Part shown: positions 1-64,000 of the stretch, piece after piece
How positions within the stretch are numbered: position 1 is the stretch's first letter
Layout of the letters: every line of letters starts with the position of its first letter
Assembly (NCBI RefSeq): GCF_000023125.1
Contig: NC_013037.1
Location: 4,952,501 to 5,016,500, forward strand
Length of the DNA stretch: 64,000 nt
Reading direction: 5' to 3'
DNA from: Dyadobacter fermentans DSM 18053
GTDB taxonomy: Bacteria; Bacteroidota; Bacteroidia; Cytophagales; Spirosomataceae
Program-made: the position numbers and the translations under genes
The notes under the pieces: model-generated
What the model was told of the DNA's origin: nothing
What the model saw: only the letters and a program-made list of their open reading frames with translations
Database searches by the model: none

Positions 1-1914
1 ATCGTAACTAAAAGTTAAACTTAATGCAAAACTTCTTCCCGGCATCGCATTATTTCTGACATTTAAATAAAACGTGTCGGTAACATTGCGGATTTGTCCC
101 TGCACGAGGAACCTGCATTTCTGTACCGCAAAACTTGTCTCGGCCAGCAGGTTCACAAGCCCGTAACCATCCAGGAATTGCGAATTGTCGAATGTGGTAT
201 AACGCTTGCTCGCTGCCTGCAACTGCCCGGTGAGCTTCGTGGACTTGTATTGTACAAATGCATTTGCATTGGCCGTATGCTCTGGCACAAATACCAGTTG
301 CTTACCCACAATGTCCTGCGAATAATTATCATAAGCCTTCTCCTGACTACTTCTGTTGAATGCATAACCCGCATCGATCCCGGTTTTCCAGAATCCGTTT
401 TGCCGCTGATAGTTCATTTGCAGCTCAATCCCACGGGCGAGCACTTGTTGCAGGTTTTCGACCCGGTAGCCGCGCGACGGATTCCAATAAGTCCACTCTT
501 TGATGCGGTTATGGTAAAAAGTGGCGGAGGTGCGCAGCGTGCCGCCCAAAGCAGCTTTAAATGTTTGTTCCAGGCCAGCTTCCTTATTCCATCCGGTTTC
601 TGGCCTTACATCAGGATTGCCAAGATCTTTCCAGTAGCGTTCGTTCAGCGTCGGCACACGGTAGCTGCGGCCATAGGAGCCTTTCAATGCAAGATGGTAA
701 TGCGTTTTTTGAACCAGGCTGTATTCCATCCCAATGGACGGCGTGAATGGCGGATTGAAACCAGTAACAAGCCCCTGCCGGAGGTTTATCGAAGTCGTGA
801 GCCGGGAGGTGGGTTGCCAGCGGGTGAGCAGGAAAAAATCCGTCCGGTTTTCGATTACGGGCATTCGAAAGTAGCCCGGCACGCGCGAGCGGTAGTGCGT
901 CCATTCGCCACCTGTTTTAAGGTAAACAGGATTTGCATTTTCGCCTATATTTAGCGTAAAGTCTTTTTCAACTCTCGAAGCAAACTTGTCGGTTACCGAA
1001 TGGTCGGGACGGGAAATGTCGCCTTTGGCATAATCGATAATATCGCGTACCCAGGCTGAACGTAAGGTGAGCGTCCGCATCCGGTAGCGGACTATGGTGC
1101 GATAAGCCGTGGTGCGGGTCATTTCACGACCTTGCAAGTCATCGGGCGTAAGGACTAATTTGTTGTCTGTAAGCCATATATGTGCCGAGATCTCCTGATC
1201 GCTTCGCGAGCGCAGGAACAAATCCTGCACAATGCCTTTCTGAAAAGTTTCGGTAGGCAGCAGCGCGTAGGTCCTTCGGGTCGGTTTCGGATAATTATTG
1301 TTCATCCTGCTGTTGTAAATCCCGGTTTTTCCGGAAAACGTCCACCGATTGCTCAACGACCATGCATACCGGGCATCGGCCTGGGTTTGGTGATTGTCAA
1401 AGCTTTCCCTCTGCCTGCCCGCCGAAATCTGAAAGGGGCTGACCGACGAATTACTTTCCAGCAAAATGCTTCCGCCTACGGCATCGGAGCCCACAATGCT
1501 CGCTGCCGAGCCATACTGGACCGAAAGCTGGTCGAAACCAGCCACTGGGATAGTCGAAAAGTCCGTTTGTCCAAGGGTAGGTGCATTGATGTTCAGCCCG
1601 TTCCAGAGAACTGCCGTGTGGTTGGCGGACGTGCCGCGGAACGACGCTGTGCTCAGCTGCCCCGGTCCGTAATTCCTGAAAGCAATGGGGGTGTACGCCG
1701 ACAATATGTCGCCGATGTTCTGAAAACGCAATTGGGCAAGCGGAACGGAGTCGATGCGCTGGATTTTGAGACCGCTCATGAATTTCTCCGGCACAAAACC
1801 CTTGATTACAACCGGTTCCAGCGCCACGGAATCCGTCTGCGCGTAAACCGGCCAAGCTAATGCACGGCAAGCGAGCAGGATCAAACAAATTAAAAATCTC
1901 CGGTCGGTAAACAC
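1..1914 (-). CDS. TonB-dependent receptor, BtuB-like (3' end cut by window)
   Basis: Outer-membrane TonB-dependent receptor, nearly complete at 638 codons; the left window edge removes only the last few residues, since the visible end (SFALSLTFSYD) already looks like a final beta strand. The reading frame is open without a stop from 1914 leftwards. The GTG at 1912-1914 gives a signal peptide (FLICLILLACRALA...AQ), and the only upstream in-frame boundary is a TAA with no ATG between. An N-terminal plug domain is visible (SFRGTSANHTAVLWNGLNI, then SVQYGSAASIVGSDAVGGSI), followed by a 22-strand-type barrel. The plug resembles Bacteroidota cobalamin-receptor-like proteins, but no cobalamin riboswitch is recognisable in the roughly 100-bp divergent region, so the substrate is open. 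It is transcribed away from the DMT transporter. Confidence 0.85.
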   Translation of the reverse strand, partial: MFTDRRFLICLILLACRALAWPVYAQTDSVALEPVVIKGFVPEKFMSGLKIQRIDSVPLAQLRFQNIGDILSAYTPIAFRNYGPGQLSTASFRGTSANHTAVLWNGLNINAPTLGQTDFSTIPVAGFDQLSVQYGSAASIVGSDAVGGSILLESNSSVSPFQISAGRQRESFDNHQTQADARYAWSLSNRWTFSGKTGIYNSRMNNNYPKPTRRTYALLPTETFQKGIVQDLFLRSRSDQEISAHIWLTDNKLVLTPDDLQGREMTRTTAYRTIVRYRMRTLTLRSAWVRDIIDYAKGDISRPDHSVTDKFASRVEKDFTLNIGENANPVYLKTGGEWTHYRSRVPGYFRMPVIENRTDFFLLTRWQPTSRLTTSINLRQGLVTGFNPPFTPSIGMEYSLVQKTHYHLALKGSYGRSYRVPTLNERYWKDLGNPDVRPETGWNKEAGLEQTFKAALGGTLRTSATFYHNRIKEWTYWNPSRGYRVENLQQVLARGIELQMNYQRQNGFWKTGIDAGYAFNRSSQEKAYDNYSQDIVGKQLVFVPEHTANANAFVQYKSTKLTGQLQAASKRYTTFDNSQFLDGYGLVNLLAETSFAVQKCRFLVQGQIRNVTDTFYLNVRNNAMPGRSFALSLTFSYD

Positions 1915-2030
1915 GCTCAGTCGTAATGATTGGCGGCGATCTGTTGTTTCTTGATTAGAAGCAGCTTATAGCGCCAAGCGGGTGCAAAGTTAGGCATTTC
2001 CGCCGACTTTCCGTTGTGTTCCATAACCGC

Positions 2031-2038
2031 TATCTTTG
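2031..2038 (+). promoter_or_regulatory. Bacteroidota promoter -7 element upstream of DMT transporter
   Basis: TATCTTTG is an exact match to the Bacteroidota -7 consensus TAnnTTTG. A TTG at 2014-2016 could serve as a short-spaced -33 element. It lies downstream of the most upstream possible start (GTG 2016), which argues that translation begins further in. Confidence 0.5.
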
Positions 2039-2051
2039 CCGCAAATTCCGA

Positions 2052-2978
2052 TTGCTTTTGGCCACACCTGCTGAACATTTTCCGACCAGAACCTCCCTGA
2101 AAGGCGTCTACCTGATGCTGGGAGCTGCATTTTTCTTTTCGCTTACCTCTGCGATTTCCAAATGGCTTGGCAGGGAATTTCACATTGTGCAGCTGGTGTT
2201 TTTCCGGAATATCGTCGGCGTGGTTTTCATCCTCAGCAGCATCCGGCGCAGGCCGCTCCGGCAAGAAGGCGGGAAGCTCGGCTTGCTGATTTTCAGGGGC
2301 GTGGTAGGCACATTGTCGCTTTACATGCTTTTCTACGCGATCCAGACACTCGGCCTCGGACGCGCCTCCACGTACCAATACACTTACCCGATTTTTCTGG
2401 CGCTTTTGTCATGGCTACTCATTGGTGAAACCCTCAATTCAAAGGAATGGCTGGCGATTTTCGTGGGCTTCACGGGAATTTTGTTCGTGTTCCGGCCCGA
2501 CCTTTCCTCGTCGCTGCGGGACAATGCACTTGGCCTGGGCAATGCATTGCTGACCGCCATTTCCTACCTCTCGATCCGCCAGCTCGGTGTGGTGTACGAC
2601 ACGCGGGCGATCATCCTTTCTTTCATGCTCAGCGGCATTGTAATGCCGATTTTGTCGATGCTGGTAGGCACTTACTATCCAATGGAACACCTGGATTTTC
2701 TGATCGGAACATTCAAATGGCCGGAAAATGCGATTCAGTGGCTGGGTTTTCTCGCATTGGGGCTTGCGGCGTTGCTGGGCCAGAGGATGCTAACCCAGTC
2801 ATTCACCCACGACAAAGCGGGGCGCGTTGCCGCGGTGGGATATTCCAATATCCTTTTTTCCGTATTGATCGGCTTTTTCATGGGCGAAGCCATTCCTACC
2901 ATCTCAATGCTCACGGGCATGATCCTCATCATCGCGGGCGGGGTACTGGTTTCATTTGCTAAAACCAAAAATGCTTAA
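2052..2978 (+). CDS. DMT superfamily (EamA) transporter
   Basis: Inner-membrane drug/metabolite-type transporter with about ten helices arranged as two EamA repeats. The first helix is near GVYLMLGAAFFFSLTSAI and the second half closes with MLTGMILIIAGGVLVSF; about 308 residues is normal for the family. The substrate cannot be read from sequence. The frame is open from GTG 2016, but a TAnnTTTG promoter element at 2031-2038 would then lie inside the gene, so a TTG start at 2052 or 2058 is preferred here. ATG 2115 would cut into the first helix. It is divergent from the BtuB-like receptor and has no obvious operon partner. Confidence 0.8.
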   Translation: MLLATPAEHFPTRTSLKGVYLMLGAAFFFSLTSAISKWLGREFHIVQLVFFRNIVGVVFILSSIRRRPLRQEGGKLGLLIFRGVVGTLSLYMLFYAIQTLGLGRASTYQYTYPIFLALLSWLLIGETLNSKEWLAIFVGFTGILFVFRPDLSSSLRDNALGLGNALLTAISYLSIRQLGVVYDTRAIILSFMLSGIVMPILSMLVGTYYPMEHLDFLIGTFKWPENAIQWLGFLALGLAALLGQRMLTQSFTHDKAGRVAAVGYSNILFSVLIGFFMGEAIPTISMLTGMILIIAGGVLVSFAKTKNA

Positions 2979-3068
2979 AGCGGCTTGCTGAACTTCCACA
3001 ACCCGAAAGCGGGTGGCTCACCTTTACGGGAAATGCCATTCCAAAGTGCTGGTTTGCGTGTTGGATGT

Positions 3069-3076
3069 TATATTTG
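3069..3076 (+). promoter_or_regulatory. Putative -7 promoter element for thioredoxin-like gene
   Basis: TATATTTG matches TAnnTTTG exactly, 81 bp before the chosen start at 3158. A TTTG at 3053-3056 is rather close for a -33 box, so only the -7 element is convincing. Confidence 0.4.
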
Positions 3077-3157
3077 GATTGTTTTTCGTTTTAAGGTTGC
3101 CTGGCCGGTAATAAATTGTGTTTCAGGTTTGTTAAAAAAAGAAATACAGAAAAAGCT

Positions 3158-3715
3158 ATGAAAAGATTGCTGTCTTCGCTGATCCTATTTTCGGCAATGC
3201 TTGTTGCTCTCACCGGCTTCAAAGCGGACACGAATAAGCCCGCTGACGGAATCCAGTGGCTCACAATTGATGAAGCCTATGCAAAAATTCAGAAAGAACC
3301 CCGCAAAGTGCTGGTCGACGTTTACACGGACTGGTGCGGCTGGTGCAAGGTGATGGACCGCGAGACGTTCAAGGATAAGGCCGTTACCGACTATATCAAT
3401 AAAAAATATTATGCTGTGAAGCTCGATGCAGAGCAAAAAGGGACGATCAAATTAGGCGACAAGGAGTTCAAATACCTCGCCCAGGGTGGCCGCGGCATCA
3501 ACGAAATTGCGTTGGCATTAACCAACAACCAGCCCAGCTATCCTACCACCGTTTTCCTGGACGACCACTTCAACATGATCCAACCCCTAGCAGGATACCT
3601 GAAAGCAAAGGAATTTCACCAGATCATCACCTTTTTCGGCGAAGATTTCCACAAAAAGCAAGATTTCGAGACTTTTAAGGCAAAGACTTACAAGGAATTG
3701 TATCCGGCAAAGTGA
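3158..3715 (+). CDS. Exported thioredoxin-like protein (WCGWCK)
   Basis: A 185-residue periplasmic thioredoxin-fold protein. The ATG at 3158 starts a clean Sec signal peptide (MKRLLSSLILFSAMLVALTG); the open frame reaches back to 3116 but adds only a charged, unlikely extension. There is no lipobox cysteine. The redox motif WCGWCKVMD follows LVDVYTD near residue 48, and the cis-proline region YPTTVFLD is present later. This resembles Bacteroidota thioredoxin/DUF255-like proteins with a non-CGPC centre, which fits a disulfide reductase or isomerase role, although no partner is adjacent. Its stop is one base from the stop of the convergent prfA. Confidence 0.85.
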   Translation: MKRLLSSLILFSAMLVALTGFKADTNKPADGIQWLTIDEAYAKIQKEPRKVLVDVYTDWCGWCKVMDRETFKDKAVTDYINKKYYAVKLDAEQKGTIKLGDKEFKYLAQGGRGINEIALALTNNQPSYPTTVFLDDHFNMIQPLAGYLKAKEFHQIITFFGEDFHKKQDFETFKAKTYKELYPAK

Positions 3716-3716
3716 C

Positions 3717-4790
3717 CTACACCGCTTCGCCTTCCTGCATTCTTTCGGCGTTTTCTGCGATACGCAGTTTTTCAATAAGGTCGGCTATATCGCCTTCCAT
3801 GACGGCCGGGAGGTTGTATACCGTGTAGCCGATGCGGTGGTCGGTAATGCGGCTTTGCGGGTAGTTGTATGTCCGGATTTTGTCGGAGCGGTCGCCGCTT
3901 CCTACCATCGATTTGCGTTGTGAAGAAATTGCGTCGTTGTGCTTTTTCAGCTCGATTTCGTACAGACGTGAACGTAGTACGCTCAATGCGCGGTCCTTGT
4001 TTTTGAGCTGCGAACGCTCATCCTGGCAGCTTACCACGAGTCCGGAAGGAATGTGGGTCAAACGTACCGCGGAATAAGTAGTGTTAACCGATTGTCCTCC
4101 CGCACCTGACGATTGGAAAGTATCAATCCGCACATCGTTCATATTGATCTGCACATCCACCTCCTCTGCCTCCGGCAACACGGCCACCGACGCAGCAGAT
4201 GTGTGAATGCGGCCCTGAGATTCGGTGGCAGGTACGCGCTGCACACGGTGCACGCCCGATTCGAACTTCATTTTACCGTACACATCCTCGCCCTCTACCT
4301 TGCAGATAATCTCTTTATAGCCACCATTGGTGCCTTCGGTATAGTCCATGACGGATGACCGCCAGCCCATTTTTTCAATAAACCGCTGGTACATTCTGAA
4401 CAGGTCGCCGGCGAATATGGCCGCTTCGTCGCCGCCGGTGCCGCCCCGGATTTCCAGGATAATGTTGCGGCTGTCGTTCGGGTCCTTCGGAATGAGCAGT
4501 TCTTTGATGTTCTGTTCAAGCTCTTCCAGCTTCGGAAGCAGGTCGTCGAGCTCTTCCTTAGCCATTTCGCGCAGATCTTCGTCTTTTTCAGTCGCTATAA
4601 GTTCTTTTGTACCGGCGATGTCCTTCTGCAACTTCTGGTAAAGCGCATATTGCTCCACAATCCTGCCAAGGTCTTTATACTCTTTACTGATCTTGGAATA
4701 ACGCGTAGAATCGGATACAACTTCCGGTTGGATGATTTGTTGAGAAACCTCTTCAAACCGTTCTTTTATAGCTTCTAATTTATCGATCAT
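3717..4790 (-). CDS. prfA: Peptide chain release factor 1
   Basis: RF1 recognises UAA and UAG stop codons on the ribosome and triggers peptide release. The 357-residue length is standard. The stop-codon recognition tripeptide is visible as PAT in RVQRVPATESQGRIHT, which distinguishes RF1 from RF2 (SPF). The catalytic GGQ loop is SGAGGQSVNTTYSAVR, and the N-terminal helical domain is rich in Glu and Lys. A -7 promoter element (TATCTTTG read leftwards) lies at 4828-4835, about 38 bp upstream. The gene is convergent with the thioredoxin-like gene and separated from it by one base, so no terminator fits between them. Confidence 0.97.
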   Translation of the reverse strand: MIDKLEAIKERFEEVSQQIIQPEVVSDSTRYSKISKEYKDLGRIVEQYALYQKLQKDIAGTKELIATEKDEDLREMAKEELDDLLPKLEELEQNIKELLIPKDPNDSRNIILEIRGGTGGDEAAIFAGDLFRMYQRFIEKMGWRSSVMDYTEGTNGGYKEIICKVEGEDVYGKMKFESGVHRVQRVPATESQGRIHTSAASVAVLPEAEEVDVQINMNDVRIDTFQSSGAGGQSVNTTYSAVRLTHIPSGLVVSCQDERSQLKNKDRALSVLRSRLYEIELKKHNDAISSQRKSMVGSGDRSDKIRTYNYPQSRITDHRIGYTVYNLPAVMEGDIADLIEKLRIAENAERMQEGEAV

Positions 4791-4827
4791 CTTTATTGAA
4801 TATCTTTGGCACGACGCATTCGGGGCA

Positions 4828-4835
4828 CAAAGATA
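4828..4835 (-). promoter_or_regulatory. -7 promoter element for prfA
   Basis: Read on the minus strand this is TATCTTTG, an exact TAnnTTTG match about 38 bp before the prfA ATG. The same octamer occurs facing the other way at 4801-4808, so the two form an 8-bp inverted repeat around 19 bp. Confidence 0.5.
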
Positions 4836-4920
4836 CGCATTTTAGCTAAATGAATGGTTTCAAGAGGCTGGGGCACGCGTAGTTGAAACCGTTTGATGGA
4901 TCATATTAACATTTGGGACA

Positions 4921-5505
4921 ATGAAAAGAATCATATGTATGGCGGCGCTGGTGGGGATTTTGACCGGCTGTGACTTTAAAAGCGGCCGCATCGAAAACAC
5001 CAAAGAGCTGAACAGGGAGATCAAGGCTTCACAAATCAAGCGGGTTACGAATGTGCAGCTTGTGTCGTCTGCCGATGAATGGGGTAAAAAAATAGCCCAA
5101 ATTGCAGAAAAGGCTTTGAGAAGCGAACTGGAAAAGAATCCCGACGCCGGCCTGGCGCATTGTGCGGACCTGAGTGGTATTCCGGTCGTGGGCGCGTTAG
5201 AAAAAGAATATGGGGTTAAAGTGGAATTGCTCGGCACAAAGGACCTCAAACGTGCCGATTTGCATGCGAAGGAGCGTGAGATTTTGGACGCATACGTTTA
5301 CAGTGCCAAAAGTAACGCGCAGGCCGGGGACAATTTGCAGCAACTGAACGACACATTGCTCGTTTACAATGCCCCGCTGTCATCGGAGAGTGTCATTTGC
5401 AGGAAATGCATGGCTTCGCAGGACACAACTTTCGCCGTATGGCGACTGCTTTTCAATAAAAAAGAAATTATCAGAAAGCTGGATGCCAAGCAGTTGAAGG
5501 AATAA
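4921..5505 (+). CDS. Tll0287-like (DUF3365) domain lipoprotein
   Basis: A 194-residue lipoprotein: the signal peptide ends in a lipobox (GILTGCDF), giving a lipidated Cys17. The body resembles the Tll0287-like/DUF3365 sensor domain: a helix followed by an AGLAHCADLSG segment that parallels the family's A-I-x-x-C segment, then a VYNAPL segment and a late CxxC site (ICRKCMAS). In heme-binding members this site is CxxCH; here the histidine position is methionine, so covalent heme binding is doubtful. It stands alone between prfA and an aldo/keto reductase and ends in an intrinsic terminator. The family assignment is by eye and moderate; periplasmic location is well supported. Confidence 0.6.
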   Translation: MKRIICMAALVGILTGCDFKSGRIENTKELNREIKASQIKRVTNVQLVSSADEWGKKIAQIAEKALRSELEKNPDAGLAHCADLSGIPVVGALEKEYGVKVELLGTKDLKRADLHAKEREILDAYVYSAKSNAQAGDNLQQLNDTLLVYNAPLSSESVICRKCMASQDTTFAVWRLLFNKKEIIRKLDAKQLKE

Positions 5506-5510
5506 TGGCA

Positions 5511-5549
5511 ATGGCGTATTGCCTCTCATGACAATACGCCATCGTTTTT
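5511..5549 (+). terminator. Intrinsic terminator after Tll0287-like lipoprotein gene
   Basis: Perfect 11-bp stem, ATGGCGTATTG (5511-5521) with CAATACGCCAT (5532-5542) and a 10-nt loop, followed by CGTTTTTA. It starts 5 bp after the stop codon. Confidence 0.85.
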
Positions 5550-6423
5550 ATTTCCCGACAACCTGGTAGATTTCGTACCAGTCCTCTCGCGTCAGTTTGA
5601 TGTCCGAGGCACTGGCGCCATTGCGGATACGAGCTTCCGAAAGTGATCCGATAATGGGCAAAGTGCCCAGTTTCATGAGCCATGCGACGGCCGTTTGCTC
5701 AATATTGGCGTCGTATTTTTTACCGATCTCGTCCAGCTTGGCTCTCAGCCGCACTGCTTTGTCGTCGGTTCCATTCAGGATTTTTCCTCCGGCAAGCGGA
5801 GCCCACGCGAGCGGTTTGCTGAAACTCTGTTTGATGAAATCAATGCGACCGTCCTCGATGGCCGTCGTGTTCATCAGATTGAGCTCGATATGGTTGGTGA
5901 CGATCGGAATGCGGAGGTAGGAAGCAAGCAACTGGTGCTGGAAAACCGTAAAGTTCGCAACGCCGATGTGCTTGGCCTTACCGGAAGTTACAACTTCCGC
6001 TAATGCCATGGCCGTCTCTTCCGGGTCCGCTAGCAAGTCGCTCTGGTGCAGCAGGAAAATGTCCAGATAATCGGTTTTGAGCCTTTTGAGCGAACCGTTA
6101 ATGCTGTTGATAATGTGCTCACGTGAGTTATCGTAGTAGGTCAGGTATTTATCCTGCGACATTCTGATCCCGCATTTGCTGAACAGTACGATGTCTTCGC
6201 GCTTAAAGGATTTGTTGGCGATGATCTTGCCGAAATGCTCTTCAATCGTATGGTCGCCGTAAACGTCAGCATGATCAAATGTATTGATGCCCAGGTCGAG
6301 GCAGAGATTGACCGTTTTCTCGATTTGTGTAGTGGTAACAGCGCCTTCGTCGGTCCATCTCCAGAAACCATAAATTGCTTCCGAAACCTTCGGGCCGGAA
6401 TCGCTGAGGCTTACTTTTTTCAT
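5548..6423 (-). CDS. Aldo/keto reductase family oxidoreductase (YdhF-like)
   Basis: NADPH-dependent (beta/alpha)8 oxidoreductase of 291 residues. The catalytic tetrad is visible: Asp and Tyr in FDHADVYGDHT, Lys in IVLFSKCG, His in DIFLLHQSD. The C-terminal segment (PIIGSLSEARI) matches the cofactor phosphate-binding region. The frame can be extended to a TTG at 6447, but that TTG is part of a TAnnTTTG promoter element, so ATG 6423 (MKKVSLSDSG) is the better start. The substrate is unknown; YdhF-like enzymes are general carbonyl reductases. It is a single gene overlapping the terminator tail of the convergent lipoprotein gene. Confidence 0.88.
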   Translation of the reverse strand: MKKVSLSDSGPKVSEAIYGFWRWTDEGAVTTTQIEKTVNLCLDLGINTFDHADVYGDHTIEEHFGKIIANKSFKREDIVLFSKCGIRMSQDKYLTYYDNSREHIINSINGSLKRLKTDYLDIFLLHQSDLLADPEETAMALAEVVTSGKAKHIGVANFTVFQHQLLASYLRIPIVTNHIELNLMNTTAIEDGRIDFIKQSFSKPLAWAPLAGGKILNGTDDKAVRLRAKLDEIGKKYDANIEQTAVAWLMKLGTLPIIGSLSEARIRNGASASDIKLTREDWYEIYQVVGK

Positions 6424-6444
6424 CGGTGGTAGTTTGAATTCCTG

Positions 6445-6452
6445 CAAAAATA
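6445..6452 (-). promoter_or_regulatory. -7 promoter element for the aldo/keto reductase
   Basis: TATTTTTG on the minus strand matches TAnnTTTG exactly and ends 22 bp before the ATG at 6423. It overlaps the alternative TTG start, ruling that start out if the promoter is used. Confidence 0.5.
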
Positions 6453-6453
6453 T

Positions 6454-6810
6454 CTATTTCTCCAATCGTTTATCCCTTACGATTAGATAAAAATCATTGT
6501 CCAGTTCCAGGTAGCCATAGTTGTACACGAAGTGGTAAATGCTTCCTTTGAGCGTCGGTCGGACATTGGTAATGAAGTTAAAGTCGAAACCTTTCGACAA
6601 CAAGATCTGCTTCGTCGTCTTCGATTTATCATCCGGGCAAAGTTCTTCCAGAATCCGGCGATTTTTTCGGAGCTTGTTATTGATATTCCGCACAATGTTG
6701 TGGGCATCCGAATTCAGCCTGTTGTTGAAACTGTTCCGGCACATGTCGGAACAAAACTTCTTGTCCACCCTGCCTATCAGGGGTTTACCGCATTCCTCGC
6801 AATTTTTCAT
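6454..6810 (-). CDS. Small zinc-ribbon protein, conserved unknown
   Basis: A 118-residue cytosolic protein. The N-terminus is a compact zinc ribbon: CEECGKPLIG, then 12 residues on, FCSDMCRNSFNN, four cysteines in a CxxC...CxxxC pattern like DUF2116-type zinc ribbons. A basic stretch (NINNKLRKNRRILEEL) and an alpha/beta tail ending in DFYLIVRDKRLEK follow. ATG 6810 is chosen because it sits just after a purine-rich AAGAAATAGAG and directly before the ribbon; the open frame extends to 7020 but the extra 70 residues look non-coding. It may bind nucleic acid, given the ribbon and positive charge. The divergent neighbour is the SSB gene. Confidence 0.7.
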   Translation of the reverse strand: MKNCEECGKPLIGRVDKKFCSDMCRNSFNNRLNSDAHNIVRNINNKLRKNRRILEELCPDDKSKTTKQILLSKGFDFNFITNVRPTLKGSIYHFVYNYGYLELDNDFYLIVRDKRLEK

Positions 6811-6914
6811 CTCTATTTCTTTAGGCCGGAATGGCTTGGTCCGGCCAGTGTGCATATAATTCATGAACTGCAATATAACAAAATTCGCCAGCTGAGCTAA
6901 CAGGCCGGTATTTT

Positions 6915-6959
6915 CCGTTTGCAAACGGCTACAAATGCTTTCATCTGACTGTAAACAGT
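6915..6959. promoter_or_regulatory. Two palindromes in the zinc-ribbon/SSB divergent region
   Basis: CCGTTTGCAAACGG (6915-6928) is a perfect 14-bp palindrome; 20 bp later ACTGTAAACAGT (6948-6959) has 5-bp arms around AA. They sit between the divergent zinc-ribbon and ssb genes and could be operators; no matching regulator is identified here. Confidence 0.35.
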
Positions 6960-7058
6960 TAATAACCGACTCCTTTCCGGCGTCCGCTACATCTTTGCAT
7001 TGTCGGGTCGCTAACAGCAATTCCGGCGAGCATTATTCATCATCTAAACAGGATTATT

Positions 7059-7394
7059 ATGAATTCGGTAAAACTAATCGGAACTGTGGGGCGCGAGATC
7101 CACGTCAAAGAATTCGAGGGCGGCAAAATGCTTTCCTTTTCACTCGCGACGGACGAAGGTTATGTGAACAAGAATAATGAGGAGATCAAAAACACCGTAT
7201 GGCACCATGTGGTGATATGGCGGGAGCTGGCGGAGCGTTGCGAGGCTTTTTTAACGACCGGGAAAATGATCTCAGTCGAAGGCCGGCTGACCTACCGGCA
7301 ATATGTAGATAAGGATAACCGTACAGTCCGGCGTACAGAGGTAACCGCGTTTAAGGTGGAGGAAATCCTGAAAAAGCAGGAAGAGGCAGTATGA
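7059..7394 (+). CDS. ssb: Single-stranded DNA-binding protein, short form
   Basis: OB-fold single-stranded DNA-binding protein of 111 residues. MNSVKLIGTVGREIHVKEF starts the fold, and WHHVVIWRELAERCEAFLTTGKMISVEGRL is the signature middle region. Typical housekeeping SSBs are about 140-180 residues and end in an acidic DDDIPF-like tip that recruits repair proteins. Here the chain stops at LKKQEEAV, right after the OB fold, so partner recruitment through the tip is absent. This suggests an accessory SSB rather than the main replication protein. A near-consensus -7 element (CATCTTTG, 6990-6997) lies upstream. Confidence 0.88.
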   Translation: MNSVKLIGTVGREIHVKEFEGGKMLSFSLATDEGYVNKNNEEIKNTVWHHVVIWRELAERCEAFLTTGKMISVEGRLTYRQYVDKDNRTVRRTEVTAFKVEEILKKQEEAV

Positions 7395-7409
7395 CGGCGC
7401 AAATAGTAT

Positions 7410-7441
7410 CGGGCCTCAAGCCTGAATTTGCATGAGGCCCG
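7410..7441. terminator. Bidirectional terminator between ssb and xylulokinase
   Basis: Perfect 9-bp stem CGGGCCTCA (7410-7418) with TGAGGCCCG (7433-7441), 14-nt loop, lying between two convergent genes. The T-tract is short (CTTATTATT on plus), so efficiency is uncertain. Confidence 0.6.
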
Positions 7442-7449
7442 GCTTATTA

Positions 7450-8934
7450 TTAGAGGTTCTTTTCGAGACTGGCTTTCCAGGCGCCATAGGCATCCCGTGT
7501 AGCCTGGGCCAGGTTTGCGTCCGGCTCGATGGTTCGGAGTGCGGTAAGTCCTGTAAAGGCCTCGCTGCGGTTTTTATAATAACCTAATCCGAACCCGGCT
7601 GCACGCGCAGCGCCCTGTGCCCCATCGGTATTGTAAAGTTCCACGGTGGCACCGGAAACATTGGCAAACGTTTCCCTGAAAACAGGGCTCAGGAACATGT
7701 TCGCTTCGCCGGCGCGGATGTTTTTAAGGGAAACTCCAACCGTTTCCATGATCTCCATGCCGTAGTACAATGCGAACACGATGCCCTCCTGTGACGCGCG
7801 CGTGAAATGGCTCAGGCCATGGCGGCTGAACTGAAGTCCTTTGAATGTGTTCCCTGGGTCCTGGTTTTCGAGCATCCGCTCGGCACCGTTGCCGAAAGGA
7901 AGGCAGAACAGCCCGTCCGACCCGACAGGTGCCTGGGCCGCAAGCGTATTCATTTCGGGATAGGATATGTTACCCTGGAACAATGCATTACGCAACCAGC
8001 CGTTCAAACTGCCCGTTCCGTTTACGCACAACAGTACGCCATACCGCGCCGAAGAAGCAATCGGGTTGACGTGCAGGAATGTATTTACCCGGGATTTTGG
8101 GTCAAATTTGATCTGGTCGCTAACACCGTACACAACACCTGACGTTCCTGCTGTGGCAGCAACCTCTCCTGGTTCGAGGACATTGAGAGAAAACGCATTA
8201 TTAGGTTGATCACCGGCGCGGTAAGTGACAGGAATTCCCACGCGAAGCCCGAGTTCTGCAGCGGCGGCGGCGGTAACTTTTCCTTGCTCTGCGAAGGTCG
8301 GAAGAACATCAGGCAGGATGCTCTGGTCGAACCCGAAATGGTCGAAGAGGAAATCCGCGGGACGCTGGTTGACGAAGTCCCAAAAGATGCCTTCGGATAA
8401 ACCGGATGGCGTGGTAACCACTTCGCTGGTCATGCGGGCAGCGAGGTAGTCGCCGGGAAGCATGAATTTGTGCACTTTGGCATACACTTCGGGCTCATTT
8501 TCCTTTACCCAGCCCAGTTTGGAAGCGGTGAAGTTGCCGGGTGAGTTGAGCAGGTGAGGCAGTACATATTCTTCGCCCAGCGCATCCATTGCCCGGTTAC
8601 CCACTTCAACGGCGCGGCTGTCGCACCAGATGATGGATGGGCGGAGGACATTCAGGTTTTCGTCCACGACCACGAGCCCGTGCATTTGGTATGAGATCCC
8701 GATAGCACCGACTTCCTCGGGTGAGACGTTCGCTTTTTTAATGACTGCCTGAGAGGCGAGACATGCATTTTCCCACCACATCTGGGGCTGCTGCTCGGCA
8801 AACCCGGGCTTTGGTGCCGCAATGGTCATTTCCCTTTCAGGATAGAACGCGGAGGCGGCTACTGCCCCGGTGTCTGCGTGAATCAAACAAGCTTTAACAG
8901 ACGAACTGCCTAAATCGAATCCAAGGAAATACAT
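7450..8934 (-). CDS. xylB: Xylulokinase (FGGY carbohydrate kinase)
   Basis: FGGY-family kinase of 494 residues, the normal XylB length, expected to phosphorylate D-xylulose to xylulose 5-phosphate for the pentose phosphate pathway. The N-terminal phosphate-binding loop is FLGFDLGSSSVKACL; the sugar-site region reads ISYQMHGLV with IIWCDSRA; the C-terminal ATPase region has GEVAATAGTSGVVYG and FRETFANVSG. Xylose isomerase and transporters are not adjacent, so this is an isolated gene. A perfect operator-like dyad about 100 bp upstream (9033-9055) suggests sugar-responsive control. Other FGGY pentulose kinases cannot be fully excluded. Confidence 0.88.
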   Translation of the reverse strand: MYFLGFDLGSSSVKACLIHADTGAVAASAFYPEREMTIAAPKPGFAEQQPQMWWENACLASQAVIKKANVSPEEVGAIGISYQMHGLVVVDENLNVLRPSIIWCDSRAVEVGNRAMDALGEEYVLPHLLNSPGNFTASKLGWVKENEPEVYAKVHKFMLPGDYLAARMTSEVVTTPSGLSEGIFWDFVNQRPADFLFDHFGFDQSILPDVLPTFAEQGKVTAAAAAELGLRVGIPVTYRAGDQPNNAFSLNVLEPGEVAATAGTSGVVYGVSDQIKFDPKSRVNTFLHVNPIASSARYGVLLCVNGTGSLNGWLRNALFQGNISYPEMNTLAAQAPVGSDGLFCLPFGNGAERMLENQDPGNTFKGLQFSRHGLSHFTRASQEGIVFALYYGMEIMETVGVSLKNIRAGEANMFLSPVFRETFANVSGATVELYNTDGAQGAARAAGFGLGYYKNRSEAFTGLTALRTIEPDANLAQATRDAYGAWKASLEKNL

Positions 8935-9032
8935 TGCTAAATATGATTATTTTGATTTAACGTGCTTCAATCTTTAAATATAAGTGCTAAAAAATACAAA
9001 AATGTTCAAATAAGTTTAAGAAAAGAAGCGCA

Positions 9033-9055
9033 TTAAGTGTAATTTTTACACTTAA
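9033..9055. promoter_or_regulatory. Operator-like dyad upstream of xylB
   Basis: Perfect inverted repeat TTAAGTGTAA (9033-9042), TTT, TTACACTTAA (9046-9055), within the otherwise AT-rich 307-bp region between xylB and the M28 peptidase gene. Symmetry and position suit a dimeric repressor or activator of xylB. The rest of that region shows only a second dyad near the peptidase promoter. Confidence 0.55.
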
Positions 9056-9180
9056 CAAAAATTCGAGCGAACCGGTGCTGGGAAACGATATGATATCAGT
9101 CAGGAAATTGAGTATATTAATGACGCGATGAAACTAAAGGGCTGATTTTAGGGTCTCCTTTGTGTTTATCTTGCAAGAGG

Positions 9181-9203
9181 TCAAATATCTATGCGATATT
9201 TGA
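9181..9203. promoter_or_regulatory. Inverted repeat over the M28 peptidase promoter
   Basis: TCAAATATC (9181-9189), TATGC, GATATTTGA (9195-9203): perfect 9-bp arms. The right arm contains GATATTTG, one base off TAnnTTTG, with a TTG at 9174-9176 as possible -33. The arrangement fits an operator overlapping the promoter of the gene at 9242. Confidence 0.4.
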
Positions 9204-9241
9204 GTAAAATTTCAAGTTGCTGACATCCTTTATCGGGAATT

Positions 9242-10705
9242 ATGAAGAAAGTTGTGCAAGTCGTTCTTATTGGTGGGCTGTTTTTGTTGTTTTCAGAGTT
9301 TCGCCCGGCCGATAAAAAGTGGGAGAAGCAGTTCTCTCGTCTGGATCGGGAAATCAGGCAAAACAGTAAGGCGTATGCAACACTGGGTGATGCGACCAAA
9401 ACCATAGGACACCGGCTCACCGGAAGCGCAAACGGAGAAAAAGCGGAAGAATACGCTTTTAAGTTGCTGAAAAGCTACGGCTTCACCGATGTGGTATACC
9501 AGCCGTTCGAGGTGGAAGCGTGGATGCGCGACACCGTTACATTGTCGATTGCACCCGGGAGCAGCGATAATTTTCGCGATGTGCCTGTTGTATCGCTGGC
9601 GCATTCTCCCGTTGAATCAAACTTGCAGGGTGAGATCGTCGACGTTGGCAATGGATTGGAAGAGGATTTTCTGGCCCTGAAAGAGAAGGTGAAGGGAAAG
9701 ATTGCGATGGCTAACATCAATCTGGTGGGAGCAGCAGGCAAAAAGAACCTGCACCGTTCGGAGAAAACGGCGCTGGCGATCAAGTATGGCGCAAAGGGGA
9801 TGATCATGGTAAACGGGGCGCCGGGCAAGATTTTGCTTACAGGAACCGCCTCAGTCACTGGTGCTATCATATCTATTCCGGCGGTTTGCATTTCCAATGA
9901 GAGCGGCATCGAGATCCGTAAATGGATCACGGATGAAGGGCCGCTGGAAGCGCATATTGATATGCACAATAATTCCAAGCCGATCAGGGCACGCAATGTC
10001 ATTGCTACTTTGAAAGGTAAAACCGACGAAAAAGTAATTATCGGGGGACACCTCGACTCGTGGGACCTTTCCACGGGAGCCATTGATAACGGAATCGGGT
10101 CGTTTGCGGTTATGGACATTGCCCGGGCATTCAGAGCATTGAAAGTTAAGCCGGAGCGCACCATCCAGTTTGTGTTGTTCATGGGCGAGGAGCAGGGATT
10201 GCTCGGTTCGAAGCATTTTGTGAACGAGCTGAAAAAGTCAGGCGGTATCGACAAGGTATCCTACATGATGAACCTCGACATGACGAACGATCCCAGAGGT
10301 GCCAACACCTTTGGACGGGATGAAATGATGGAGTTTTTTGCGTCGGTCGGGCAGGCGATTCAGTCCGTCGATAACGAATACAAGAATGAAACCAACAACC
10401 GGGCCGGGTTGCATAGCGATCATCAGCCATTCATGCTGGAAGGCGTTCCGATCGCCGGTCTGTCGGGCTACCTCGAGCCTACCGTTTTGCAATGTTACCA
10501 CGCGGATTGTGATGATTTCAGTTTGGTAAATAAAGACCAACTTGAAAATACGGTGCGTATCGCATCCATGTACCTGTACGCGCTTTCGAACGCGGAAAAC
10601 CTTGCGGTAAAAAAGTTGTCGGATCAGAAAACCCGCGAATACCTGATATCGCAGGGATTGAAAGAAGAATTGATTATCGGCCAGGAATGGCGCTGGGAAC
10701 AGTGA
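9242..10705 (+). CDS. Exported M28 family zinc peptidase with PA domain
   Basis: A 487-residue exported metallopeptidase resembling carboxypeptidase Q/aminopeptidase M28. A signal peptide occupies about residues 1-23. A PA (protease-associated) insert around residues 110-250 carries GKIAMANINLVGAAGKKNL. Two-zinc ligands are visible in order: His and Asp in IIGGHLDSWDLSTGAIDNGIG, the Glu pair in FMGEEQGLLGSKHF, Asp in MNLDMTNDPRG and His in LQCYHADCDD. It likely trims peptides in the periplasm. ispE follows after 27 bp and may be cotranscribed, with no functional link apparent. Confidence 0.88.
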   Translation: MKKVVQVVLIGGLFLLFSEFRPADKKWEKQFSRLDREIRQNSKAYATLGDATKTIGHRLTGSANGEKAEEYAFKLLKSYGFTDVVYQPFEVEAWMRDTVTLSIAPGSSDNFRDVPVVSLAHSPVESNLQGEIVDVGNGLEEDFLALKEKVKGKIAMANINLVGAAGKKNLHRSEKTALAIKYGAKGMIMVNGAPGKILLTGTASVTGAIISIPAVCISNESGIEIRKWITDEGPLEAHIDMHNNSKPIRARNVIATLKGKTDEKVIIGGHLDSWDLSTGAIDNGIGSFAVMDIARAFRALKVKPERTIQFVLFMGEEQGLLGSKHFVNELKKSGGIDKVSYMMNLDMTNDPRGANTFGRDEMMEFFASVGQAIQSVDNEYKNETNNRAGLHSDHQPFMLEGVPIAGLSGYLEPTVLQCYHADCDDFSLVNKDQLENTVRIASMYLYALSNAENLAVKKLSDQKTREYLISQGLKEELIIGQEWRWEQ

Positions 10706-10732
10706 GCCATCGGTGCCGCAATTGACGTAGCA

Positions 10733-11542
10733 ATGTTAGTATTCCCTAATGCCAAGATCAATATCGGTTTAAATATTGTCGAAAAACGTCCGGACGGTTT
10801 CCATAATATCGAATCCTGTTTTTACCCGGTAGGCTGGTCGGATGCACTGGAAATCACCCAGGCGGAACAGTTTTCATTTCACGCGGATGGAATAGCGATC
10901 CCCGGTAATGCGAGCGACAACCTTTGCATCAAGGCATATGAAATGCTGAGGAGTGATTACCATCTGCCTCCCGTTAAAATACATTTGTTGAAAACAGTGC
11001 CCATCGGTGCCGGATTGGGCGGCGGGTCTGCCGATGCCGCATTTGCGATCAAGGCTTTGAACCAGTTGTTCAATCTGAACATTTCAGTCGGGGAGCAGGA
11101 GGAATATGCACGGCGCATCGGAAGCGATTGTGCTTTTTTTATCCGGAACAAACCCATGTATTGCTTCGGAAAAGGAGATGAGTTTGATGCAATCGACATT
11201 AATATCTCCGGGAAGTGGATTGCGCTGGTAAACCCGGGCATCCATATTTCTACCGTAGAAGCATATTCGGGCGTGGTCGCGAAACGAAGCACCGGCGATT
11301 TGCGTACTATATTGAGCGGGCCGATAACCGGATGGAAAGATCACGTGCGCAACGATTTCGAAGCAACGTTATTTCAAAAATATCCTCTTTTGGCTGACAC
11401 AAAGGATAAATTATACGACCTCGGAGCGGAATATGCAGCAATGAGCGGTTCAGGTTCTACGTTGTTCGGGATTTTCAAGGAGGAACAGAATGTGAAACAG
11501 CATTTCCCTGATTTTCGCCTTTGGCAAGGGTTCCTTAGGTAA
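10733..11542 (+). CDS. ispE: 4-diphosphocytidyl-2-C-methyl-D-erythritol kinase
   Basis: GHMP kinase of the MEP isoprenoid pathway, phosphorylating the 2-hydroxyl of CDP-methylerythritol with ATP. The 269-residue length is typical. The family ATP-binding motif is PIGAGLGGGSADAAFAI near residue 90; the N-terminus (FPNAKINIGLNIVEKRPDGFHNIES) and the C-terminal SGSGSTLFGIF are also diagnostic. It starts 27 bp after the M28 peptidase stop codon, so the two probably share a transcript. MEP-pathway genes are often scattered in Bacteroidota, and no other pathway gene lies nearby. Confidence 0.96.
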   Translation: MLVFPNAKINIGLNIVEKRPDGFHNIESCFYPVGWSDALEITQAEQFSFHADGIAIPGNASDNLCIKAYEMLRSDYHLPPVKIHLLKTVPIGAGLGGGSADAAFAIKALNQLFNLNISVGEQEEYARRIGSDCAFFIRNKPMYCFGKGDEFDAIDINISGKWIALVNPGIHISTVEAYSGVVAKRSTGDLRTILSGPITGWKDHVRNDFEATLFQKYPLLADTKDKLYDLGAEYAAMSGSGSTLFGIFKEEQNVKQHFPDFRLWQGFLR

Positions 11543-11630
11543 ATTTAACATATCAGACATGCAGTAAGGAGTGAATTAGTCGTTATATTCACCTTGAATT
11601 GCGCTTTTTGAAGATATCAATGAACGGAAG

Positions 11631-12242
11631 ATGAGTCCGAAGCATACAACCAGACAAACCGAAAACCCATTCACCAAACGCCGTGAGCCGCTTGGCTTTA
11701 TGCTTTGGTTGGGCGTTGCCGGCAGTTCGCTGTTGTTTACTTCCATCTTCATCACTTTCCTGCTGCGTGCGCATCACGAAACCTCACATCTGGTGGCCTT
11801 GCCAGACATGTTCTGGCTGAGTACGCTGGTCATTCTGTTCAGCAGCATTACACTGCACGAAGCCAACCTCGCTTTTACTAACGAACGCTTCCTTCACTAC
11901 CGGGTATTCCTCGGCGCTACCCTGCTGCTTGGCACCATATTCATGATGCTGCAAGCAGGCGGATGGATGGAAATGGTCAATTCGGGCGTTTTTAGCGGCA
12001 TCAATACCTCCGAAGGCTTTATTTACCTGCTCACCGGCCTGCATTTGCTCCACATGATCGGCGGCGTGCTATATCTCGGTTTCCTTTTCCGGAAGGCGGT
12101 CAGGAACAGAAGTTATGTTGACTCTTTCGTTTACAGTGTTAACCCGCCAAATCGGCTCAGAATCAGACTTTTTACGCGATACTGGCACTTCACCGGCGCT
12201 CTTTGGCTGGTGGTATTTATCTTTTTGATCGTCTTGTATTAA
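11631..12242 (+). CDS. Heme-copper oxidase subunit III-like protein
   Basis: A 203-residue inner-membrane protein with about five helices and the cytochrome c oxidase subunit III pattern. EGFIYLLTGLHLLHMIGG carries the conserved His-rich helix, the terminal YWHFTGALWLVVFIFLIV is the family's last helix, and TLHEANLAF resembles the conserved Glu-bearing helix. Subunit III supports proton pumping and stability of the catalytic subunit I, but no subunit I, II or IV gene is adjacent, so it is an orphan copy, perhaps a spare or alternative subunit. The start is ATG 11631. Confidence 0.8.
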   Translation: MSPKHTTRQTENPFTKRREPLGFMLWLGVAGSSLLFTSIFITFLLRAHHETSHLVALPDMFWLSTLVILFSSITLHEANLAFTNERFLHYRVFLGATLLLGTIFMMLQAGGWMEMVNSGVFSGINTSEGFIYLLTGLHLLHMIGGVLYLGFLFRKAVRNRSYVDSFVYSVNPPNRLRIRLFTRYWHFTGALWLVVFIFLIVLY

Positions 12243-12291
12243 GCGCCGGTTTCCAGAAACCTGTTAGCCTAAAATTGCATTCCCGATTTCG

Positions 12292-12299
12292 TATATTTG
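12292..12299 (+). promoter_or_regulatory. Putative -7 promoter element for AraC-type regulator
   Basis: TATATTTG matches TAnnTTTG exactly and lies 20 bp before the ATG at 12319; a TTG at 12275-12277 is a somewhat close -33 candidate. Confidence 0.45.
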
Positions 12300-12318
12300 A
12301 AATCCGAGATGTAATCAC

Positions 12319-13494
12319 ATGATCCCAGCTTCACCGCCAATCCGTACCGACCTTTTTTCGCTGTTTATGCTGCTCGGATGTGTCCAGGGGTTGATATTGG
12401 CGTATGTCTTTCTTTCGCATACGAAGGGTAGTAACCGGTCGAACCTCTATCTGGGTATCCTGCTTCTGGGAATGTCACTGATTATCAGCGATGTGTGGCT
12501 CGGCTATACGAATTACATGTTTCAGGTTCTCTGGCTGGTGGATTTCAGCGAGCCGCTGAACCTGCTGATGGCACCGGCGGCGTTTCTATATGTCAAAGTG
12601 GGTGTTAGCCAGCGGGATGACAGGCGGGCCTGGCTGCATTTCCTTCCCACGCTGATCTACTTCGTGTACATGTGCGTGCTCGTGTATCCGCAAGGGCTTG
12701 CCTTTAAGTACAATGCCAATATCGGCTCTTTTCATCCGGAAATAGCGCGTCTGCCTGCTACACCCTACGGCAGCGAATGGATGTTTTACCCAAAATGGCA
12801 CATCAACGACCTTACATTCGTGAGCATGCTCATTTACAATATAGCTGGTCTTGTGTTTCTGGTGAGAGCTTTCCGCGAACGGCGAGTGTCATTTTTCACC
12901 GGTGAAAAGAGCTCGCTTTCGTGGTTCAGGGATATGTTCCTGCAACTGGTGTTCCTGGTGATTGTATTTTTCGTCGTCCGCATTTCTTTTCGGCACGATT
13001 TGGGCGATCACATCATTGCTGCATTCATCTCGCTGATTATCTACATTACGAGCTTTACAGTGTTAAGAAAGTCGCTTTTCTTTCAACAACCGGCGGAACG
13101 GACGGCGAGGAAGTATGAAAAATCATCATTGACACCCGAGATTCAATCCACGACGCTGGGCAAGCTGGAAGCGATCATGCTCGCTGAAAGGCCATTTCTG
13201 GACCCCGGATTTTCACTACCGGCGCTGTCGAAACGGCTTGGCGTGTCTACGCACCATTTGTCGCAGATACTCAATGAAGAGTTGAAGCAGAGTTTTTTCG
13301 ACCTGATCGCCACTTATCGCATTCAGGAAGCGCAACGGCTGCTGGGTGATGAGGCTCATGCATATCTCAAAATTGAAGAGATCGGGCAGATGGTCGGTTA
13401 CAATTCCAAATCCGCTTTTAATACTGCCTTCCGCAAAATCTCGGGCCTGACGCCCTCCGAATACCGCAAAAAACAGGCGATTCAGAAGTTCTGA
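12319..13494 (+). CDS. Membrane-bound AraC family transcriptional regulator
   Basis: A 391-residue protein with an N-terminal block of about seven helices (from LFSLFMLLGCVQGLILAYVFL to IIAAFISLIIYITSFTVL, residues 10-250) and a C-terminal AraC/XylS DNA-binding domain of two helix-turn-helix motifs (FSLPALSKRLGVSTHHLSQIL; then IGQMVGYNSKSAFNTAFRKI with the family ending SGLTPSEYRKK). This layout is common in Bacteroidota and implies control of gene expression by a membrane-embedded sensor. The gene directly downstream, in the same direction after 89 bp, encodes an acyltransferase and is the most obvious target. The ligand is unknown. Confidence 0.87.
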   Translation: MIPASPPIRTDLFSLFMLLGCVQGLILAYVFLSHTKGSNRSNLYLGILLLGMSLIISDVWLGYTNYMFQVLWLVDFSEPLNLLMAPAAFLYVKVGVSQRDDRRAWLHFLPTLIYFVYMCVLVYPQGLAFKYNANIGSFHPEIARLPATPYGSEWMFYPKWHINDLTFVSMLIYNIAGLVFLVRAFRERRVSFFTGEKSSLSWFRDMFLQLVFLVIVFFVVRISFRHDLGDHIIAAFISLIIYITSFTVLRKSLFFQQPAERTARKYEKSSLTPEIQSTTLGKLEAIMLAERPFLDPGFSLPALSKRLGVSTHHLSQILNEELKQSFFDLIATYRIQEAQRLLGDEAHAYLKIEEIGQMVGYNSKSAFNTAFRKISGLTPSEYRKKQAIQKF

Positions 13495-13552
13495 CTTATA
13501 GGGAAGTACGTCGAACGGATCAGAACGGTCGTTTTGACCTTTTTCAGCACAT

Positions 13553-13560
13553 TAGTTTTG
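13553..13560 (+). promoter_or_regulatory. -7 promoter element for acyltransferase
   Basis: TAGTTTTG fits TAnnTTTG; TTTTG at 13532-13536 is a plausible -33 box with a 16-bp spacer. It gives a leader of about 20 nt before ATG 13584. Confidence 0.5.
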
Positions 13561-13583
13561 GGCATCACTCAAATCTGTTTGCC

Positions 13584-14777
13584 ATGGAAACAAAGTCCGA
13601 CCAATTTCATCCAACCCACCTTCGCCGCTACGACCTCGACTGGCTGCGTGTAACCGCATTTGCTATCCTGATCTTCTACCACGTAGGAATGTTCTTCAAT
13701 CACTGGGATTGGCATATCAAAAACGACGTGCTCACGCGCGCCGTTGAATGGCCCATGCGGTTCAGCAGCCAGTGGCGCATGGCGCTTTTGTTCATGATTT
13801 CGGGTGCCGGTGTATACTTCGCGCTGGGGAATCGCCGACCGGCTGCTTTTTTGAAGGAGCGGTTCGTCCGGATTTTCCTACCACTCGTTTTCGGGATGAT
13901 CGTCATCGTGCCGCCGCAGATCTTTTTCGAACGACTTACCCAGGGAGAAACTTACGGCTATGGTGAGTTTTACAAAACTGTTTTTCAATTCGAGCCGTAT
14001 CCGCAGGGCAGTTTCAGCTGGCACCATTTGTGGTACCTCGTTTATATTTTCTGCTACTCGCTGCTGGCATTGCCGTTGCTGGTGTGGCTGCGCCGAAGCA
14101 CCGGCTTTATGCGCCGTGTAGCTGCATTTTTCTCAAATCCCTGGGCATTAATCGCCGTGCCTGTGCTCTGGCATGCCGGCGGGAGTATCTTGCTAAGTGA
14201 GAAATTTCCTACGACGCACAACCTGATCAGGGATTGGAATGAACATTTTCATGATTTCACGCTTTTTATCACCGGTTTTGTGCTTTGTACGCAAATGCGT
14301 TTCTGGGAAACATTGCAGAAATACCGACGCCTTGCACTCGGAATATGGCTCCCGCTCACGATCGTACTCTACGTGTTTTACTGGACTGCCGAGCGCGACA
14401 TGAGCGCAATGGAATGGATAGTCTATGACCTGATCAAAACGACGAATGCGTGGTGTATCCTGCTATGCATTTTCGGGTATGGCTACACGTACCTGCAATT
14501 CACGAACCCGTTCCTGCGATATGCCAATGAGGCGGTGTACCCATTCTACATTCTGCATCAGACGGTCATTATTTGCCTGGCTTATCCGCTGATCACTGCT
14601 TCCGTGCATTGGTTTGTGAAGTTCGTGTACCTCAGCGTCGCCACATTTGCGATTTGCCTCGGGACCTATCACTTTCTGATCAGAAGGAGTAATGTTCTGC
14701 GGGTATTGTTTGGGATGAAAGCCGCGAAACGGCGAAACAGCGAAGAGCCGCTGGCGCCTATTTCTTCAATATCTTGA
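13584..14777 (+). CDS. Acyltransferase 3 family membrane protein
   Basis: A 397-residue multipass inner-membrane acyltransferase of the OafA/MdoC type, which moves acyl groups onto cell-envelope glycans or lipids. The N-terminus RYDLDWLRVTAFAILIFYHVG carries the family's Arg-x-x-x-Leu-Asp...His pattern, and about ten hydrophobic helices follow (for example VYPFYILHQTVIICLAYPLI near the end). It follows the membrane AraC regulator and overlaps the convergent OmpA-like gene by 20 bp. Acceptor and acyl donor cannot be told from sequence. Confidence 0.85.
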   Translation: METKSDQFHPTHLRRYDLDWLRVTAFAILIFYHVGMFFNHWDWHIKNDVLTRAVEWPMRFSSQWRMALLFMISGAGVYFALGNRRPAAFLKERFVRIFLPLVFGMIVIVPPQIFFERLTQGETYGYGEFYKTVFQFEPYPQGSFSWHHLWYLVYIFCYSLLALPLLVWLRRSTGFMRRVAAFFSNPWALIAVPVLWHAGGSILLSEKFPTTHNLIRDWNEHFHDFTLFITGFVLCTQMRFWETLQKYRRLALGIWLPLTIVLYVFYWTAERDMSAMEWIVYDLIKTTNAWCILLCIFGYGYTYLQFTNPFLRYANEAVYPFYILHQTVIICLAYPLITASVHWFVKFVYLSVATFAICLGTYHFLIRRSNVLRVLFGMKAAKRRNSEEPLAPISSIS

Positions 14778-16335
14778 ATTCCACGCGACGGTTTTGTTGC
14801 TGTCCTTCGGGCGTGTCGTTCGTGGCGACAGGCTTGGTTTCGCCATAACCCTTGCTGGCGATGCGATCCGGCTCAATGCCTTTCCCGATGAGGTACTCGC
14901 GAACGGTGTCTGCACGCTCCTGCGATAGGTTGACGTTAAACTCCGCGCTACCGGTGTTATCCGTGTGCCCGCCGAGCTCAATGGCCAATGTCTTGTTTTC
15001 GGTCATTGAAATGGCAATACGGTTCAGTTCGGGGAATGATTCTTCCCGAAGCGTGGCCTTCCCGGTGGCAAAGAAGATGTTGTTGAGCCGTACGATCTGG
15101 CCTTCTTCGATCGGGATCAGTTTGAGCGACTTATTGGCTATTTCCTTGAAGCTCTTCTCTTTCCCGGTCGAGTCGGTAAGGTCGATGTTCTCGCCCTCGG
15201 CTATGAAATTGGGCGCTACGGCGCGCATACTGTACTTCTGGCCATAAGGAAGCACGAGTTTGTACTCTCCGGTGGTTGGGTTGGTGGTCGCCGTTCCCAC
15301 TTCTTCACCGGTTGTCAGGTCTTCGTAAATAATCGTCGCCTCTACCGGCTTATTGGTTTTGGAATCGATGACCTTGCCGCTGATCATCACGACGGGGTCG
15401 GATGGCGGAACAACGGCCACGGGCGCTTCAACCGCCGAATCGGCAGGCGCAGGTTTGGGTTGAAGATTGTACCGGACAATGTCGCCTTTGCCCTCGGTGT
15501 CTTTAAAAGAGACCATGTACGCGAAGTCGCCGAGGGCAGAAATCGTGTAATAGGCGTCATAACCATCGGTATTGATGGCCGGGCCGAGGTTTACGGGTCG
15601 GCTCCATCTTTTCCATGACTTGTCAATGCGCTTACTGTAATAAATGTCATTGCTTCCCTGGCCGCCTTTGCGGTCGCTGGAAAAGTACAGCGTTACGCCG
15701 TCCGGGGCAAGAAAAGGGGTCGTTTCGGTAAAATCTTCCGTATTGATCTCCGCGCCGAGATTCATCGGTTTGGACCAGGAACCGTCTTTTTGCTTGAAAC
15801 TGACGTAGAGGTCATCCACTTTGCTGTTTTTCTTCTCGCTGAATGACATGACCAGCACTTTTCCGTCATTCGACAGATAGCCGCAGTCGAACTGGCCCTT
15901 GCTGAGTTTGGTATAACCTGGAATGTCCAGCTTATTCGGCGCCGACCAGCCCCTTGCCGTTTTTTTACTGGTGGAAAAGCCGCGTGTCTCGTAGGTGCCG
16001 TTTTTGTAGGAACCCTTGATCAGCAAGGTGTTGCCGTCGGGTGTGATGCTGTAAAGGCTATTGTAATCCTCCTTGTTAAGTGGTGCGGGCAGCCTGCGTG
16101 CGGGCGTCCATTTATCGCTTTTCAGCTCAGAAAACCAGATATCCTGGCTGCCTTTCGGGCCGTGCGTGTTCTGCGGATGGCTTACGCGCGAGAAGTAGAT
16201 CGTTTTACCGTCGGGCGAAATGATCGGGCTGATCTCGTTGTATTCGGTATTGATCGATTTTCCGAGGTTTTCCAATTGTGCGTGGGCACAGTAGGAGGAA
16301 ACGACAGTCAAGGCTAAAAGGCAGAAAGCACGCAT
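14758..16335 (-). CDS. OmpA family protein with PD40 repeats
   Basis: A 525-residue envelope protein. A signal peptide (MRAFCLLALTVVSSYCAHAQ) is followed by WD40-like PD40 propeller repeats (SPIISPDGKTIYFSR; FLAPDGVTLYFSSDR; residues about 30-290), a Pro/Ala/Val-rich linker, a carboxypeptidase-regulatory-like beta sandwich (ISGKVIDSKTNKPVEATI, about 315-385) and a C-terminal OmpA peptidoglycan-binding domain (ELGGHTDNTGSAEF...NLSQERADTVREYL). This layout is widespread in Bacteroidota, including gliding and T9SS-linked proteins, but no specific role can be assigned. It is the last gene of the leftward mpl-LOG-ompA run, 16 bp after the LOG gene. Confidence 0.88.
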   Translation of the reverse strand: MRAFCLLALTVVSSYCAHAQLENLGKSINTEYNEISPIISPDGKTIYFSRVSHPQNTHGPKGSQDIWFSELKSDKWTPARRLPAPLNKEDYNSLYSITPDGNTLLIKGSYKNGTYETRGFSTSKKTARGWSAPNKLDIPGYTKLSKGQFDCGYLSNDGKVLVMSFSEKKNSKVDDLYVSFKQKDGSWSKPMNLGAEINTEDFTETTPFLAPDGVTLYFSSDRKGGQGSNDIYYSKRIDKSWKRWSRPVNLGPAINTDGYDAYYTISALGDFAYMVSFKDTEGKGDIVRYNLQPKPAPADSAVEAPVAVVPPSDPVVMISGKVIDSKTNKPVEATIIYEDLTTGEEVGTATTNPTTGEYKLVLPYGQKYSMRAVAPNFIAEGENIDLTDSTGKEKSFKEIANKSLKLIPIEEGQIVRLNNIFFATGKATLREESFPELNRIAISMTENKTLAIELGGHTDNTGSAEFNVNLSQERADTVREYLIGKGIEPDRIASKGYGETKPVATNDTPEGQQQNRRVEFKILKK

Positions 16336-16351
16336 TGTTCTGACAGGATGG

Positions 16352-16948
16352 CTAGTTTTTATCTACATACAACGACCCGTCCAGCGGCTTATTTTCCGCG
16401 TTTTGCAAACGGTAGGCCTCCATTTTTGCGAGGAGTGCGGCAGGTTCATCCGAAACGACCAGCAGCTGACGCGTATCGGGCCGCAGGAAGCCTTCTTCAA
16501 CCATCTTATCGAGTTGCAAAAGCAAAAGATCGTAAAACCCGTTGACGTTCAAAAGTCCCACCGGGCCGTGGAAAATGCGGAGCTGTGCCCAGGTCAGGAT
16601 CTCGAAAAGCTCGTCCAATGTGCCGTAGCCGCCGGGTAATGCGATCACGCCGTCGGACATCGACACCATTTTGGCCTTCCGCTCATGCATGGTTTCAACG
16701 AAATGTAGCTCGGACAGCGTCTTGTGCGCCACTTCCAGCTTGGCCAGAAAATTGGGGATAATGCCGGTGACAAACCCTCCCTGGTCCATGGCGCCGTCGG
16801 CCACGCGGCCCATCAGGCCCAGATTACCGCCGCCGTAGATCAGCTTGATGTTGCGCTCCGCCAGTGCCTTGCCTATTGCATAGGCAGCTTCGGCATACAG
16901 CGCTTTCTTACCCGGATTTGAACCGCAGTATACAACTATGGAATGCAT
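16352..16948 (-). CDS. LOG family protein (TIGR00730)
   Basis: Rossmann-fold nucleotide hydrolase of 198 residues in the LOG family, which releases free bases from nucleoside 5'-monophosphates (cytokinin-activating phosphoribohydrolase in characterised members). The nucleotide loop GGGNLGLMGRVADGA and the catalytic motif PGGYGTLDELFE are both present, as is the N-terminal VVYCGSNPG. It lies between mpl and the OmpA-like gene on the same strand with short gaps of 35 and 16 bp. The physiological substrate in this organism is unknown. Confidence 0.9.
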   Translation of the reverse strand: MHSIVVYCGSNPGKKALYAEAAYAIGKALAERNIKLIYGGGNLGLMGRVADGAMDQGGFVTGIIPNFLAKLEVAHKTLSELHFVETMHERKAKMVSMSDGVIALPGGYGTLDELFEILTWAQLRIFHGPVGLLNVNGFYDLLLLQLDKMVEEGFLRPDTRQLLVVSDEPAALLAKMEAYRLQNAENKPLDGSLYVDKN

Positions 16949-16983
16949 TGGATCAGCAATATATGTTTTAAGGCAGCCGACCG

Positions 16984-18366
16984 TCAGGACAGTACTTCCG
17001 CCGCCAGATTTTTCAGGTCCAGATCGCCGAATGTACCCGAGCTCATCAGCAGCAGGTTGGCGTCTTTCCAGGTTAGTGATTTTAAAAATGCAGCGAGCTC
17101 GGCCGAATCCGTGAATACTTTCAGGTCGTCGCGTTTGAATGCCGTCCTGATGTCTTCTTCGGTCAGTCCTTCGAGCCGCTTGTGTTCGAGGGTCACGGGG
17201 TTGAAATAAACGACCGCGATGTCGGCGGATTTCAGTTTACGGCGGTATTGCGAAAGGAAGCCTTTGTTAAGGCTGCTGAACGTGTGCAGTTCGGCACAGG
17301 CTACGAGCGTTCTTTCCGGAAACTGCTCTTTCAATGCGCTGGTAGTCGCTTCCACTTTGGAAGGTGCATGGGCAAAATCGCGGTAAACGTTCACCGTCTC
17401 ATTCGAACCGAGCAGTTCAAGCCGTTTGGACGCGCCTTTGAAAGTACGGATTGCCTGGTAAAACTCTTCGTCGGTCACGCCCAGCCGCTCGCACACTTCC
17501 CGCGCGCCGCTGATGTTTTTCATGTTGTGGCTGCCGAACACGAGTACCGGAACTTCGCCCTGCTCGGCGGTGATCAGTATCGTTTTATTGTCCTCAATGC
17601 GATGCGGATGCACATTGTAAGGCGTGCTGGCAACATCCGGACGGCCTTTTTGCCCGATCACATCCAGCATATCGTCCGTTTCGTCAAAAATGATCGCGCC
17701 GGCTTTCGGAAGCGAATCGGCCAGCAGTTCAAATTGCTTTACGTACGATTCCCAGGTTGGGAAGACATTGAAATGGTCCCATGCAATGCCGCTGATGAGG
17801 GCGATATGCGGTTGGTAATGGATGAATTTGGGTGTCGGGTCAATCGGTGATGTAAAATATTCGTCGCCTTCAATCACGATGAGCGGAGCATTCTCCGAGA
17901 GCTTCACCATGTTATCGAAGCCTTCGATCTGAGCACCTACCAGGTAGTTGAAGTTTCTTTTATTGTATTTCAAAACATGCAAAACCATGGAAGTAATGGT
18001 CGTTTTTCCATGGCTGCCAGCGATCACGACGCGTTGCTTGTTCTGGCTTTGTTCGAAAATATACTCGGGGTAGGAATACACCTTAATGCCGAGTTCTTTC
18101 GCCTTTGCAAGCTCGGGATTGTCCTGGCGGGCGTGCATGCCCAGGATCACCGCGTCGAGGTCGGTCGTTATTTTATCGGGAAACCAGCCGGTGACGGGCG
18201 GAAGCAGGTCGTATTGCGCCAGCCGGCTCGACGAAGGCTCGTAGATTTCGTCGTCCGATCCCGTCACAAGGAATCCTTTTAAATGTAATTCGATGGCCAG
18301 ATTGTGCATCACGGCGCCACCAATCGAAATGAAATGTATTTTATGCAAAGATGAAGATTGACTCAT
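16984..18366 (-). CDS. mpl: Mur ligase family protein, Mpl-type (murein peptide ligase)
   Basis: ATP-dependent Mur-family ligase of 460 residues. HFISIGGAVMHNLAIELHLKG begins the UDP-sugar-binding domain; AGSHGKTTITSMVLHVL is the ATP loop; VIEGDEYFTSPID and YRDFAHAPSKVEATTSAL are characteristic of the Mpl branch, which attaches the tripeptide L-Ala-gamma-D-Glu-meso-Dap to UDP-MurNAc in peptidoglycan recycling. ATG 18366 (MSQSSSLHKIHF) fits the family start; the frame extends to 18423 but the added 19 residues are unlike relatives. It is first in a probable leftward operon with the LOG and OmpA-like genes. Confidence 0.88.
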   Translation of the reverse strand: MSQSSSLHKIHFISIGGAVMHNLAIELHLKGFLVTGSDDEIYEPSSSRLAQYDLLPPVTGWFPDKITTDLDAVILGMHARQDNPELAKAKELGIKVYSYPEYIFEQSQNKQRVVIAGSHGKTTITSMVLHVLKYNKRNFNYLVGAQIEGFDNMVKLSENAPLIVIEGDEYFTSPIDPTPKFIHYQPHIALISGIAWDHFNVFPTWESYVKQFELLADSLPKAGAIIFDETDDMLDVIGQKGRPDVASTPYNVHPHRIEDNKTILITAEQGEVPVLVFGSHNMKNISGAREVCERLGVTDEEFYQAIRTFKGASKRLELLGSNETVNVYRDFAHAPSKVEATTSALKEQFPERTLVACAELHTFSSLNKGFLSQYRRKLKSADIAVVYFNPVTLEHKRLEGLTEEDIRTAFKRDDLKVFTDSAELAAFLKSLTWKDANLLLMSSGTFGDLDLKNLAAEVLS

Positions 18367-18437
18367 TGACAATTCTAAAAACTGATTCCGTTCGAAAGTT
18401 AGTAAGAATTGATCTTTGGGCAAATCCCGCGGGTGCC

Positions 18438-20705
18438 CTATTTACCGGCACCCTTCACGAACTTCACATTTTCCTGCGCACCATCGCCCCGCAGCACACC
18501 GATCACATAAGCGCCGGAGGCCAGCGACTGAATGTTAATGTCCGGCTGCGGCTTATCCGAGCTGTATACCACGTTACCGGCCTGGTTGAATATCTTTACC
18601 GACTTCACATTTGCCCAATCCTTCGCCGAAATGGTCACTTTCTCACTTGCCGGATTAGGGTAAACGGTCACCGCCAGTGCTGATTCGAAGTGAAGGCTTG
18701 CCATGCGGCTGTATGCAAATGTCTGGTCGCGGTCGATCATTTTGAGGCGGTACAGATTTTCGCCGGGCATTGGGTTTTCGTCGTTGAAAGTGTATTTCGT
18801 GACGGTATTGAGCACATCTCCGGCGGCAGAAAGTGCTCCGATGGTCGTCCATTTTTTGCCGTCTGCACTCCGCTCGATCTCGAATTTTTCGCTATTGACC
18901 TCTTCCGACGTCGACCAGCCCAACAATGCGCGTTTTTCTACTTTGGTGGCAGTGAAGCTGATCAGTTTTACAGGCAATGAGCGCGTGACGGGCAATACGA
19001 GCGAGTTGGTTTTCGGCATACAACCGCTGCGCGTCGATTTGGCGGTATATGTGAAATCGCCAGGTGTGTCGGGCGCGGTGAATGTGATTGCATTGCCCGT
19101 CCTGTTGTACACACCTTCGCCGCTCCACACATAGCTCGCGGAGTTACATTCCGGGCCCGAGCAGTTGACGCTCAGCGTTACCGACGTGCCCACAACCGGC
19201 TTGCCATTCGATGTGTTCACGTTGATATCAAATGTGCAGGGTAAATAATTCTCTGTTTCCCACACATTTTCCCAGTAGCCGTCGTCGGTCATCCGGATCG
19301 ATTTCGGGTGCAAGTCGGTTTGCCCGAAGTTCTCGCCGCCGATCTGGTGCCAGGTTGAAAACAGGAAGTTGCCTGTAAATACGTTGGGGAAAATGTTGAC
19401 ATTCACGGCCTCCGCACGTGCCGGCGGCTGGTATGAGGGCGTCACATATTGCTCGCGGCACAACGCCAGCGTGGGCGCGAGCTGGTGCATTTCGATATCG
19501 TTATAATGCATGGCAATGTGCACATATTCGGCGCCATGCTTGTAGGCCCTCGGGAACCACTCGTAGGGAATGCCGCCATTGATCCCTGAACCGCCGTCGG
19601 GCTGCGCAAGGTCGATCGGGTCGAATTCTACGCCGGCTATTTTGTTGGGATAAGTGCCTTTGAGCACGTCTATTCCCATGATTTTCTTCCAAAGGTCCCA
19701 TTGGTTGGTACCGTCGGTGTGGTAAATGCCGTCCGACAATTCCAGGGCAAGCAGCAATGTACTGCTGTGCAAATGCCAGTTGTTCCCCTGCACGGAGCCG
19801 AAATCGGATATAAAATGGAGTACTTTAATGGACGAGCTTCGATTTTTGACGGTGCTGTAAAAGCCCTTAAATAGTTTCAGCAAGCCCCATCCGGCAAAGC
19901 GGTGCAGATCGCGGCCTATTTCCGAGTTATAGTTGCCATCGCTAGGCTGCGGTGCATTGGCGATGGGGTAGGAGTTACGGCCCCAGGTAGCGTGGCTTTG
20001 GCCGGGAAACCGTAATGGCAGGAATTTCGAGCGCCATGCCTGCAAGGCCTTAGCCTCATACATTCCGGCGTAATTCATCCAATTGATAGTCTTGTTAGGC
20101 ATATAAAACTCTTCGGAACCGTTGTTGCCCATTGCCACATACAAAATCCGGGAAGAGTAATTCTGCACCTGTGCCAGGGCGTCGTCTACGAACGCCAGGA
20201 AACGCCCGGTGGCATATTCGGAGTAAACGGAAGGGTATGTATGCGCAATCGCATCCTGCATAAGTGAGCCGGTGGAAATCTGTGCAATGTCGGCCGTAGC
20301 CAGGAAGCTGTCGTTCCAGTAGCCGGGACGCAGGTACGAGAAATGCAGCGCCACTTTCATGTTCGGGTTCAGGTCCAGGATGGCTTTCACGGCCTGTGCC
20401 ATCTTCGTCCGCTGGTAATTGCCGGGCGTGGGCTCATAATGCTCCCATTGCACGTGCAGCCGGATCGCCGTAGGGCTGGCATCTTTTCCGTTGTATTTCA
20501 GGTTTGCAAACCGGAGGATGTACTGCCATTGCTCCGGATTGATACCGTTCGGGGCCGTCCTGTCGAAGCCGTAGCCGGTGGTGTTCAGGATCAGTTCGCG
20601 CTGAGCCAGCAGTGAATCCGGCCTGCACAATAGCAGCGAAAGAAAGAGCAGAATGTTTAGTAGACGTGGTTGAATGGATGAAAGCAGCGGGCGTTCGAAG
20701 TACAT
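18438..20705 (-). CDS. Secreted glycosidase-like protein with T9SS sorting domain
   Basis: A 755-residue secreted protein. After a signal peptide (ILLFLSLLLCRPDSLLAQ) comes a domain of about 420 residues reminiscent of TIM-barrel glycosidases: AIRLHVQWEHYEPTPGNYQ resembles the W-x-x-x-E-P-x-x-G-x-Y strand of GH35/42-type enzymes, and MGNNGSEEFY sits where an acid/base Asn-Glu pair is often found. A PKD/Ig-like region (about 500-580) and a C-terminal type A T9SS sorting domain (VYPNPASEKVTISAKDW...FVKGAGK) follow. The protein is thus exported by type IX secretion and attached or released. I cannot name the glycoside hydrolase family; catalysis is inferred. Confidence 0.65.
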   Translation of the reverse strand: MYFERPLLSSIQPRLLNILLFLSLLLCRPDSLLAQRELILNTTGYGFDRTAPNGINPEQWQYILRFANLKYNGKDASPTAIRLHVQWEHYEPTPGNYQRTKMAQAVKAILDLNPNMKVALHFSYLRPGYWNDSFLATADIAQISTGSLMQDAIAHTYPSVYSEYATGRFLAFVDDALAQVQNYSSRILYVAMGNNGSEEFYMPNKTINWMNYAGMYEAKALQAWRSKFLPLRFPGQSHATWGRNSYPIANAPQPSDGNYNSEIGRDLHRFAGWGLLKLFKGFYSTVKNRSSSIKVLHFISDFGSVQGNNWHLHSSTLLLALELSDGIYHTDGTNQWDLWKKIMGIDVLKGTYPNKIAGVEFDPIDLAQPDGGSGINGGIPYEWFPRAYKHGAEYVHIAMHYNDIEMHQLAPTLALCREQYVTPSYQPPARAEAVNVNIFPNVFTGNFLFSTWHQIGGENFGQTDLHPKSIRMTDDGYWENVWETENYLPCTFDINVNTSNGKPVVGTSVTLSVNCSGPECNSASYVWSGEGVYNRTGNAITFTAPDTPGDFTYTAKSTRSGCMPKTNSLVLPVTRSLPVKLISFTATKVEKRALLGWSTSEEVNSEKFEIERSADGKKWTTIGALSAAGDVLNTVTKYTFNDENPMPGENLYRLKMIDRDQTFAYSRMASLHFESALAVTVYPNPASEKVTISAKDWANVKSVKIFNQAGNVVYSSDKPQPDINIQSLASGAYVIGVLRGDGAQENVKFVKGAGK

Positions 20706-21017
20706 AAATGTTTTTTGGTTCAGTAGGCGTTACAGGTTTATCGGTTTTATGGGGCTACTACAAACTTTTCTATAATGCATATAGAAGTTTATGGAGTATC
20801 CTGTGGCTGGTGAAAAACACAGTTGTCCCTAATTTCCCTGGGCGGATAAAGATGTAAGTAGAAGAGGAATTCTAGTCTTGACCCAGAAAGGCCATTTTAT
20901 AAAAGTATTTTGTAATGTTAACTTGATAAAGGATGGTATGTAACTTCGAGGCAAGGTAAAATATTAAAACTACATTCCAAGAAAACTGTAAATAAATTCT
21001 ACAACAAGTCACAAAAA
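20706..21017. other. Gene-free AT-rich stretch upstream of the T9SS glycosidase gene
   Basis: No credible ORF. The notable element is an imperfect dyad at 20762-20790: TTCTATA, ATGCA, TATAGAA with outer AAACTT/AAGTTT arms offset by two bases. It lies about 60 bp before the start of the leftward gene at 20705 and is a candidate operator. The stretch ends at the ettA terminator. Confidence 0.4.
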
Positions 21018-21045
21018 AAGCGCTCATCCTTGTAGATGAGCGCTT
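21011..21045 (-). terminator. Intrinsic terminator after ettA
   Basis: Perfect 11-bp stem AAGCGCTCATC (21018-21028) with GATGAGCGCTT (21035-21045), 6-nt loop; read leftwards it is followed by a run of seven T. It begins 22 bp after the ettA stop. Confidence 0.9.
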
Positions 21046-21066
21046 AAAGCTAACCCTATTATGAGA

Positions 21067-22734
21067 CTACGCGAGCTTTTTATATTTAATCCGCGTCGGA
21101 GTTGCGTCGGTGCCCAGGCGTTTGCGGCGGTTCTCTTCATATTCCGAGAAGTTACCTTCGAACCAGTAAACCTGTGAATCGCCTTCGAATGCGAGAATGT
21201 GCGTCGCGACGCGGTCGAGGAACCAGCGGTCGTGGGAGATGATCACCGCACAGCCTGCGAAGTTTTCAAGACCCTCTTCCAATGCACGGAGCGTGTTTAC
21301 GTCCAAATCGTTGGTCGGCTCATCAAGCAGGAGCAGGTTGCCGCCTTCTTTCAACGTCATGGCCAGGTGCACGCGGTTGCGCTCCCCGCCCGACAGCGTG
21401 CCTACCTTCTTCTCCTGGTCGCCGCCGCCGAAGTTGAACCGGCTCACATATGCACGCGCGTTTGCCTGCTTGCCCCCGAGCATGATCCAGTCGTTGCCGT
21501 CGGATACGCTTTGGTACACGGTTTTGTTCGCGTCGAGGTTGTCATGCTCCTGGTCTACATAGGCGAGTTGCACGGTCTCACCTACTTCGAAATGGCCCGT
21601 CAGCGGTTTGAGCTGGCCAGTAATGAGTTTAAATAAGGTGGTTTTACCCGCACCGTTTGGCCCGATAATGCCTACAATGCCGTTCGGCGGCAATGCGAAG
21701 CTGAGGTTTTCGTAAAGCAGCCGGTCGCCGAAGCCCATCGACACATTGTGCGCTTCAATGACCTTGTTCCCGAGGCGTGGGCCTGAAGGAATGAAGATTT
21801 CCAGTTTTTCCTCCTTTTCGCGCGCTTCCTCGCTGAGCAATTTCTCGTAAGCACCCAACCTCGCCTTGGATTTCGCCTGACGTGCCTTTGGCGCTAAACG
21901 AACCCATTCAAGCTCGCGCTGCAACGTTTTCTGGCGTTTCGACTCGGTTTTTTCTTCTTTTTTCAAACGCTCCTGCTTCTGTTCGAGCCACGAAGTGTAG
22001 TTGCCTTTCCACGGAATGCCCTCGCCGCGGTCGAGTTCGAGAATCCAGCCGGCTACATTGTCGAGGAAATAGCGGTCGTGCGTTACGGCGATCACCGTTC
22101 CTTTATATTGTCTCAAATGCTCTTCGAGCCACAGTACCGACTCGGCGTCGAGGTGGTTGGTAGGCTCATCGAGCAAAAGTACGTCGGGCTGGCGCAGCAG
22201 GAGGCGGCACAACGCGACCCGGCGTTTCTCTCCACCGGAAAGTGTCGAGATCAATGTATCCGAAGGCGGGCAGCGCAGCGCGTCCATCGCGATTTCGAGC
22301 CGGTTGTCGAGATTCCAGGCGTCCGAAGCGTCGAGTTTTTCCTGCACTTCGCCTTGTCTTTCCAATAATTTATCGAAATCTGCATCCTCGGCGCCGAACG
22401 CTTCATTGATTTCGTCGAATTCTTTCAATAGGTTTACGATTTCTTGTACACCTTCTTCTACAACTTCGCGGACTGTCTTATTGGGATCGAGTTTAGGTTC
22501 CTGTTCGAGCATCCCGACCGAATAGCCGGGCGAGAAAACCACCTCACCCTGAATGTCTTTATCGATGCCGGCGATCACGCGCAGGAGTGTCGACTTACCT
22601 GATCCGTTCAGACCCAGTACGCCGATTTTGGCACCGTAGAAAAAGGATAAATAAATGTTTTTAATAATATGTCTGTTGGGGGGAATGATTTTGTTAACCC
22701 CCGACATTGAGAAAATAATGGTTTCGTTACTCAT
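21067..22734 (-). CDS. ettA: ABC-F ATPase EttA, energy-dependent translational throttle
   Basis: Soluble ABC-F protein of 555 residues, exactly the EttA length, binding the ribosomal E site and coupling early translation to ATP level. Two ATPase domains: Walker [15 protein letters not shown] with signature [16 protein letters not shown] and [14 protein letters not shown]; then [13 protein letters not shown] with [15 protein letters not shown] and [14 protein letters not shown]. The arm and linker segment of EttA ([23 protein letters not shown]) lies between them. There are no membrane helices. Divergent from the DUF349 gene, and terminated by a strong hairpin. Confidence 0.96.
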
Positions 22735-22806
22735 TTTTTGTTTAATTTGTGCGTAACAAATATCGTTATATATCCCTACACTTAGCAGATAAAAAAAATT
22801 GAAAGA

Positions 22807-24087
22807 ATGGAAAATGCCACATTGAATGATGAATACGGCTACGTTAAGGACAGCAAAGTATTTTTAAAGGGGTATCTGGATTTCCCCGACCGGCAAATTG
22901 GAGAAGTAAAAAGGACTGAACAGGAAGCGATTGACTATTTCAAGAATCGTTTTAACATTGTCCTGAACAAAGTAGAACAGCTGGAACAAGAAATAGATGA
23001 AGCACTTAACAAAGGCTCTTATCTTACCAAGCTGATCCAGTTGCAACGCAAGCTGAAAGGTTTTGACGCTTTGGGTGATTTCGTCCCACTTTTGAAAAGG
23101 CTGGAAGAAAAAGAAGAGTATCTCAAAGGCCTTATCGAAGTTAACCAGCTCAAAAACCTGGAAATTAAACGTGCGTTGATCGAGGATGTGAAAGTTGCCG
23201 CGGCTGTTACGGATTATGCCACAGCAACGGACCAGATACAGGAGATCAAAGCGAAATGGATCCGCACCGGGCCGGTGGACAAAGAATATCAGGAAGAAAT
23301 TGAAACGACATTTCAACAAATCCTGGACGATTTCTTCCAGCGCCGCCGCGACTATTTCGACGAGCAGAACAAACTCAACCAGAAACGTATCGAGGAATAC
23401 GAACGCCTGATCAAGATCACGAAAACGCTGAGCTATGCGAAGGATCTTGACGAAGCTTATCAAAAAGCGAGGGACGTTCGCAATGCCTGGAACAACGTTG
23501 GAGAAGTTCCTCCTAAGCGCTTTTTCAAAGTCAATAAAGCGTATCGCCACTTCCTGAAATTATTCTATGACAAATACAATGCGGCCAAGGGCATCGAGCC
23601 GAAGGTGCGTGTAGACCCGCGTGTCCTCGAACAGCAGAAATTGCTGGCACAGGCTGAAACATTGCTGAAATCGCCGGATATTATCGAAGCGTCGCAGGAA
23701 GCAAAAGCATTGCTGAGCAAATGGAAGGAAATCAAAATACCTTTCAAACTGGCCGATAAGGAGCTCGCAGAGCGGTTCCGGATGGTGTGCGATAAGATTT
23801 TCGAACTCAGCTACCTGGCGCGCGTGATCAGCCGCAAGTACCCTGCATTCGACCTGAAAAGCCCGGAAGAGCAGCTTCGCACCAAATACCGCGAACTCGA
23901 ATGGCTTACCAAGCGTGAAAAAAGCGACCTCGAATTCGCACAGCTGGAATTTGACCGCACCGCTACCGGCGATCCCGAACTGGACAAGCAAGCCGCAGGC
24001 CGCATCAACATCCAGAAGCGCAAGGTTCAGATGAAAGAACGCATTCTCATCGAATTCGAAAGAAAACTAAAAGCTATTACGGGCTGA
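22807..24087 (+). CDS. DUF349 domain protein
   Basis: A 426-residue, highly charged and mostly helical cytosolic protein with coiled-coil potential. It contains DUF349-type repeats, recognised by W-x-x-x-G-x-V/P units such as IKAKWIRTGPVDKEYQEEI and VRNAWNNVGEVPPKRFFKV followed by F/Y-rich helices. DUF349 proteins are widespread but not biochemically understood. Its stop codon lies inside the first copy of a 28-bp tandem repeat that runs to the stop of the convergent LacI gene. Confidence 0.8.
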   Translation: MENATLNDEYGYVKDSKVFLKGYLDFPDRQIGEVKRTEQEAIDYFKNRFNIVLNKVEQLEQEIDEALNKGSYLTKLIQLQRKLKGFDALGDFVPLLKRLEEKEEYLKGLIEVNQLKNLEIKRALIEDVKVAAAVTDYATATDQIQEIKAKWIRTGPVDKEYQEEIETTFQQILDDFFQRRRDYFDEQNKLNQKRIEEYERLIKITKTLSYAKDLDEAYQKARDVRNAWNNVGEVPPKRFFKVNKAYRHFLKLFYDKYNAAKGIEPKVRVDPRVLEQQKLLAQAETLLKSPDIIEASQEAKALLSKWKEIKIPFKLADKELAERFRMVCDKIFELSYLARVISRKYPAFDLKSPEEQLRTKYRELEWLTKREKSDLEFAQLEFDRTATGDPELDKQAAGRINIQKRKVQMKERILIEFERKLKAITG

Positions 24088-24164
24088 CCTTCAGCGGGTG
24101 ACGCTCACGGGCTGACCTTCCGCGGGTGACGCTCACGGGCTGACCCTCAGCGGGTGACGCTTAC
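24081..24164. repeat. Three 28-bp tandem repeats joining two stop codons
   Basis: Unit begins GGGCTGACCTTCAGCGGG and ends TGACGCTCAC; copies at 24081-24108, 24109-24136 and 24137-24164 differ at one or two positions each. Copy 1 contains the TGA stop of the DUF349 gene; a C-to-T change in copy 3 supplies the TAA stop of the LacI gene. Across each junction lies a dyad, CAGC-2-GTGA-3-TCAC-2-GCTG, so the array can fold into hairpins and may end transcription from both sides. Confidence 0.85.
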
Positions 24165-25192
24165 CCGTTAGCCCCGCGCATCGACGATTTGTTGATTACC
24201 AAATTAGATTGCAATACCCTGGTCTCGAATTCGGCCGGGGTATTTTTGCTTTCTATCAGGTCCAGCAGCAATGAAGTAGCCTGCTGTCCCATTTCAAATG
24301 AAGGCTGCGTGACGGAGCTCACCGGCGGATCGAGAAGCGACGACATTGCCAGGTCGCAGAAGCCCACCACGGCCACGTCGTCGGGCATTTTGTAGCCCAG
24401 CTGGCGCAGGGCCCAGTGAATGCCCATGGTAATACGGTCGCTCGCGCCGAAAATAGCGTCGGGGCGCTCGCGGAGGGCCATTAGCTGGTAAGTCCGCTCG
24501 GTTCCGCCCGCTTGGGTAATCTCGCTGTGCAGTACCCATTCTTCCTGAAACTCGATGCCGTATTTTCTTAAAGCATCCTTGTAACCTTCTAAACGGAACC
24601 GGGTGATCGACACCGGCCGCGGCCCGGCAATGTGCGCAATGCGCCGGCAGCCCCGCTTGATCAAATGCTCGGTAGCATCGAAGGCGCCCTTATAATCGTC
24701 CACCCGCACCTTGTGCGTTTGCATGGCGTCGCTCACTCGATCGAAAAACACCACCGGAATGCCCTGTTCCTGCAAGGAGGCAAAGTGATCGATGTTCTCC
24801 GACTGGCTGGAAATCGCCACTACCAGGCCGTCCACCCGCCTGGATGCGATGTGGCGCGTCGCGGAACGCTCCCTTTCGAGCAGTTCGTGGCTTTGGTAAA
24901 TCATCGTGTGATAGCCGCGGCTGTACGCAATATCCTCCACGCCGCCGATGGCCGATGAATAAAAACGATTGGCAATGTCCGGCACAATCACGCCGATCGT
25001 CTGCGTGCGGTTCTTCAAAAGGCTGATCGCGATCGGGTTGGGGTAATAATTGAGCTGCTCGGCCAGGTCTATCACCTTTTGCTTGGTTTCTTCACTTATT
25101 TCGCTGCTGTCGCGCAGGGCCCGCGAAACGGTGGATTTGGAAATACCGAGCTGCCTTGCAATCTCTTTGATCGTGATAGAGACCTTTTTCAT
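24161..25192 (-). CDS. LacI family transcriptional regulator of hexuronate locus
   Basis: A 343-residue repressor-type regulator. An N-terminal LacI helix-turn-helix (TIKEIARQLGISKSTVSRAL) and hinge (LNYYPNPIAISLLKNRTQTIGVIVPD) are followed by a periplasmic-binding-protein-like effector domain (RVDGLVVAISSQ, PDAIFGASDRITMG, VAVVGFCDL). It sits at the head of the uronate genes uxuA-uxaC-kdgK-kdgA, so a uronate-pathway intermediate is the likely effector; that is inference. A cluster of GGAAC/GTTCC palindromes about 100 bp upstream is the best candidate operator. Its stop codon is provided by the third copy of the 28-bp tandem repeat. Confidence 0.88.
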   Translation of the reverse strand: MKKVSITIKEIARQLGISKSTVSRALRDSSEISEETKQKVIDLAEQLNYYPNPIAISLLKNRTQTIGVIVPDIANRFYSSAIGGVEDIAYSRGYHTMIYQSHELLERERSATRHIASRRVDGLVVAISSQSENIDHFASLQEQGIPVVFFDRVSDAMQTHKVRVDDYKGAFDATEHLIKRGCRRIAHIAGPRPVSITRFRLEGYKDALRKYGIEFQEEWVLHSEITQAGGTERTYQLMALRERPDAIFGASDRITMGIHWALRQLGYKMPDDVAVVGFCDLAMSSLLDPPVSSVTQPSFEMGQQATSLLLDLIESKNTPAEFETRVLQSNLVINKSSMRGANG

Positions 25193-25282
25193 AGGGTTAT
25201 ATAGAAATAGTACAATCTTGCTAAAATATCCCGGAAATACACCAGGCGCTCAATGTTGCATAAAGTAACCAATGTTCGCACA

Positions 25283-25331
25283 AAGTTCCGGGAAAAATTG
25301 CGGGAACGGGAACGGTTCCGGGAACGGTTGC
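25283..25331. promoter_or_regulatory. GGAAC/GTTCC palindrome cluster, candidate LacI operator
   Basis: Overlapping palindromes GGAAC-G-GTTCC (25309-25319) and GTTCC-G-GGAAC (25315-25325) lie between extra GGGAACG and GGTTGCG half-sites, with another GTTCCGGGAA at 25285-25294. Dense odd-spaced symmetry between the divergent lacI-type and ECF sigma genes suits LacI-family binding. Confidence 0.5.
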
Positions 25332-25474
25332 GTAAATTTATTGCTTTTTTTCAAGATTTATTTTTGTGTATCAACGAGCGAGTGTTTAAACTAGGTAAAT
25401 CATCGACGAAGACAGAGGGCTAAATACCACTACAATTCCAGGAAATTTTCTATAATTAACCTAGCTCAGTTTAC

Positions 25475-26086
25475 ATGGAGACAAACTCATTTACCAGTAC
25501 ATTACCATCGGCCTGTTCTCAGAAGGGCATTCTGGAAACCTTGTTTGGCAGAGTGGTGACTAACGGTGATTATAATGCCTTCCGCGAGTTGTTTACCCGG
25601 CATTACCGGTCGCTGTGCAACTATGCCATGCGTGTGGTCGTGACGCGCGAGATTGCGGAGGAAGTGGTATCCGATGTATTTGTAAAACTTTGGAAAAATC
25701 GGGAGCAGATCGAGGTGCATACTTCATTTCAGGCTTACATTTACAGAGCTGTGCGTAACCAGGCACTCGATTACCTGAAACTGCGTATCCATCGCCAGAA
25801 TGAGCGGGATTCGCTGGATTCGGTACAGTGGAATATGAGCCACGCGGATCATTTTTCACCCGCCGAGGAGCTGTCGTACAACGAATTTTACTCGCATATA
25901 GAAGACTGTATCCAGGCATTGCCGCGCCAGTGCCAGCTCATTTTCCGCCTCAGCCGCGAAGAAGGCCTCCGCTACCGCGACATCGCAGAGCGTCTGGAAA
26001 TCTCCGTCAAAACCGTGGAAACGCAAATGAGCCGCGCATTGAAAGTCCTCCGCGAGCGCGTGCCGGAGCATAGATTGGTAGCATAG
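25475..26086 (+). CDS. ECF RNA polymerase sigma factor
   Basis: Sigma-70 family ECF factor of 203 residues. Region 2 is visible as FRELFTRHYRSLCNYAMRVV with EIAEEVVSDVFVKLWKNRE, and region 4 as LPRQCQLIFRLSREEGLRYRDIAERLEISVKTVETQMSRAL, the promoter -35 recognition helix-turn-helix. Most Bacteroidota relatives sit before a FecR anti-sigma and SusCD genes; none follows here, so the partner is elsewhere or absent. It lies between the LacI regulator and uxuA, and a hairpin-forming repeat separates it from uxuA. Confidence 0.88.
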   Translation: METNSFTSTLPSACSQKGILETLFGRVVTNGDYNAFRELFTRHYRSLCNYAMRVVVTREIAEEVVSDVFVKLWKNREQIEVHTSFQAYIYRAVRNQALDYLKLRIHRQNERDSLDSVQWNMSHADHFSPAEELSYNEFYSHIEDCIQALPRQCQLIFRLSREEGLRYRDIAERLEISVKTVETQMSRALKVLRERVPEHRLVA

Positions 26087-26088
26087 GG

Positions 26089-26218
26089 ACTTCGGCTGTC
26101 GGCTATCGGCGGTCGGCTGTTCTAGTATCTGATAAATAAAAGTATAAACAATAGGCCGACGGCCGAAAGCTGAAAGCCGAAGTAAAAAGGCCGACTGCCG
26201 ACAGCCGAAAGCCGAAGT
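26089..26218. repeat. GCCGA-rich inverted plus direct repeat before uxuA
   Basis: One inverted copy (26089-26120) and two direct copies (26154-26183 and 26189-26218, starts 35 bp apart) of a roughly 29-bp element built of GCCGA/AGCCGAAGT blocks. The inverted copy pairs with the second direct copy with 3 mismatches in 29 and with the first with 4. A 33-bp AT-rich spacer separates them. The array ends 6 bp before the uxuA ATG. Confidence 0.85.
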
Positions 26219-26224
26219 AAACAA

Positions 26225-27412
26225 ATGGCATTAGAACAAACCTGGCGTTGGTTTGGCCCTAACGATCCTGTTTCGTTGCAGGATATCCGTCAGGCCGGGG
26301 CAACGGGAATCGTAACCGCATTGCATCATATTCCCAACGGCGAAGTTTGGGAAGTATCCGAAATTCAGGCGCGCAAGCAGCTGATCGAAGACGCCGGCCT
26401 TACCTGGTCGGTGGTGGAAAGCGTACCTGTGCACGAATCGATCAAAACGCGCTCCGGCGATTTTGAAAAACATATACTGAACTACCAGCAGTCGTTGCGT
26501 AACTTGGGGCAATGCGGTATCGACACCGTTTGCTACAATTTCATGCCCGTCCTGGACTGGACGCGCACGGATCTGGACGCGCCGATGCACGATGGTTCAA
26601 CCGGCCTGCGTTTCGATGCAACGCAGTTCGCCGCATTTGATCTTTATCTGTTAGAAAGGCCGGAGGCGGCCGACCTGTACACCGACGAGCAGAAGCGGGC
26701 CGCGAAAATTTGGCTCGACACGGCGTCGGAGCAAGAGAAGGAAAAACTCGTCCGTAATATCATCGCGGGTTTGCCCGGTTCTGAGGAAAGCTTCACGGTG
26801 GAGCAATTCCGGCAGGTTTTGAAAGCCTACGAGCATATCGGCGATCTGGAACTGCGTACGCATTTGTACCAGTTTATCCAGGCTATCGGGCCGGTAGCCG
26901 AAGAGGCGGGCATCAGGCTGGCAATCCATCCGGACGATCCTCCTTACCCGATCCTGGGCCTGCCGCGCGTGGTAAGTACCGAAAATGACGCGGAAATGCT
27001 GCTGAAAGCCTACGACAAGCAGGCTAACGGCATTTGTTTCTGCACGGGTTCTTATGGCGTAAGGCCGGATAACGACCTCGCCGGAATGGTAGACAGGCTG
27101 GGTAGCCGCATTCATTTCATCCACCTGCGCGCCACCAAGCGCGAGCACGACGGCAGCTTTTACGAAGCCGATCACCTCGATGGTGACGTGGATATGTACG
27201 GTGTGATGCGTGCTTTGGTGTTGGAGCAGAAAAGGCGGGAAAATGAAGGTAGAACCGATTTGAGAATGCCTTTCCGTCCTGATCATGGCCACCGTATGCT
27301 CGACGATTTGTCGGCTACGAAGCGGACCAACCCGGGTTATACGGCCATTGGGCGCCTGCGCGGGCTTGCGGAGCTGCGCGGCCTCGAATACGGGATTGAA
27401 AGAAGTTTGTGA
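26225..27412 (+). CDS. uxuA: Mannonate dehydratase
   Basis: Dehydrates D-mannonate to 2-keto-3-deoxy-D-gluconate in glucuronate breakdown. The 395-residue length is standard. The N-terminus ([35 protein letters not shown]) is diagnostic, as are [20 protein letters not shown] (metal-site region), [13 protein letters not shown], and the C-terminal [11 protein letters not shown]. It overlaps the reach of the next gene by a few bases in frame terms and is clearly cotranscribed with uxaC. The 5' leader is occupied by a GC-rich hairpin-forming repeat, which may modulate expression. Confidence 0.97.
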
Positions 27413-27429
27413 TTGTAACAAGAAAGAGA

Positions 27430-28857
27430 ATGGAAACGATTAGCCCCGCTGTACAAAAAACCTTCATTTCCGAAGATTTCCTCCTCCGTTCGGAAACTGC
27501 GCGTATCCTTTACCATGATTATGCAAAGGAAATGCCGATCATCGATTACCACTGCCACCTGCCGCCCGATCAGATCGCGGAAGACAAGCAGTTTGAAAAC
27601 CTGACGCAAATATGGCTGTACGGCGACCATTACAAGTGGCGGGCCATGCGTGCGAACGGGATCAACGAGCGGTATTGCACCGGCGACGCGAGCGACTGGG
27701 AGAAGTTCGAACAATGGGCGGCTACCGTGCCGTACACGATGCGAAATCCGCTCTATCACTGGACGCACCTCGAATTGCTCCGCTATTTCGACATTGACAT
27801 TCTTTTAAATAAACATACGGCCCGCGAGATCTACGAAGAATGCTCGGCCAAGCTGCGCCAGCCCGATTATTCGGTAAAAAGCCTGCTGACCCGCATGAAC
27901 GTGAAGGTAATCTGCACCACGGATGATCCAACGGACGCTTTGAATTACCACAGCGCGATCAGCGAAAGCGGTTTCGACATCCGCGTGCTGCCGACATTCC
28001 GCCCGGATAAGGCCATGCTGCTCATCGATTCACCGGATGATTTCAAGCAATATTTGTCCAAACTGGCGCAGGCAGCCGGCACGGGCGAGATTACCAGCTA
28101 TGAGGCATTGCTCGCAGCGATTCAGAACCGTCATGATTTCTTTGCTTCTATGGGCGGCCGCTTGTCGGATCACGGTTTGGAGCATATTTATGCGGAATTC
28201 GATGAAGCTGCGGCGCGTGAGGCATTTGCAGCGGCATTAAGAGGTGAAAAGCCTTCGGCTGCTCAGGCATTGGCATTCAAATCGGTGCTGTTGTATGAAA
28301 TGGCTAAAATGGACCACGCCAAAGGCTGGACGCAGCAGTTTCACCTGGGTGCATTGCGCAACAACAATGAGCGCATGCTCCGCGAACTCGGTCCGGATAC
28401 CGGCTGGGATTCCATCGGCGATTACAGCCAGGCGCAGGCGCTTTCAAAGTTTTTGAATAAACTCGATTCGACCGACCAGCTCGCAAAAACGATTTTGTAT
28501 AACCTCAACCCGGCCGATAATGAAGTGCTGGCGACGATGACGGGCAACTATAACGACGGCACCGTGGCAGGCAAAATGCAGTTCGGTTCCGGCTGGTGGT
28601 TCCTCGATCAGAAGGATGGCATGGAGCGGCAGATGAATGCATTGTCGAATATGGGCTTGCTGAGCCGTTTCGTGGGCATGCTTACCGATTCGCGCAGCTT
28701 CCTGTCGTATCCGCGCCACGAATATTTCCGCCGCATTTTGTGCAACCTCATCGGTCAGGACGTCGAAAACGGCGAGTTGCCGAACGATATCCAGTGGCTG
28801 GGCAAGATGGTGGAAGGTATTTGTTACAACAATGCCAACAAATATTTTGGCTTTTGA
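27430..28857 (+). CDS. uxaC: Glucuronate isomerase (uronate isomerase)
   Basis: Converts D-glucuronate to D-fructuronate and D-galacturonate to D-tagaturonate, the entry step of hexuronate catabolism. At 475 residues from ATG 27430 it is the normal length; that ATG follows an AAGAAAGAG ribosome-binding site, while an upstream GTG (27409) overlaps the uxuA stop. The amidohydrolase-like metal motif is MPIIDYHCHLPPDQIAED; the C-terminal SRSFLSYPRHEYFRRILCN is also diagnostic. A terminator-like hairpin follows at 28891. Confidence 0.97.
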   Translation: METISPAVQKTFISEDFLLRSETARILYHDYAKEMPIIDYHCHLPPDQIAEDKQFENLTQIWLYGDHYKWRAMRANGINERYCTGDASDWEKFEQWAATVPYTMRNPLYHWTHLELLRYFDIDILLNKHTAREIYEECSAKLRQPDYSVKSLLTRMNVKVICTTDDPTDALNYHSAISESGFDIRVLPTFRPDKAMLLIDSPDDFKQYLSKLAQAAGTGEITSYEALLAAIQNRHDFFASMGGRLSDHGLEHIYAEFDEAAAREAFAAALRGEKPSAAQALAFKSVLLYEMAKMDHAKGWTQQFHLGALRNNNERMLRELGPDTGWDSIGDYSQAQALSKFLNKLDSTDQLAKTILYNLNPADNEVLATMTGNYNDGTVAGKMQFGSGWWFLDQKDGMERQMNALSNMGLLSRFVGMLTDSRSFLSYPRHEYFRRILCNLIGQDVENGELPNDIQWLGKMVEGICYNNANKYFGF

Positions 28858-28890
28858 TTAAAATCCGAATTTAAATACGCTAATAAATGG

Positions 28891-28924
28891 ATAGCCCAGA
28901 CAGTTTTGTTGTGGGCTATTTTAA
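28891..28924 (+). terminator. Terminator-like hairpin after uxaC
   Basis: Perfect 8-bp stem ATAGCCCA (28891-28898) with TGGGCTAT (28912-28919), 13-nt loop, then TTTTAA. It lies 34 bp after the uxaC stop and separates uxuA-uxaC from kdgK-kdgA. Confidence 0.65.
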
Positions 28925-28934
28925 TGTTAATACT

Positions 28935-28942
28935 TAATTTTG
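28935..28942 (+). promoter_or_regulatory. Putative -7 promoter element for kdgK-kdgA
   Basis: TAATTTTG fits TAnnTTTG, just after the uxaC terminator and 69 bp before kdgK. The -33 box is unclear. Confidence 0.4.
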
Positions 28943-29010
28943 GCTCGTAATCATCTTTCAATGGCCCGTCAGAGAGTTCATTCTTTGGCAAACGGGCATT
29001 AGTTTAAAAT

Positions 29011-30006
29011 ATGGCTCAGATAGTATCCTTCGGGGAAGTCCTCATGCGGCTTTCCACTCCTGGTTTTTCCCGTTTTGAACAAGCCCGTCAATTGAATGTA
29101 ACGTATGCCGGCGGCGAAGCGAACGTTTCGACTGCACTGGCGTATTGGGGACACAGCACGGCGCACGTTACCCGTTTCCCCGACTCGCCCATCGGACGTG
29201 CGGCGGCCCAGTACCTGCATTTCCATGGCGTCGATACCTCGCATATCCTTTTCGGAGGCCCGAGAATGGCCGTTTACTTCCTGGAAACCGGCGCTGCCAT
29301 GCGCGGCAGCCAGATCGTGTACGACCGCGCCAATTCATCCCTGGCGACCATTGATCCGAAAGAGCTCGATTGGGATAACATCCTGAAAGACGCGAAATGG
29401 TTTCACTGGGCAGGCATTACGCCGGCATTGTCGCAGGAAGCTGCGGATGCATTGCTCGACGGCATTAAGGCAGCCCGCAGACTCGGCATTACGGTGTCAG
29501 GCGATATATTCTACCGCGCCAATTTGTGGAAATACGGCAAAAAGCCATCCGATATTCTTCCCGAGCTGACAGCCGGAACTGACGTCGTGATTGCCAACAG
29601 TATCAATATCAAGGAGATTTTTGACATCGATGGAAACGATTTTGTCGAATCGTGCGTCAATTTACAGAAGGCTTTCCCGCAGGTAAAAATGGTGGTGGAC
29701 ACGAAAAGAACGTCGATCAGCGCGTCACATAACCTGCTGAGGGCATTTTTGTGGAATGGCAAGGAGCTGCTCGAAACGGATGACATCGAGATCAACCCGA
29801 TCATCGACCGCGTAGGTGGCGGCGACGCATTCATCGCTGGCCTCATCCACGGCCTCATTACCTTCGACGACCAGCAAAAAGCGCTCGAATTCGGGGTAGC
29901 TGCTTCTGCATTGAAGCACACCATCGAAGGCGACGCATTGATCTCGACGATCGATGAAGTAGAAGCCATCCGCCAGGGAGAAACATCGGGTAGAATCAAA
30001 CGCTAA
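29011..30006 (+). CDS. kdgK: 2-keto-3-deoxygluconate kinase (PfkB family)
   Basis: Phosphorylates 2-keto-3-deoxygluconate to the 6-phosphate. PfkB/ribokinase fold of 331 residues: MAQIVSFGEVLMRLSTPG start, substrate-lid region YAGGEANVSTALAYWG, and the C-terminal anion-hole and catalytic motif VGGGDAFIAGLIHGL (GxGD written as GGGD, with catalytic Asp). It sits 22 bp before the aldolase that uses its product, so the assignment is strengthened by context. Other PfkB sugar kinases share the motifs. Confidence 0.92.
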   Translation: MAQIVSFGEVLMRLSTPGFSRFEQARQLNVTYAGGEANVSTALAYWGHSTAHVTRFPDSPIGRAAAQYLHFHGVDTSHILFGGPRMAVYFLETGAAMRGSQIVYDRANSSLATIDPKELDWDNILKDAKWFHWAGITPALSQEAADALLDGIKAARRLGITVSGDIFYRANLWKYGKKPSDILPELTAGTDVVIANSINIKEIFDIDGNDFVESCVNLQKAFPQVKMVVDTKRTSISASHNLLRAFLWNGKELLETDDIEINPIIDRVGGGDAFIAGLIHGLITFDDQQKALEFGVAASALKHTIEGDALISTIDEVEAIRQGETSGRIKR

Positions 30007-30027
30007 GCAGCCATCGGGCATTTTATT

Positions 30028-30693
30028 ATGGATAAGGAAACAACATTGATATTACTGAACGAAGTCGGCGTGCTGCCGCTGTTCTATCATGCCGACATTG
30101 AAATCGCGAAAGAGGTGATCAATGCGGCGTACCGCGGGGGTGCACGCGCATTCGAATTCACCAACCGCGGCGACAATGCTTATAATGTATTTACGGAGCT
30201 TCTGGCTTATGTAAAGGAAAGCCTGCCGGGTCTTTCGATGGGTATCGGCACCATTTATGATGCGGAAACCGCACAAAAATTCATCGATGCCGGCACGGAT
30301 TTCATCGTAACGCCCTGCCTCAACCCGGCCGTAGGCGCAGCTTGTTTGAAAGCCGGTATCCCCTGGATTCCTGGCGTTTCGACCTTAACTGAGATTTACA
30401 ATGCGCAGCAAGCCGGTGCGGAAGTGGTAAAGCTTTTCCCGGGCGAAGTGGTGGGCTCCAAGTTTGTAAGGGCCATTCGCGGGCCAATGCCGAACGTTAA
30501 AATTATGGTAACCGGCGGCGTGCAGCCCACGCGGGAGAGCATTAACGAATGGTTTGACGCAGGCGCTTATGCCGTGGGGCTAGGCTCGAACCTGTTCCCG
30601 AAAGAAGCGATCTCGGAAGGCAATTATGCCTGGATCGAACAGAAAGTAGCAGAAAGTATCGCGCTCGTGAAGGAGTTCCGCGCGAACGGCTGA
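30028..30693 (+). CDS. kdgA: KDPG aldolase (2-dehydro-3-deoxyphosphogluconate aldolase)
   Basis: Class I aldolase splitting 2-keto-3-deoxy-6-phosphogluconate into pyruvate and glyceraldehyde 3-phosphate. At 221 residues it is typical. Visible active-site parts: the Glu/Arg strand AFEFTNRGD, GIGTIYDAETAQKFIDAG, FIVTPCLNP, and the Schiff-base lysine in VVKLFPGEVVG; the phosphate-binding MVTGGVQPT is present. It forms a pair with kdgK, 22 bp apart, and completes the route from mannonate to central metabolism. Confidence 0.95.
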   Translation: MDKETTLILLNEVGVLPLFYHADIEIAKEVINAAYRGGARAFEFTNRGDNAYNVFTELLAYVKESLPGLSMGIGTIYDAETAQKFIDAGTDFIVTPCLNPAVGAACLKAGIPWIPGVSTLTEIYNAQQAGAEVVKLFPGEVVGSKFVRAIRGPMPNVKIMVTGGVQPTRESINEWFDAGAYAVGLGSNLFPKEAISEGNYAWIEQKVAESIALVKEFRANG

Positions 30694-30846
30694 TTAATAT
30701 TCCAAAATATCGCTCAGGCGCGTGGAGAAGCCGACCAGCACTTCACCGCCTGAAAGCGTTTCTTCAAAATGCATTGCAAGCGGAGGCTTTACCAAAATGA
30801 ATGCCAATTGACTTTCTCCTGCATAATTTTGTAACTTAAAAGGCAA
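30694..30846 (-). CDS. Possible small ORF or gene remnant
   Basis: A 50-codon minus-strand frame from TTG 30846 to the TAA at 30694-30696, directly abutting the kdgA stop. The translation has protein-like composition and codon use, ending LSGGEVLVGFSTRLSDILEY, and GC at third positions resembles neighbouring genes. No ATG fits except one giving 28 residues, no ribosome-binding site is evident, and an in-frame stop lies directly upstream of the TTG. It may be a real small protein or the 3' remnant of a lost gene. I do not recognise it. Confidence 0.3.
   Translation of the reverse strand: MPFKLQNYAGESQLAFILVKPPLAMHFEETLSGGEVLVGFSTRLSDILEY
30824..30831 (+). promoter_or_regulatory. Putative -7 promoter element for DUF3784 gene
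   Basis: TAATTTTG fits TAnnTTTG, 32 bp before ATG 30864; TTG 30808-30810 is a close -33 candidate. Confidence 0.4.
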
Positions 30847-30863
30847 TTAGCCGTGACAAGATT

Positions 30864-31583
30864 ATGCTGATAGCTACCCTGATTTTCTCGACGATATCAT
30901 TTTTACTGGCATTTGTTGTGACGCCCGGCAATGCGCGTTACCTGCTTTCGGGATACAACATGATGTCCGAGGCCGACCGTGCCAAGTTCGACATTGAGGC
31001 TTACCTCAAATTTTTCAGCCGTTTTCACATATTTCTCGCCATCAGCCTGATCACCGGCGTGCTGGTGCTGAATGTTTTCAGCCCCAATTGGGCCACCGTT
31101 TTCCTGATCATGTACCCGCTGCTCAGCTATGGCTATATGATGGCCATGGGCAACCGGTTTTATACCGGCACCAGCGGGCAACGGGCAGGGACTTACGTGG
31201 GCATGGCGATTTTGTTGGTGGTGAGCGTGGGCGTAGGCTTCATGCTCTTTTCTGAAATGCGCGACAGTCAGATATTCCTGACCGATAATGCGCTGGAAAT
31301 CAGAGGCGCGTCGGGCATGAAGATCCCCCGCAAGGAGGTAACATTCTTCACCATTACCGACAGCCTCCCAAGCATTTCAAGCAGGGCCAATGGATTTTCG
31401 GGGGGTAATTTTTCGAAAGGTTCCTTCAAAACCGACGACGGCCGTGTGGTGAAGTTGTATATCAATAAAAAATCCCACCCTTACTTGCTGATCAAGACAA
31501 ACGAGGATGAGATTTATTTCAGTTCCGATGAGATTTCGGCGCTGGCGCTGCTGAATCAGCTTAAATCGTGGAAGTCCCTGTAA
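30864..31583 (+). CDS. DUF3784-type membrane protein with PH-like domain
   Basis: A 239-residue membrane protein. The N-terminal half has three to four helices (ATLIFSTISFLLAFVVTPGN; FHIFLAISLITGVLVLNVF; TVFLIMYPLLSYGYMMAMG; MAILLVVSVGVGFMLFSE) resembling DUF3784, including the GYNMMSEADRAKFD loop typical of that family. The C-terminal 110 residues form a beta-rich cytosolic region like bacterial PH domains (ALEIRGASGMKIPRKEVTFF). Function unknown. It separates kdgA from the uronate reductase gene and overlaps the latter's 3' end by 23 bp in convergent orientation. Confidence 0.65.
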   Translation: MLIATLIFSTISFLLAFVVTPGNARYLLSGYNMMSEADRAKFDIEAYLKFFSRFHIFLAISLITGVLVLNVFSPNWATVFLIMYPLLSYGYMMAMGNRFYTGTSGQRAGTYVGMAILLVVSVGVGFMLFSEMRDSQIFLTDNALEIRGASGMKIPRKEVTFFTITDSLPSISSRANGFSGGNFSKGSFKTDDGRVVKLYINKKSHPYLLIKTNEDEIYFSSDEISALALLNQLKSWKSL

Positions 31584-33051
31584 CGACGGGCTCCGTCATG
31601 TGGCCTTTTACAGCTTCGGCAAAACCCGGCAGAAGGGTTAGGTCGGTATCCCAAAGCGATACGTCGCTCAGCACCTGTTGCGCCAGGTCGACCGGAGAGG
31701 CTGCATTTTTCCACTTCTCATCAAAATAGGCCGCGGAATCGCACCGGATTGAATACGGCTGGCCGTCGCGCTCGCCGTAATATCCGCCGTCTTTATGCAC
31801 AACAGGCTTCATAAACCGCAGGAATGCAGCAAAGCCTTTGGCGAATAAAGCCGGCACTTCTTCCGATTGCTGATAATGGTTCAAAAGCGTCGGAATGTTG
31901 CGCATTTTCATTTTGGCCGTGTATTGCACCGTAATGTCAATCAGCTGATGGCGGATGAACGGGTTGCGGAAGCGGTCGAGCACCTGGCGACCAAATTCCT
32001 GTGCTTGTGCCGGATCGACTTTATAAGGAATGGCTGGCGCCAGCTCATTCAGCATTACCCGTTCGATAAATTGTGCAGTTTCTGCATTTTCCATCGCTTC
32101 ACGCACCGTGTCCAGTCCGTGCAGGTAGGCAAGGCCGGAAGCCAATGTGTGCGTTCCATTCAGGAGCCTTAGTTTCAATTCCCGGAAAAGATCAATGTTA
32201 GGTTCGATCACCACACCCTTGTCGGCCTGTGCGAAGCTGAGGACGTCGCGCACGTGCTGGCCGCCTTCGATGGCCCAAAGGCGGTACACTTCGGAAACGA
32301 TCAGCAAATCGTCGCGGAAACCTTGTTTTTGAGAAAGTGCTTCAATGGTTTCGGCATCCGGTTTGCCGGGCACAATGCGGTCCACAAGCGAGCTGCAAAA
32401 ATGGTTGTCGTTTTCCAGCCAACTGATAAAACCTTCGTCCGGATTGTGGCGGCGGGCCTGTTCGAGTACGATCGCTTTCAGCTTCGGGCCGTTGCCCACG
32501 ATCAGCTCGGTAGGCACAATCACCATCCCCGATTCGGCTGAGCCATTGAATGCCCGATAACGTTCGAGCAAGTAGGCCGTCAGTTTACCGGGAAACGACA
32601 CCGGCGGATTGGCGGAAATATCGTCGTCGGTAAGTTGTATTCCAACTTCCGTCGTATTTGAAATCACAATGTTAATCTCCTGATTGCGTGCGCATTCCAG
32701 AATAGCGGTCCAATCGCTGGCTGCTGCCAATGTGCGGCTGATGCTGGTGTTGATCACCGCGTCGTCGACCTGATTTCCGTCTTCGATGCCGCGGATGCTG
32801 TGCGAAAAAATGTTGCTCTGCTCGGAAAACGCATCCGTTCCCCCCGTACTGGTGGATTTGACGACCACGATCCGCCCGTTGAAAATGCCCTGTGCGTTGG
32901 CTTTGTTCACAAAGTAGTCGGGCAAGCCGCGCAAAAGTACGCCTGTGCCGAACTGGATGATTTTTTCGGGCAATGCAAGAAGTCTCCGGTGATCGGGTAG
33001 GAGCTCGGGCTGCTGGTCGAGCAATTGGGGGGAAAGCTGCGGTAACGACAT
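31561..33051 (-). CDS. uxaB: Tagaturonate reductase (mannitol dehydrogenase family)
   Basis: NAD-dependent long-chain polyol dehydrogenase of 496 residues. IIQFGTGVLLRGLPDYFVNKA is the cofactor-binding start typical of UxaB; VVVKSTSTGG, ISNTTEVGIQL, SFPGKLTAYLLERY, VPTELIVGNG, and the catalytic-domain LRLLNGTHTLASGLAYL (Lys/Asn/His region) follow. UxaB reduces D-tagaturonate to D-altronate in the galacturonate branch. Its neighbours here, uxuA and uxaC, need fructuronate reductase for the glucuronate branch, so this enzyme may serve that step or belong to a galacturonate branch whose altronate dehydratase lies elsewhere. Confidence 0.87.
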   Translation of the reverse strand: MSLPQLSPQLLDQQPELLPDHRRLLALPEKIIQFGTGVLLRGLPDYFVNKANAQGIFNGRIVVVKSTSTGGTDAFSEQSNIFSHSIRGIEDGNQVDDAVINTSISRTLAAASDWTAILECARNQEINIVISNTTEVGIQLTDDDISANPPVSFPGKLTAYLLERYRAFNGSAESGMVIVPTELIVGNGPKLKAIVLEQARRHNPDEGFISWLENDNHFCSSLVDRIVPGKPDAETIEALSQKQGFRDDLLIVSEVYRLWAIEGGQHVRDVLSFAQADKGVVIEPNIDLFRELKLRLLNGTHTLASGLAYLHGLDTVREAMENAETAQFIERVMLNELAPAIPYKVDPAQAQEFGRQVLDRFRNPFIRHQLIDITVQYTAKMKMRNIPTLLNHYQQSEEVPALFAKGFAAFLRFMKPVVHKDGGYYGERDGQPYSIRCDSAAYFDEKWKNAASPVDLAQQVLSDVSLWDTDLTLLPGFAEAVKGHMTEPVVTGTSTI

Positions 33052-33110
33052 TTTCAGGTAGATAAAAGGTTTGACAGTATGACGGCATTTGGAAAGTATA
33101 ACCCCTAAAC

Positions 33111-33138
33111 AAAAAGAGGCGCCTTTCGGGCACCTCTT
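33111..33138 (-). terminator. Intrinsic terminator after lon
   Basis: Stem AAGAGGCGCC (33114-33123) with GGCACCTCTT (33129-33138); in leftward RNA the single mismatch becomes a G-U pair, and a U run follows. It starts 19 bp past the lon stop. Confidence 0.85.
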
Positions 33139-33156
33139 CGCTGTATTTCAATGAAT

Positions 33157-35679
33157 CTATGCGGTCATTGTGACAAACCCGCTTTCCTCTTTTTCCTTCT
33201 TCTCATCGGGGAAAACGAAGTTCATCGGGTTGTTCACTTTCTCGGGAAGCAATGCGATACCCAGCACCTCGTCGATCTGATCCACGTAATGGAAGCTCAG
33301 GTCTTTGACGTAGTTGGCCGGTACTTCTTCCACGTCCTTGCGGTTTTTAACACAAAGAATGATCTCCTTCACACCCGCGCGCCGCGCTGCGAGAATTTTT
33401 TCCTTCACGCCGCCTACCGGAAGCACTTTTCCGCGCAGGGTAATCTCACCCGTCATGGCAATGAAAGGTTTCACCCGGCGCTGTGTAAATATCGAGGCCA
33501 TGGAAGTGACCATCGTTACGCCCGCGCTCGGGCCATCTTTGGGCACCGCGCCCGCAGGCACGTGCACGTGCAGGTCGTAATGGTTGAAAATCCGGTAGTC
33601 GATGCCGAGCCGTTCCGCGTTGGCTTTGAGGTACGACAATGCAGCCACGGCCGATTCTTTCATCACGTCGCCTAGCTGGCCGGATAACGTCAGTCCACCT
33701 TTGCCGCGGCTCAGGCTGGTTTCGATGAACAATATTTCACCGCCTACCGAGGTCCATGCGAGGCCGGTAACAACGCCTGCGAAGTCGTTGTCCTGGTACA
33801 AATCCTTATCAAAAATCTCTGCGCCAAGGTATTTTTCGACTTGTTCGGCTTTGATGGTTTTGGGATAATCCTGCTCCATTGCTACCGATTTCGCGATCTT
33901 GCGCACCACCGTCCCCACTTTCTGTTCAAGGTTGCGCACGCCCGATTCGCGGGTGTAGCCTTCGATCACTTTCAGCAATGCGGCGTCGTCTACCTTCACG
34001 TCGGTTGCTTTCAGGCCATGGTCTTTGCGTTGCTTCGGAACGAGGTAACGTTTCGCGATCTGCAATTTTTCTTCGATCGTGTAGCCGGTCATCTCGATGA
34101 TCTCCATCCGGTCGCGCAATGCGGGGTGGATGGTGTCGAGCGAGTTGGCGGTAGCTACGAAAAGTACTTTCGAAAGGTCGTATTCTACTTCGAGGTAATT
34201 ATCTGTAAACGAAGAGTTTTGCTCGGGGTCGAGTACTTCCAGCAAAGCTGACGAAGGATCGCCGCGGTAGTCGGAGCTTACCTTATCAATTTCATCCAGG
34301 ATGAACACCGGGTTGGCAGAACCTGCTTTTTTGATGTTCTGAATGATTTTTCCGGGCATCGCGCCAATATAAGTCTTGCGGTGGCCGCGGATTTCGGCTT
34401 CGTCGTGCACGCCGCCCAGCGCCATGCGAATGTATTCGCGGTTAAGCGCCTTTGCAATGGACTTCCCGAGCGAAGTTTTACCCACCCCCGGAGGGCCGTA
34501 GAGGCAGAGGATCGGCGCTTTGAGGTTACCTTTCAGTTTGAGCACCGCGAGGTATTCGATAATGCGCTCCTTCACCTTTTCGAGGCCGAAATGGTCGGTG
34601 TCGAGTATTTTCTGCGCTCTTACGAGGTCGAAATTGTCTTTGGTATATTGTCCCCACGGCAGGTCCACGAGCGTTTCCAGGTAATTCATCGTTACCGGGT
34701 ATTCAGGCGCCATCGGGTTAATGCGTTGCAGTTTGCTAAGTTCTTTGTCGAAATGCGCCTTCACCGCGTCCGTCCATTTTTTCTGGCTGGCTTTGAGGCG
34801 TATTTCGTCCAGGTCGCGCTCGGGGCTGTCCATGCCCAGCTCATCGTGCAGCACCTTGATCTGCTGGCGCAGGAAATAGTCGCGCTGTTGCTGGTCGATG
34901 TCCGAGCTGGCTTTGGTCTGGATTTCCCGTTTTAGTTCGAGCATTTCGATTTCCCGCATCATGTATTGCAGCAAAAGCGTGGCTTGCTTATGGCCATTGC
35001 GCTCTTCAAGCAGCTTTTGCTTGTCGGCTACTTCTACATTGATGTTCGACGACAGGAAATGGATCAGGAATATCGGACTTTCAATGTTATCGAGGGCAAT
35101 GCGCGCTTCCTGCGGGATCTCCGGGTTCAGGCGCATGATCTTGTGCGCGCCGTCACGAAGCGATTGCAGCAGTGCTTTCGCTTCTTTTTTGGTAGGCCCC
35201 ACAAATGAATCCTCGATCGCCCGCACCTCGGCAGTAAGGTAAGGCTCTTCGTTCACAATCGACTTGATCTCGAAGCGCTGCCGGCCTTGAACGATGATGG
35301 TTACATTGCCATCCGGCAGGGTAATCATTTTCAGGATCTGGGCAACGGTACCGATGTTGTAAAGGTCCTCGGCCGTAGGGTCTTCCTTGTTGGGGATCGC
35401 CTGGGTGACGGCACCGAGAATACGCTGATTGATGTCGGAATTACGGTATATCTTTTTAACAAGCCGGATGGCTTTCTGGCGCACTACGGTTACCGGAATA
35501 ACCATTCCGGGAAAAAGTACTGTTTGCCTGATAGGAAGTATCGCTAATTCATTGGGAAGTTCAAAAGGCTCGTCGGAGCCATCGGGGCCGCCAAGTGGAA
35601 CGATTTCGAGGCTATCCATGTCCGAGTCGGACATTAGCAGCCGGCTATATAGATCAGAAGGTTCAAATTTCATAGGCAT
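33157..35679 (-). CDS. lon: ATP-dependent protease Lon
   Basis: Cytosolic AAA+ serine protease of about 840 residues that degrades misfolded and regulatory proteins. N-terminal LON substrate domain ([20 protein letters not shown]), Walker [16 protein letters not shown], Walker [11 protein letters not shown], and protease domain with catalytic Ser in [11 protein letters not shown] and Lys in [12 protein letters not shown]. The frame is open to 35703, but the first eight codons of that extension fall in a perfect inverted repeat (35680-35696), so ATG 35679 or 35673 (MKFEPSDLY) is preferred. A terminator follows the gene. Confidence 0.96.
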
Positions 35680-35696
35680 TCTGTCAAATTGACAGA
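35680..35696. promoter_or_regulatory. Perfect dyad abutting the lon start codon
   Basis: TCTGTCA, AAT, TGACAGA: 7-bp perfect arms ending directly at ATG 35679. It could be an operator or an RNA hairpin controlling lon translation. It does not match the CIRCE heat-shock element. Confidence 0.45.
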
Positions 35697-35809
35697 TAAT
35701 CATTTCCCAATATATAAATAATGACTTTCAAAAGAAAGGCATTATAAAAACAAAATAGCCGTGCCACTACACATTATGTCATGCATTTTTATGAGCGGTC
35801 ACAAACTAG

Positions 35810-36385
35810 TTATAGCAGGTGAGAGGTCTGTCCTTTTTTAAATAAAAACGTCTTTTTTTCGGACTGGAATCTGACATTCGTCATATTGACTTGATCGTCA
35901 AAAACTTCCATGAGCGTAACATTCGAAAGCCTGCAACCGTTCAAAGGGCCCTGGAAAGGGATTTCAAGGTACACCCATGTTGCATCCGCTTCCTGTTCTT
36001 TGCCGATGTATTTGATAGTCATATTTTTTTTCTGACTATCTGTCAAAACAAATGATTTACGAATGTATTCTTCAACGAAGCGGTCATTCTGATCATTGTC
36101 TTTAATTATAAATCGCTGTTTGGAATGGCTTTGCGACAATGCTTTTTCCAGGTCATCGGTAAATATCCGGATACTTACTTCAAAAGACCGGGCCACGGCA
36201 TTGTACTGCATTTGCGTCACGGAAACATGGTAGTCGTGTTTCGGTTTGAATGACGTCAGCAGGAGTAGGGAGGAGAGGAGGAAGGGGAATAGAGGGAGGA
36301 AGGGGAATAATGGGAGGAAAGGGAATAAAGGGAGGATGGAGGAAGGGGAAGAAGGACAAAAATCCCTTTCCTCCCTTTCCTCCAT
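35810..36385 (-). CDS. DUF6702 family exported protein
   Basis: A 191-residue exported protein of the Bacteroidota DUF6702 family, recognised by HDYHVSVTQMQYNAVARSFEVSIRIFTDDLEKAL. Function unknown. The start is ATG 36385, preceded by GGGAGGAAAGGGAGA on the coding strand and lying 20 nt after the rseP stop; the longer frame back to 36646 overlaps rseP and is non-coding in style. The signal peptide is unusual: its core is three in-frame copies of LPLFPF, made by 18-nt tandem repeats in a polypurine/polypyrimidine tract. Start codon and ribosome-binding site sit in a near-perfect 19-bp inverted repeat. Probably cotranscribed with rseP. Confidence 0.75.
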   Translation of the reverse strand: MEEREERDFCPSSPSSILPLFPFLPLFPFLPLFPFLLSSLLLLTSFKPKHDYHVSVTQMQYNAVARSFEVSIRIFTDDLEKALSQSHSKQRFIIKDNDQNDRFVEEYIRKSFVLTDSQKKNMTIKYIGKEQEADATWVYLEIPFQGPLNGCRLSNVTLMEVFDDQVNMTNVRFQSEKKTFLFKKGQTSHLL

Positions 36386-36412
36386 TCTCCCTTTCCTCCC
36401 TTTCCCTAAAAT
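36270..36412. repeat. Polypurine/polypyrimidine tract with 18-bp repeats and inverted repeat
   Basis: On the plus strand about 36270-36350 is almost pure purine with three 18-bp units (GGGAGGAAGGGGAATA-like); 36363-36406 is almost pure pyrimidine. The segments 36330-36348 and 36373-36391 are complementary at 17 of 19 positions. The tract spans the rseP stop, the DUF6702 start and its signal peptide coding region. Confidence 0.9.
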
Positions 36413-37740
36413 ACCGCTTTCCATACGTCGTTGAAGATCGCGAACGCCATCAGGCCGAGCAGGAGTACCATGCCCACTTTTTGTGCGTTTTCGAGGAAAC
36501 GGTCGGACGGCTTGCGGCCGGAGATGATTTCGTAGGATAGGATTACCGCGTGGCCGCCGTCCAGCGCAGGGATCGGCAGGGCGTTCATGAATGCGAGTAC
36601 CATTGAGAGAAGGCCGGTGAGTGACCAGAAACGGCCCCAATCCCACACGCCGCCGAACATCCGGGCAATGCCGATCGGCCCGCTCAGCGCTTTGGAAGCG
36701 GAAACTTCACCGCGGAAAATTTTACCGAAACCTTTGATATTATTATACACCACGCCAAAGGCATTCTCCGTGCCAATAGCCACGGCCTCGCCAAACGAAT
36801 AATTCACGGTGGTGAAGTTCAGCAGCGTTTCGGGATAGAACCCTAGCGTGCCCTCTTCGCTTACAGTCGCATTCAATGTTTTCTGTCCTTCGCCGCGTTG
36901 TACGACCAGCGTGGTTGCCTTGCCTGCCAGCGTTTCTAGCTGCGCCTGCAATTCGTGGAAGAACCGGATAGGCGCTCCGTTGATGGACACTACTTTGTCG
37001 CCAGGTTCCAGGCCTGCTTTTTCTGCCGGCATTCCGGGAATCAGCTCGCCGATCTTGAATGGTTCGAGCGGGAGGATAAAGTTGCGTTTCTCGTCGGGGT
37101 CCGAAAGTTTTTCGATGAAATTATTCGGAATGTCGATCTGGATCTCCTGGCCGTTGCGAAGCACGGTGTAGGAGCTGTTGCTGCCCAGGAACACCTCCGA
37201 GCTCACCAGGTCGCTGTAATCGGAGAAGGGCTTGCCGTTCACGCGGATCACTTTATCGCCGGTTTTAAGCCCAATTTCCTGAGCGAGTTCGCCCGCCACG
37301 ATGCCGTACTTATTCACTTCATTGATCGAAAGGAACTTCCTGCCGTCGTGGTAAGCAATGGCAATGAATATGATAATCCCCACGATTACGTTTACGATGA
37401 TCCCGCCGAGCATGACAATCAGCCTTTGCCAGGCTGGTTTCGAGCGGAATTCCCACGGCTGCGGTTCCTGGCTCATGCTTTCGGTGTCCATCGACTCGTC
37501 GATCATCCCGGAAATTTTTACAAACCCGCCCAGCGGTATCGCGCCTATGCCGTACTCTGTTTCGCCTTTCTGGAAACTGAAAATTTTAGGAGGAAAGCCT
37601 ATAAAGTATTTTTCAACCCTCATTCCGAACATTTTTGCGGCGGCCATGTGCCCCCACTCATGCAACCCCACCAGGATCGACAGGCCCAGGATAAGCTGCC
37701 CTGCCATGATCAATATTTCCAATGCTTTCTGTAATTCCAT
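36406..37740 (-). CDS. rseP: RIP site-2 metalloprotease RseP
   Basis: Inner-membrane zinc metalloprotease of 444 residues that cleaves anti-sigma factors and signal-peptide remnants within the membrane. Zinc motif HEWGH in the first helix (SILVGLHEWGHMAAAKMFG), the LDGGH motif in a late helix (NALPIPALDGGHAVILSYEI), and two PDZ-like regions in between (KTGDKVIRVNGKPF; EPGDKVVSINGAPI). In this window it is of interest beside the sigma/anti-sigma pair at 41.8 kb. The DUF6702 gene follows 20 bp later. Confidence 0.95.
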   Translation of the reverse strand: MELQKALEILIMAGQLILGLSILVGLHEWGHMAAAKMFGMRVEKYFIGFPPKIFSFQKGETEYGIGAIPLGGFVKISGMIDESMDTESMSQEPQPWEFRSKPAWQRLIVMLGGIIVNVIVGIIIFIAIAYHDGRKFLSINEVNKYGIVAGELAQEIGLKTGDKVIRVNGKPFSDYSDLVSSEVFLGSNSSYTVLRNGQEIQIDIPNNFIEKLSDPDEKRNFILPLEPFKIGELIPGMPAEKAGLEPGDKVVSINGAPIRFFHELQAQLETLAGKATTLVVQRGEGQKTLNATVSEEGTLGFYPETLLNFTTVNYSFGEAVAIGTENAFGVVYNNIKGFGKIFRGEVSASKALSGPIGIARMFGGVWDWGRFWSLTGLLSMVLAFMNALPIPALDGGHAVILSYEIISGRKPSDRFLENAQKVGMVLLLGLMAFAIFNDVWKAVF

Positions 37741-37873
37741 TCAGGTTTTGTAATCGCTACGGGTTAATTGTACAAGAATTAAAAAGTTCGACCTCCGCTG
37801 CCGGATCAGTATTTTAAACGTAAATGTAAACAGTAAAGTTACGCAAATCCTCGTATAACCGTACAAATGACCG

Positions 37874-39742
37874 TCATGAGTGTACAAGTGGAGATTCGTC
37901 CGGGCCGATCGCAATGCCCATCATGCGCATCAGCTCCGAGGCATTGAAGCTCCGGCAGATGCCGTCGTGCAGGCGGTAGTCGAAATGCAGCTGGCCATTC
38001 TCTACATCCGACCGGAAATGGAAGTTGTGAATGTACGTTTCCGTCGCGCCCCATTCGCCGAGTTCGAGGTCGTGGGTGGACACCATGCCCGATGCTTTTT
38101 TCGTGTGCAGCTGCCGGATCAGCGCTTCGGCGCCGCGGTGGCGGTCGGCCGAGTTGGTCCCTTTCAGTATTTCATCAAGTAGATAAAAAACCGGCGCATT
38201 GGCCTGCTCGTCGGCCAGTTCGAGGAGTTTTCGGAGCCTTTTCAATTCGGCGTAAAAAGAGGACGTGCTTTCTTCGAGCGAATCCTGCGTGCGCATGCTG
38301 CTGAACACCCGCACGGGCGAGCACGCGAGTGCGCCCGCGCTCACTACCGCCCCCATTTGCGCCAGCACGAGGTTGAGGCCGATCGTGCGCAGAAATGTAC
38401 TTTTGCCCGACATGTTGGAACCCGTCACAAGAATCGTCTTGCCCGTGCCCTGCATCGCAAAATCGTTACTGATTCGCTTTGCTCCCGGAATAAGCGGATG
38501 GCCTAAATCGGCTGCGCTGATCGTTACTTCGGCAGTGTCACTCACTTGCGGCACAATGTAATGCGGGTTGGCGAATGCGTGGCCAGCCACACTGTTCATC
38601 GCCTCGGTATCGGCCAGTACATCGAGCCAGTGATTGAGGTGGCTGTGGTGTTCGGCCTTCCAGGCTTCCAGGCCGGCCAGGCAATGCATATCCCAAAGCG
38701 TGGGAATGCCCACAAAAATGGCGAAATAGGGATTGTTGCGGTAATCGAGCTTTTCGAACAGGTTCCCCACCTTCGCGAGCGCTGCCGACGAGCCGGTAAT
38801 CCGCGCCTTCCGCGACTGCCACCACGCCGATTGGTAAGGCGCATCTTCCGCTTTTTTCAGCAATTCGGAATAGGCCGTGAGCGTCTGGCCCATGGAGGTC
38901 GTCCGGTTGGCGAGCACCTTGACGAACTCCGTGTAGCGCCCCAGGATAAAAAGGTGGACGGCCAAGCTGGCAAACACCGCGTAGCCCGGCACAATGCCCG
39001 CAAAATACAGCACCATAATCGCCAGCGTAACCAGCGGGAACCACCGCCATTTCAGCGCGGCCTGCAAAGGTGCCGGAAACATTTCGACCACCCACGTTTG
39101 GAATTCGCCCACGTGGCTCGCGGCGTGTTCGTGCAGCAGGGCGGTAGCTTCCCATTGCTGCATCAGTCCGGGATGGCGGCTGAAATCCGTTGCCGCGGCC
39201 TGCCGGAGCGCTATTTCCGGGGGGGTAGCGGGATTTTTAAGCCAGTTGGCCAGCCGGCGGCTTCCTTCGGCGGTGCGGGTACGGTTGAGGAGTTTGAACA
39301 GGGAATATTCTCCGAAAATATCGAGATCGTCGGCATAGTGGTGGTCCTTTTCGCGGAAGCCGGCGCCGGTATCGGGCCGTTTGAAGCGGAAATCGAGGCG
39401 TGCGAGCTCGTCGTCGTTAATGGTGACCAGGTTTCGCTGGAAGTTGCGGCCGATGCGCGCCTGCTGCTGTTTGCCCATCAAAACCAGGAAGATTACCAGC
39501 AAAACCAGTATTCCGATGCCCCAGTACGCGACGCCTGTTTTGTTCCACACCACAGCCAGCAGCACCATGCCCGCGAATGTGGCCAGGCGGAGCAATGCAA
39601 TGCGTTTGAACCGCTCGTTCGCAGCCTGCTCGGCCGTTGTTGCTTTTTCTTTCTCGGCCTGGAAGAACTGCCGGGACGCGGAGGAGGTGATTTCAGTATT
39701 TTTCAATGGCTGTTTCAAATTGTAGTTTGATAAGATTGGCAT
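37874..39742 (-). CDS. Membrane-anchored MutS-family ATPase
   Basis: A 622-residue protein with a MutS/ABC-like ATPase at the C-terminus: Walker A VTGSNMSGKSTFLRTIG, Walker B and signature FYLLDEILKGTNSADRHRGAE, and the switch VSTHDLELGEW. The N-terminal DNA mismatch-recognition domain of MutS is absent. Instead there are hydrophobic segments near residues 48-92 (LLRLATFAGMVLLAVVW; IGILVLLVIFLVLM) and 230-270 (WFPLVTLAIMVLYFAGIVPG), predicting membrane anchoring. Such proteins are common in Bacteroidota and unstudied. ATG 39742 overlaps the ABC transporter end by 50 bp; TTG 39706 is an alternative start. Confidence 0.8.
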   Translation of the reverse strand: MPILSNYNLKQPLKNTEITSSASRQFFQAEKEKATTAEQAANERFKRIALLRLATFAGMVLLAVVWNKTGVAYWGIGILVLLVIFLVLMGKQQQARIGRNFQRNLVTINDDELARLDFRFKRPDTGAGFREKDHHYADDLDIFGEYSLFKLLNRTRTAEGSRRLANWLKNPATPPEIALRQAAATDFSRHPGLMQQWEATALLHEHAASHVGEFQTWVVEMFPAPLQAALKWRWFPLVTLAIMVLYFAGIVPGYAVFASLAVHLFILGRYTEFVKVLANRTTSMGQTLTAYSELLKKAEDAPYQSAWWQSRKARITGSSAALAKVGNLFEKLDYRNNPYFAIFVGIPTLWDMHCLAGLEAWKAEHHSHLNHWLDVLADTEAMNSVAGHAFANPHYIVPQVSDTAEVTISAADLGHPLIPGAKRISNDFAMQGTGKTILVTGSNMSGKSTFLRTIGLNLVLAQMGAVVSAGALACSPVRVFSSMRTQDSLEESTSSFYAELKRLRKLLELADEQANAPVFYLLDEILKGTNSADRHRGAEALIRQLHTKKASGMVSTHDLELGEWGATETYIHNFHFRSDVENGQLHFDYRLHDGICRSFNASELMRMMGIAIGPDESPLVHS

Positions 39743-41537
39743 ACACGCCGTCGGGGATCGTGCTCAATGCCTGGTGCGTGCCCGACTCGGCAATGCGGCC
39801 GTCGCGCAGCACGTAAATCATGTCCACCTTGCGAATGGTGGCGAGCCGGTGTGCGATCACGATCGTGGTCCGGTTTTGCATTAATTCGTCCAGCGCGATC
39901 TGTACCAGCTTCTCCGACTCGGCGTCGAGCGAGCTCGTGGCTTCGTCGAGGATAAGGATTTTGGGATCTTTCAAAATGGCCCGCGCGATGGCAATGCGCT
40001 GCCGCTGGCCTCCGGAGAGCTTGATTCCCCGTTCGCCGACGATGGTTTCGAAACCTTCGGGAAACGATTCGATGAATTCCAGGGCATGCGCACGGCGGGC
40101 AGCGTCGATAATGGCCTCGCGTGAGGCCGACGGCTTTCCGTAAGCGATATTTTCATAAATCGTCCCGCCGAACAGCATCACTTCCTGCGGCACGATGGCG
40201 ATGTTTTTGCGTAGTTCCGAAATACCATAATCCCGCACCGGCTTGCCGTCCACCAGGATTTCGCCCGATTGATAATTGTAAAAACGCATCAGAAGCTGCA
40301 CGATGGTCGATTTACCCGCGCCGCTGTATCCCACCAAAGCGATTTTCTCTCCCGCCCGGATGTCCAGCGACACGCCTTTCAACACGGGCAGGTCCGCGCG
40401 CGATGGGTAGGCGAAATGCACGTCCTGATAGGTAACCCGGCCTTCGATATCGCCCGCGACGGCATTCCTGGCAGCTTCGACCGAGACCTCAGCCGTTTCA
40501 CCCAAAATTTCAAAAATCCGCTCCGAGGCACCTACCGTCCGGTTGATTTGCGCATACAAATCGCCCATTCCGCTAATCGACGCGCCGATAAAAGTGGTGT
40601 AGAGAATAAATGTGAACAAGTCAGAAAGCCCGAATTCTCCCGCCTGCACCAGCGCCGCGCCATACCAGATCACGCCCACAATGCCGCCGAACATCGCAAA
40701 AATGATAAACGAAGCGAACCCGCCCCGAAAGCGGGCGGCAAACAGCATAAGGTTCACCACACGGTCCAGGATGGTGCGGTAGCGATGGATTTCGAGCGGC
40801 TCATTGGTAAATGCCTTCACCACATGCACCGATTGCAAGGTTTCTTCCACCACCACATTCGCCGCTGCGAGCTGATCCTGCGCCTTGCGGGAGAGCCTGC
40901 GCGTGTGACGGCCGAAAAAAACCGAAGCAACGCCAAGCACCGGCACCGTGGCGAGCATGAAGAGCGTGAGTTTCCAGGAAGTATAAAACAAAATGGACAT
41001 ACCGACGATCAATGTCGCCGCCTGCCGGAATAACTCGGCCAGTGTGAATGACAGCAGGCCCTGCAATTGCGAAACATCGGAAGTGATGCGGCTCGTAAGC
41101 TCGCCCACGCGCCGCTCTTCGAGATATGGAACAGGTAATGTGATAATCTTACTGAAAACATCCAGCCGGATATTGTTCACCGCCCTTTCGCTCACCTGGG
41201 AAAACAGGTAGATCCGGAAATATGAAAACACCGCCTGCCCGAGTAGGACCACAAACAAAAGCAGGGTGATCTGATTAATCGAAAACTGCGATTTGCCTTC
41301 GATTACCTCGATAATGCTGCCCACGAGCTTCGGAAATGCGAGCGAGGTGCCGGTCGATAATGCAAGGAACAGCATTCCCGCGGCAAATGTCATGCGGTAC
41401 GGCCTGAGGTAACGCAGCAGATGAAGCGTGATTTTCAGTCCTTCCCATTTGATTTTTCTTACTGCGAATGGCGATTGCAAGTCGTTCCGGGGCAAATCTT
41501 TGCCGGACAGCCCTTTCCCATTTTCTTCTTTGGCCAT
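39693..41537 (-). CDS. ABC exporter, fused permease and ATPase
   Basis: Type IV ABC half-transporter of 614 residues resembling MsbA/multidrug exporters. Six helices lie between residues 45 and 330 (for example MTFAAGMLFLALSTGTSLAF); the ATPase domain has Walker A LVGYSGAGKSTIVQLL, Q-loop IAIVPQEVMLFGG, signature LSGGQRQRIAIARAIL, Walker B KILILDEATSSLD and switch IVIAHRLAT. It should act as a homodimer exporting a lipid or drug. The leftward MutS-type ATPase gene overlaps its 3' end. Confidence 0.9.
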   Translation of the reverse strand: MAKEENGKGLSGKDLPRNDLQSPFAVRKIKWEGLKITLHLLRYLRPYRMTFAAGMLFLALSTGTSLAFPKLVGSIIEVIEGKSQFSINQITLLLFVVLLGQAVFSYFRIYLFSQVSERAVNNIRLDVFSKIITLPVPYLEERRVGELTSRITSDVSQLQGLLSFTLAELFRQAATLIVGMSILFYTSWKLTLFMLATVPVLGVASVFFGRHTRRLSRKAQDQLAAANVVVEETLQSVHVVKAFTNEPLEIHRYRTILDRVVNLMLFAARFRGGFASFIIFAMFGGIVGVIWYGAALVQAGEFGLSDLFTFILYTTFIGASISGMGDLYAQINRTVGASERIFEILGETAEVSVEAARNAVAGDIEGRVTYQDVHFAYPSRADLPVLKGVSLDIRAGEKIALVGYSGAGKSTIVQLLMRFYNYQSGEILVDGKPVRDYGISELRKNIAIVPQEVMLFGGTIYENIAYGKPSASREAIIDAARRAHALEFIESFPEGFETIVGERGIKLSGGQRQRIAIARAILKDPKILILDEATSSLDAESEKLVQIALDELMQNRTTIVIAHRLATIRKVDMIYVLRDGRIAESGTHQALSTIPDGVYANLIKLQFETAIEKY

Positions 41538-41805
41538 TTGATCTGTGTAAAAGCGCGGGACAATCGTCAGCCCGCATCTTTGTATATAATTATTGAATGC
41601 TTGCCTGCAAAAATAAGCAATTATTCAAATGTCATCCGGCTGGGGCAAGGCATCAAGTTTACGTGCGATTTTGGCTAAAAATTGCTATTTTTTGAATGAA
41701 CGGACGATGGGTCCTTTTGCCGGTGCGAAAATGTTGTAAAAAACTTGGGTTTCCCAGGCAACCCTGCTTTTCAATTCTACGTATAGGTTCAAAAAAGCAA
41801 ATAGC

Positions 41806-42375
41806 ATGCCCGAGTATAACTCCGCCGTTCTTCAAGAACTACTCGACGGCTGTTTACAAAAAAACCGCCGCAGTCAGGAGCTGTTATACAAGCAGTTCTA
41901 CGGCTATGCTATGAGCATTTGCTTACGCTATACACGCAGCCGGGAAGAGGCGAAAGAAATACTCAACGATGGATTTTTGAAGGTTTTCACGAAGCTGGAC
42001 AGTTTCGATGCAAGCCGGCCATTTAAAACCTGGTTGAGCAGAATCATGATTAACACAGCCCTCGATCATTACAGACAGGAAGTTCGCAGAGATGTTTTTG
42101 ACGACGTGGAGGTGGCGGAACAGGTGTCCGTCGACGAAACGGTTATCAGCAAGCTTTCCCACGAAGAGCTGGTCGGATTGATCCAGCGCCTGACGCCCGC
42201 ATACCGGCTGGTTTTCAGCTTGTCGGTCATTGATGGCTATACACACGAAGAGATTGCAGAACAACTGAATATTTCGGTTGGGGCGTCAAAGTCGAATTTG
42301 TCGCGTGCAAGGGAAAAGTTGAGAGAAATGTTATCCAAGATTAGTATTGACGACTATGATAGAGTTGCCAGATGA
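41806..42375 (+). CDS. ECF RNA polymerase sigma factor (partner of downstream Dma-like protein)
   Basis: ECF sigma factor of 189 residues: region 2 in LYKQFYGYAMSICLRYTRSREEAKEILNDGFLKVF and region 4 in LTPAYRLVFSLSVIDGYTHEEIAEQLNISVGASKSNLSRA. Its final codons overlap the start of the next gene by 20 bp, indicating translational coupling with a membrane partner that looks like its anti-sigma factor. The upstream 268 bp hold no other gene and only a weak promoter signal. Downstream genes for a Rieske lipoprotein, DUF5777 barrel and YceI protein may be under its control. Confidence 0.9.
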   Translation: MPEYNSAVLQELLDGCLQKNRRSQELLYKQFYGYAMSICLRYTRSREEAKEILNDGFLKVFTKLDSFDASRPFKTWLSRIMINTALDHYRQEVRRDVFDDVEVAEQVSVDETVISKLSHEELVGLIQRLTPAYRLVFSLSVIDGYTHEEIAEQLNISVGASKSNLSRAREKLREMLSKISIDDYDRVAR

Positions 42376-43843
42376 CGAACTGGACAAGCTCTTCAGAAAG
42401 TCATCCGAAGAGCTTGATCCGACATACGAACCCGATGACTGGAACGACCTGCGCAAGCGCCTCGACCAGCAGGATGGGAAAACTCCGGCCGGATGGTGGC
42501 GGAAATGGTGGCCGCTGGGCGTGCTGGCGTTGTTGGTGCCGATTGGATTGATATTGTACCCGTGGGTAGGGGAGGATGGAGGAACGGTAGAGCGGAGGAA
42601 GGAGAAGTCAGAGGTCAATGGGTCAGGTGTTATTGCTGAGGGGGATGGAGCTGAGAACGGTGCCGTTGATAGCGGCGTGAAAGAGGATGAAGGTCTAAAA
42701 GCCGCCGTAACCGTGGAAAATGGTGATGGAATTGTGGATAACGGGATTTCGGGTGTTGATAATGAAACAAAATCCGGCGCTGAAAACAGTGTTGTTGATC
42801 GTAACGGAAAAGCTATTGGAAATAAATTGAAAACCAGTGTCAATCAATCTGGTAAATCTTCCTCAACGTCAGAATTGAATGCTGCTGTTGGTAACAATGG
42901 CAGAAAACCATTGCCCCGGAGCCGATCTAAGGCAGGCGGAGTGTTCTTAGAGCCTAACCGCTCAAAAGTGGAAGGAGGCGACGGGGCTCTTTCTTTTGAA
43001 AACAATACAAATGCGGTCGGCAGCGAAACGTACCTGCCGCAGCAAACGGGCCAGCCGATAGCCACGGGCGAAGCGGAGTCAAAAGCCGAAGAACCAGGTC
43101 GTACAGCGGTTTTTGCATCTGCATTAAGCAGTAAAGGGTTGAGATGGAGTGCATTAGCGCTGCCCGGGATTTCGGAGCCGGTGTATGAGCTGCCCGGGCC
43201 GTCTGCCCCGCCGAAGCCATCCTCACTTTCTGCGGACGATCAGCCGCTGGGCGCGGTACGATTTGGTTACTCGCCCGATCTGAGCACGGTAGGGTTGAAG
43301 GATTTTACAAAACCGGGAACGTCGGTTTCGCTGCTGGTGGAATATTCGGTGTTGCCTAAGCTGTATTTGCAAAGCGGGATGGTGTGGAGTAGGAAGGATT
43401 ATTATGCCCCGGCAGAGGCTTACCAGTTGCCGAAACACGGCTACTATCCTCCATTGGCACTGAGCGGTATCGACGGCGTGTGCAAAGTGCTGGAAATACC
43501 ATTGAATGTGCGGTTCGATATTGCCTCGGGCGAACGGTCACGCTGGTTCGCGACAGGCGGGTTCTCGTCGTACCACATGAATAGTGAAAAATACAAATAC
43601 CATTACATCGATCCGAAGGACCCTAATGCGCAAACACGGAAAGGATGGAACGGAAATACCGGCTGGTACCTGCTTAGTCATGCCAATGTTTCGGCCGGTT
43701 ATGAATATCGGATTTCGCGTAAACTCTCCCTCCTTGCGGAGCCTTCGATCCGGATGCCGCTCAAACGTGTCGGATACGGAAAAGTGAATCTCATTACGAC
43801 AGGCCTCTGGCTATCGGTGCGCTACACCCCTGTTTTCAAGTGA
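42356..43843 (+). CDS. Putative dual-membrane-spanning anti-sigma factor with outer-membrane barrel
   Basis: A 495-residue protein with no N-terminal signal peptide. Residues 1-50 are charged and cytosolic (MIELPDDELDKLFRKSSEEL, then DDWNDLRKRLDQQ); 51-71 is one hydrophobic helix (WWPLGVLALLVPIGLILYPW); about 72-295 is low-complexity Ser/Gly/Glu/Asn-rich linker; about 298-495 is an outer-membrane barrel of PorT type, with alternating aromatic strands and a terminal VRYTPVFK. Such topology links cytosol to outer membrane, as reported for Dma anti-sigma factors of Bacteroides thetaiotaomicron. It overlaps the ECF gene by 20 bp. ATG 42356 is chosen over TTG 42347. Anti-sigma function is inferred. 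Confidence 0.7.
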   Translation: MIELPDDELDKLFRKSSEELDPTYEPDDWNDLRKRLDQQDGKTPAGWWRKWWPLGVLALLVPIGLILYPWVGEDGGTVERRKEKSEVNGSGVIAEGDGAENGAVDSGVKEDEGLKAAVTVENGDGIVDNGISGVDNETKSGAENSVVDRNGKAIGNKLKTSVNQSGKSSSTSELNAAVGNNGRKPLPRSRSKAGGVFLEPNRSKVEGGDGALSFENNTNAVGSETYLPQQTGQPIATGEAESKAEEPGRTAVFASALSSKGLRWSALALPGISEPVYELPGPSAPPKPSSLSADDQPLGAVRFGYSPDLSTVGLKDFTKPGTSVSLLVEYSVLPKLYLQSGMVWSRKDYYAPAEAYQLPKHGYYPPLALSGIDGVCKVLEIPLNVRFDIASGERSRWFATGGFSSYHMNSEKYKYHYIDPKDPNAQTRKGWNGNTGWYLLSHANVSAGYEYRISRKLSLLAEPSIRMPLKRVGYGKVNLITTGLWLSVRYTPVFK

Positions 43844-43922
43844 GCACTATGCCCACATTAGCATTGAATCGTATCTACTAATTTATTCATTATTCACTAT
43901 GAACTCAATTGAAAAAGGAAGC

Positions 43923-44402
43923 ATGAAAAGAGGCGAATTCCTGCGCAGCCTTGGGCTCAGCACCTCAACGTTAATGGCATTCTACTGCCTCGGCACCACT
44001 ATGACGGCCTGCGGGTCCAGCGACGACGATCCGAACCCGAACCCCGACCCGGGGACAGGCACCGGCATCTCGGGAACAACCACCGGCTCGAACATCAATT
44101 TTACCGTGGATCTGACCAATTCGAACACTTCGAAGCTGAAAACCAATGGCAATTCTATCATTACCGGCGATGTGCTGGTAGCCAAAACCACCGCCGGCAG
44201 CTATGTGGCGTTGAGCAAGATTTGTACCCACGAGGGAAATCCGGTTGCATACAGGACGACATCCAATGATATTTTCTGTCAAAGCCACGGCTCGACATTC
44301 ACCACGGCCGGTGCCGTAACGAACGGTCCGGCTACCGCTGCATTGAAAACGTATACTGTGACCGTTTCTTCCGACGGCAACACTTTAACCGTGAAAGCTT
44401 AA
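43923..44402 (+). CDS. Rieske [2Fe-2S] domain lipoprotein
   Basis: A 159-residue lipoprotein. ATG 43923 (MKRGEFLRSLGLSTSTLMAF) gives a signal with lipobox TMTACGSS, followed by a Ser/Asp/Pro/Gly-rich spacer and a Rieske fold. Cluster ligands are visible in the two canonical boxes: CTHEG (Cys and His) and FCQSHGS (Cys and His). It is likely an extracytoplasmic electron carrier. A DUF5777 barrel and a YceI protein follow on the same strand with 12-bp gaps, a recurring Bacteroidota grouping of uncertain function. Confidence 0.87.
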   Translation: MKRGEFLRSLGLSTSTLMAFYCLGTTMTACGSSDDDPNPNPDPGTGTGISGTTTGSNINFTVDLTNSNTSKLKTNGNSIITGDVLVAKTTAGSYVALSKICTHEGNPVAYRTTSNDIFCQSHGSTFTTAGAVTNGPATAALKTYTVTVSSDGNTLTVKA

Positions 44403-44414
44403 CCTGCACCGACC

Positions 44415-45302
44415 ATGAAAGTACTCCGCCTACTCGTGATGTTGATGGGTTCATCAACAGTTTTATATGCACAGGACGACTTGCTGAACGAACTTTCCAA
44501 ACAGGACAGCGCGCAAACGGTGCCGGTTACCGCCACTTTCAAATCGACGCGCGTGGTGAATGGGCAGTCCGTGGAAACGATGAAAAAGAAGCACCTCGAT
44601 TTCCGCATTTCGCACCGTTTCGGGAAGCTTAATTCGGGCGCCTACCAGTTTTTCGGGCTCGACCAGGCGACGATGCGGCTCGGTTTCGAATACGGGCTGA
44701 CGGACGATCTGATGATCGGAGTGGGGCGCAGCACGTCGCAGAAGGTGTATGATTTTTTTGGTAAATATAAACTACTGAAACAGAGCACCGGCGCACGCAT
44801 TATGCCGGTTTCGGTGACGCTGTTTGGCGGCACGGGCGTGGCTACGGTGGATAAGGAGCGGGAGTTTCAGGATAAGCTTTATTACACGGCCCAGGTGCTG
44901 GTAGCGCGCAAGTTTGGCGAAAGATTGTCGCTCCAACTGTCGCCAACCTACTTGTACCGCACCATGCCGGACGTGACCGGCGATGAAAAAGTAGTACTTG
45001 CCGTGGGCATCGGCGGGAGGTTTAAGCTGTCGAAACGCGTGTCTTTGAACGGGGAGTACTTTTACACCGCCCGCGAGAAGAACACGGTCACGGCCCCTTA
45101 CCACGATTCCATGTCATTCGGCGTCGATATTGAGACGGGCGGGCACGTTTTTCAGCTGCATTTTACCAATTCCCTGGGCATGATCGAGAAGCAATTCATC
45201 GGTGAAACCGCCGGCAGCTGGGGCAAAGGGGATATCCATTACGGGTTCAACATTTCCCGGACTTTCAGTTTCGACAAGAAGAATAAGAGACAGCCAAACT
45301 GA
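44415..45302 (+). CDS. DUF5777 family beta-barrel protein
   Basis: A 295-residue outer-membrane-type protein: signal peptide (LLVMLMGSSTVLYAQ), then KKKHLDFRISHRFGKLNSGAYQFFGLDQATMRLGFEYGLTDDLMIGVG, the family pattern, and a run of amphipathic strands. The function is unknown; family members often occur beside Rieske, cytochrome or YceI genes. It begins 12 bp after the Rieske gene stop and ends 12 bp before the YceI gene, so all three are one transcript. Confidence 0.85.
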   Translation: MKVLRLLVMLMGSSTVLYAQDDLLNELSKQDSAQTVPVTATFKSTRVVNGQSVETMKKKHLDFRISHRFGKLNSGAYQFFGLDQATMRLGFEYGLTDDLMIGVGRSTSQKVYDFFGKYKLLKQSTGARIMPVSVTLFGGTGVATVDKEREFQDKLYYTAQVLVARKFGERLSLQLSPTYLYRTMPDVTGDEKVVLAVGIGGRFKLSKRVSLNGEYFYTAREKNTVTAPYHDSMSFGVDIETGGHVFQLHFTNSLGMIEKQFIGETAGSWGKGDIHYGFNISRTFSFDKKNKRQPN

Positions 45303-45314
45303 TCCATTACCATC

Positions 45315-45875
45315 ATGAAAACGCACTTTTTCCGCGTGGCCTGCCTGGCCATGTTCAGTACCGCTTTGCTCTCTGAAAATGCATTCGCCCAAATGTTTTC
45401 AACCTCCGGCGGCAATACGAAGTTTTCGGCATCGACGCCTTTGGAAAACATCGAGGCAGAAAACAAAAAATCGCAAGTGATCCTGAATACGGCGAACAGC
45501 GAAATCGCGATCCGGATGAACATGCGCGACTTCGTTTTCCCGAACAAGCTCATGCAGGAGCATTTCAATGAGAATTACATCGAATCGGAGAAATACCCGA
45601 CGGCCACGTTTTCGGGCAAAGTCGATAAGGCGCCGGATTATGCCAAAGACGGCGATTACGACGTGTCAGCCACCGGGAAGTTCACGGTTCACGGCGTGAC
45701 CAGGGAGCGGACGATCAAAGGGAAGATGAAAGTGGAGGGAGGTAAAATCACGATCAGTTCCGACTTCGAGGTGGCGCTGGTGGACCATAAAATCGAAGTA
45801 CCAAAAGTGGTTTTCGTGAAAATCGCGCAGATCATCAAAGTGAAGGCGCAGTATGTGCTGTCGCCAAAAAAATGA
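45315..45875 (+). CDS. YceI family periplasmic protein
   Basis: A 186-residue exported lipocalin-like protein of the YceI family, which binds isoprenoid or amphipathic molecules in characterised members. A signal peptide (ACLAMFSTALLSENAFA) precedes the domain; FNENYIESEKYPTATFSGKVD and GKFTVHGVTRERTIKGKM are diagnostic. It is last in the Rieske-DUF5777-YceI unit and followed by two terminators. A quinone- or carotenoid-like ligand for the redox partners is a reasonable guess only. Confidence 0.9.
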   Translation: MKTHFFRVACLAMFSTALLSENAFAQMFSTSGGNTKFSASTPLENIEAENKKSQVILNTANSEIAIRMNMRDFVFPNKLMQEHFNENYIESEKYPTATFSGKVDKAPDYAKDGDYDVSATGKFTVHGVTRERTIKGKMKVEGGKITISSDFEVALVDHKIEVPKVVFVKIAQIIKVKAQYVLSPKK

Positions 45876-45876
45876 T

Positions 45877-45913
45877 AAAGACCTGGCAAGGTTTTCCGTG
45901 TTGTCAGGTCTTT
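45877..45913 (+). terminator. First of two terminators after the YceI gene
   Basis: AAAGACCTGGCAA (45877-45889) pairs with TTGTCAGGTCTTT (45901-45913), 13 bp with one G-U, then ATTAAAA. Confidence 0.75.
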
Positions 45914-45934
45914 ATTAAAACTGTGGGGTATTGC

Positions 45935-45972
45935 AGACTTGGTAAGCCTTTCTTGAACTTGCCAAGTCTTTT
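45935..45972 (+). terminator. Second terminator after the YceI gene
   Basis: AGACTTGGTAAG (45935-45946) pairs with CTTGCCAAGTCT (45958-45969) over 12 bp with one wobble, then TTT. It ends just before the stop codon of the convergent GH2 gene. Confidence 0.75.
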
Positions 45973-45974
45973 CA

Positions 45975-49493
<3,519 letters not shown>

Positions 49494-49541
49494 TTATTTG
49501 AAGAATGCCTTTAATTTGCTTTCACATGTAAATTCTCTGCT

Positions 49542-50309
49542 ATGCTTTTAGCCGTCGACGTTGGCAATACCGACACTGTTTTCGGGCTTCATGGTTCCGG
49601 TAACTGGGAGCACATCTGGCGGATGCGCTCGCTGGTGCAGGAAAACGAGGCGCATTACGAATCGAAACTGCGGCTGCATTTCCTGGAAGCGGGGCTGTGG
49701 TTTGGCGATGTGGAAACGGTGGTGGTGAGCAGCGTGGTGCCGGCAATTGCGCCAGTGATCCTACGGATGCTCCGTTCGCTGTTCGGAGACGGTGTGATCG
49801 TCGTCGGACCCGAGATTTATCCTGCATTATCCATTGAAATCGACCATCCGCACGAGATCGGCGCGGACCTGATCGCGAATGCGGTAGCCGTTTCCACGCG
49901 TTATAAACAGAATTGCGTGGTCGTCGATTTCGGGACTGCATTAACTTTTACGACTGTTTCCAAAGACAGCAAAATCCTGGGCGTAGCGATATTGCCGGGG
50001 CTGGTAACGGCCGTGAAAGCGTTATTTGCGAACACCGCGCAGCTGCCCGAAGTGCCGTTGGAACTGCCGCAGTCGGCGATTGGGAAAAACACGGTCGAGG
50101 CCATTCAGGCGGGCATTTTGCTGGGGTATGAAGGATTGGTGAAATCGCTGCTGGGCCGCATTCGTGCAGAGCTGGGCGGCGAATGCATTGCCGTTGCCAC
50201 AGGCGGGTTATCGTCCATTATCGACACCCTCCGTGACGAGTTTACGGAAATTGATAGAAAATTAACATTGGACGGCCTGCGCATCATCGGCGAAAGCCTC
50301 AGGAAGTAG
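49542..50309 (+). CDS. coaX: Type III pantothenate kinase
   Basis: First step of coenzyme A synthesis, phosphorylating pantothenate. CoaX of 255 residues: phosphate-binding MLLAVDVGNTDTVFGLH start, IGADLIANAVAVSTRY and VVDFGTALTFTTV (second phosphate loop), ILPGLVTAVKALFANTAQLPEV, and ATGGLSSII near the end. Divergent from the GH2 gene; its last bases overlap the convergent gamma-glutamylcyclotransferase gene by 11 bp. Confidence 0.96.
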   Translation: MLLAVDVGNTDTVFGLHGSGNWEHIWRMRSLVQENEAHYESKLRLHFLEAGLWFGDVETVVVSSVVPAIAPVILRMLRSLFGDGVIVVGPEIYPALSIEIDHPHEIGADLIANAVAVSTRYKQNCVVVDFGTALTFTTVSKDSKILGVAILPGLVTAVKALFANTAQLPEVPLELPQSAIGKNTVEAIQAGILLGYEGLVKSLLGRIRAELGGECIAVATGGLSSIIDTLRDEFTEIDRKLTLDGLRIIGESLRK

Positions 50310-50718
50310 TTTTGAAATACCCATCCTCAATCAAAGGCAAATCCAAAACCGGCTGATTATACAAATACACCCAACAATCCCTGACCAGCTCCTCACCACC
50401 CCTAACCACTTCCTGACTATCCCTGACAGGCACCACCTTCCTGACATACAAACTCGCCGCCTCGTCTTCCAGAACATCCTCATACTCATCGAGTTCTTTT
50501 AGGATGTCGAGTGAATGCAATTGATAAATCTCGCCGCGCACGAGCGTAGGCGCATCAGGCTCGAACAAGGCTCCCGGATACCATTCCACGCGGAATAAGC
50601 GGCCATTGAAATACCCCTTTCCCAGGTACTCCGACGACGCTCGCAGCTTCCGCGCATAGGGGTTGTGAAATGCCTGCATCAGAGTGCCGTATGTGAATAT
50701 ATTATATAACTTTTCCAT
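50299..50718 (-). CDS. Gamma-glutamylcyclotransferase-like (AIG2/GGCT) protein
   Basis: A 139-residue GGCT-fold protein. The substrate-binding loop is FTYGTLMQAF (YGxL motif) and the catalytic glutamate lies in LKELDEYEDV; the RGEIYQL strand also fits. Members release 5-oxoproline from gamma-glutamyl peptides, but many bacterial ones are uncharacterised. Overlaps the coaX end by 11 bp in convergent orientation. Confidence 0.85.
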   Translation of the reverse strand: MEKLYNIFTYGTLMQAFHNPYARKLRASSEYLGKGYFNGRLFRVEWYPGALFEPDAPTLVRGEIYQLHSLDILKELDEYEDVLEDEAASLYVRKVVPVRDSQEVVRGGEELVRDCWVYLYNQPVLDLPLIEDGYFKTTS

Positions 50719-50811
50719 TCTGCGGCCAGAAGATCGGAAATTCCGCTTAATGCAGAACTGTATTTCTCTTATATTTACATGTAAGCTTCTTCATTATACT
50801 AATATACCGTT

Positions 50812-52272
50812 ATGTACGAAAAGAATCTTGGTACAAAACAAAAAGCATTAAGGATCAACCTCGACCGCCGGATCTACGGGTCATTTGCGGAAATCGGGGC
50901 GGGTCAGGAAACGGCGGCTTACTTCTTCAAAGCCGGCGGCGCATCAGGAACCATCGCGAAAACCATGTCGGCCTACGACATGACGTTCAGCGACGCGATA
51001 TACGGGACGGAAGAGGGCGGAAGGTACGTGGTGGAATCCCGGCTGATGAAAATGCTCAACCGTGAGTATAACCTCGTAGAAAAGCGGCTGTCGGAAAAAC
51101 GCGGTGTGGACAGCACATTTTTTGCTTTTGCCAATACAGTAGTTGCCCTTAATTTTCAGAAAACCAACGAATCGCACGGCTGGATCGGCCTGCAATTTCA
51201 GCTCACGCCGATGGGCCCGACGAACTATGTCGTGATCCACGTGCGGATGCGGGACGATGAAAATATTTTGCAACAGCAGGCGCTGGGGATTATCGGAGTA
51301 AACCTGATTTACGGCTGCTATTACTACTACAAATCGCCCGAAATCCTGCTCATGTCGCTCATGGACGACCTAACAATTGATCGCATTGAGATCGACATGG
51401 TGCGGTTTAGCGGGCCGGATTTTGCCAAAGTGGATAACCGCCTGATGAGCCTGCGGCTCGTGAAAAACGGCTTTACCGACGCTGCATTGTTCGGCAGCGA
51501 CGGCGGTGTGCTGCAACCTTCCGAGGCTTTATACAAAAAGCACATTCTCATGATGCGTGGCCGCCTGCGCCCGATCACGAACGTGCATATCGACCTGATC
51601 AGCAATGGTCAGCGGCAGTTTTTGGCAGAGGAAGATGTGGATGAATCGAAAGTGGTACTCATTTCGGAGCTCACCTTGCATAACCTCAAAGCCGGCGACC
51701 GCGATATCGACGAAAAGGACTTCCTCGACCGCGTGGACATTCTGTGTTCGCTGGGGCATATGGTGATGATTTCCAGCCACCATGAATATTACCGTCTGGT
51801 GGCTTACCTTTCCCGATTGACCAAACTGAAATCCGGCCTGCTCCTAGGTAGCCCCAATTTGCAGGATATATTTGAAGAAAAGCATTATCAGTTCCTGCAA
51901 GGCGGCATTCTCGAATCCTTCGCGACGCTGTTCAGCCGGAAGGTGAAACTGTACATTTATCCTACTTTACAGCCCGATGGCTCAGTTTACAGCTGCGAAA
52001 ACTTCCGCGTGCCGGAGCATTTGCGGCCTTTGTTCCAATACCTCATTGTGAATGATAAGATTGAGGATATCCGGAACTACAACATCGAGCACATGCACAT
52101 CACCACCGACTCGGTGCTGGAAATGATCAAGCGCGGCGAGCCGGGTTGGGAAAAGCTGGTGCCGGAGAATGTGGCGCAGATGATCAAGGAAAAGGCGCTG
52201 TTCGGGCTTCCGAGTGAGACTAATTACGTGGATACCGTAAAGCAGATTCACCAGGCTGTGGGGAATTTGTAG
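50812..52272 (+). CDS. Conserved cytosolic protein of unknown function
   Basis: A 486-residue soluble protein without signal peptide or membrane helix. The strongly patterned N-terminus (GTKQKALRINLDRRIYGSFAEIGAGQE, then AYFFKAGGASGTIAKTMSAYDM) looks like a widely conserved family; similar proteins carry misleading names such as TonB-dependent receptor or nucleotidyltransferase in databases, which nothing here supports (no barrel, plug or nucleotidyltransferase motif). Several acidic residues (DDLTIDRIEIDMVRFSGPDF) could bind metal. Starts at ATG 50812. Its 3' end lies 30 bp from a perfect hairpin at the Nramp-like gene start. Confidence 0.6.
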   Translation: MYEKNLGTKQKALRINLDRRIYGSFAEIGAGQETAAYFFKAGGASGTIAKTMSAYDMTFSDAIYGTEEGGRYVVESRLMKMLNREYNLVEKRLSEKRGVDSTFFAFANTVVALNFQKTNESHGWIGLQFQLTPMGPTNYVVIHVRMRDDENILQQQALGIIGVNLIYGCYYYYKSPEILLMSLMDDLTIDRIEIDMVRFSGPDFAKVDNRLMSLRLVKNGFTDAALFGSDGGVLQPSEALYKKHILMMRGRLRPITNVHIDLISNGQRQFLAEEDVDESKVVLISELTLHNLKAGDRDIDEKDFLDRVDILCSLGHMVMISSHHEYYRLVAYLSRLTKLKSGLLLGSPNLQDIFEEKHYQFLQGGILESFATLFSRKVKLYIYPTLQPDGSVYSCENFRVPEHLRPLFQYLIVNDKIEDIRNYNIEHMHITTDSVLEMIKRGEPGWEKLVPENVAQMIKEKALFGLPSETNYVDTVKQIHQAVGNL

Positions 52273-52302
52273 GAACGGCATTAAATATTGATTGATCTTA
52301 GC

Positions 52303-52334
52303 TTTTGGACATAAATTCCGGTTTATGTCCAAAA
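52303..52334 (+). promoter_or_regulatory. Perfect 13-bp hairpin enclosing the Nramp-like gene start codon
   Basis: TTTTGGACATAAA (52303-52315), TTCCGG, TTTATGTCCAAAA (52322-52334). The ATG at 52325-52327 lies within the right arm. In RNA this would hide the start codon; as DNA it is a symmetric operator candidate. Confidence 0.7.
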
Positions 52335-53647
52335 TTTTATCCCCACCTACCACCTTCTTCGGCAGGCTCAAATACCTCGGTCCCGGTTTCATTCTTTCCG
52401 CTGCCATCGTAGGCTCGGGCGAGCTTATTGCTACCACCGCATTAGGCGCAAAAGCAGGATTTGTGATGTTCTGGCTGATTATTTTGAGCTGCCTGGTCAA
52501 AGTTGCATTGCAGCTGGAATTCGGCAAGAACGCCATTTACACCGGCACATTCATCATGCATAACTTCAACAACCTGCCCGGTCTGCGGCTCGGCAAGGCG
52601 CATTGGAGCATTTGGTTGTGGCTATCGTTGCAGGGGCTGAAACTGTTGCAGGTCGGCGGCATTGTGGGTGGGGTGGGCATTGTGCTGCACATGGCCTTTC
52701 CGGCGATTTCGGTTAACTACTGGGCTGTTATCGCGGTACTTATCACGTCTTTCTGGGTTTACAAAGGCAATTATGGGCCGGTTGAGAAGGGGTCGCTGGT
52801 GATGATCATTCTTTTCACTGCCGTCATTCTGGTGTCGGTCATCTCTCTGCAATGGACACCCTACGCCATCACCTGGCCGCAATTTGAAAGCGGGTTGCAA
52901 TTTTCACTTCCTACGGCTTTGGTCGCGACGGCATTCGGGGCATTCGGCATTACCGGCGTGGGAGGCGATGAAATTATGTATTACAATTACTGGTGCATTG
53001 AAAAAGGCTACGCCGCTTACACCGGCCCGAATGACGGGACGAAAGAGTGGTCGGAGCGAGCCAAAGGGTGGTTCAGGGTAATGTATTTGGATGCTGTGTT
53101 ATCGATGGTCGTCTACACGATTGTGACGGCTGCATTTTACCTGCTCGGCGCGGCGGTGCTGCATTCCGGTGGCAACGTTCCGGAGGGATATCAGATGGTG
53201 GAAACACTTTCGCGCATTTTCACCGAAACACTGGGCCCGTGGGCGAAGAATATCTTTCTCGTCGGGGCGTTTTTCGTGCTTTATTCAACATTATTCACGG
53301 CGGCGGCGAGCTGGGCGCGCGTTTGGGCCGATGCTTTCGGGCAGATCGGCTGGATGCCGTTCGGGTCGGAGCGGGAGCAGAAACGAAGCATTGGGATATT
53401 TTCCTGGGTGCTTCCTGCGGCGTGGTGCATATTATTCTTGTTTTTTCAGGCACCGGTGATGATGGTGATCCTGGGTGGTATTGCTACTTCGGTGTTGCTG
53501 TTGCTGGTCGTGTATGTGTCGCTGGTGTTCCGCTACCGTGAGCTGCCGGCTGCGTTGAAGCCTTCGTTTACCTATGATGTGTTTTTTTGGATGAGTGTGC
53601 TGTCGATCCTGTTTGTGAGCGGCTATGGGATCGTGCAAATTATGTGA
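52325..53647 (+). CDS. Nramp-related membrane transporter, non-canonical metal site
   Basis: A 440-residue, about 11-helix transporter with the Nramp (LeuT-like) fold. The first helix, GPGFILSAAIVGSGELIATTALGAKAG, aligns with Nramp helix 1, where metal transporters have DPGN; here the motif is GSGE. The helix-6 region (FGAFGITGVGGDEIMYYNYWC) lacks the MPH motif. Mn/Fe transport is therefore doubtful and the substrate unknown. ATG 52325 (MSKILSPPTTFF) starts the conserved region; a TTG at 52292 in frame is an alternative. The start codon is buried in a perfect hairpin. Confidence 0.8.
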   Translation: MSKILSPPTTFFGRLKYLGPGFILSAAIVGSGELIATTALGAKAGFVMFWLIILSCLVKVALQLEFGKNAIYTGTFIMHNFNNLPGLRLGKAHWSIWLWLSLQGLKLLQVGGIVGGVGIVLHMAFPAISVNYWAVIAVLITSFWVYKGNYGPVEKGSLVMIILFTAVILVSVISLQWTPYAITWPQFESGLQFSLPTALVATAFGAFGITGVGGDEIMYYNYWCIEKGYAAYTGPNDGTKEWSERAKGWFRVMYLDAVLSMVVYTIVTAAFYLLGAAVLHSGGNVPEGYQMVETLSRIFTETLGPWAKNIFLVGAFFVLYSTLFTAAASWARVWADAFGQIGWMPFGSEREQKRSIGIFSWVLPAAWCILFLFFQAPVMMVILGGIATSVLLLLVVYVSLVFRYRELPAALKPSFTYDVFFWMSVLSILFVSGYGIVQIM

Positions 53648-53787
53648 ATTTTGGATAGTACTTAATTTTAAATGCGTAGTACTTTTTGATAGATAGCGAA
53701 TAGGGGAGTTACTTCTGATATTCGTCTAACCTATTGTTCGTCAGTGTACTGAACCGGACCTTCTTTCGAAATCCTAAATGCTTTCCT

Positions 53788-55095
53788 ATGGACCATTCAA
53801 CCGAAGTATCGAGAAGAAATTTTATTAAAAACACCACCGGCGCGGCCGTCGCGCTCTCCATTCCTTCCATTATTCCTGCGAGCGCATTCGGCGCGAACGA
53901 CCGCGTGCGCGTAGCTGTGCTGGGTGTGAATGGCCGCGGCCAAAGCCACATTTCCGGGTTTAGTGCCCTCAGCAATGCGGAAGTGGCCACGCTCTGCGAC
54001 CCGGACAATAATATTTTGCAAAAACGCGCCCAGGAATTCGAGCAGAAAACGGGTAAGAAAGTGAAGACTGAAAACGACCTGCGCAAGGTTTTCGATGACA
54101 AAACCATCGACGCCGTCAGCATCGCCACGCCAAACCACTGGCACGCATTGGCAGCCATTTGGGCGTGCCAGGCGGGTAAAGATGTGTACGTAGAAAAGCC
54201 CGGCTCGCACAACCTCCACGAAGGCCGCAAGCTGGTAGAAGCCGCAAACAAATACAAAAGAGTGGTGCAGCACGGCGTCCAGCTCCGCAGCTCGGAGGCA
54301 TTGAAAGAAGCCGTAAAGCATCTCCGCGACGGCCTGATCGGCAACGTGTACATGGCCCGCGGCCTCGTGTACAAATGGCGGCCCGACATCGGCGACAAGG
54401 GCACCGAGCCGATCCCCGCAGGCCTCAACTACGACCTCTGGACCGGCCCGGCCGAAATGAAACCCTTCTCACGCAACTACGTGCATTACGACTGGCACTG
54501 GCATTGGAACTATGGCAATGGCGACATCGGCAACCAGGGCATCCACGAAACCGACATGTGCATGTGGGGCCTCGGCGTGGACACTTTCCCGGACAAAATC
54601 ACGTCATCCGGCGGCAAATTCCTCTGGAACGACGCAAAGGAAACCCCGGAAGTGCTGAGCTCGTCATTTGTGTATACGAAAGAAAAGAAGATCATCGAAT
54701 TTGAAGTGCGCCCCTGGATGACCAACGACGAAGGCGGCGTGGGCATTGGAAACATCTTCTACGGCTCGGAAGGCTACATGGTTGTGAAAGGGTACGACTA
54801 TTATGAAACCTTCCTAGGCAAAGAAAAGAAAGCCGGCCCATCCCGCAAGGCCGGTGGCGACCATTACAAAAACTTCATCGACGCCGTCATCGCCAAAGAT
54901 CCGAAGCTGCTGAATGGCCCGGTGGAAACGGCGCATTTGTCGTCGGGTTTGGCGCATTTGGGCAACATCGCCTACCGCGTCGGCCGCGCTCTGACTTTTG
55001 ATAACAAGACGGAGAAGTTTGTGGGAGATGAGGAGGCTAACAAGCTGCTGACGAGGAAGTATCGCTCGCCGTATGCGCTGCCGCAGGTGGTGTAG
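53788..55095 (+). CDS. Exported Gfo/Idh/MocA family oxidoreductase (Tat signal)
   Basis: A 435-residue NAD(P)-dependent oxidoreductase with a twin-arginine signal (VSRRNFIKNTTGAAVALS), so it is exported folded with cofactor. Rossmann domain VRVAVLGVNGRGQSHISGF; VSIATPNHWHALAAIWACQAGKDVYVEKP is the family core with the EKP motif; the C-terminal substrate domain has NGDIGNQGIHETDMCMW. Exported members act on sugar derivatives in Bacteroidota. ATG 53788 is chosen because it lies just before the Tat motif. No sugar operon is adjacent. Confidence 0.87.
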   Translation: MDHSTEVSRRNFIKNTTGAAVALSIPSIIPASAFGANDRVRVAVLGVNGRGQSHISGFSALSNAEVATLCDPDNNILQKRAQEFEQKTGKKVKTENDLRKVFDDKTIDAVSIATPNHWHALAAIWACQAGKDVYVEKPGSHNLHEGRKLVEAANKYKRVVQHGVQLRSSEALKEAVKHLRDGLIGNVYMARGLVYKWRPDIGDKGTEPIPAGLNYDLWTGPAEMKPFSRNYVHYDWHWHWNYGNGDIGNQGIHETDMCMWGLGVDTFPDKITSSGGKFLWNDAKETPEVLSSSFVYTKEKKIIEFEVRPWMTNDEGGVGIGNIFYGSEGYMVVKGYDYYETFLGKEKKAGPSRKAGGDHYKNFIDAVIAKDPKLLNGPVETAHLSSGLAHLGNIAYRVGRALTFDNKTEKFVGDEEANKLLTRKYRSPYALPQVV

Positions 55096-55132
55096 GACTG
55101 CATTCGGGGTTATGGAATTATTGTTCAACTGA

Positions 55133-55157
55133 AAAAGTTCTCTATATGAGAACTTTT
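55133..55157. promoter_or_regulatory. Operator-like dyad upstream of higBA
   Basis: AAAAGTTCTC (55133-55142), TATAT, GAGAACTTTT (55148-55157): perfect 10-bp arms 18 bp before the toxin start. Typical of autorepression by the antitoxin. Confidence 0.7.
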
Positions 55158-55175
55158 CTTATATTCACACACTTA

Positions 55176-55508
55176 ATGAAGGTACATTTGATTAAGGAAT
55201 CGACGATTGACAGGTTTACCTTGGACCATGCACGGAGCAAATCGTCATTCGATGAATGGTTGAAAAAATTAAAGACCGCGATTTGGCATTCGCCTGCGGA
55301 TATCAGGGGAAGTTATCCGGCAGCGGACCTACTGGGCAATGGTTCAGATCGGGTCATTTTTGACATCGGCGGCAACAATTACCACATGGTCTGTAAATAC
55401 TTTTTCGGTCCCAATCGCGTGCATTTGTCGATATGCTGGATTGGAACGCATGCGGAGTACACACATTTATGCAGGCGAGGACTGCAATATCCAATTTACA
55501 TATACTAG
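55176..55508 (+). CDS. higB: HigB-like type II toxin (mRNA interferase)
   Basis: A 110-residue toxin of the HigB/RelE superfamily, expected to cut ribosome-bound mRNA. Visible family features: MKVHLIKESTIDRF start, FDEWLKKLKTAIWHSPADI, a basic/aromatic sheet (GSDRVIFDIGGNNYHMVC) and the C-terminal WIGTHAEYTHLC. ATG 55176 is chosen since the longer start at 55146 falls in the operator dyad. The toxin gene precedes its antitoxin, the HigBA order, with one base between them. Confidence 0.88.
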   Translation: MKVHLIKESTIDRFTLDHARSKSSFDEWLKKLKTAIWHSPADIRGSYPAADLLGNGSDRVIFDIGGNNYHMVCKYFFGPNRVHLSICWIGTHAEYTHLCRRGLQYPIYIY

Positions 55509-55509
55509 C

Positions 55510-55947
55510 ATGGACACATTGAGATACAAGGTCATCAGGAATTTCGAGCAGTATAACAATTACTGTAATGAGCTCATACAAATGTTGGAGTCCGAAAATC
55601 CGGATCAATATGAGGAAGAAATTGATCTGCTTACAGTCCTGATCGAGCACTACGACGCGGAGAACACCATTTTTAAAGGCGAGTTCGATCCTGTGGAACT
55701 GCTCAAATCACTTATGAAGGATCATCAAATGAAGGCTAAGGACATTGCCGAGTTGCTAAATGTAAGCAAAGGATATGTATCCGAAATTTTGAATTACAAA
55801 AAGGGGATGTCCAAAGATGTGATCCGCAAGCTGGCCACGCGTTTTGCGATGCGGCAGGAGGCATTCAACAAGCCGTACCGTTTGGAAGGGGAGAGAATGA
55901 TGGTGGAAGAGGAGAATGCGGTGGCGCAGCAGACTGTGCTTTCATAA
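55510..55947 (+). CDS. higA: HigA-like antitoxin with XRE-type HTH
   Basis: A 145-residue antitoxin. The N-terminal half is acidic and helical (YEEEIDLLTVLIEHYDAENTIF); the C-terminal half carries a Cro/C1 helix-turn-helix, MKAKDIAELLNVSKGYVSEIL. It should neutralise the toxin and repress from the dyad at 55133-55157. ATG 55510 lies one base after the toxin stop, implying coupled translation; the open frame upstream overlaps the toxin gene in another frame and is not coding. Confidence 0.88.
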   Translation: MDTLRYKVIRNFEQYNNYCNELIQMLESENPDQYEEEIDLLTVLIEHYDAENTIFKGEFDPVELLKSLMKDHQMKAKDIAELLNVSKGYVSEILNYKKGMSKDVIRKLATRFAMRQEAFNKPYRLEGERMMVEEENAVAQQTVLS

Positions 55948-55982
55948 TCATTAAATGCAAACATGTAACCACACTTTCAATT

Positions 55983-56357
55983 ATGGATAATTATCAGGAA
56001 ATCACACGCTATCTCGACAATGCTCGGGAGATTTTGAGTACCAAGGCCAATAAGGAGGGCCAGTTTTACAAGGACATCAAATATGTCCAGATGGCTTCGG
56101 GAACAGCTTATAATGCTGCATTGATGATTGCAGATGAATATTTACGGAAGAAAGAGGGAGCGAAATTTACAAAGCCCAACAGCATTGATGAATACCGTGT
56201 CCGTTTGAATAAGCATAATAAAACTTTACTGGCTTACCTGAACAGAGCTTATGATATGCTACATCTTGCCGGCTACTATCATGGCACACCTTCGGTCGGA
56301 ACTATCAAGCAAGGAATGGAAGCTGCGCAAAAGATGCTGGCCTTGATTGAGCATTAA
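55983..56357 (+). CDS. DUF5618-like helical protein, third gene of TA unit
   Basis: A 124-residue helical cytosolic protein resembling DUF5618: YQEITRYLDNAREILSTKA, FYKDIKYVQMASGTAYNAALMIADEYL and a final helix QGMEAAQKMLALIEH. The architecture recalls HEPN-like four-helix bundles but lacks an obvious RxxxxH nuclease motif. It follows the antitoxin by 35 bp on the same strand, so it may be a third component of the toxin-antitoxin unit or a passenger. Function unknown. Confidence 0.65.
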   Translation: MDNYQEITRYLDNAREILSTKANKEGQFYKDIKYVQMASGTAYNAALMIADEYLRKKEGAKFTKPNSIDEYRVRLNKHNKTLLAYLNRAYDMLHLAGYYHGTPSVGTIKQGMEAAQKMLALIEH

Positions 56358-56360
56358 CGC

Positions 56361-56393
56361 AAAACGGCCGACAGATCATTTCTGCCGGCCGTT
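56361..56393. terminator. Bidirectional terminator between DUF5618 gene and accC
   Basis: AACGGCCGACAGA (56363-56375) and TCTGCCGGCCGTT (56381-56393) pair over 13 bp with one mismatch; the leftward transcript gains a UUUU tail. Confidence 0.75.
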
Positions 56394-56415
56394 CGCATAT
56401 CTATCGGGTTCGAGA

Positions 56416-57762
56416 TTATTTCAAAACAGAAAAATCAAACGACTCCAAGTATTTCGTAGTGAAGTTCCCCGATTTGAAGCCAGGATCATCCATGAGCTTA
56501 ATGTGGAATGGGATCGTGGTTTTAATTCCTTCAATCACAAATTCCTGCAATGCACGCTTCATGCGGGTGAGCACTTCTTCGCGTGACTGGCCGCTGACGA
56601 TCAGTTTCGCGATCATCGAGTCGTAGTTCGGCGGGATGGTGTAGCCGCTGTATACGTGGCTGTCGATGCGTACGCCGTGCCCGCCGGGGAAATGCAGGTT
56701 GGTGATTTTGCCGGGTGCGGGACGGAATCCATTGCCTGGATCTTCTGCATTGATACGGCATTCCATCGCGTAAAGCTTCGGCGTATAGTTCGTTCCGGAG
56801 ATCGGCTCGCCTGCGGCTACTTTAATTTGCTCCTTAATAAGGTCAAAATCAGTGACTTCTTCCGTAATCGGGTGTTCTACCTGGATACGCGTGTTCATTT
56901 CCATGAAATAGAAATCACCGTGCTTGTCCACGAGGAACTCGATGGTGCCGGCTCCTTCGTAGCCGATTGCCTGAGCGCCTTTGATGGCCGCCGCACCCAT
57001 GCGCTCACGCAATTCGGGCGTGATGATCGGAGAGGGCGTTTCTTCTACCAGCTTCTGGTGACGACGCTGGATCGAGCAATCGCGTTCCGAGAGGTGGCAC
57101 ACTTTACCGAATTGGTCGCCGATGATCTGGATTTCGATGTGACGGGGCTCTTCCACGAATTTTTCGAGGTAAAGGCCGTCGTTACCGAATGCAGCCGCAG
57201 ATTCCGTACGGGCGTCGTTCCACGCTTTTTCGAATTCTTCGGGCTTGTTGATCACGCGCATTCCGCGTCCGCCGCCGCCCGCCGTCGCTTTCACGATCAC
57301 GGGGTAGCCGATGCCTTCTGCGAGTTCTTTGCCTTGCTCCAATGATTCTAGCAAGCCTTCCGAACCGGGAACTACCGGCACGCCGGCTGCGATCATCGTC
57401 GCTTTGGCGGTAGCTTTGTCGCCCATTCCGTTGATCTGGGCGGCGGTGGCTCCGATGAACTTGATGCCGTAATCGGCGCAGATTTGCGAGAATTCAGCAT
57501 TTTCGGACAAGAATCCGTAACCCGGGTGGATCGCGTCCGCGCCGGTTACTTCCGCTGCCGAAATGATATTCTGGATGCTCAGGTACGATTGCCTGCTGGG
57601 CGGAGGACCGATACAAACGGCCTCGTCGGCAAACCGCACGTGAAGGCTGTCGCGATCGGCTGTCGAGTAAACTGCGACAGTTTTGATGCCCATTTCACGA
57701 CAAGTCCTGATAACACGCAGGGCGATTTCGCCCCGGTTAGCAATGAGTATCTTTTTAAACAT
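56416..57762 (-). CDS. accC: Acetyl-CoA carboxylase biotin carboxylase subunit
   Basis: Carboxylates biotin on AccB using ATP and bicarbonate, first half of malonyl-CoA synthesis. 448 residues, typical. [26 protein letters not shown] start, glycine-rich ATP lid [44 protein letters not shown], and catalytic-region [19 protein letters not shown]. Last gene of the leftward yceD-rpmF-plsX-fabH-efp-accB-accC run. Confidence 0.98.
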
Positions 57763-57791
57763 GAAATTTCAGTGAGTTTTTGTTCGCTGCG

Positions 57792-58274
57792 TTATGCAGG
57801 TTCAACCAGGAACAATGGCTGGTCGAATTCTACCGGAGTTGCGTTTTCAACCAAAATCTTCACGATTTTACCTGATACTTCGGATTCGATTTCGTTGAAC
57901 AGTTTCATCGCTTCAATCACGCATACCACCTTGCCGGGTTTGATCTCGTCGCCAATGTTGACGAAAGCAGGCGTTTCAGGGCTCGATGCGCGGTAGAATG
58001 TACCGATCATTGGTGATTTGATGGTGATGAGGTTCGAAGAAGCCGTTTCTTTGGAAACCGCTGGTTCTGCCGAAGCTGCCGGTGCCGCTGCCGCGGGTGC
58101 CGCAGGAGCGATAGCAGGTGCAGGTGCTGCAACTGGTGCAGCAGTGTACGATACCACCGGTGCAGCGCCGTAGCGTTTTACCTTGATTTTCAGATCGGTA
58201 GTTTCAATATTCACTTCATCCAATCCCGACTGGGCAATGAAGTCAATTAGTTTTTGGATTTCTCTGGTTTCCAT
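57792..58274 (-). CDS. accB: Acetyl-CoA carboxylase biotin carboxyl carrier protein
   Basis: Carries biotin between carboxylase and transferase. 160 residues: N-terminal helix (IQKLIDFIAQSGLDEVNIE), Ala/Pro-rich flexible linker in the middle, and C-terminal biotinyl domain with the modified lysine in VVCVIEAMKLFNEIESE. Four bases separate it from efp upstream and 29 from accC downstream, so it is in the same transcript. Confidence 0.97.
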   Translation of the reverse strand: METREIQKLIDFIAQSGLDEVNIETTDLKIKVKRYGAAPVVSYTAAPVAAPAPAIAPAAPAAAAPAASAEPAVSKETASSNLITIKSPMIGTFYRASSPETPAFVNIGDEIKPGKVVCVIEAMKLFNEIESEVSGKIVKILVENATPVEFDQPLFLVEPA

Positions 58275-58278
58275 TTAA

Positions 58279-58845
58279 TTAAGATTTAACCCTTTCTACG
58301 TAATCGTATGTGCGTGTGTCAACTTTGATTTTCTGGCCTTCTTCGATGAACAAAGGAACCATAATCCGGGCGCCAGTCTCTACCTCGATCGCTTTCTTAG
58401 GCGAGTTGGCGGTGTCGCCTTTCAAGCCCGGCTCCGAGTAAGTAACAGTCAGCTCGACAAACGGAGGTAATTCGCAGATCAGCGCTGCATCCGTTTCAGT
58501 ATTGATCAGGATTTCAACTTCCTGGCCCTCTTTCATAAGGTCGGCGTTGGTCACCAGCTTTTCGTCGATCAATACCTGGTCGAATGTCTCGGAGTTCATG
58601 AAGTTGTAGCCAACTTCATCTTTATATAGGAACTGGAATTTGTGACGCTCCACACGCACGGGCGTAATGCCTGCGCCTGATGAGAATGTATTGTCCAGAA
58701 CTTTGCCGCTAGTAAGGCTTTTCAGTTTGGTACGAACGAACGCGTTGCCTTTTCCGGGTTTCACGTGTTGGAATTCAATCACCTGAAAAAGATCATGATT
58801 GAAATGGATCACCAAACCGTTACGCAAATCTGCAGTAGTTGCCAT
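58279..58845 (-). CDS. efp: Elongation factor P
   Basis: Relieves ribosome stalling at polyproline. 188 residues with three beta-barrel domains; the tip loop with the functional lysine is QHVKPGKGNAFVRTKLK. C-terminal TGARIMVPLFIEEGQKIKVDTRTYDYVERV is the family end. The genes epmA/epmB for E. coli-type lysylation are not adjacent. Lies between fabH and accB in the fatty-acid operon, a common arrangement. Confidence 0.98.
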   Translation of the reverse strand: MATTADLRNGLVIHFNHDLFQVIEFQHVKPGKGNAFVRTKLKSLTSGKVLDNTFSSGAGITPVRVERHKFQFLYKDEVGYNFMNSETFDQVLIDEKLVTNADLMKEGQEVEILINTETDAALICELPPFVELTVTYSEPGLKGDTANSPKKAIEVETGARIMVPLFIEEGQKIKVDTRTYDYVERVKS

Positions 58846-58893
58846 TTTTATGCTAATGAATTGTATAATAATGCTTTATTGAAAATCACATGC

Positions 58894-59889
58894 CTAGGCG
58901 TCGTAACCCCATTTGAGGTACATGGCGCCCCAGGTAAAGCCTCCGCCGAATGCGGCGAGTATCAGGTTATCCCCTTTTTTGAGTTGTGATTCATAGTCCC
59001 ACAGGCACAAGGGAATGGTCGCTGCCGTGGTGTTACCGTACTTGTGAATATTCATCATCACCTTATCCATCCCTACGCCCATCCGGTTGGCGGTAGCCTC
59101 GATGATCCGGCGGTTGGCCTGGTGAGGGACGAGCCACGCGGTATTTTCGCTGGTAAGCCCGTTGCGCTCCATAATATCGGCCGCAATGTCGGCCATATTG
59201 GTTACGGCAAATTTGAAAACCTGCGCACCATCCTGGTAAACGTAATGCAGCCTGTTATCTACCGTTTCGTGGGTAGGCGGGTAGCGGCTTCCTCCCGCTT
59301 TCTGGTTGAGGTAGGGATACCCCGCACCGTCCGATTTGATAATCGAGTCGATAATGCCGTTTCCTTCGGTGTCCGGTTCGAGCAGCACAGCGCCGGCGCC
59401 GTCGCCGAAAAGGATACAGGTCTTGCGGTCGGTGTAGTCGACGATCGCGGACATTTTATCCGAACCTACGACGATCACCTTTTTATATTTTCCCGTCTCG
59501 ATGAATTGCGAGCCGAGTGTCAATGCATAAATAAAACCCGAGCAGGCTGCCTGGATGTCGAAACTTCCGATGTTACGGATGCCCACCATGTCGCAGATGA
59601 GGTTGGCCGTGCAGGGGAATACAAAATCGGGTGTGGTAGTAGCGCAGATGAGCAGGTCGATTTCCTCGGGCTTTGTATTGGTTTTGGCGAGCAATCCCTT
59701 TACAGCCTCGGCACCCATATGTGAACTTCCTAAACCTTCGCCTTTCAGAATACGTCTTTCTTTGATACCTGTGCGGCTAACGATCCATTCGTCGTTCGTT
59801 GCCACCATTGTTTCCAATTCTGCATTAGTCAGCACATAATCAGGCACATACCCTTGTATTCCTGTTATAGAGGCTTTAATATGGGTCAT
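58894..59889 (-). CDS. fabH: Beta-ketoacyl-ACP synthase III
   Basis: Starts fatty-acid chains by condensing acyl-CoA with malonyl-ACP. 331 residues, with the catalytic triad visible: Cys in [14 protein letters not shown], His in [14 protein letters not shown], Asn in [13 protein letters not shown]. Chain-length specificity cannot be read; Bacteroidota FabH often take branched starters. Follows plsX by 89 bp. Confidence 0.97.
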
Positions 59890-59978
59890 GATAAATCAAC
59901 TATTCAAAATCCGAATAGATTTGGTAAAATAGGACAGTTTCAGTTTTCTCATAGTCATGTGGTTGTCAGCATTCGTTG

Positions 59979-60917
59979 TTAGCTCAATGCCTGGGCGATG
60001 TGCAGGTAAGCTTTTGATTTCACCTGTTTATAGGCCCAGTCAACCATATTCTTGATGGCCAGCGGCGTTGATACCCCGTGTGCGATCATCACATTTCCAT
60101 TCACCCCGATAATAGGACTGCCTCCGATGGATTCGTAGTTCGTCTGGTCGATAAAATCGTCCTGGAAACCTCTTTTCTTTGATATCTCGTAAAGAGATTC
60201 TCCGAGTTTAAACAAAATATTGCCGGTAAAGCCGTCGGTTACAATCACGTCGGCCTTGTTAGTGAAGAGATCTTTCCCTTCGATATTTCCGATAAAATTG
60301 ATGCGCTTGTTTTGTTGCAGCAGGGGATAGGTGGCCTGCGAAGTGAGGGAGCCTTTTTGCTCTTCTTCCCCGATATTCATCAGTGCAACACGCGGCTTGT
60401 CGATCTGGAAAGTATGCTGTGCGAAGATCGAGCCGATCTCGCCGAACTGCGAAAGGACTTCCGGCTTGCAATCGGCATTGGCACCGATGTCGAGCATCAC
60501 GGCATAGCCGCCACCAACCTGTGGCACAAGTCCTGCGATGGCCGGACGAAGAATACCTTCAATGGCTTTAATGCTGAAAAGGGCGCCCACGTGCATGGCA
60601 CCTGTATTTCCTGCACTGCAGAATATATCTACCTCTTTTTCTTTCAGAAGTTTAAAACCTACTCCAATGCTGGAATTCGGTTTTTGAGAAAGGGCTTTGG
60701 TAGGATGTTCCCCCATCTCGATTACATCTTCTGCGTGAACGACGTCAACATTAGTAGGCGTAAAGTTGTGCTGGTTGAAAATATCCCAGATCACGTTTTC
60801 CCGGCCAATTAAAACGATTCTCGCCTCGGATGGTAGCTCAGAAGAGGCTTGGATCACCCCTTCAACAATTGCTTGCGGAGCTAAATCTCCCCCCATAGCA
60901 TCTACCGCAATTTTCAT
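59979..60917 (-). CDS. plsX: Phosphate acyltransferase PlsX
   Basis: Makes acyl-phosphate from acyl-ACP for phospholipid synthesis. 312 residues: MKIAVDAMGGDLAPQAIVEGV start, ALSQKPNSSIGVGFKLLKE, FCSAGNTGAMHVGALF, VIVTDGFTGNILFKLGE. Located between rpmF and fabH. An attenuator-like hairpin separates it from rpmF. Confidence 0.97.
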   Translation of the reverse strand: MKIAVDAMGGDLAPQAIVEGVIQASSELPSEARIVLIGRENVIWDIFNQHNFTPTNVDVVHAEDVIEMGEHPTKALSQKPNSSIGVGFKLLKEKEVDIFCSAGNTGAMHVGALFSIKAIEGILRPAIAGLVPQVGGGYAVMLDIGANADCKPEVLSQFGEIGSIFAQHTFQIDKPRVALMNIGEEEQKGSLTSQATYPLLQQNKRINFIGNIEGKDLFTNKADVIVTDGFTGNILFKLGESLYEISKKRGFQDDFIDQTNYESIGGSPIIGVNGNVMIAHGVSTPLAIKNMVDWAYKQVKSKAYLHIAQALS

Positions 60918-60984
60918 TTACACGCTGTTATTTTGACAAATAAGTTAGAAACCGAAGGTGTAAATTTAGCAGATGTGCCGCAGT

Positions 60985-61028
60985 AAAAAAGAATTTCGCA
61001 ACAACTTTTATAGGGCTGCTGCGAAATT
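60985..61028 (-). terminator. Terminator/attenuator between rpmF and plsX
   Basis: AATTTCGCA (60992-61000) with TGCGAAATT (61020-61028), perfect 9-bp arms; the leftward transcript ends in UUCUUUUUU. It lies 21 bp after rpmF and probably tunes how much RNA continues into the lipid genes. Confidence 0.75.
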
Positions 61029-61048
61029 GAATTGCTCATCGACTGAAA

Positions 61049-61243
61049 CTAAACCGTTTTGGTGTAGTTTTCAACTACTACCTTACCTCTGTAAACCAGG
61101 TTGCCTTCGTGAACGTGTGCACGGTGCAATTGGTGGATTTCTCCGGTTGTAGCATCAGTTCCCAACTGCTTTCCGGTAAGGAAATCGTGCGCTCTGCGTG
61201 AATCGCGACGGGTGCTGGAATGTCTCCGCTTAGGATGTGCCAT
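61049..61243 (-). CDS. rpmF: 50S ribosomal protein L32, cysteine-free form
   Basis: Small subunit-interface ribosomal protein of the large subunit, 64 residues: MAHPKRRHSSTRRDSRRAHD is the classical start. Zinc-type L32 has two CxxC pairs in the second half; this copy has none, reading TGEIHQLHRAHVHEG instead, so it is the zinc-independent form. It follows yceD with 62 bp between, the usual bacterial yceD-rpmF-plsX-fabH order. Confidence 0.95.
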   Translation of the reverse strand: MAHPKRRHSSTRRDSRRAHDFLTGKQLGTDATTGEIHQLHRAHVHEGNLVYRGKVVVENYTKTV

Positions 61244-61305
61244 GATATTTTTGGTCTATTGTTATTTACTATTTATGTTCCAGGGATTAAAATCCCTGGT
61301 TGTTG

Positions 61306-61860
61306 TTATTTTTTCAAATTCTTCAAGGCTTCCCAGCGAGGATCGATCTTTTCTTCTTCCTCCCCTTCTTCCCCTTCCTCCGTTTCTCCCGAGGTATACA
61401 CCAGCGTTCCTTCTTCCTCATCATCTTCCAGGTCAAACTCGTCTTCCTCGGTGCGCAGGCTCGGATGGAGCTTTTTGACCGGGAGCGACAACGCGATAAA
61501 GTCGAAAACGTAACGCGCTACATTGATCCTGTTGGTGTTACGGCTGATGATCTCAATCTCTTCCGTCAGCTCCTCGTTGTGATCGCCGAACTTTAATATA
61601 ATGCGTTCGTCGGAATCAATCGGTTCTTCGAACGGTTCGAGTGTGCGGTCACAGGCAAGGGTCACGCTTCCCTCGGTATGAAAACGAAGCTGGATCATCG
61701 TTGCCGATTTGTTGAGCGTCACGTGCGTTTTGAACTGCCCGTGCTCGATCAGATCCTGCTCCATTTCCTCAAAAAAAGCATCGCCGGATTCCATATCATA
61801 GTCATACTGTTTGTCTTCCAAACCGTAAATGTCTATGTTGTATTTACTTAGCTCTTTCAC
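61306..61860 (-). CDS. yceD: YceD family protein (DUF177)
   Basis: A 184-residue protein of the YceD/DUF177 family, implicated in 23S rRNA maturation or ribosome assembly and almost always before rpmF. The start GTG 61860 (VKELSKYNIDIYGLEDKQYDYD) fits relatives; the frame runs to 61914, but a -7 promoter at 61881-61888 would lie inside it, and TTG 61872 is the only other option. The C-terminal third is very acidic (DEFDLEDDEEEGTLVY, then a Glu-rich stretch), ending DPRWEALKNLKK, typical of the family. Confidence 0.88.
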   Translation of the reverse strand: MKELSKYNIDIYGLEDKQYDYDMESGDAFFEEMEQDLIEHGQFKTHVTLNKSATMIQLRFHTEGSVTLACDRTLEPFEEPIDSDERIILKFGDHNEELTEEIEIISRNTNRINVARYVFDFIALSLPVKKLHPSLRTEEDEFDLEDDEEEGTLVYTSGETEEGEEGEEEEKIDPRWEALKNLKK

Positions 61861-61880
61861 TTTTTCTGTCAAAAGGAGTG

Positions 61881-61888
61881 CAAAGGTA
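61881..61888 (-). promoter_or_regulatory. -7 promoter element for the yceD-rpmF-lipid operon
   Basis: TACCTTTG on the minus strand is an exact TAnnTTTG match 20 bp before GTG 61860, in a T-rich upstream context. Confidence 0.55.
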
Positions 61889-61959
61889 ATGTGTTTCAGT
61901 TTAATAAAAAACATTGGGCGGGAAAATTGTTGCCATCCCGCTGCTATTCCGGTGGTCTG

Positions 61960-62592
61960 TCAGATTTTCCGTGCCGGATTGCCAAAATAGGTCGCTCCTG
62001 CGGGCACATTCTCCACCACCACCGAGCCCGCACCGATGCGCGCATTCTTGCCCACCTGAATGCCTGCCACAATCACCGCGCCGGAGCCGATGAACACGCC
62101 GTCGCCCAAAGTCACGCGGTCGTTGATAACTGCTCCTGCCCCGATAGTCACAAAATCGCCCACAATGGCCGCGGTGTCAATAATTGCCCCTGTTTGTACC
62201 AGGCAATGATGCCCTACCACCGTCCGCGCGCCGATGGTCGCCCGGGCTGCAATAAGGTTACCGTGGCCGATGGACGCCATGCCGGAAATCACCGCGGTGT
62301 CGTGGATCGCATTCACGGGCATATTTTTGTATTCTTCGTTCAGCGATTCCACCAGCCTTTCACGTACCGAGCGCTCGCCGATCGCGATGAATGCCTCACA
62401 TTTGGAACCGATGATGTTCAGGTAGCTCGTGTCGTCGGTATTGCCGAGCACGCTCACTTCGCCGAACTCCCGGCCGTGCAGCTCCGCATGGTCGTCGAGG
62501 AAGCCGTAAACGAGTACATTATTTCTTCTGAAAATATCGAGGGCCTGCATACCTACGTCGCCGGCGCCAAAAATTAATACGGGATTTTCCAT
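61960..62592 (-). CDS. NeuD-like sugar O-acetyltransferase (hexapeptide repeat)
   Basis: A 210-residue transferase of the sialic acid/sugar O-acetyltransferase NeuD type. An N-terminal nucleotide-binding-like domain (VLIFGAGDVGMQALDI) is followed by a left-handed beta helix of hexapeptide repeats (IGARTVVGHHCLVQTGAIID...VGKNARIGAGSVV) with the family ending GATYFGNPARKI. Acetyl-CoA-dependent acetylation or acylation of a surface sugar is likely. ATG 62592 (MENPVLIF) is chosen since the longer start (62625) lies in the terminator hairpin of the gene upstream. No polysaccharide genes flank it. Confidence 0.85.
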   Translation of the reverse strand: MENPVLIFGAGDVGMQALDIFRRNNVLVYGFLDDHAELHGREFGEVSVLGNTDDTSYLNIIGSKCEAFIAIGERSVRERLVESLNEEYKNMPVNAIHDTAVISGMASIGHGNLIAARATIGARTVVGHHCLVQTGAIIDTAAIVGDFVTIGAGAVINDRVTLGDGVFIGSGAVIVAGIQVGKNARIGAGSVVVENVPAGATYFGNPARKI

Positions 62593-62613
62593 AGTTGAAG
62601 TTAGTATTGAATA

Positions 62614-62652
62614 AAAAGTCTTCATCTGAATGGTTAGTTCAAATGAAGACTT
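62614..62652 (-). terminator. Intrinsic terminator after the outer-membrane protein gene
   Basis: AAGTCTTCATCTGAA (62616-62630) with TTCAAATGAAGACTT (62638-62652), 15 bp with one mismatch; leftward RNA is followed by UUU. Confidence 0.85.
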
Positions 62653-62673
62653 AAAAATCAGGCCTGAGCCTTT

Positions 62674-63336
62674 TTACAGGAATGTTACCCTGAAAACGAA
62701 CGGGCTGCCGTAAGGCGACAGGTTCTGGCCGCTGTATTTGTCGATCTGGCTGTCGTAGCTGAAATTATACAAGGCCGTTAAATGCACTGCTTTGATAAAT
62801 TTCCCCCCAATAGGCTGCGAATAGGATGCCCCGGCCATCGGTGAGCCGAGCCACTGCCGTTTTTGGTAAGATCCTACGACATTCATCGCCTCAAATTCGC
62901 CGATGATGTTGACGACGGGGATCACATTGTACATCAGAAACGCGCGCCCGCCGTAGTAAGCCGTGTTGATATCATAATATTTATAGCGGAAATACATGAT
63001 TGTCGCACCTACGCCGCCTACGAGTTTTTCAGTCAGCTCATATCCCGCCATCGGCGAAACGTTGATGTTTGTTACCGTTCCAAGGCTTAGCCCGAAACTC
63101 CCGCCGAGACGGAGCCTTTCGATGAATTTCTTATCCTTAAAATCTTCCAGCTTCTTCTTTTCCGCCAGCACCGGCTTCTGGTCCTGGGGGTTTCTTTCAA
63201 TGGGAGGGACTTCCTTTCTTTCCGGCTGCTCCTTGCGAAGGGAGTCGGGACGGTAGTATTCGTCTTGCGCCATCAGGGAAGGACTGATCAAAACCGCCAG
63301 CAGAAACATCACTGGCAGGAGGATTTTGCTTTTCAT
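62674..63336 (-). CDS. Predicted outer-membrane beta-barrel protein
   Basis: A 220-residue exported protein: signal peptide (LLPVMFLLAVLISPSLMAQ), a 50-residue Glu/Lys/Pro-rich segment, then alternating strands (LRLGGSFGLSLGTVTNINVSP; GGVGATIMYFRYKYYD; KAVHLTALYNFSYD) ending in the C-terminal aromatic FVFRVTFL typical of outer-membrane barrels. I do not recognise the family. Divergent from the M61 peptidase gene and ended by a strong terminator. Confidence 0.7.
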   Translation of the reverse strand: MKSKILLPVMFLLAVLISPSLMAQDEYYRPDSLRKEQPERKEVPPIERNPQDQKPVLAEKKKLEDFKDKKFIERLRLGGSFGLSLGTVTNINVSPMAGYELTEKLVGGVGATIMYFRYKYYDINTAYYGGRAFLMYNVIPVVNIIGEFEAMNVVGSYQKRQWLGSPMAGASYSQPIGGKFIKAVHLTALYNFSYDSQIDKYSGQNLSPYGSPFVFRVTFL

Positions 63337-63444
63337 CTGAAAATCGTTTGTTTTATAATATTGTAACTGGTAACGTAGGAACTTCTGTTTTTGGTCTTCT
63401 CCAAACTGCGCTTCCGGCTCCTCTTAACACCACGCGTTTCGCTT

Positions 63445-64000
63445 ATGCATTATTACGTTTCCGTACCTGACCCGCAATCCCGTTTTCTCGACATTACCTA
63501 CACCATCCCCGAAATCACCAGCGATCACATCGAGATCCAGCTGCCTGCGTGGCGGCCCGGGCGGTATGAGCTTCAAAATTTTGCCAAAAATATTCAATTT
63601 ATCGAAGCGACCTCACCCGCTGGTCACAAACTGCCTTTGCATAAAGTAACCAAAGACCGCTGGCGCGTTGGAACGGCGGGCGAAAACGAGGTCCGGATAC
63701 ATTATACTTACTACGCAGCCATTCAAAATGCGGGCAGCAGCTATGTGGACGAGGGATTGTGGTATCTCAATTTCGTCAACTTCTGCATGTACACCGAAGG
63801 CCGCATGACGGAGCCTTACCACGTGGAGCTGGATTTGCCCGAAGGATACCAAATCGCGTGCGGTTTGCCATCGGCTGGTAAGAATGCATTATCGGCCAGG
63901 GATTTTTATCAGCTGGTCGACAGCCCGATGCTCGCCTCGGCAACCTTACAGCAGTGCGACTACGAAGTCCGCGGCGTGCAGTTTAAAATATGGATGCACG
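63445..64000 (+). CDS. M61 family glycyl aminopeptidase, 5' part
   Basis: N-terminal 185 residues of a gene running off the right edge. From ATG 63445 the frame reads MHYYVSVPDPQSRFLDITYT, then IQLPAWRPGRYELQNFAKNI, the beta-sandwich pattern of M61 peptidases; the PGRYELQNFA segment is diagnostic. The zinc HExxH catalytic domain would lie beyond the window. No signal peptide is visible. Divergent from the outer-membrane protein gene at 63336. Confidence 0.87.
   Translation, partial: MHYYVSVPDPQSRFLDITYTIPEITSDHIEIQLPAWRPGRYELQNFAKNIQFIEATSPAGHKLPLHKVTKDRWRVGTAGENEVRIHYTYYAAIQNAGSSYVDEGLWYLNFVNFCMYTEGRMTEPYHVELDLPEGYQIACGLPSAGKNALSARDFYQLVDSPMLASATLQQCDYEVRGVQFKIWMH

What the first reader, a model, noticed from the sequence alone, without database searches (positions are those of the whole stretch)
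41806..43843. ECF sigma factor fused by overlap to a protein that appears to span both membranes
Seen: a 20-bp overlap between an ECF sigma gene and a 495-residue protein with no signal peptide, a charged N-terminus, one helix at residues 51-71, a roughly 225-residue low-complexity linker and a C-terminal PorT-like barrel with an aromatic end. Known: Dma-type anti-sigma factors reported in Bacteroides thetaiotaomicron share this plan and, as I recall, affect vesiculation. Inference: this is a Cytophagales version passing outer-membrane state straight to transcription. The linker is long enough in principle to cross the periplasm.
Basis: partly seen in the sequence, partly recalled or inferred. 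Interest (0 to 1): 0.72.

Follow-up and report, generated by a model that had tools for sequence, protein, structure and literature searches.

The report
Outer-membrane-anchored switch for redox genes
A bacterium of the genus Dyadobacter carries a protein predicted to reach from the inside of the cell through both membranes, hold back a gene switch, and so control a small set of electron-handling envelope proteins; it keeps a single cysteine, near the outer rim of its barrel, which gives a concrete first guess at what such proteins sense.

Summary
In detail: an ECF sigma gene (41806-42375) overlaps by 20 bp a 495-residue protein (42356-43843) with a charged N-terminus, one predicted membrane helix (46-67), a mostly disordered linker and an OmpA-type barrel (299-490). 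A Dma/Reo-type anti-sigma factor is supported by profile similarity to Dma2-like proteins at both ends; sigma binding and membrane insertion are untested. (1) The pair heads an operon with Rieske, DUF5777 (or a b561-like protein) and YceI genes: 79 of 104 orthologous loci have at least one of these downstream, and 31 of 38 Mucilaginibacter-type loci have YceI plus DUF5777. (2) GCAACC-N16-CGTA precedes the operon in 19 of 21 genera sampled and a PF03640 lipoprotein gene, often unlinked, in 29 of 30 loci; Mucilaginibacter-type loci show GCAACC-N16-CGTG (34 of 34). In two genomes with the Rieske genes elsewhere, the motif precedes those too. (3) One cysteine, C376, predicted lumen-facing near the outer rim, is kept in 104 of 105 aligned orthologs and 38 of 38 Mucilaginibacter-type loci; five weaker paralogs have none. 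Best reading: a Dma-type switch for a compact envelope redox regulon; thiol sensing is possible, unproven.

The parts
41758..41783 (+). ECF-type promoter motif GCAACC-N16-CGTA, ending 22 bp before the sigma start codon
   Evidence: Only match in the window (28 of 100 shuffles also have one or more, so conservation carries the argument); before the sigma operon in 19 of 21 genus-level loci
41806..42375 (+). ECF sigma factor, 189 aa
   Evidence: Pfam Sigma70_r2 and r4_2; groups with sigmas beside Dma1/Dma2-like genes
42356..43843 (+). [quoted passage not shown]
42356..42375 (+). 20-bp overlap of the two reading frames
   Evidence: overlap in most orthologs (list of gaps)
42356..42490 (+). residues 1-45: predicted cytoplasmic sigma-binding segment (DELDKLFRKS...W..L..RLD)
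   Evidence: Profile similarity to Dma2-like N-termini; in the own genome the profile's top 4 hits, own included, and 6 of 16 in all lie directly behind ECF sigma genes
42491..42556 (+). residues 46-67: inner-membrane helix
   Evidence: flank charges fit N-inside
42557..43249 (+). residues 68-298: linker, mostly disordered
   Evidence: corresponding length 121 to 328, median 257, in 105 aligned orthologs
43250..43825 (+). residues 299-490: 8-strand OmpA-type barrel
   Evidence: PF13568 matches in some distant relatives
43481..43483 (+). codon of C376, the only cysteine; strand 4, predicted lumen side near the extracellular rim
43899..44402 (+). Rieske [2Fe-2S] protein with a lipobox-like N-terminus (by eye)
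   Evidence: PF00355; CxH...CxxH in 71 of 71 family members found
44415..45302 (+). DUF5777 barrel
   Evidence: PF19089, E 5e-97
45315..45875 (+). YceI-family protein
   Evidence: PF04264

Best explanation
The pair is a sigma factor and its Dma/Reo-type anti-sigma factor. The N-terminal 45 residues of the 495-aa protein hold the ECF sigma factor in the cytoplasm; one helix crosses the inner membrane, a linker of 231 residues crosses the periplasm, and an OmpA-type barrel sits in the outer membrane. A disturbance at the barrel releases sigma, which transcribes from GCAACC-N16-CGTA its own operon (sigma, anti-sigma, Rieske protein, DUF5777 barrel, YceI) and an unlinked PF03640 lipoprotein gene (own genome 4354592-4355446). 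The result is a small, autoregulated envelope redox module. Shown by computation: predicted architecture, homology to Dma2-like proteins, conserved gene order, conserved promoter motif at the same genes across genera. Inferred: sigma binding, insertion in both membranes, release, and the redox role of the products.
For: Architecture and fold. Similarity at both ends to Dma2-like proteins above every shuffle; two of those loci were picked by their DUF4943 neighbour, as in the published dma2 operon, the rest of the 20 by similarity. Gene order: 79 of 104 orthologs have Rieske, b561-like, DUF5777 or YceI genes downstream (yceI 77, rieske 70); 31 of 38 Mucilaginibacter-type loci have YceI plus DUF5777. 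Promoter: 19 of 21 genus-level loci, 0 of 5 paralogous sigma loci. Lipoprotein: 29 of the 30 best-matching loci; by coordinates 15 of them lie on another contig than sigma or at least 31 kb away (motif in 14), 13 adjoin sigma, and for 2 no sigma place was listed (motif in both). In G106 and G107, whose sigma loci L213 and L044 have no module gene beside them, intergenic motif hits precede a distant Rieske operon in each. A count of gapped words without a preset motif put GCAACC-N16-CGTG at the top, in 34 of 34 upstream regions.
Against: Contact of residues 1-45 with sigma could not be tested; model confidence there is low and covariation was uninformative. 25 of 104 orthologs have no module gene beside them. 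Genome-wide the motif is not clearly enriched: 30 against 50 for the reversed control in the own genome, mixed in six others; single hits mean little without position and conservation. L046 and L055 lack it, and G109, the genome of L046, has no hit before a module gene. In G005 no lipoprotein hit was seen among the 11 of 12 hits fetched. Outside the family the exact motif is absent from several loci, and from 38 of 38 Mucilaginibacter-type loci before one base is relaxed.
Confidence: 0.75

Rival explanations
1. Same regulator, but the signal is general outer-membrane damage or faulty barrel assembly, as proposed for Reo; C376 is a structural or ligand residue, and the redox genes are one arm of an envelope stress response.
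For: EcfO-Reo of Phocaeicola vulgatus is induced by BcpT and Bd-A; bacteroidetocin A is described as binding BamA (PMC13114119, PMC9308784; passages). Dma1/Dma2-like proteins have no cysteine at this column but the same plan.
Against: Does not by itself explain why one cysteine, and as a rule no other, is kept in nearly every ortholog while seven of eight other pairs of the own genome have none in the part held.
Confidence: 0.5
2. The protein does not act as one chain across both membranes: it is cut in the linker, and the barrel and the membrane-bound anti-sigma part act separately.
For: The linker is variable (mean top-residue fraction 0.33) and mostly without predicted structure, as a protease target would be.
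Against: In the 104 orthologs both ends lie in one gene and the linker never falls below 121 residues; Reo is described as spanning all five compartments (PMC13114119, passage).
Confidence: 0.12
3. The motif belongs to another sigma factor that transcribes this operon, and the local sigma has other targets.
For: Nothing was tested in vitro; the own genome has 24 sigma-like matches at E up to 1e-8.
Against: The motif goes with orthologs of this sigma and not with five paralogous sigma loci (0 of 5), and recurs with one base changed in Mucilaginibacter-type loci.
Confidence: 0.08
4. The protein is not an inhibitor but a positive partner of sigma.
For: I found no experiment on this branch.
Against: Dma1, Dma2 and Reo, of the same plan, act as inhibitors genetically (PMC13088901, PMC9308784, PMC13114119; passages).
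Confidence: 0.05

Closest known systems
Dma1, Dma2 (with Das1, Das2) of Bacteroides thetaiotaomicron
   Same: N-terminal sigma-binding segment, one helix, disordered tether, C-terminal barrel, beside an ECF sigma (PMC13088901); profile similarity of both ends to Dma2-like proteins; sigmas in one group
   Different: Linked genes are Rieske, DUF5777 or b561-like, YceI and PF03640, not NigD or DUF4943/DUF4858. The conserved cysteine is on strand 4; the Dma2-like proteins keep two others (C285 and C350 invariant in 20), and four of five Dma1-like proteins have one in the next strand.
EcfO-Reo of Bacteroides fragilis and Phocaeicola vulgatus
   Same: Anti-sigma said to span cytoplasm to surface; induction after prolonged oxygen exposure (as told in PMC13114119; the 2013 paper was not held)
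   Different: Regulon there includes NigD genes and an LPS-region glycosyltransferase gene (PMC9308784, PMC13114119; passages); no Rieske or YceI link in the passages seen
FecR/FecI-type cell-surface signalling
   Same: An outer-membrane event is relayed to an ECF sigma
   Different: Uses a separate TonB-dependent receptor (general knowledge); here one protein, no FecR domain found. Sigmas of the own genome with FecR-like neighbours (judged by eye) lie in another group
SigX-CfrX-OprF of Pseudomonas aeruginosa
   Same: An OmpA-like porin proposed to take part in sensing for an ECF sigma (PMC8999054, passages)
   Different: Separate proteins and a soluble anti-sigma

Membership tests
Dma family | N-terminal anti-sigma (sigma-binding) domain | tested here: inconclusive
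   Homologous to Dma2-like N-termini and 6 of 16 profile hits lie behind ECF sigmas, but binding was not tested and model confidence is low
Dma family | single transmembrane helix after the N-terminal domain | tested here: met
   (prediction)
Dma family | long intrinsically disordered tether | tested here: met
   (prediction)
Dma family | C-terminal beta-barrel | tested here: met
   (prediction)
Dma family | encoded next to an ECF21 sigma factor | tested here: inconclusive
   Next to an ECF sigma; no ECF21 model was at hand. It groups with Das1/Das2-like sigmas (94/96), in a branch that also holds 4 sigmas not labelled Dma-linked; the label needs 4 changes on the tree against a mean of 12 in shuffles
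Dma family | found only in Bacteroidota | tested here: inconclusive
   The named hits are Dyadobacter and 37 of 38 loci bear Bacteroidota names; one MAG is labelled Thalassovita (L411). The scan covered bacterial and archaeal genomes but with patterns of one branch only
Dma family | loss raises vesicle production (Dma1, Dma2) | not testable with these tools
   Needs a mutant
FecR-type anti-sigma | FecR domain | tested here: not met
   No Pfam or NCBIfam family at E up to 1 in the 495-aa protein

The most novel reading that the evidence does not exclude
C376 is a reactive thiol in the mouth of an outer-membrane barrel: its oxidation, or a mixed disulfide with a surface partner, is passed through one 495-residue chain to the cytoplasm and frees sigma to make envelope electron-transfer proteins. 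That would be one-protein redox sensing from outside the cell to transcription.
Probability: 0.25. Interest if true: 0.85.

Novelty: new variant of a known kind. Interest (0 to 1): 0.64.

Why it matters
What Dma/Reo-type anti-sigma factors sense is open in the papers seen: PMC13088901 (Discussion read) suggests an unknown glycan for Dma2, PMC13114119 (passages) outer-membrane stress for Reo. This branch offers a defined promoter, a small predicted regulon and one nearly invariant residue, so regulon and trigger can both be tested with one reporter and one point mutant in an environmental laboratory strain. It also gives a regulatory context for DUF5777; a search for that name found no paper in the library.

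Tried and rejected
Covariation between sigma and anti-sigma in 134 pairs: uninformative. Three of the top four pairs fall in the overlapping reading frames; many of the rest pair sigma with the barrel. Distance correlation with sigma was 0.84 for residues 1-45 and 0.87 for the barrel.

Search of solved structures with the family profile: best E 0.1, unrelated proteins. Pfam and NCBIfam on the window's anti-sigma: nothing; PF13568 passes its cut-off in some distant relatives only. A VIA-align or Foldseek family not listed is not excluded.

A generic sigma-70 and terminator scan of 41500-46100 gave no more than shuffles.

The motif alone as a genome search: 30 hits against 50 reversed-control hits in the own genome. 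Ten of the 30 have the 16-base spacer and four of these are intergenic before an ORF; besides sigma and the lipoprotein these are a LacI-like regulator and a 456-aa protein. Among the hits fetched from six other genomes (60 of 69) only sigma, the lipoprotein and the Rieske gene recurred before ORFs, so I do not count the other two. The start of some ORFs was called too far upstream by my script; the G005 sigma hit (L357) is flagged 'inside' for that reason, and some misses have the same cause.

A cysteine pair in the PF03640 lipoprotein was seen in 17 of 30 loci with a strict pattern: not used.

Full report
Where and what. The window lies in a 6.97-Mb genome that I take for a Dyadobacter, since the named close orthologs are all from that genus. 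The ECF sigma gene 41806-42375 overlaps by 20 bp a 495-aa gene that starts at ATG 42356. On the same strand follow a Rieske protein (43899-44402), a DUF5777 barrel (44415-45302) and a YceI protein (45315-45875).

Relation to Dma. The published plan is an N-terminal sigma-binding domain, a helix, a disordered tether and a barrel, beside an ECF21 sigma (PMC13088901: abstract, passages and Discussion read). That paper names BT_1557, in the dma2 operon, as a DUF4943 protein. I searched DUF4943 (the accession recalled, the name confirmed by the tool) in 395 genomes of the class: 10 have it. In two of the six regions fetched (L076, L077) it sits behind a sigma gene and a protein of this plan. A search of 60 genomes of that genus with the L076 protein hit 59, and 20 sequences were aligned. 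Profile comparison: residues 1-48 score 27.1 (100 shuffles, at most 16.1); N-terminus plus helix E 1.1e-7; barrels 58.2 (50 shuffles, at most 21.6). The full-length comparison aligned the barrel only (probability 80, E 1.3e-5). In a tree of 35 sigmas the 18 labelled Dma-linked, Das1- and Das2-like ones included, fall in one group of 22 (94/96) with four others; the label needs four changes, against a mean of 12 in shuffles. The labels rest on neighbours and plan, partly judged by eye.

The N-terminal profile, run over the own genome, gave 16 hits up to E 10; the top four (own included) and six in all lie directly behind ECF sigma genes. By eye eight of 24 sigma matches, own included, are followed by a long ORF of this plan; some of these ORFs run off the fetched piece, so not all barrels were seen.

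Distribution. In 200 genomes of the family sigma has a match at E up to 1e-50 in 136, in 26 of 36 genera. I fetched 33 places. Of these 111 pieces (L033-L063, L158-L237) entered the count. One had no sigma (L059), leaving 110 rows; six were dropped from the ortholog set: L036 for its run of N, and L053, L054, L056, L057 and L062 for weak matches to the barrel or N-terminal profile. 104 orthologs remain, four of them from outside the family (L058, L060, L061, L063).

Neighbours. Of the 104, 79 have at least one of Rieske, b561-like, DUF5777 or YceI within six genes downstream on the same strand (yceI 77, rieske 70) and 25 have none. The middle gene is DUF5777 in Dyadobacter and near relatives and a b561-like protein in many others. 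The latter has weak Pfam support, below the cut-off, in one of six members scanned, but five histidines are kept in over 90 percent of 57 sequences. In 38 loci from a scan of named genomes, 33 of them Mucilaginibacter, 38 of 38 have sigma upstream and 31 of 38 have YceI and DUF5777 downstream. That scan used three sequences of that branch, so it samples that branch.

Promoter. GCAACC-N16-CGTA lies at 41758-41783. Of 101 loci anchored (33 could not be anchored) it lies before sigma in 66. Most misses are loci fetched with only 300 bp upstream; in relatives of the same genera the operon starts with another gene, which probably explains them. Elsewhere in those loci there were 12 hits in 1.54 million strand-bases; five lie between anti-sigma and Rieske and five about 1 kb before sigma. 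Where 4 kb upstream was held, 19 of 21 loci, one per genus (L033-L052, L055), have the motif before sigma or before a lipoprotein gene that heads the operon (L042 is counted because the start of its first gene was misplaced). L046 and L055 lack it. Five paralogous sigma loci lack it (0 of 5), and of four loci outside the family only L060 has it; L367 and L368, from other families of the class, have it too.

Independent checks. In the own genome one of four intergenic N16 hits lies 47 bp before a PF03640 lipoprotein gene about 640 kb away. Homologs of that gene, 51 and 57 percent identical, are the first gene of the sigma operon in L039 and L043. 55 of 121 genomes have the lipoprotein at E up to 1e-30; of the 30 best loci, 29 have the motif 68 to 135 bp before the start of the match, all with N16; L297 has none. 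By coordinates 13 adjoin sigma, 15 do not (motif in 14) and for 2 no sigma place was listed (motif in both). In G106 and G107 the intergenic hits include sigma and a distant Rieske operon each; G109 gave none of this kind; 30 of the 35 hits of these three genomes were examined. In G012 and G014 they are sigma and the lipoprotein; in G005 no lipoprotein hit was seen among 11 of 12. In 34 of the 38 Mucilaginibacter-type loci the upstream region could be anchored, and an open count of gapped words put GCAACC-N16-CGTG first, in 34 of 34: the same first box and spacer, one base changed.

The cysteine. The window protein has one cysteine, C376. Of 116 long proteins of the Dyadobacter search, 115 have exactly one and one has two. 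Among 105 aligned sequences (104 plus the window) 104 have Cys at this column and L061 has Trp; of the 104, 98 have exactly one, five have two, one none. In a class-wide sample of 247 genomes 15 distinct proteins at E up to 3e-50 all have it (some are the same proteins as above), and 8 of the 15 have a module gene in the short flank held; five weaker matches (E 6e-25 to 2e-17) have no cysteine at all. The 38 loci have exactly one each, in the motif C-x3-[DE]-[IVL]-P. Of the eight other pairs of the own genome looked at, seven have no cysteine in the part held and one has a single Cys elsewhere. Strand 4 runs from 369 to 391; even positions 380 to 388 are polar or Pro (D/E, P, N, R, D), odd positions 379 to 385 and 389 hydrophobic; 378 is M or V. 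C376 thus shares the polar, lumen face. With the barrel entered from the periplasm, it lies near the outer end. This is inference from pattern and topology.

Mechanism. Shown: architecture by prediction, homology, gene order, promoter conservation. Inferred: residues 1-45 hold sigma; a disturbance of the barrel frees it; the operon and the lipoprotein are induced. That the products act in envelope electron transfer or redox defence follows from their families, not from a test. Thiol sensing fits the lone cysteine, the make-up of the regulon and the oxygen response told for EcfO-Reo (PMC13114119, passage). Against it, Reo also answers to toxins (PMC9308784, PMC13114119, passages) and Dma1/2-like proteins have no cysteine at this column, though most of those looked at have one in the next strand.

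Print search. The listings showed me no paper on this branch, its promoter or its cysteine. The library holds open-licence papers only; the 2024 Dma1 and 2013 EcfO papers were not held.

Noticed in passing
L064 (own genome 4459000-4471500): Another pair of this plan in the same genome is followed by a serpin gene (PF00079, E 5e-103); its anti-sigma has no cysteine.
   Followed up: no
Own genome, L112-L135: By eye eight of 24 ECF-like sigmas, own included, are followed by long ORFs of Dma-type plan, against three Dma proteins named for B. thetaiotaomicron.
   Followed up: partly
42911-42988 (residues 186-211): A well-conserved block (LPRSRSKAGGV.LEPNRSK.EGGDGA) inside the otherwise variable linker, kept in Dyadobacter but not in the wider family consensus.
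   Followed up: no
L039-L047, L158-L237: In many genera a b561-like protein with five conserved histidines takes the place of DUF5777 in the operon.
   Followed up: partly
L411: A MAG contig labelled Thalassovita carries sigma, anti-sigma, PF03640-type lipoprotein, YceI and DUF5777 together; possibly a misplaced Bacteroidota contig.
   Followed up: no
L063, L049: Orthologs beside a CHRD-domain protein and beside a thioredoxin-like protein instead of the Rieske module.
   Followed up: no
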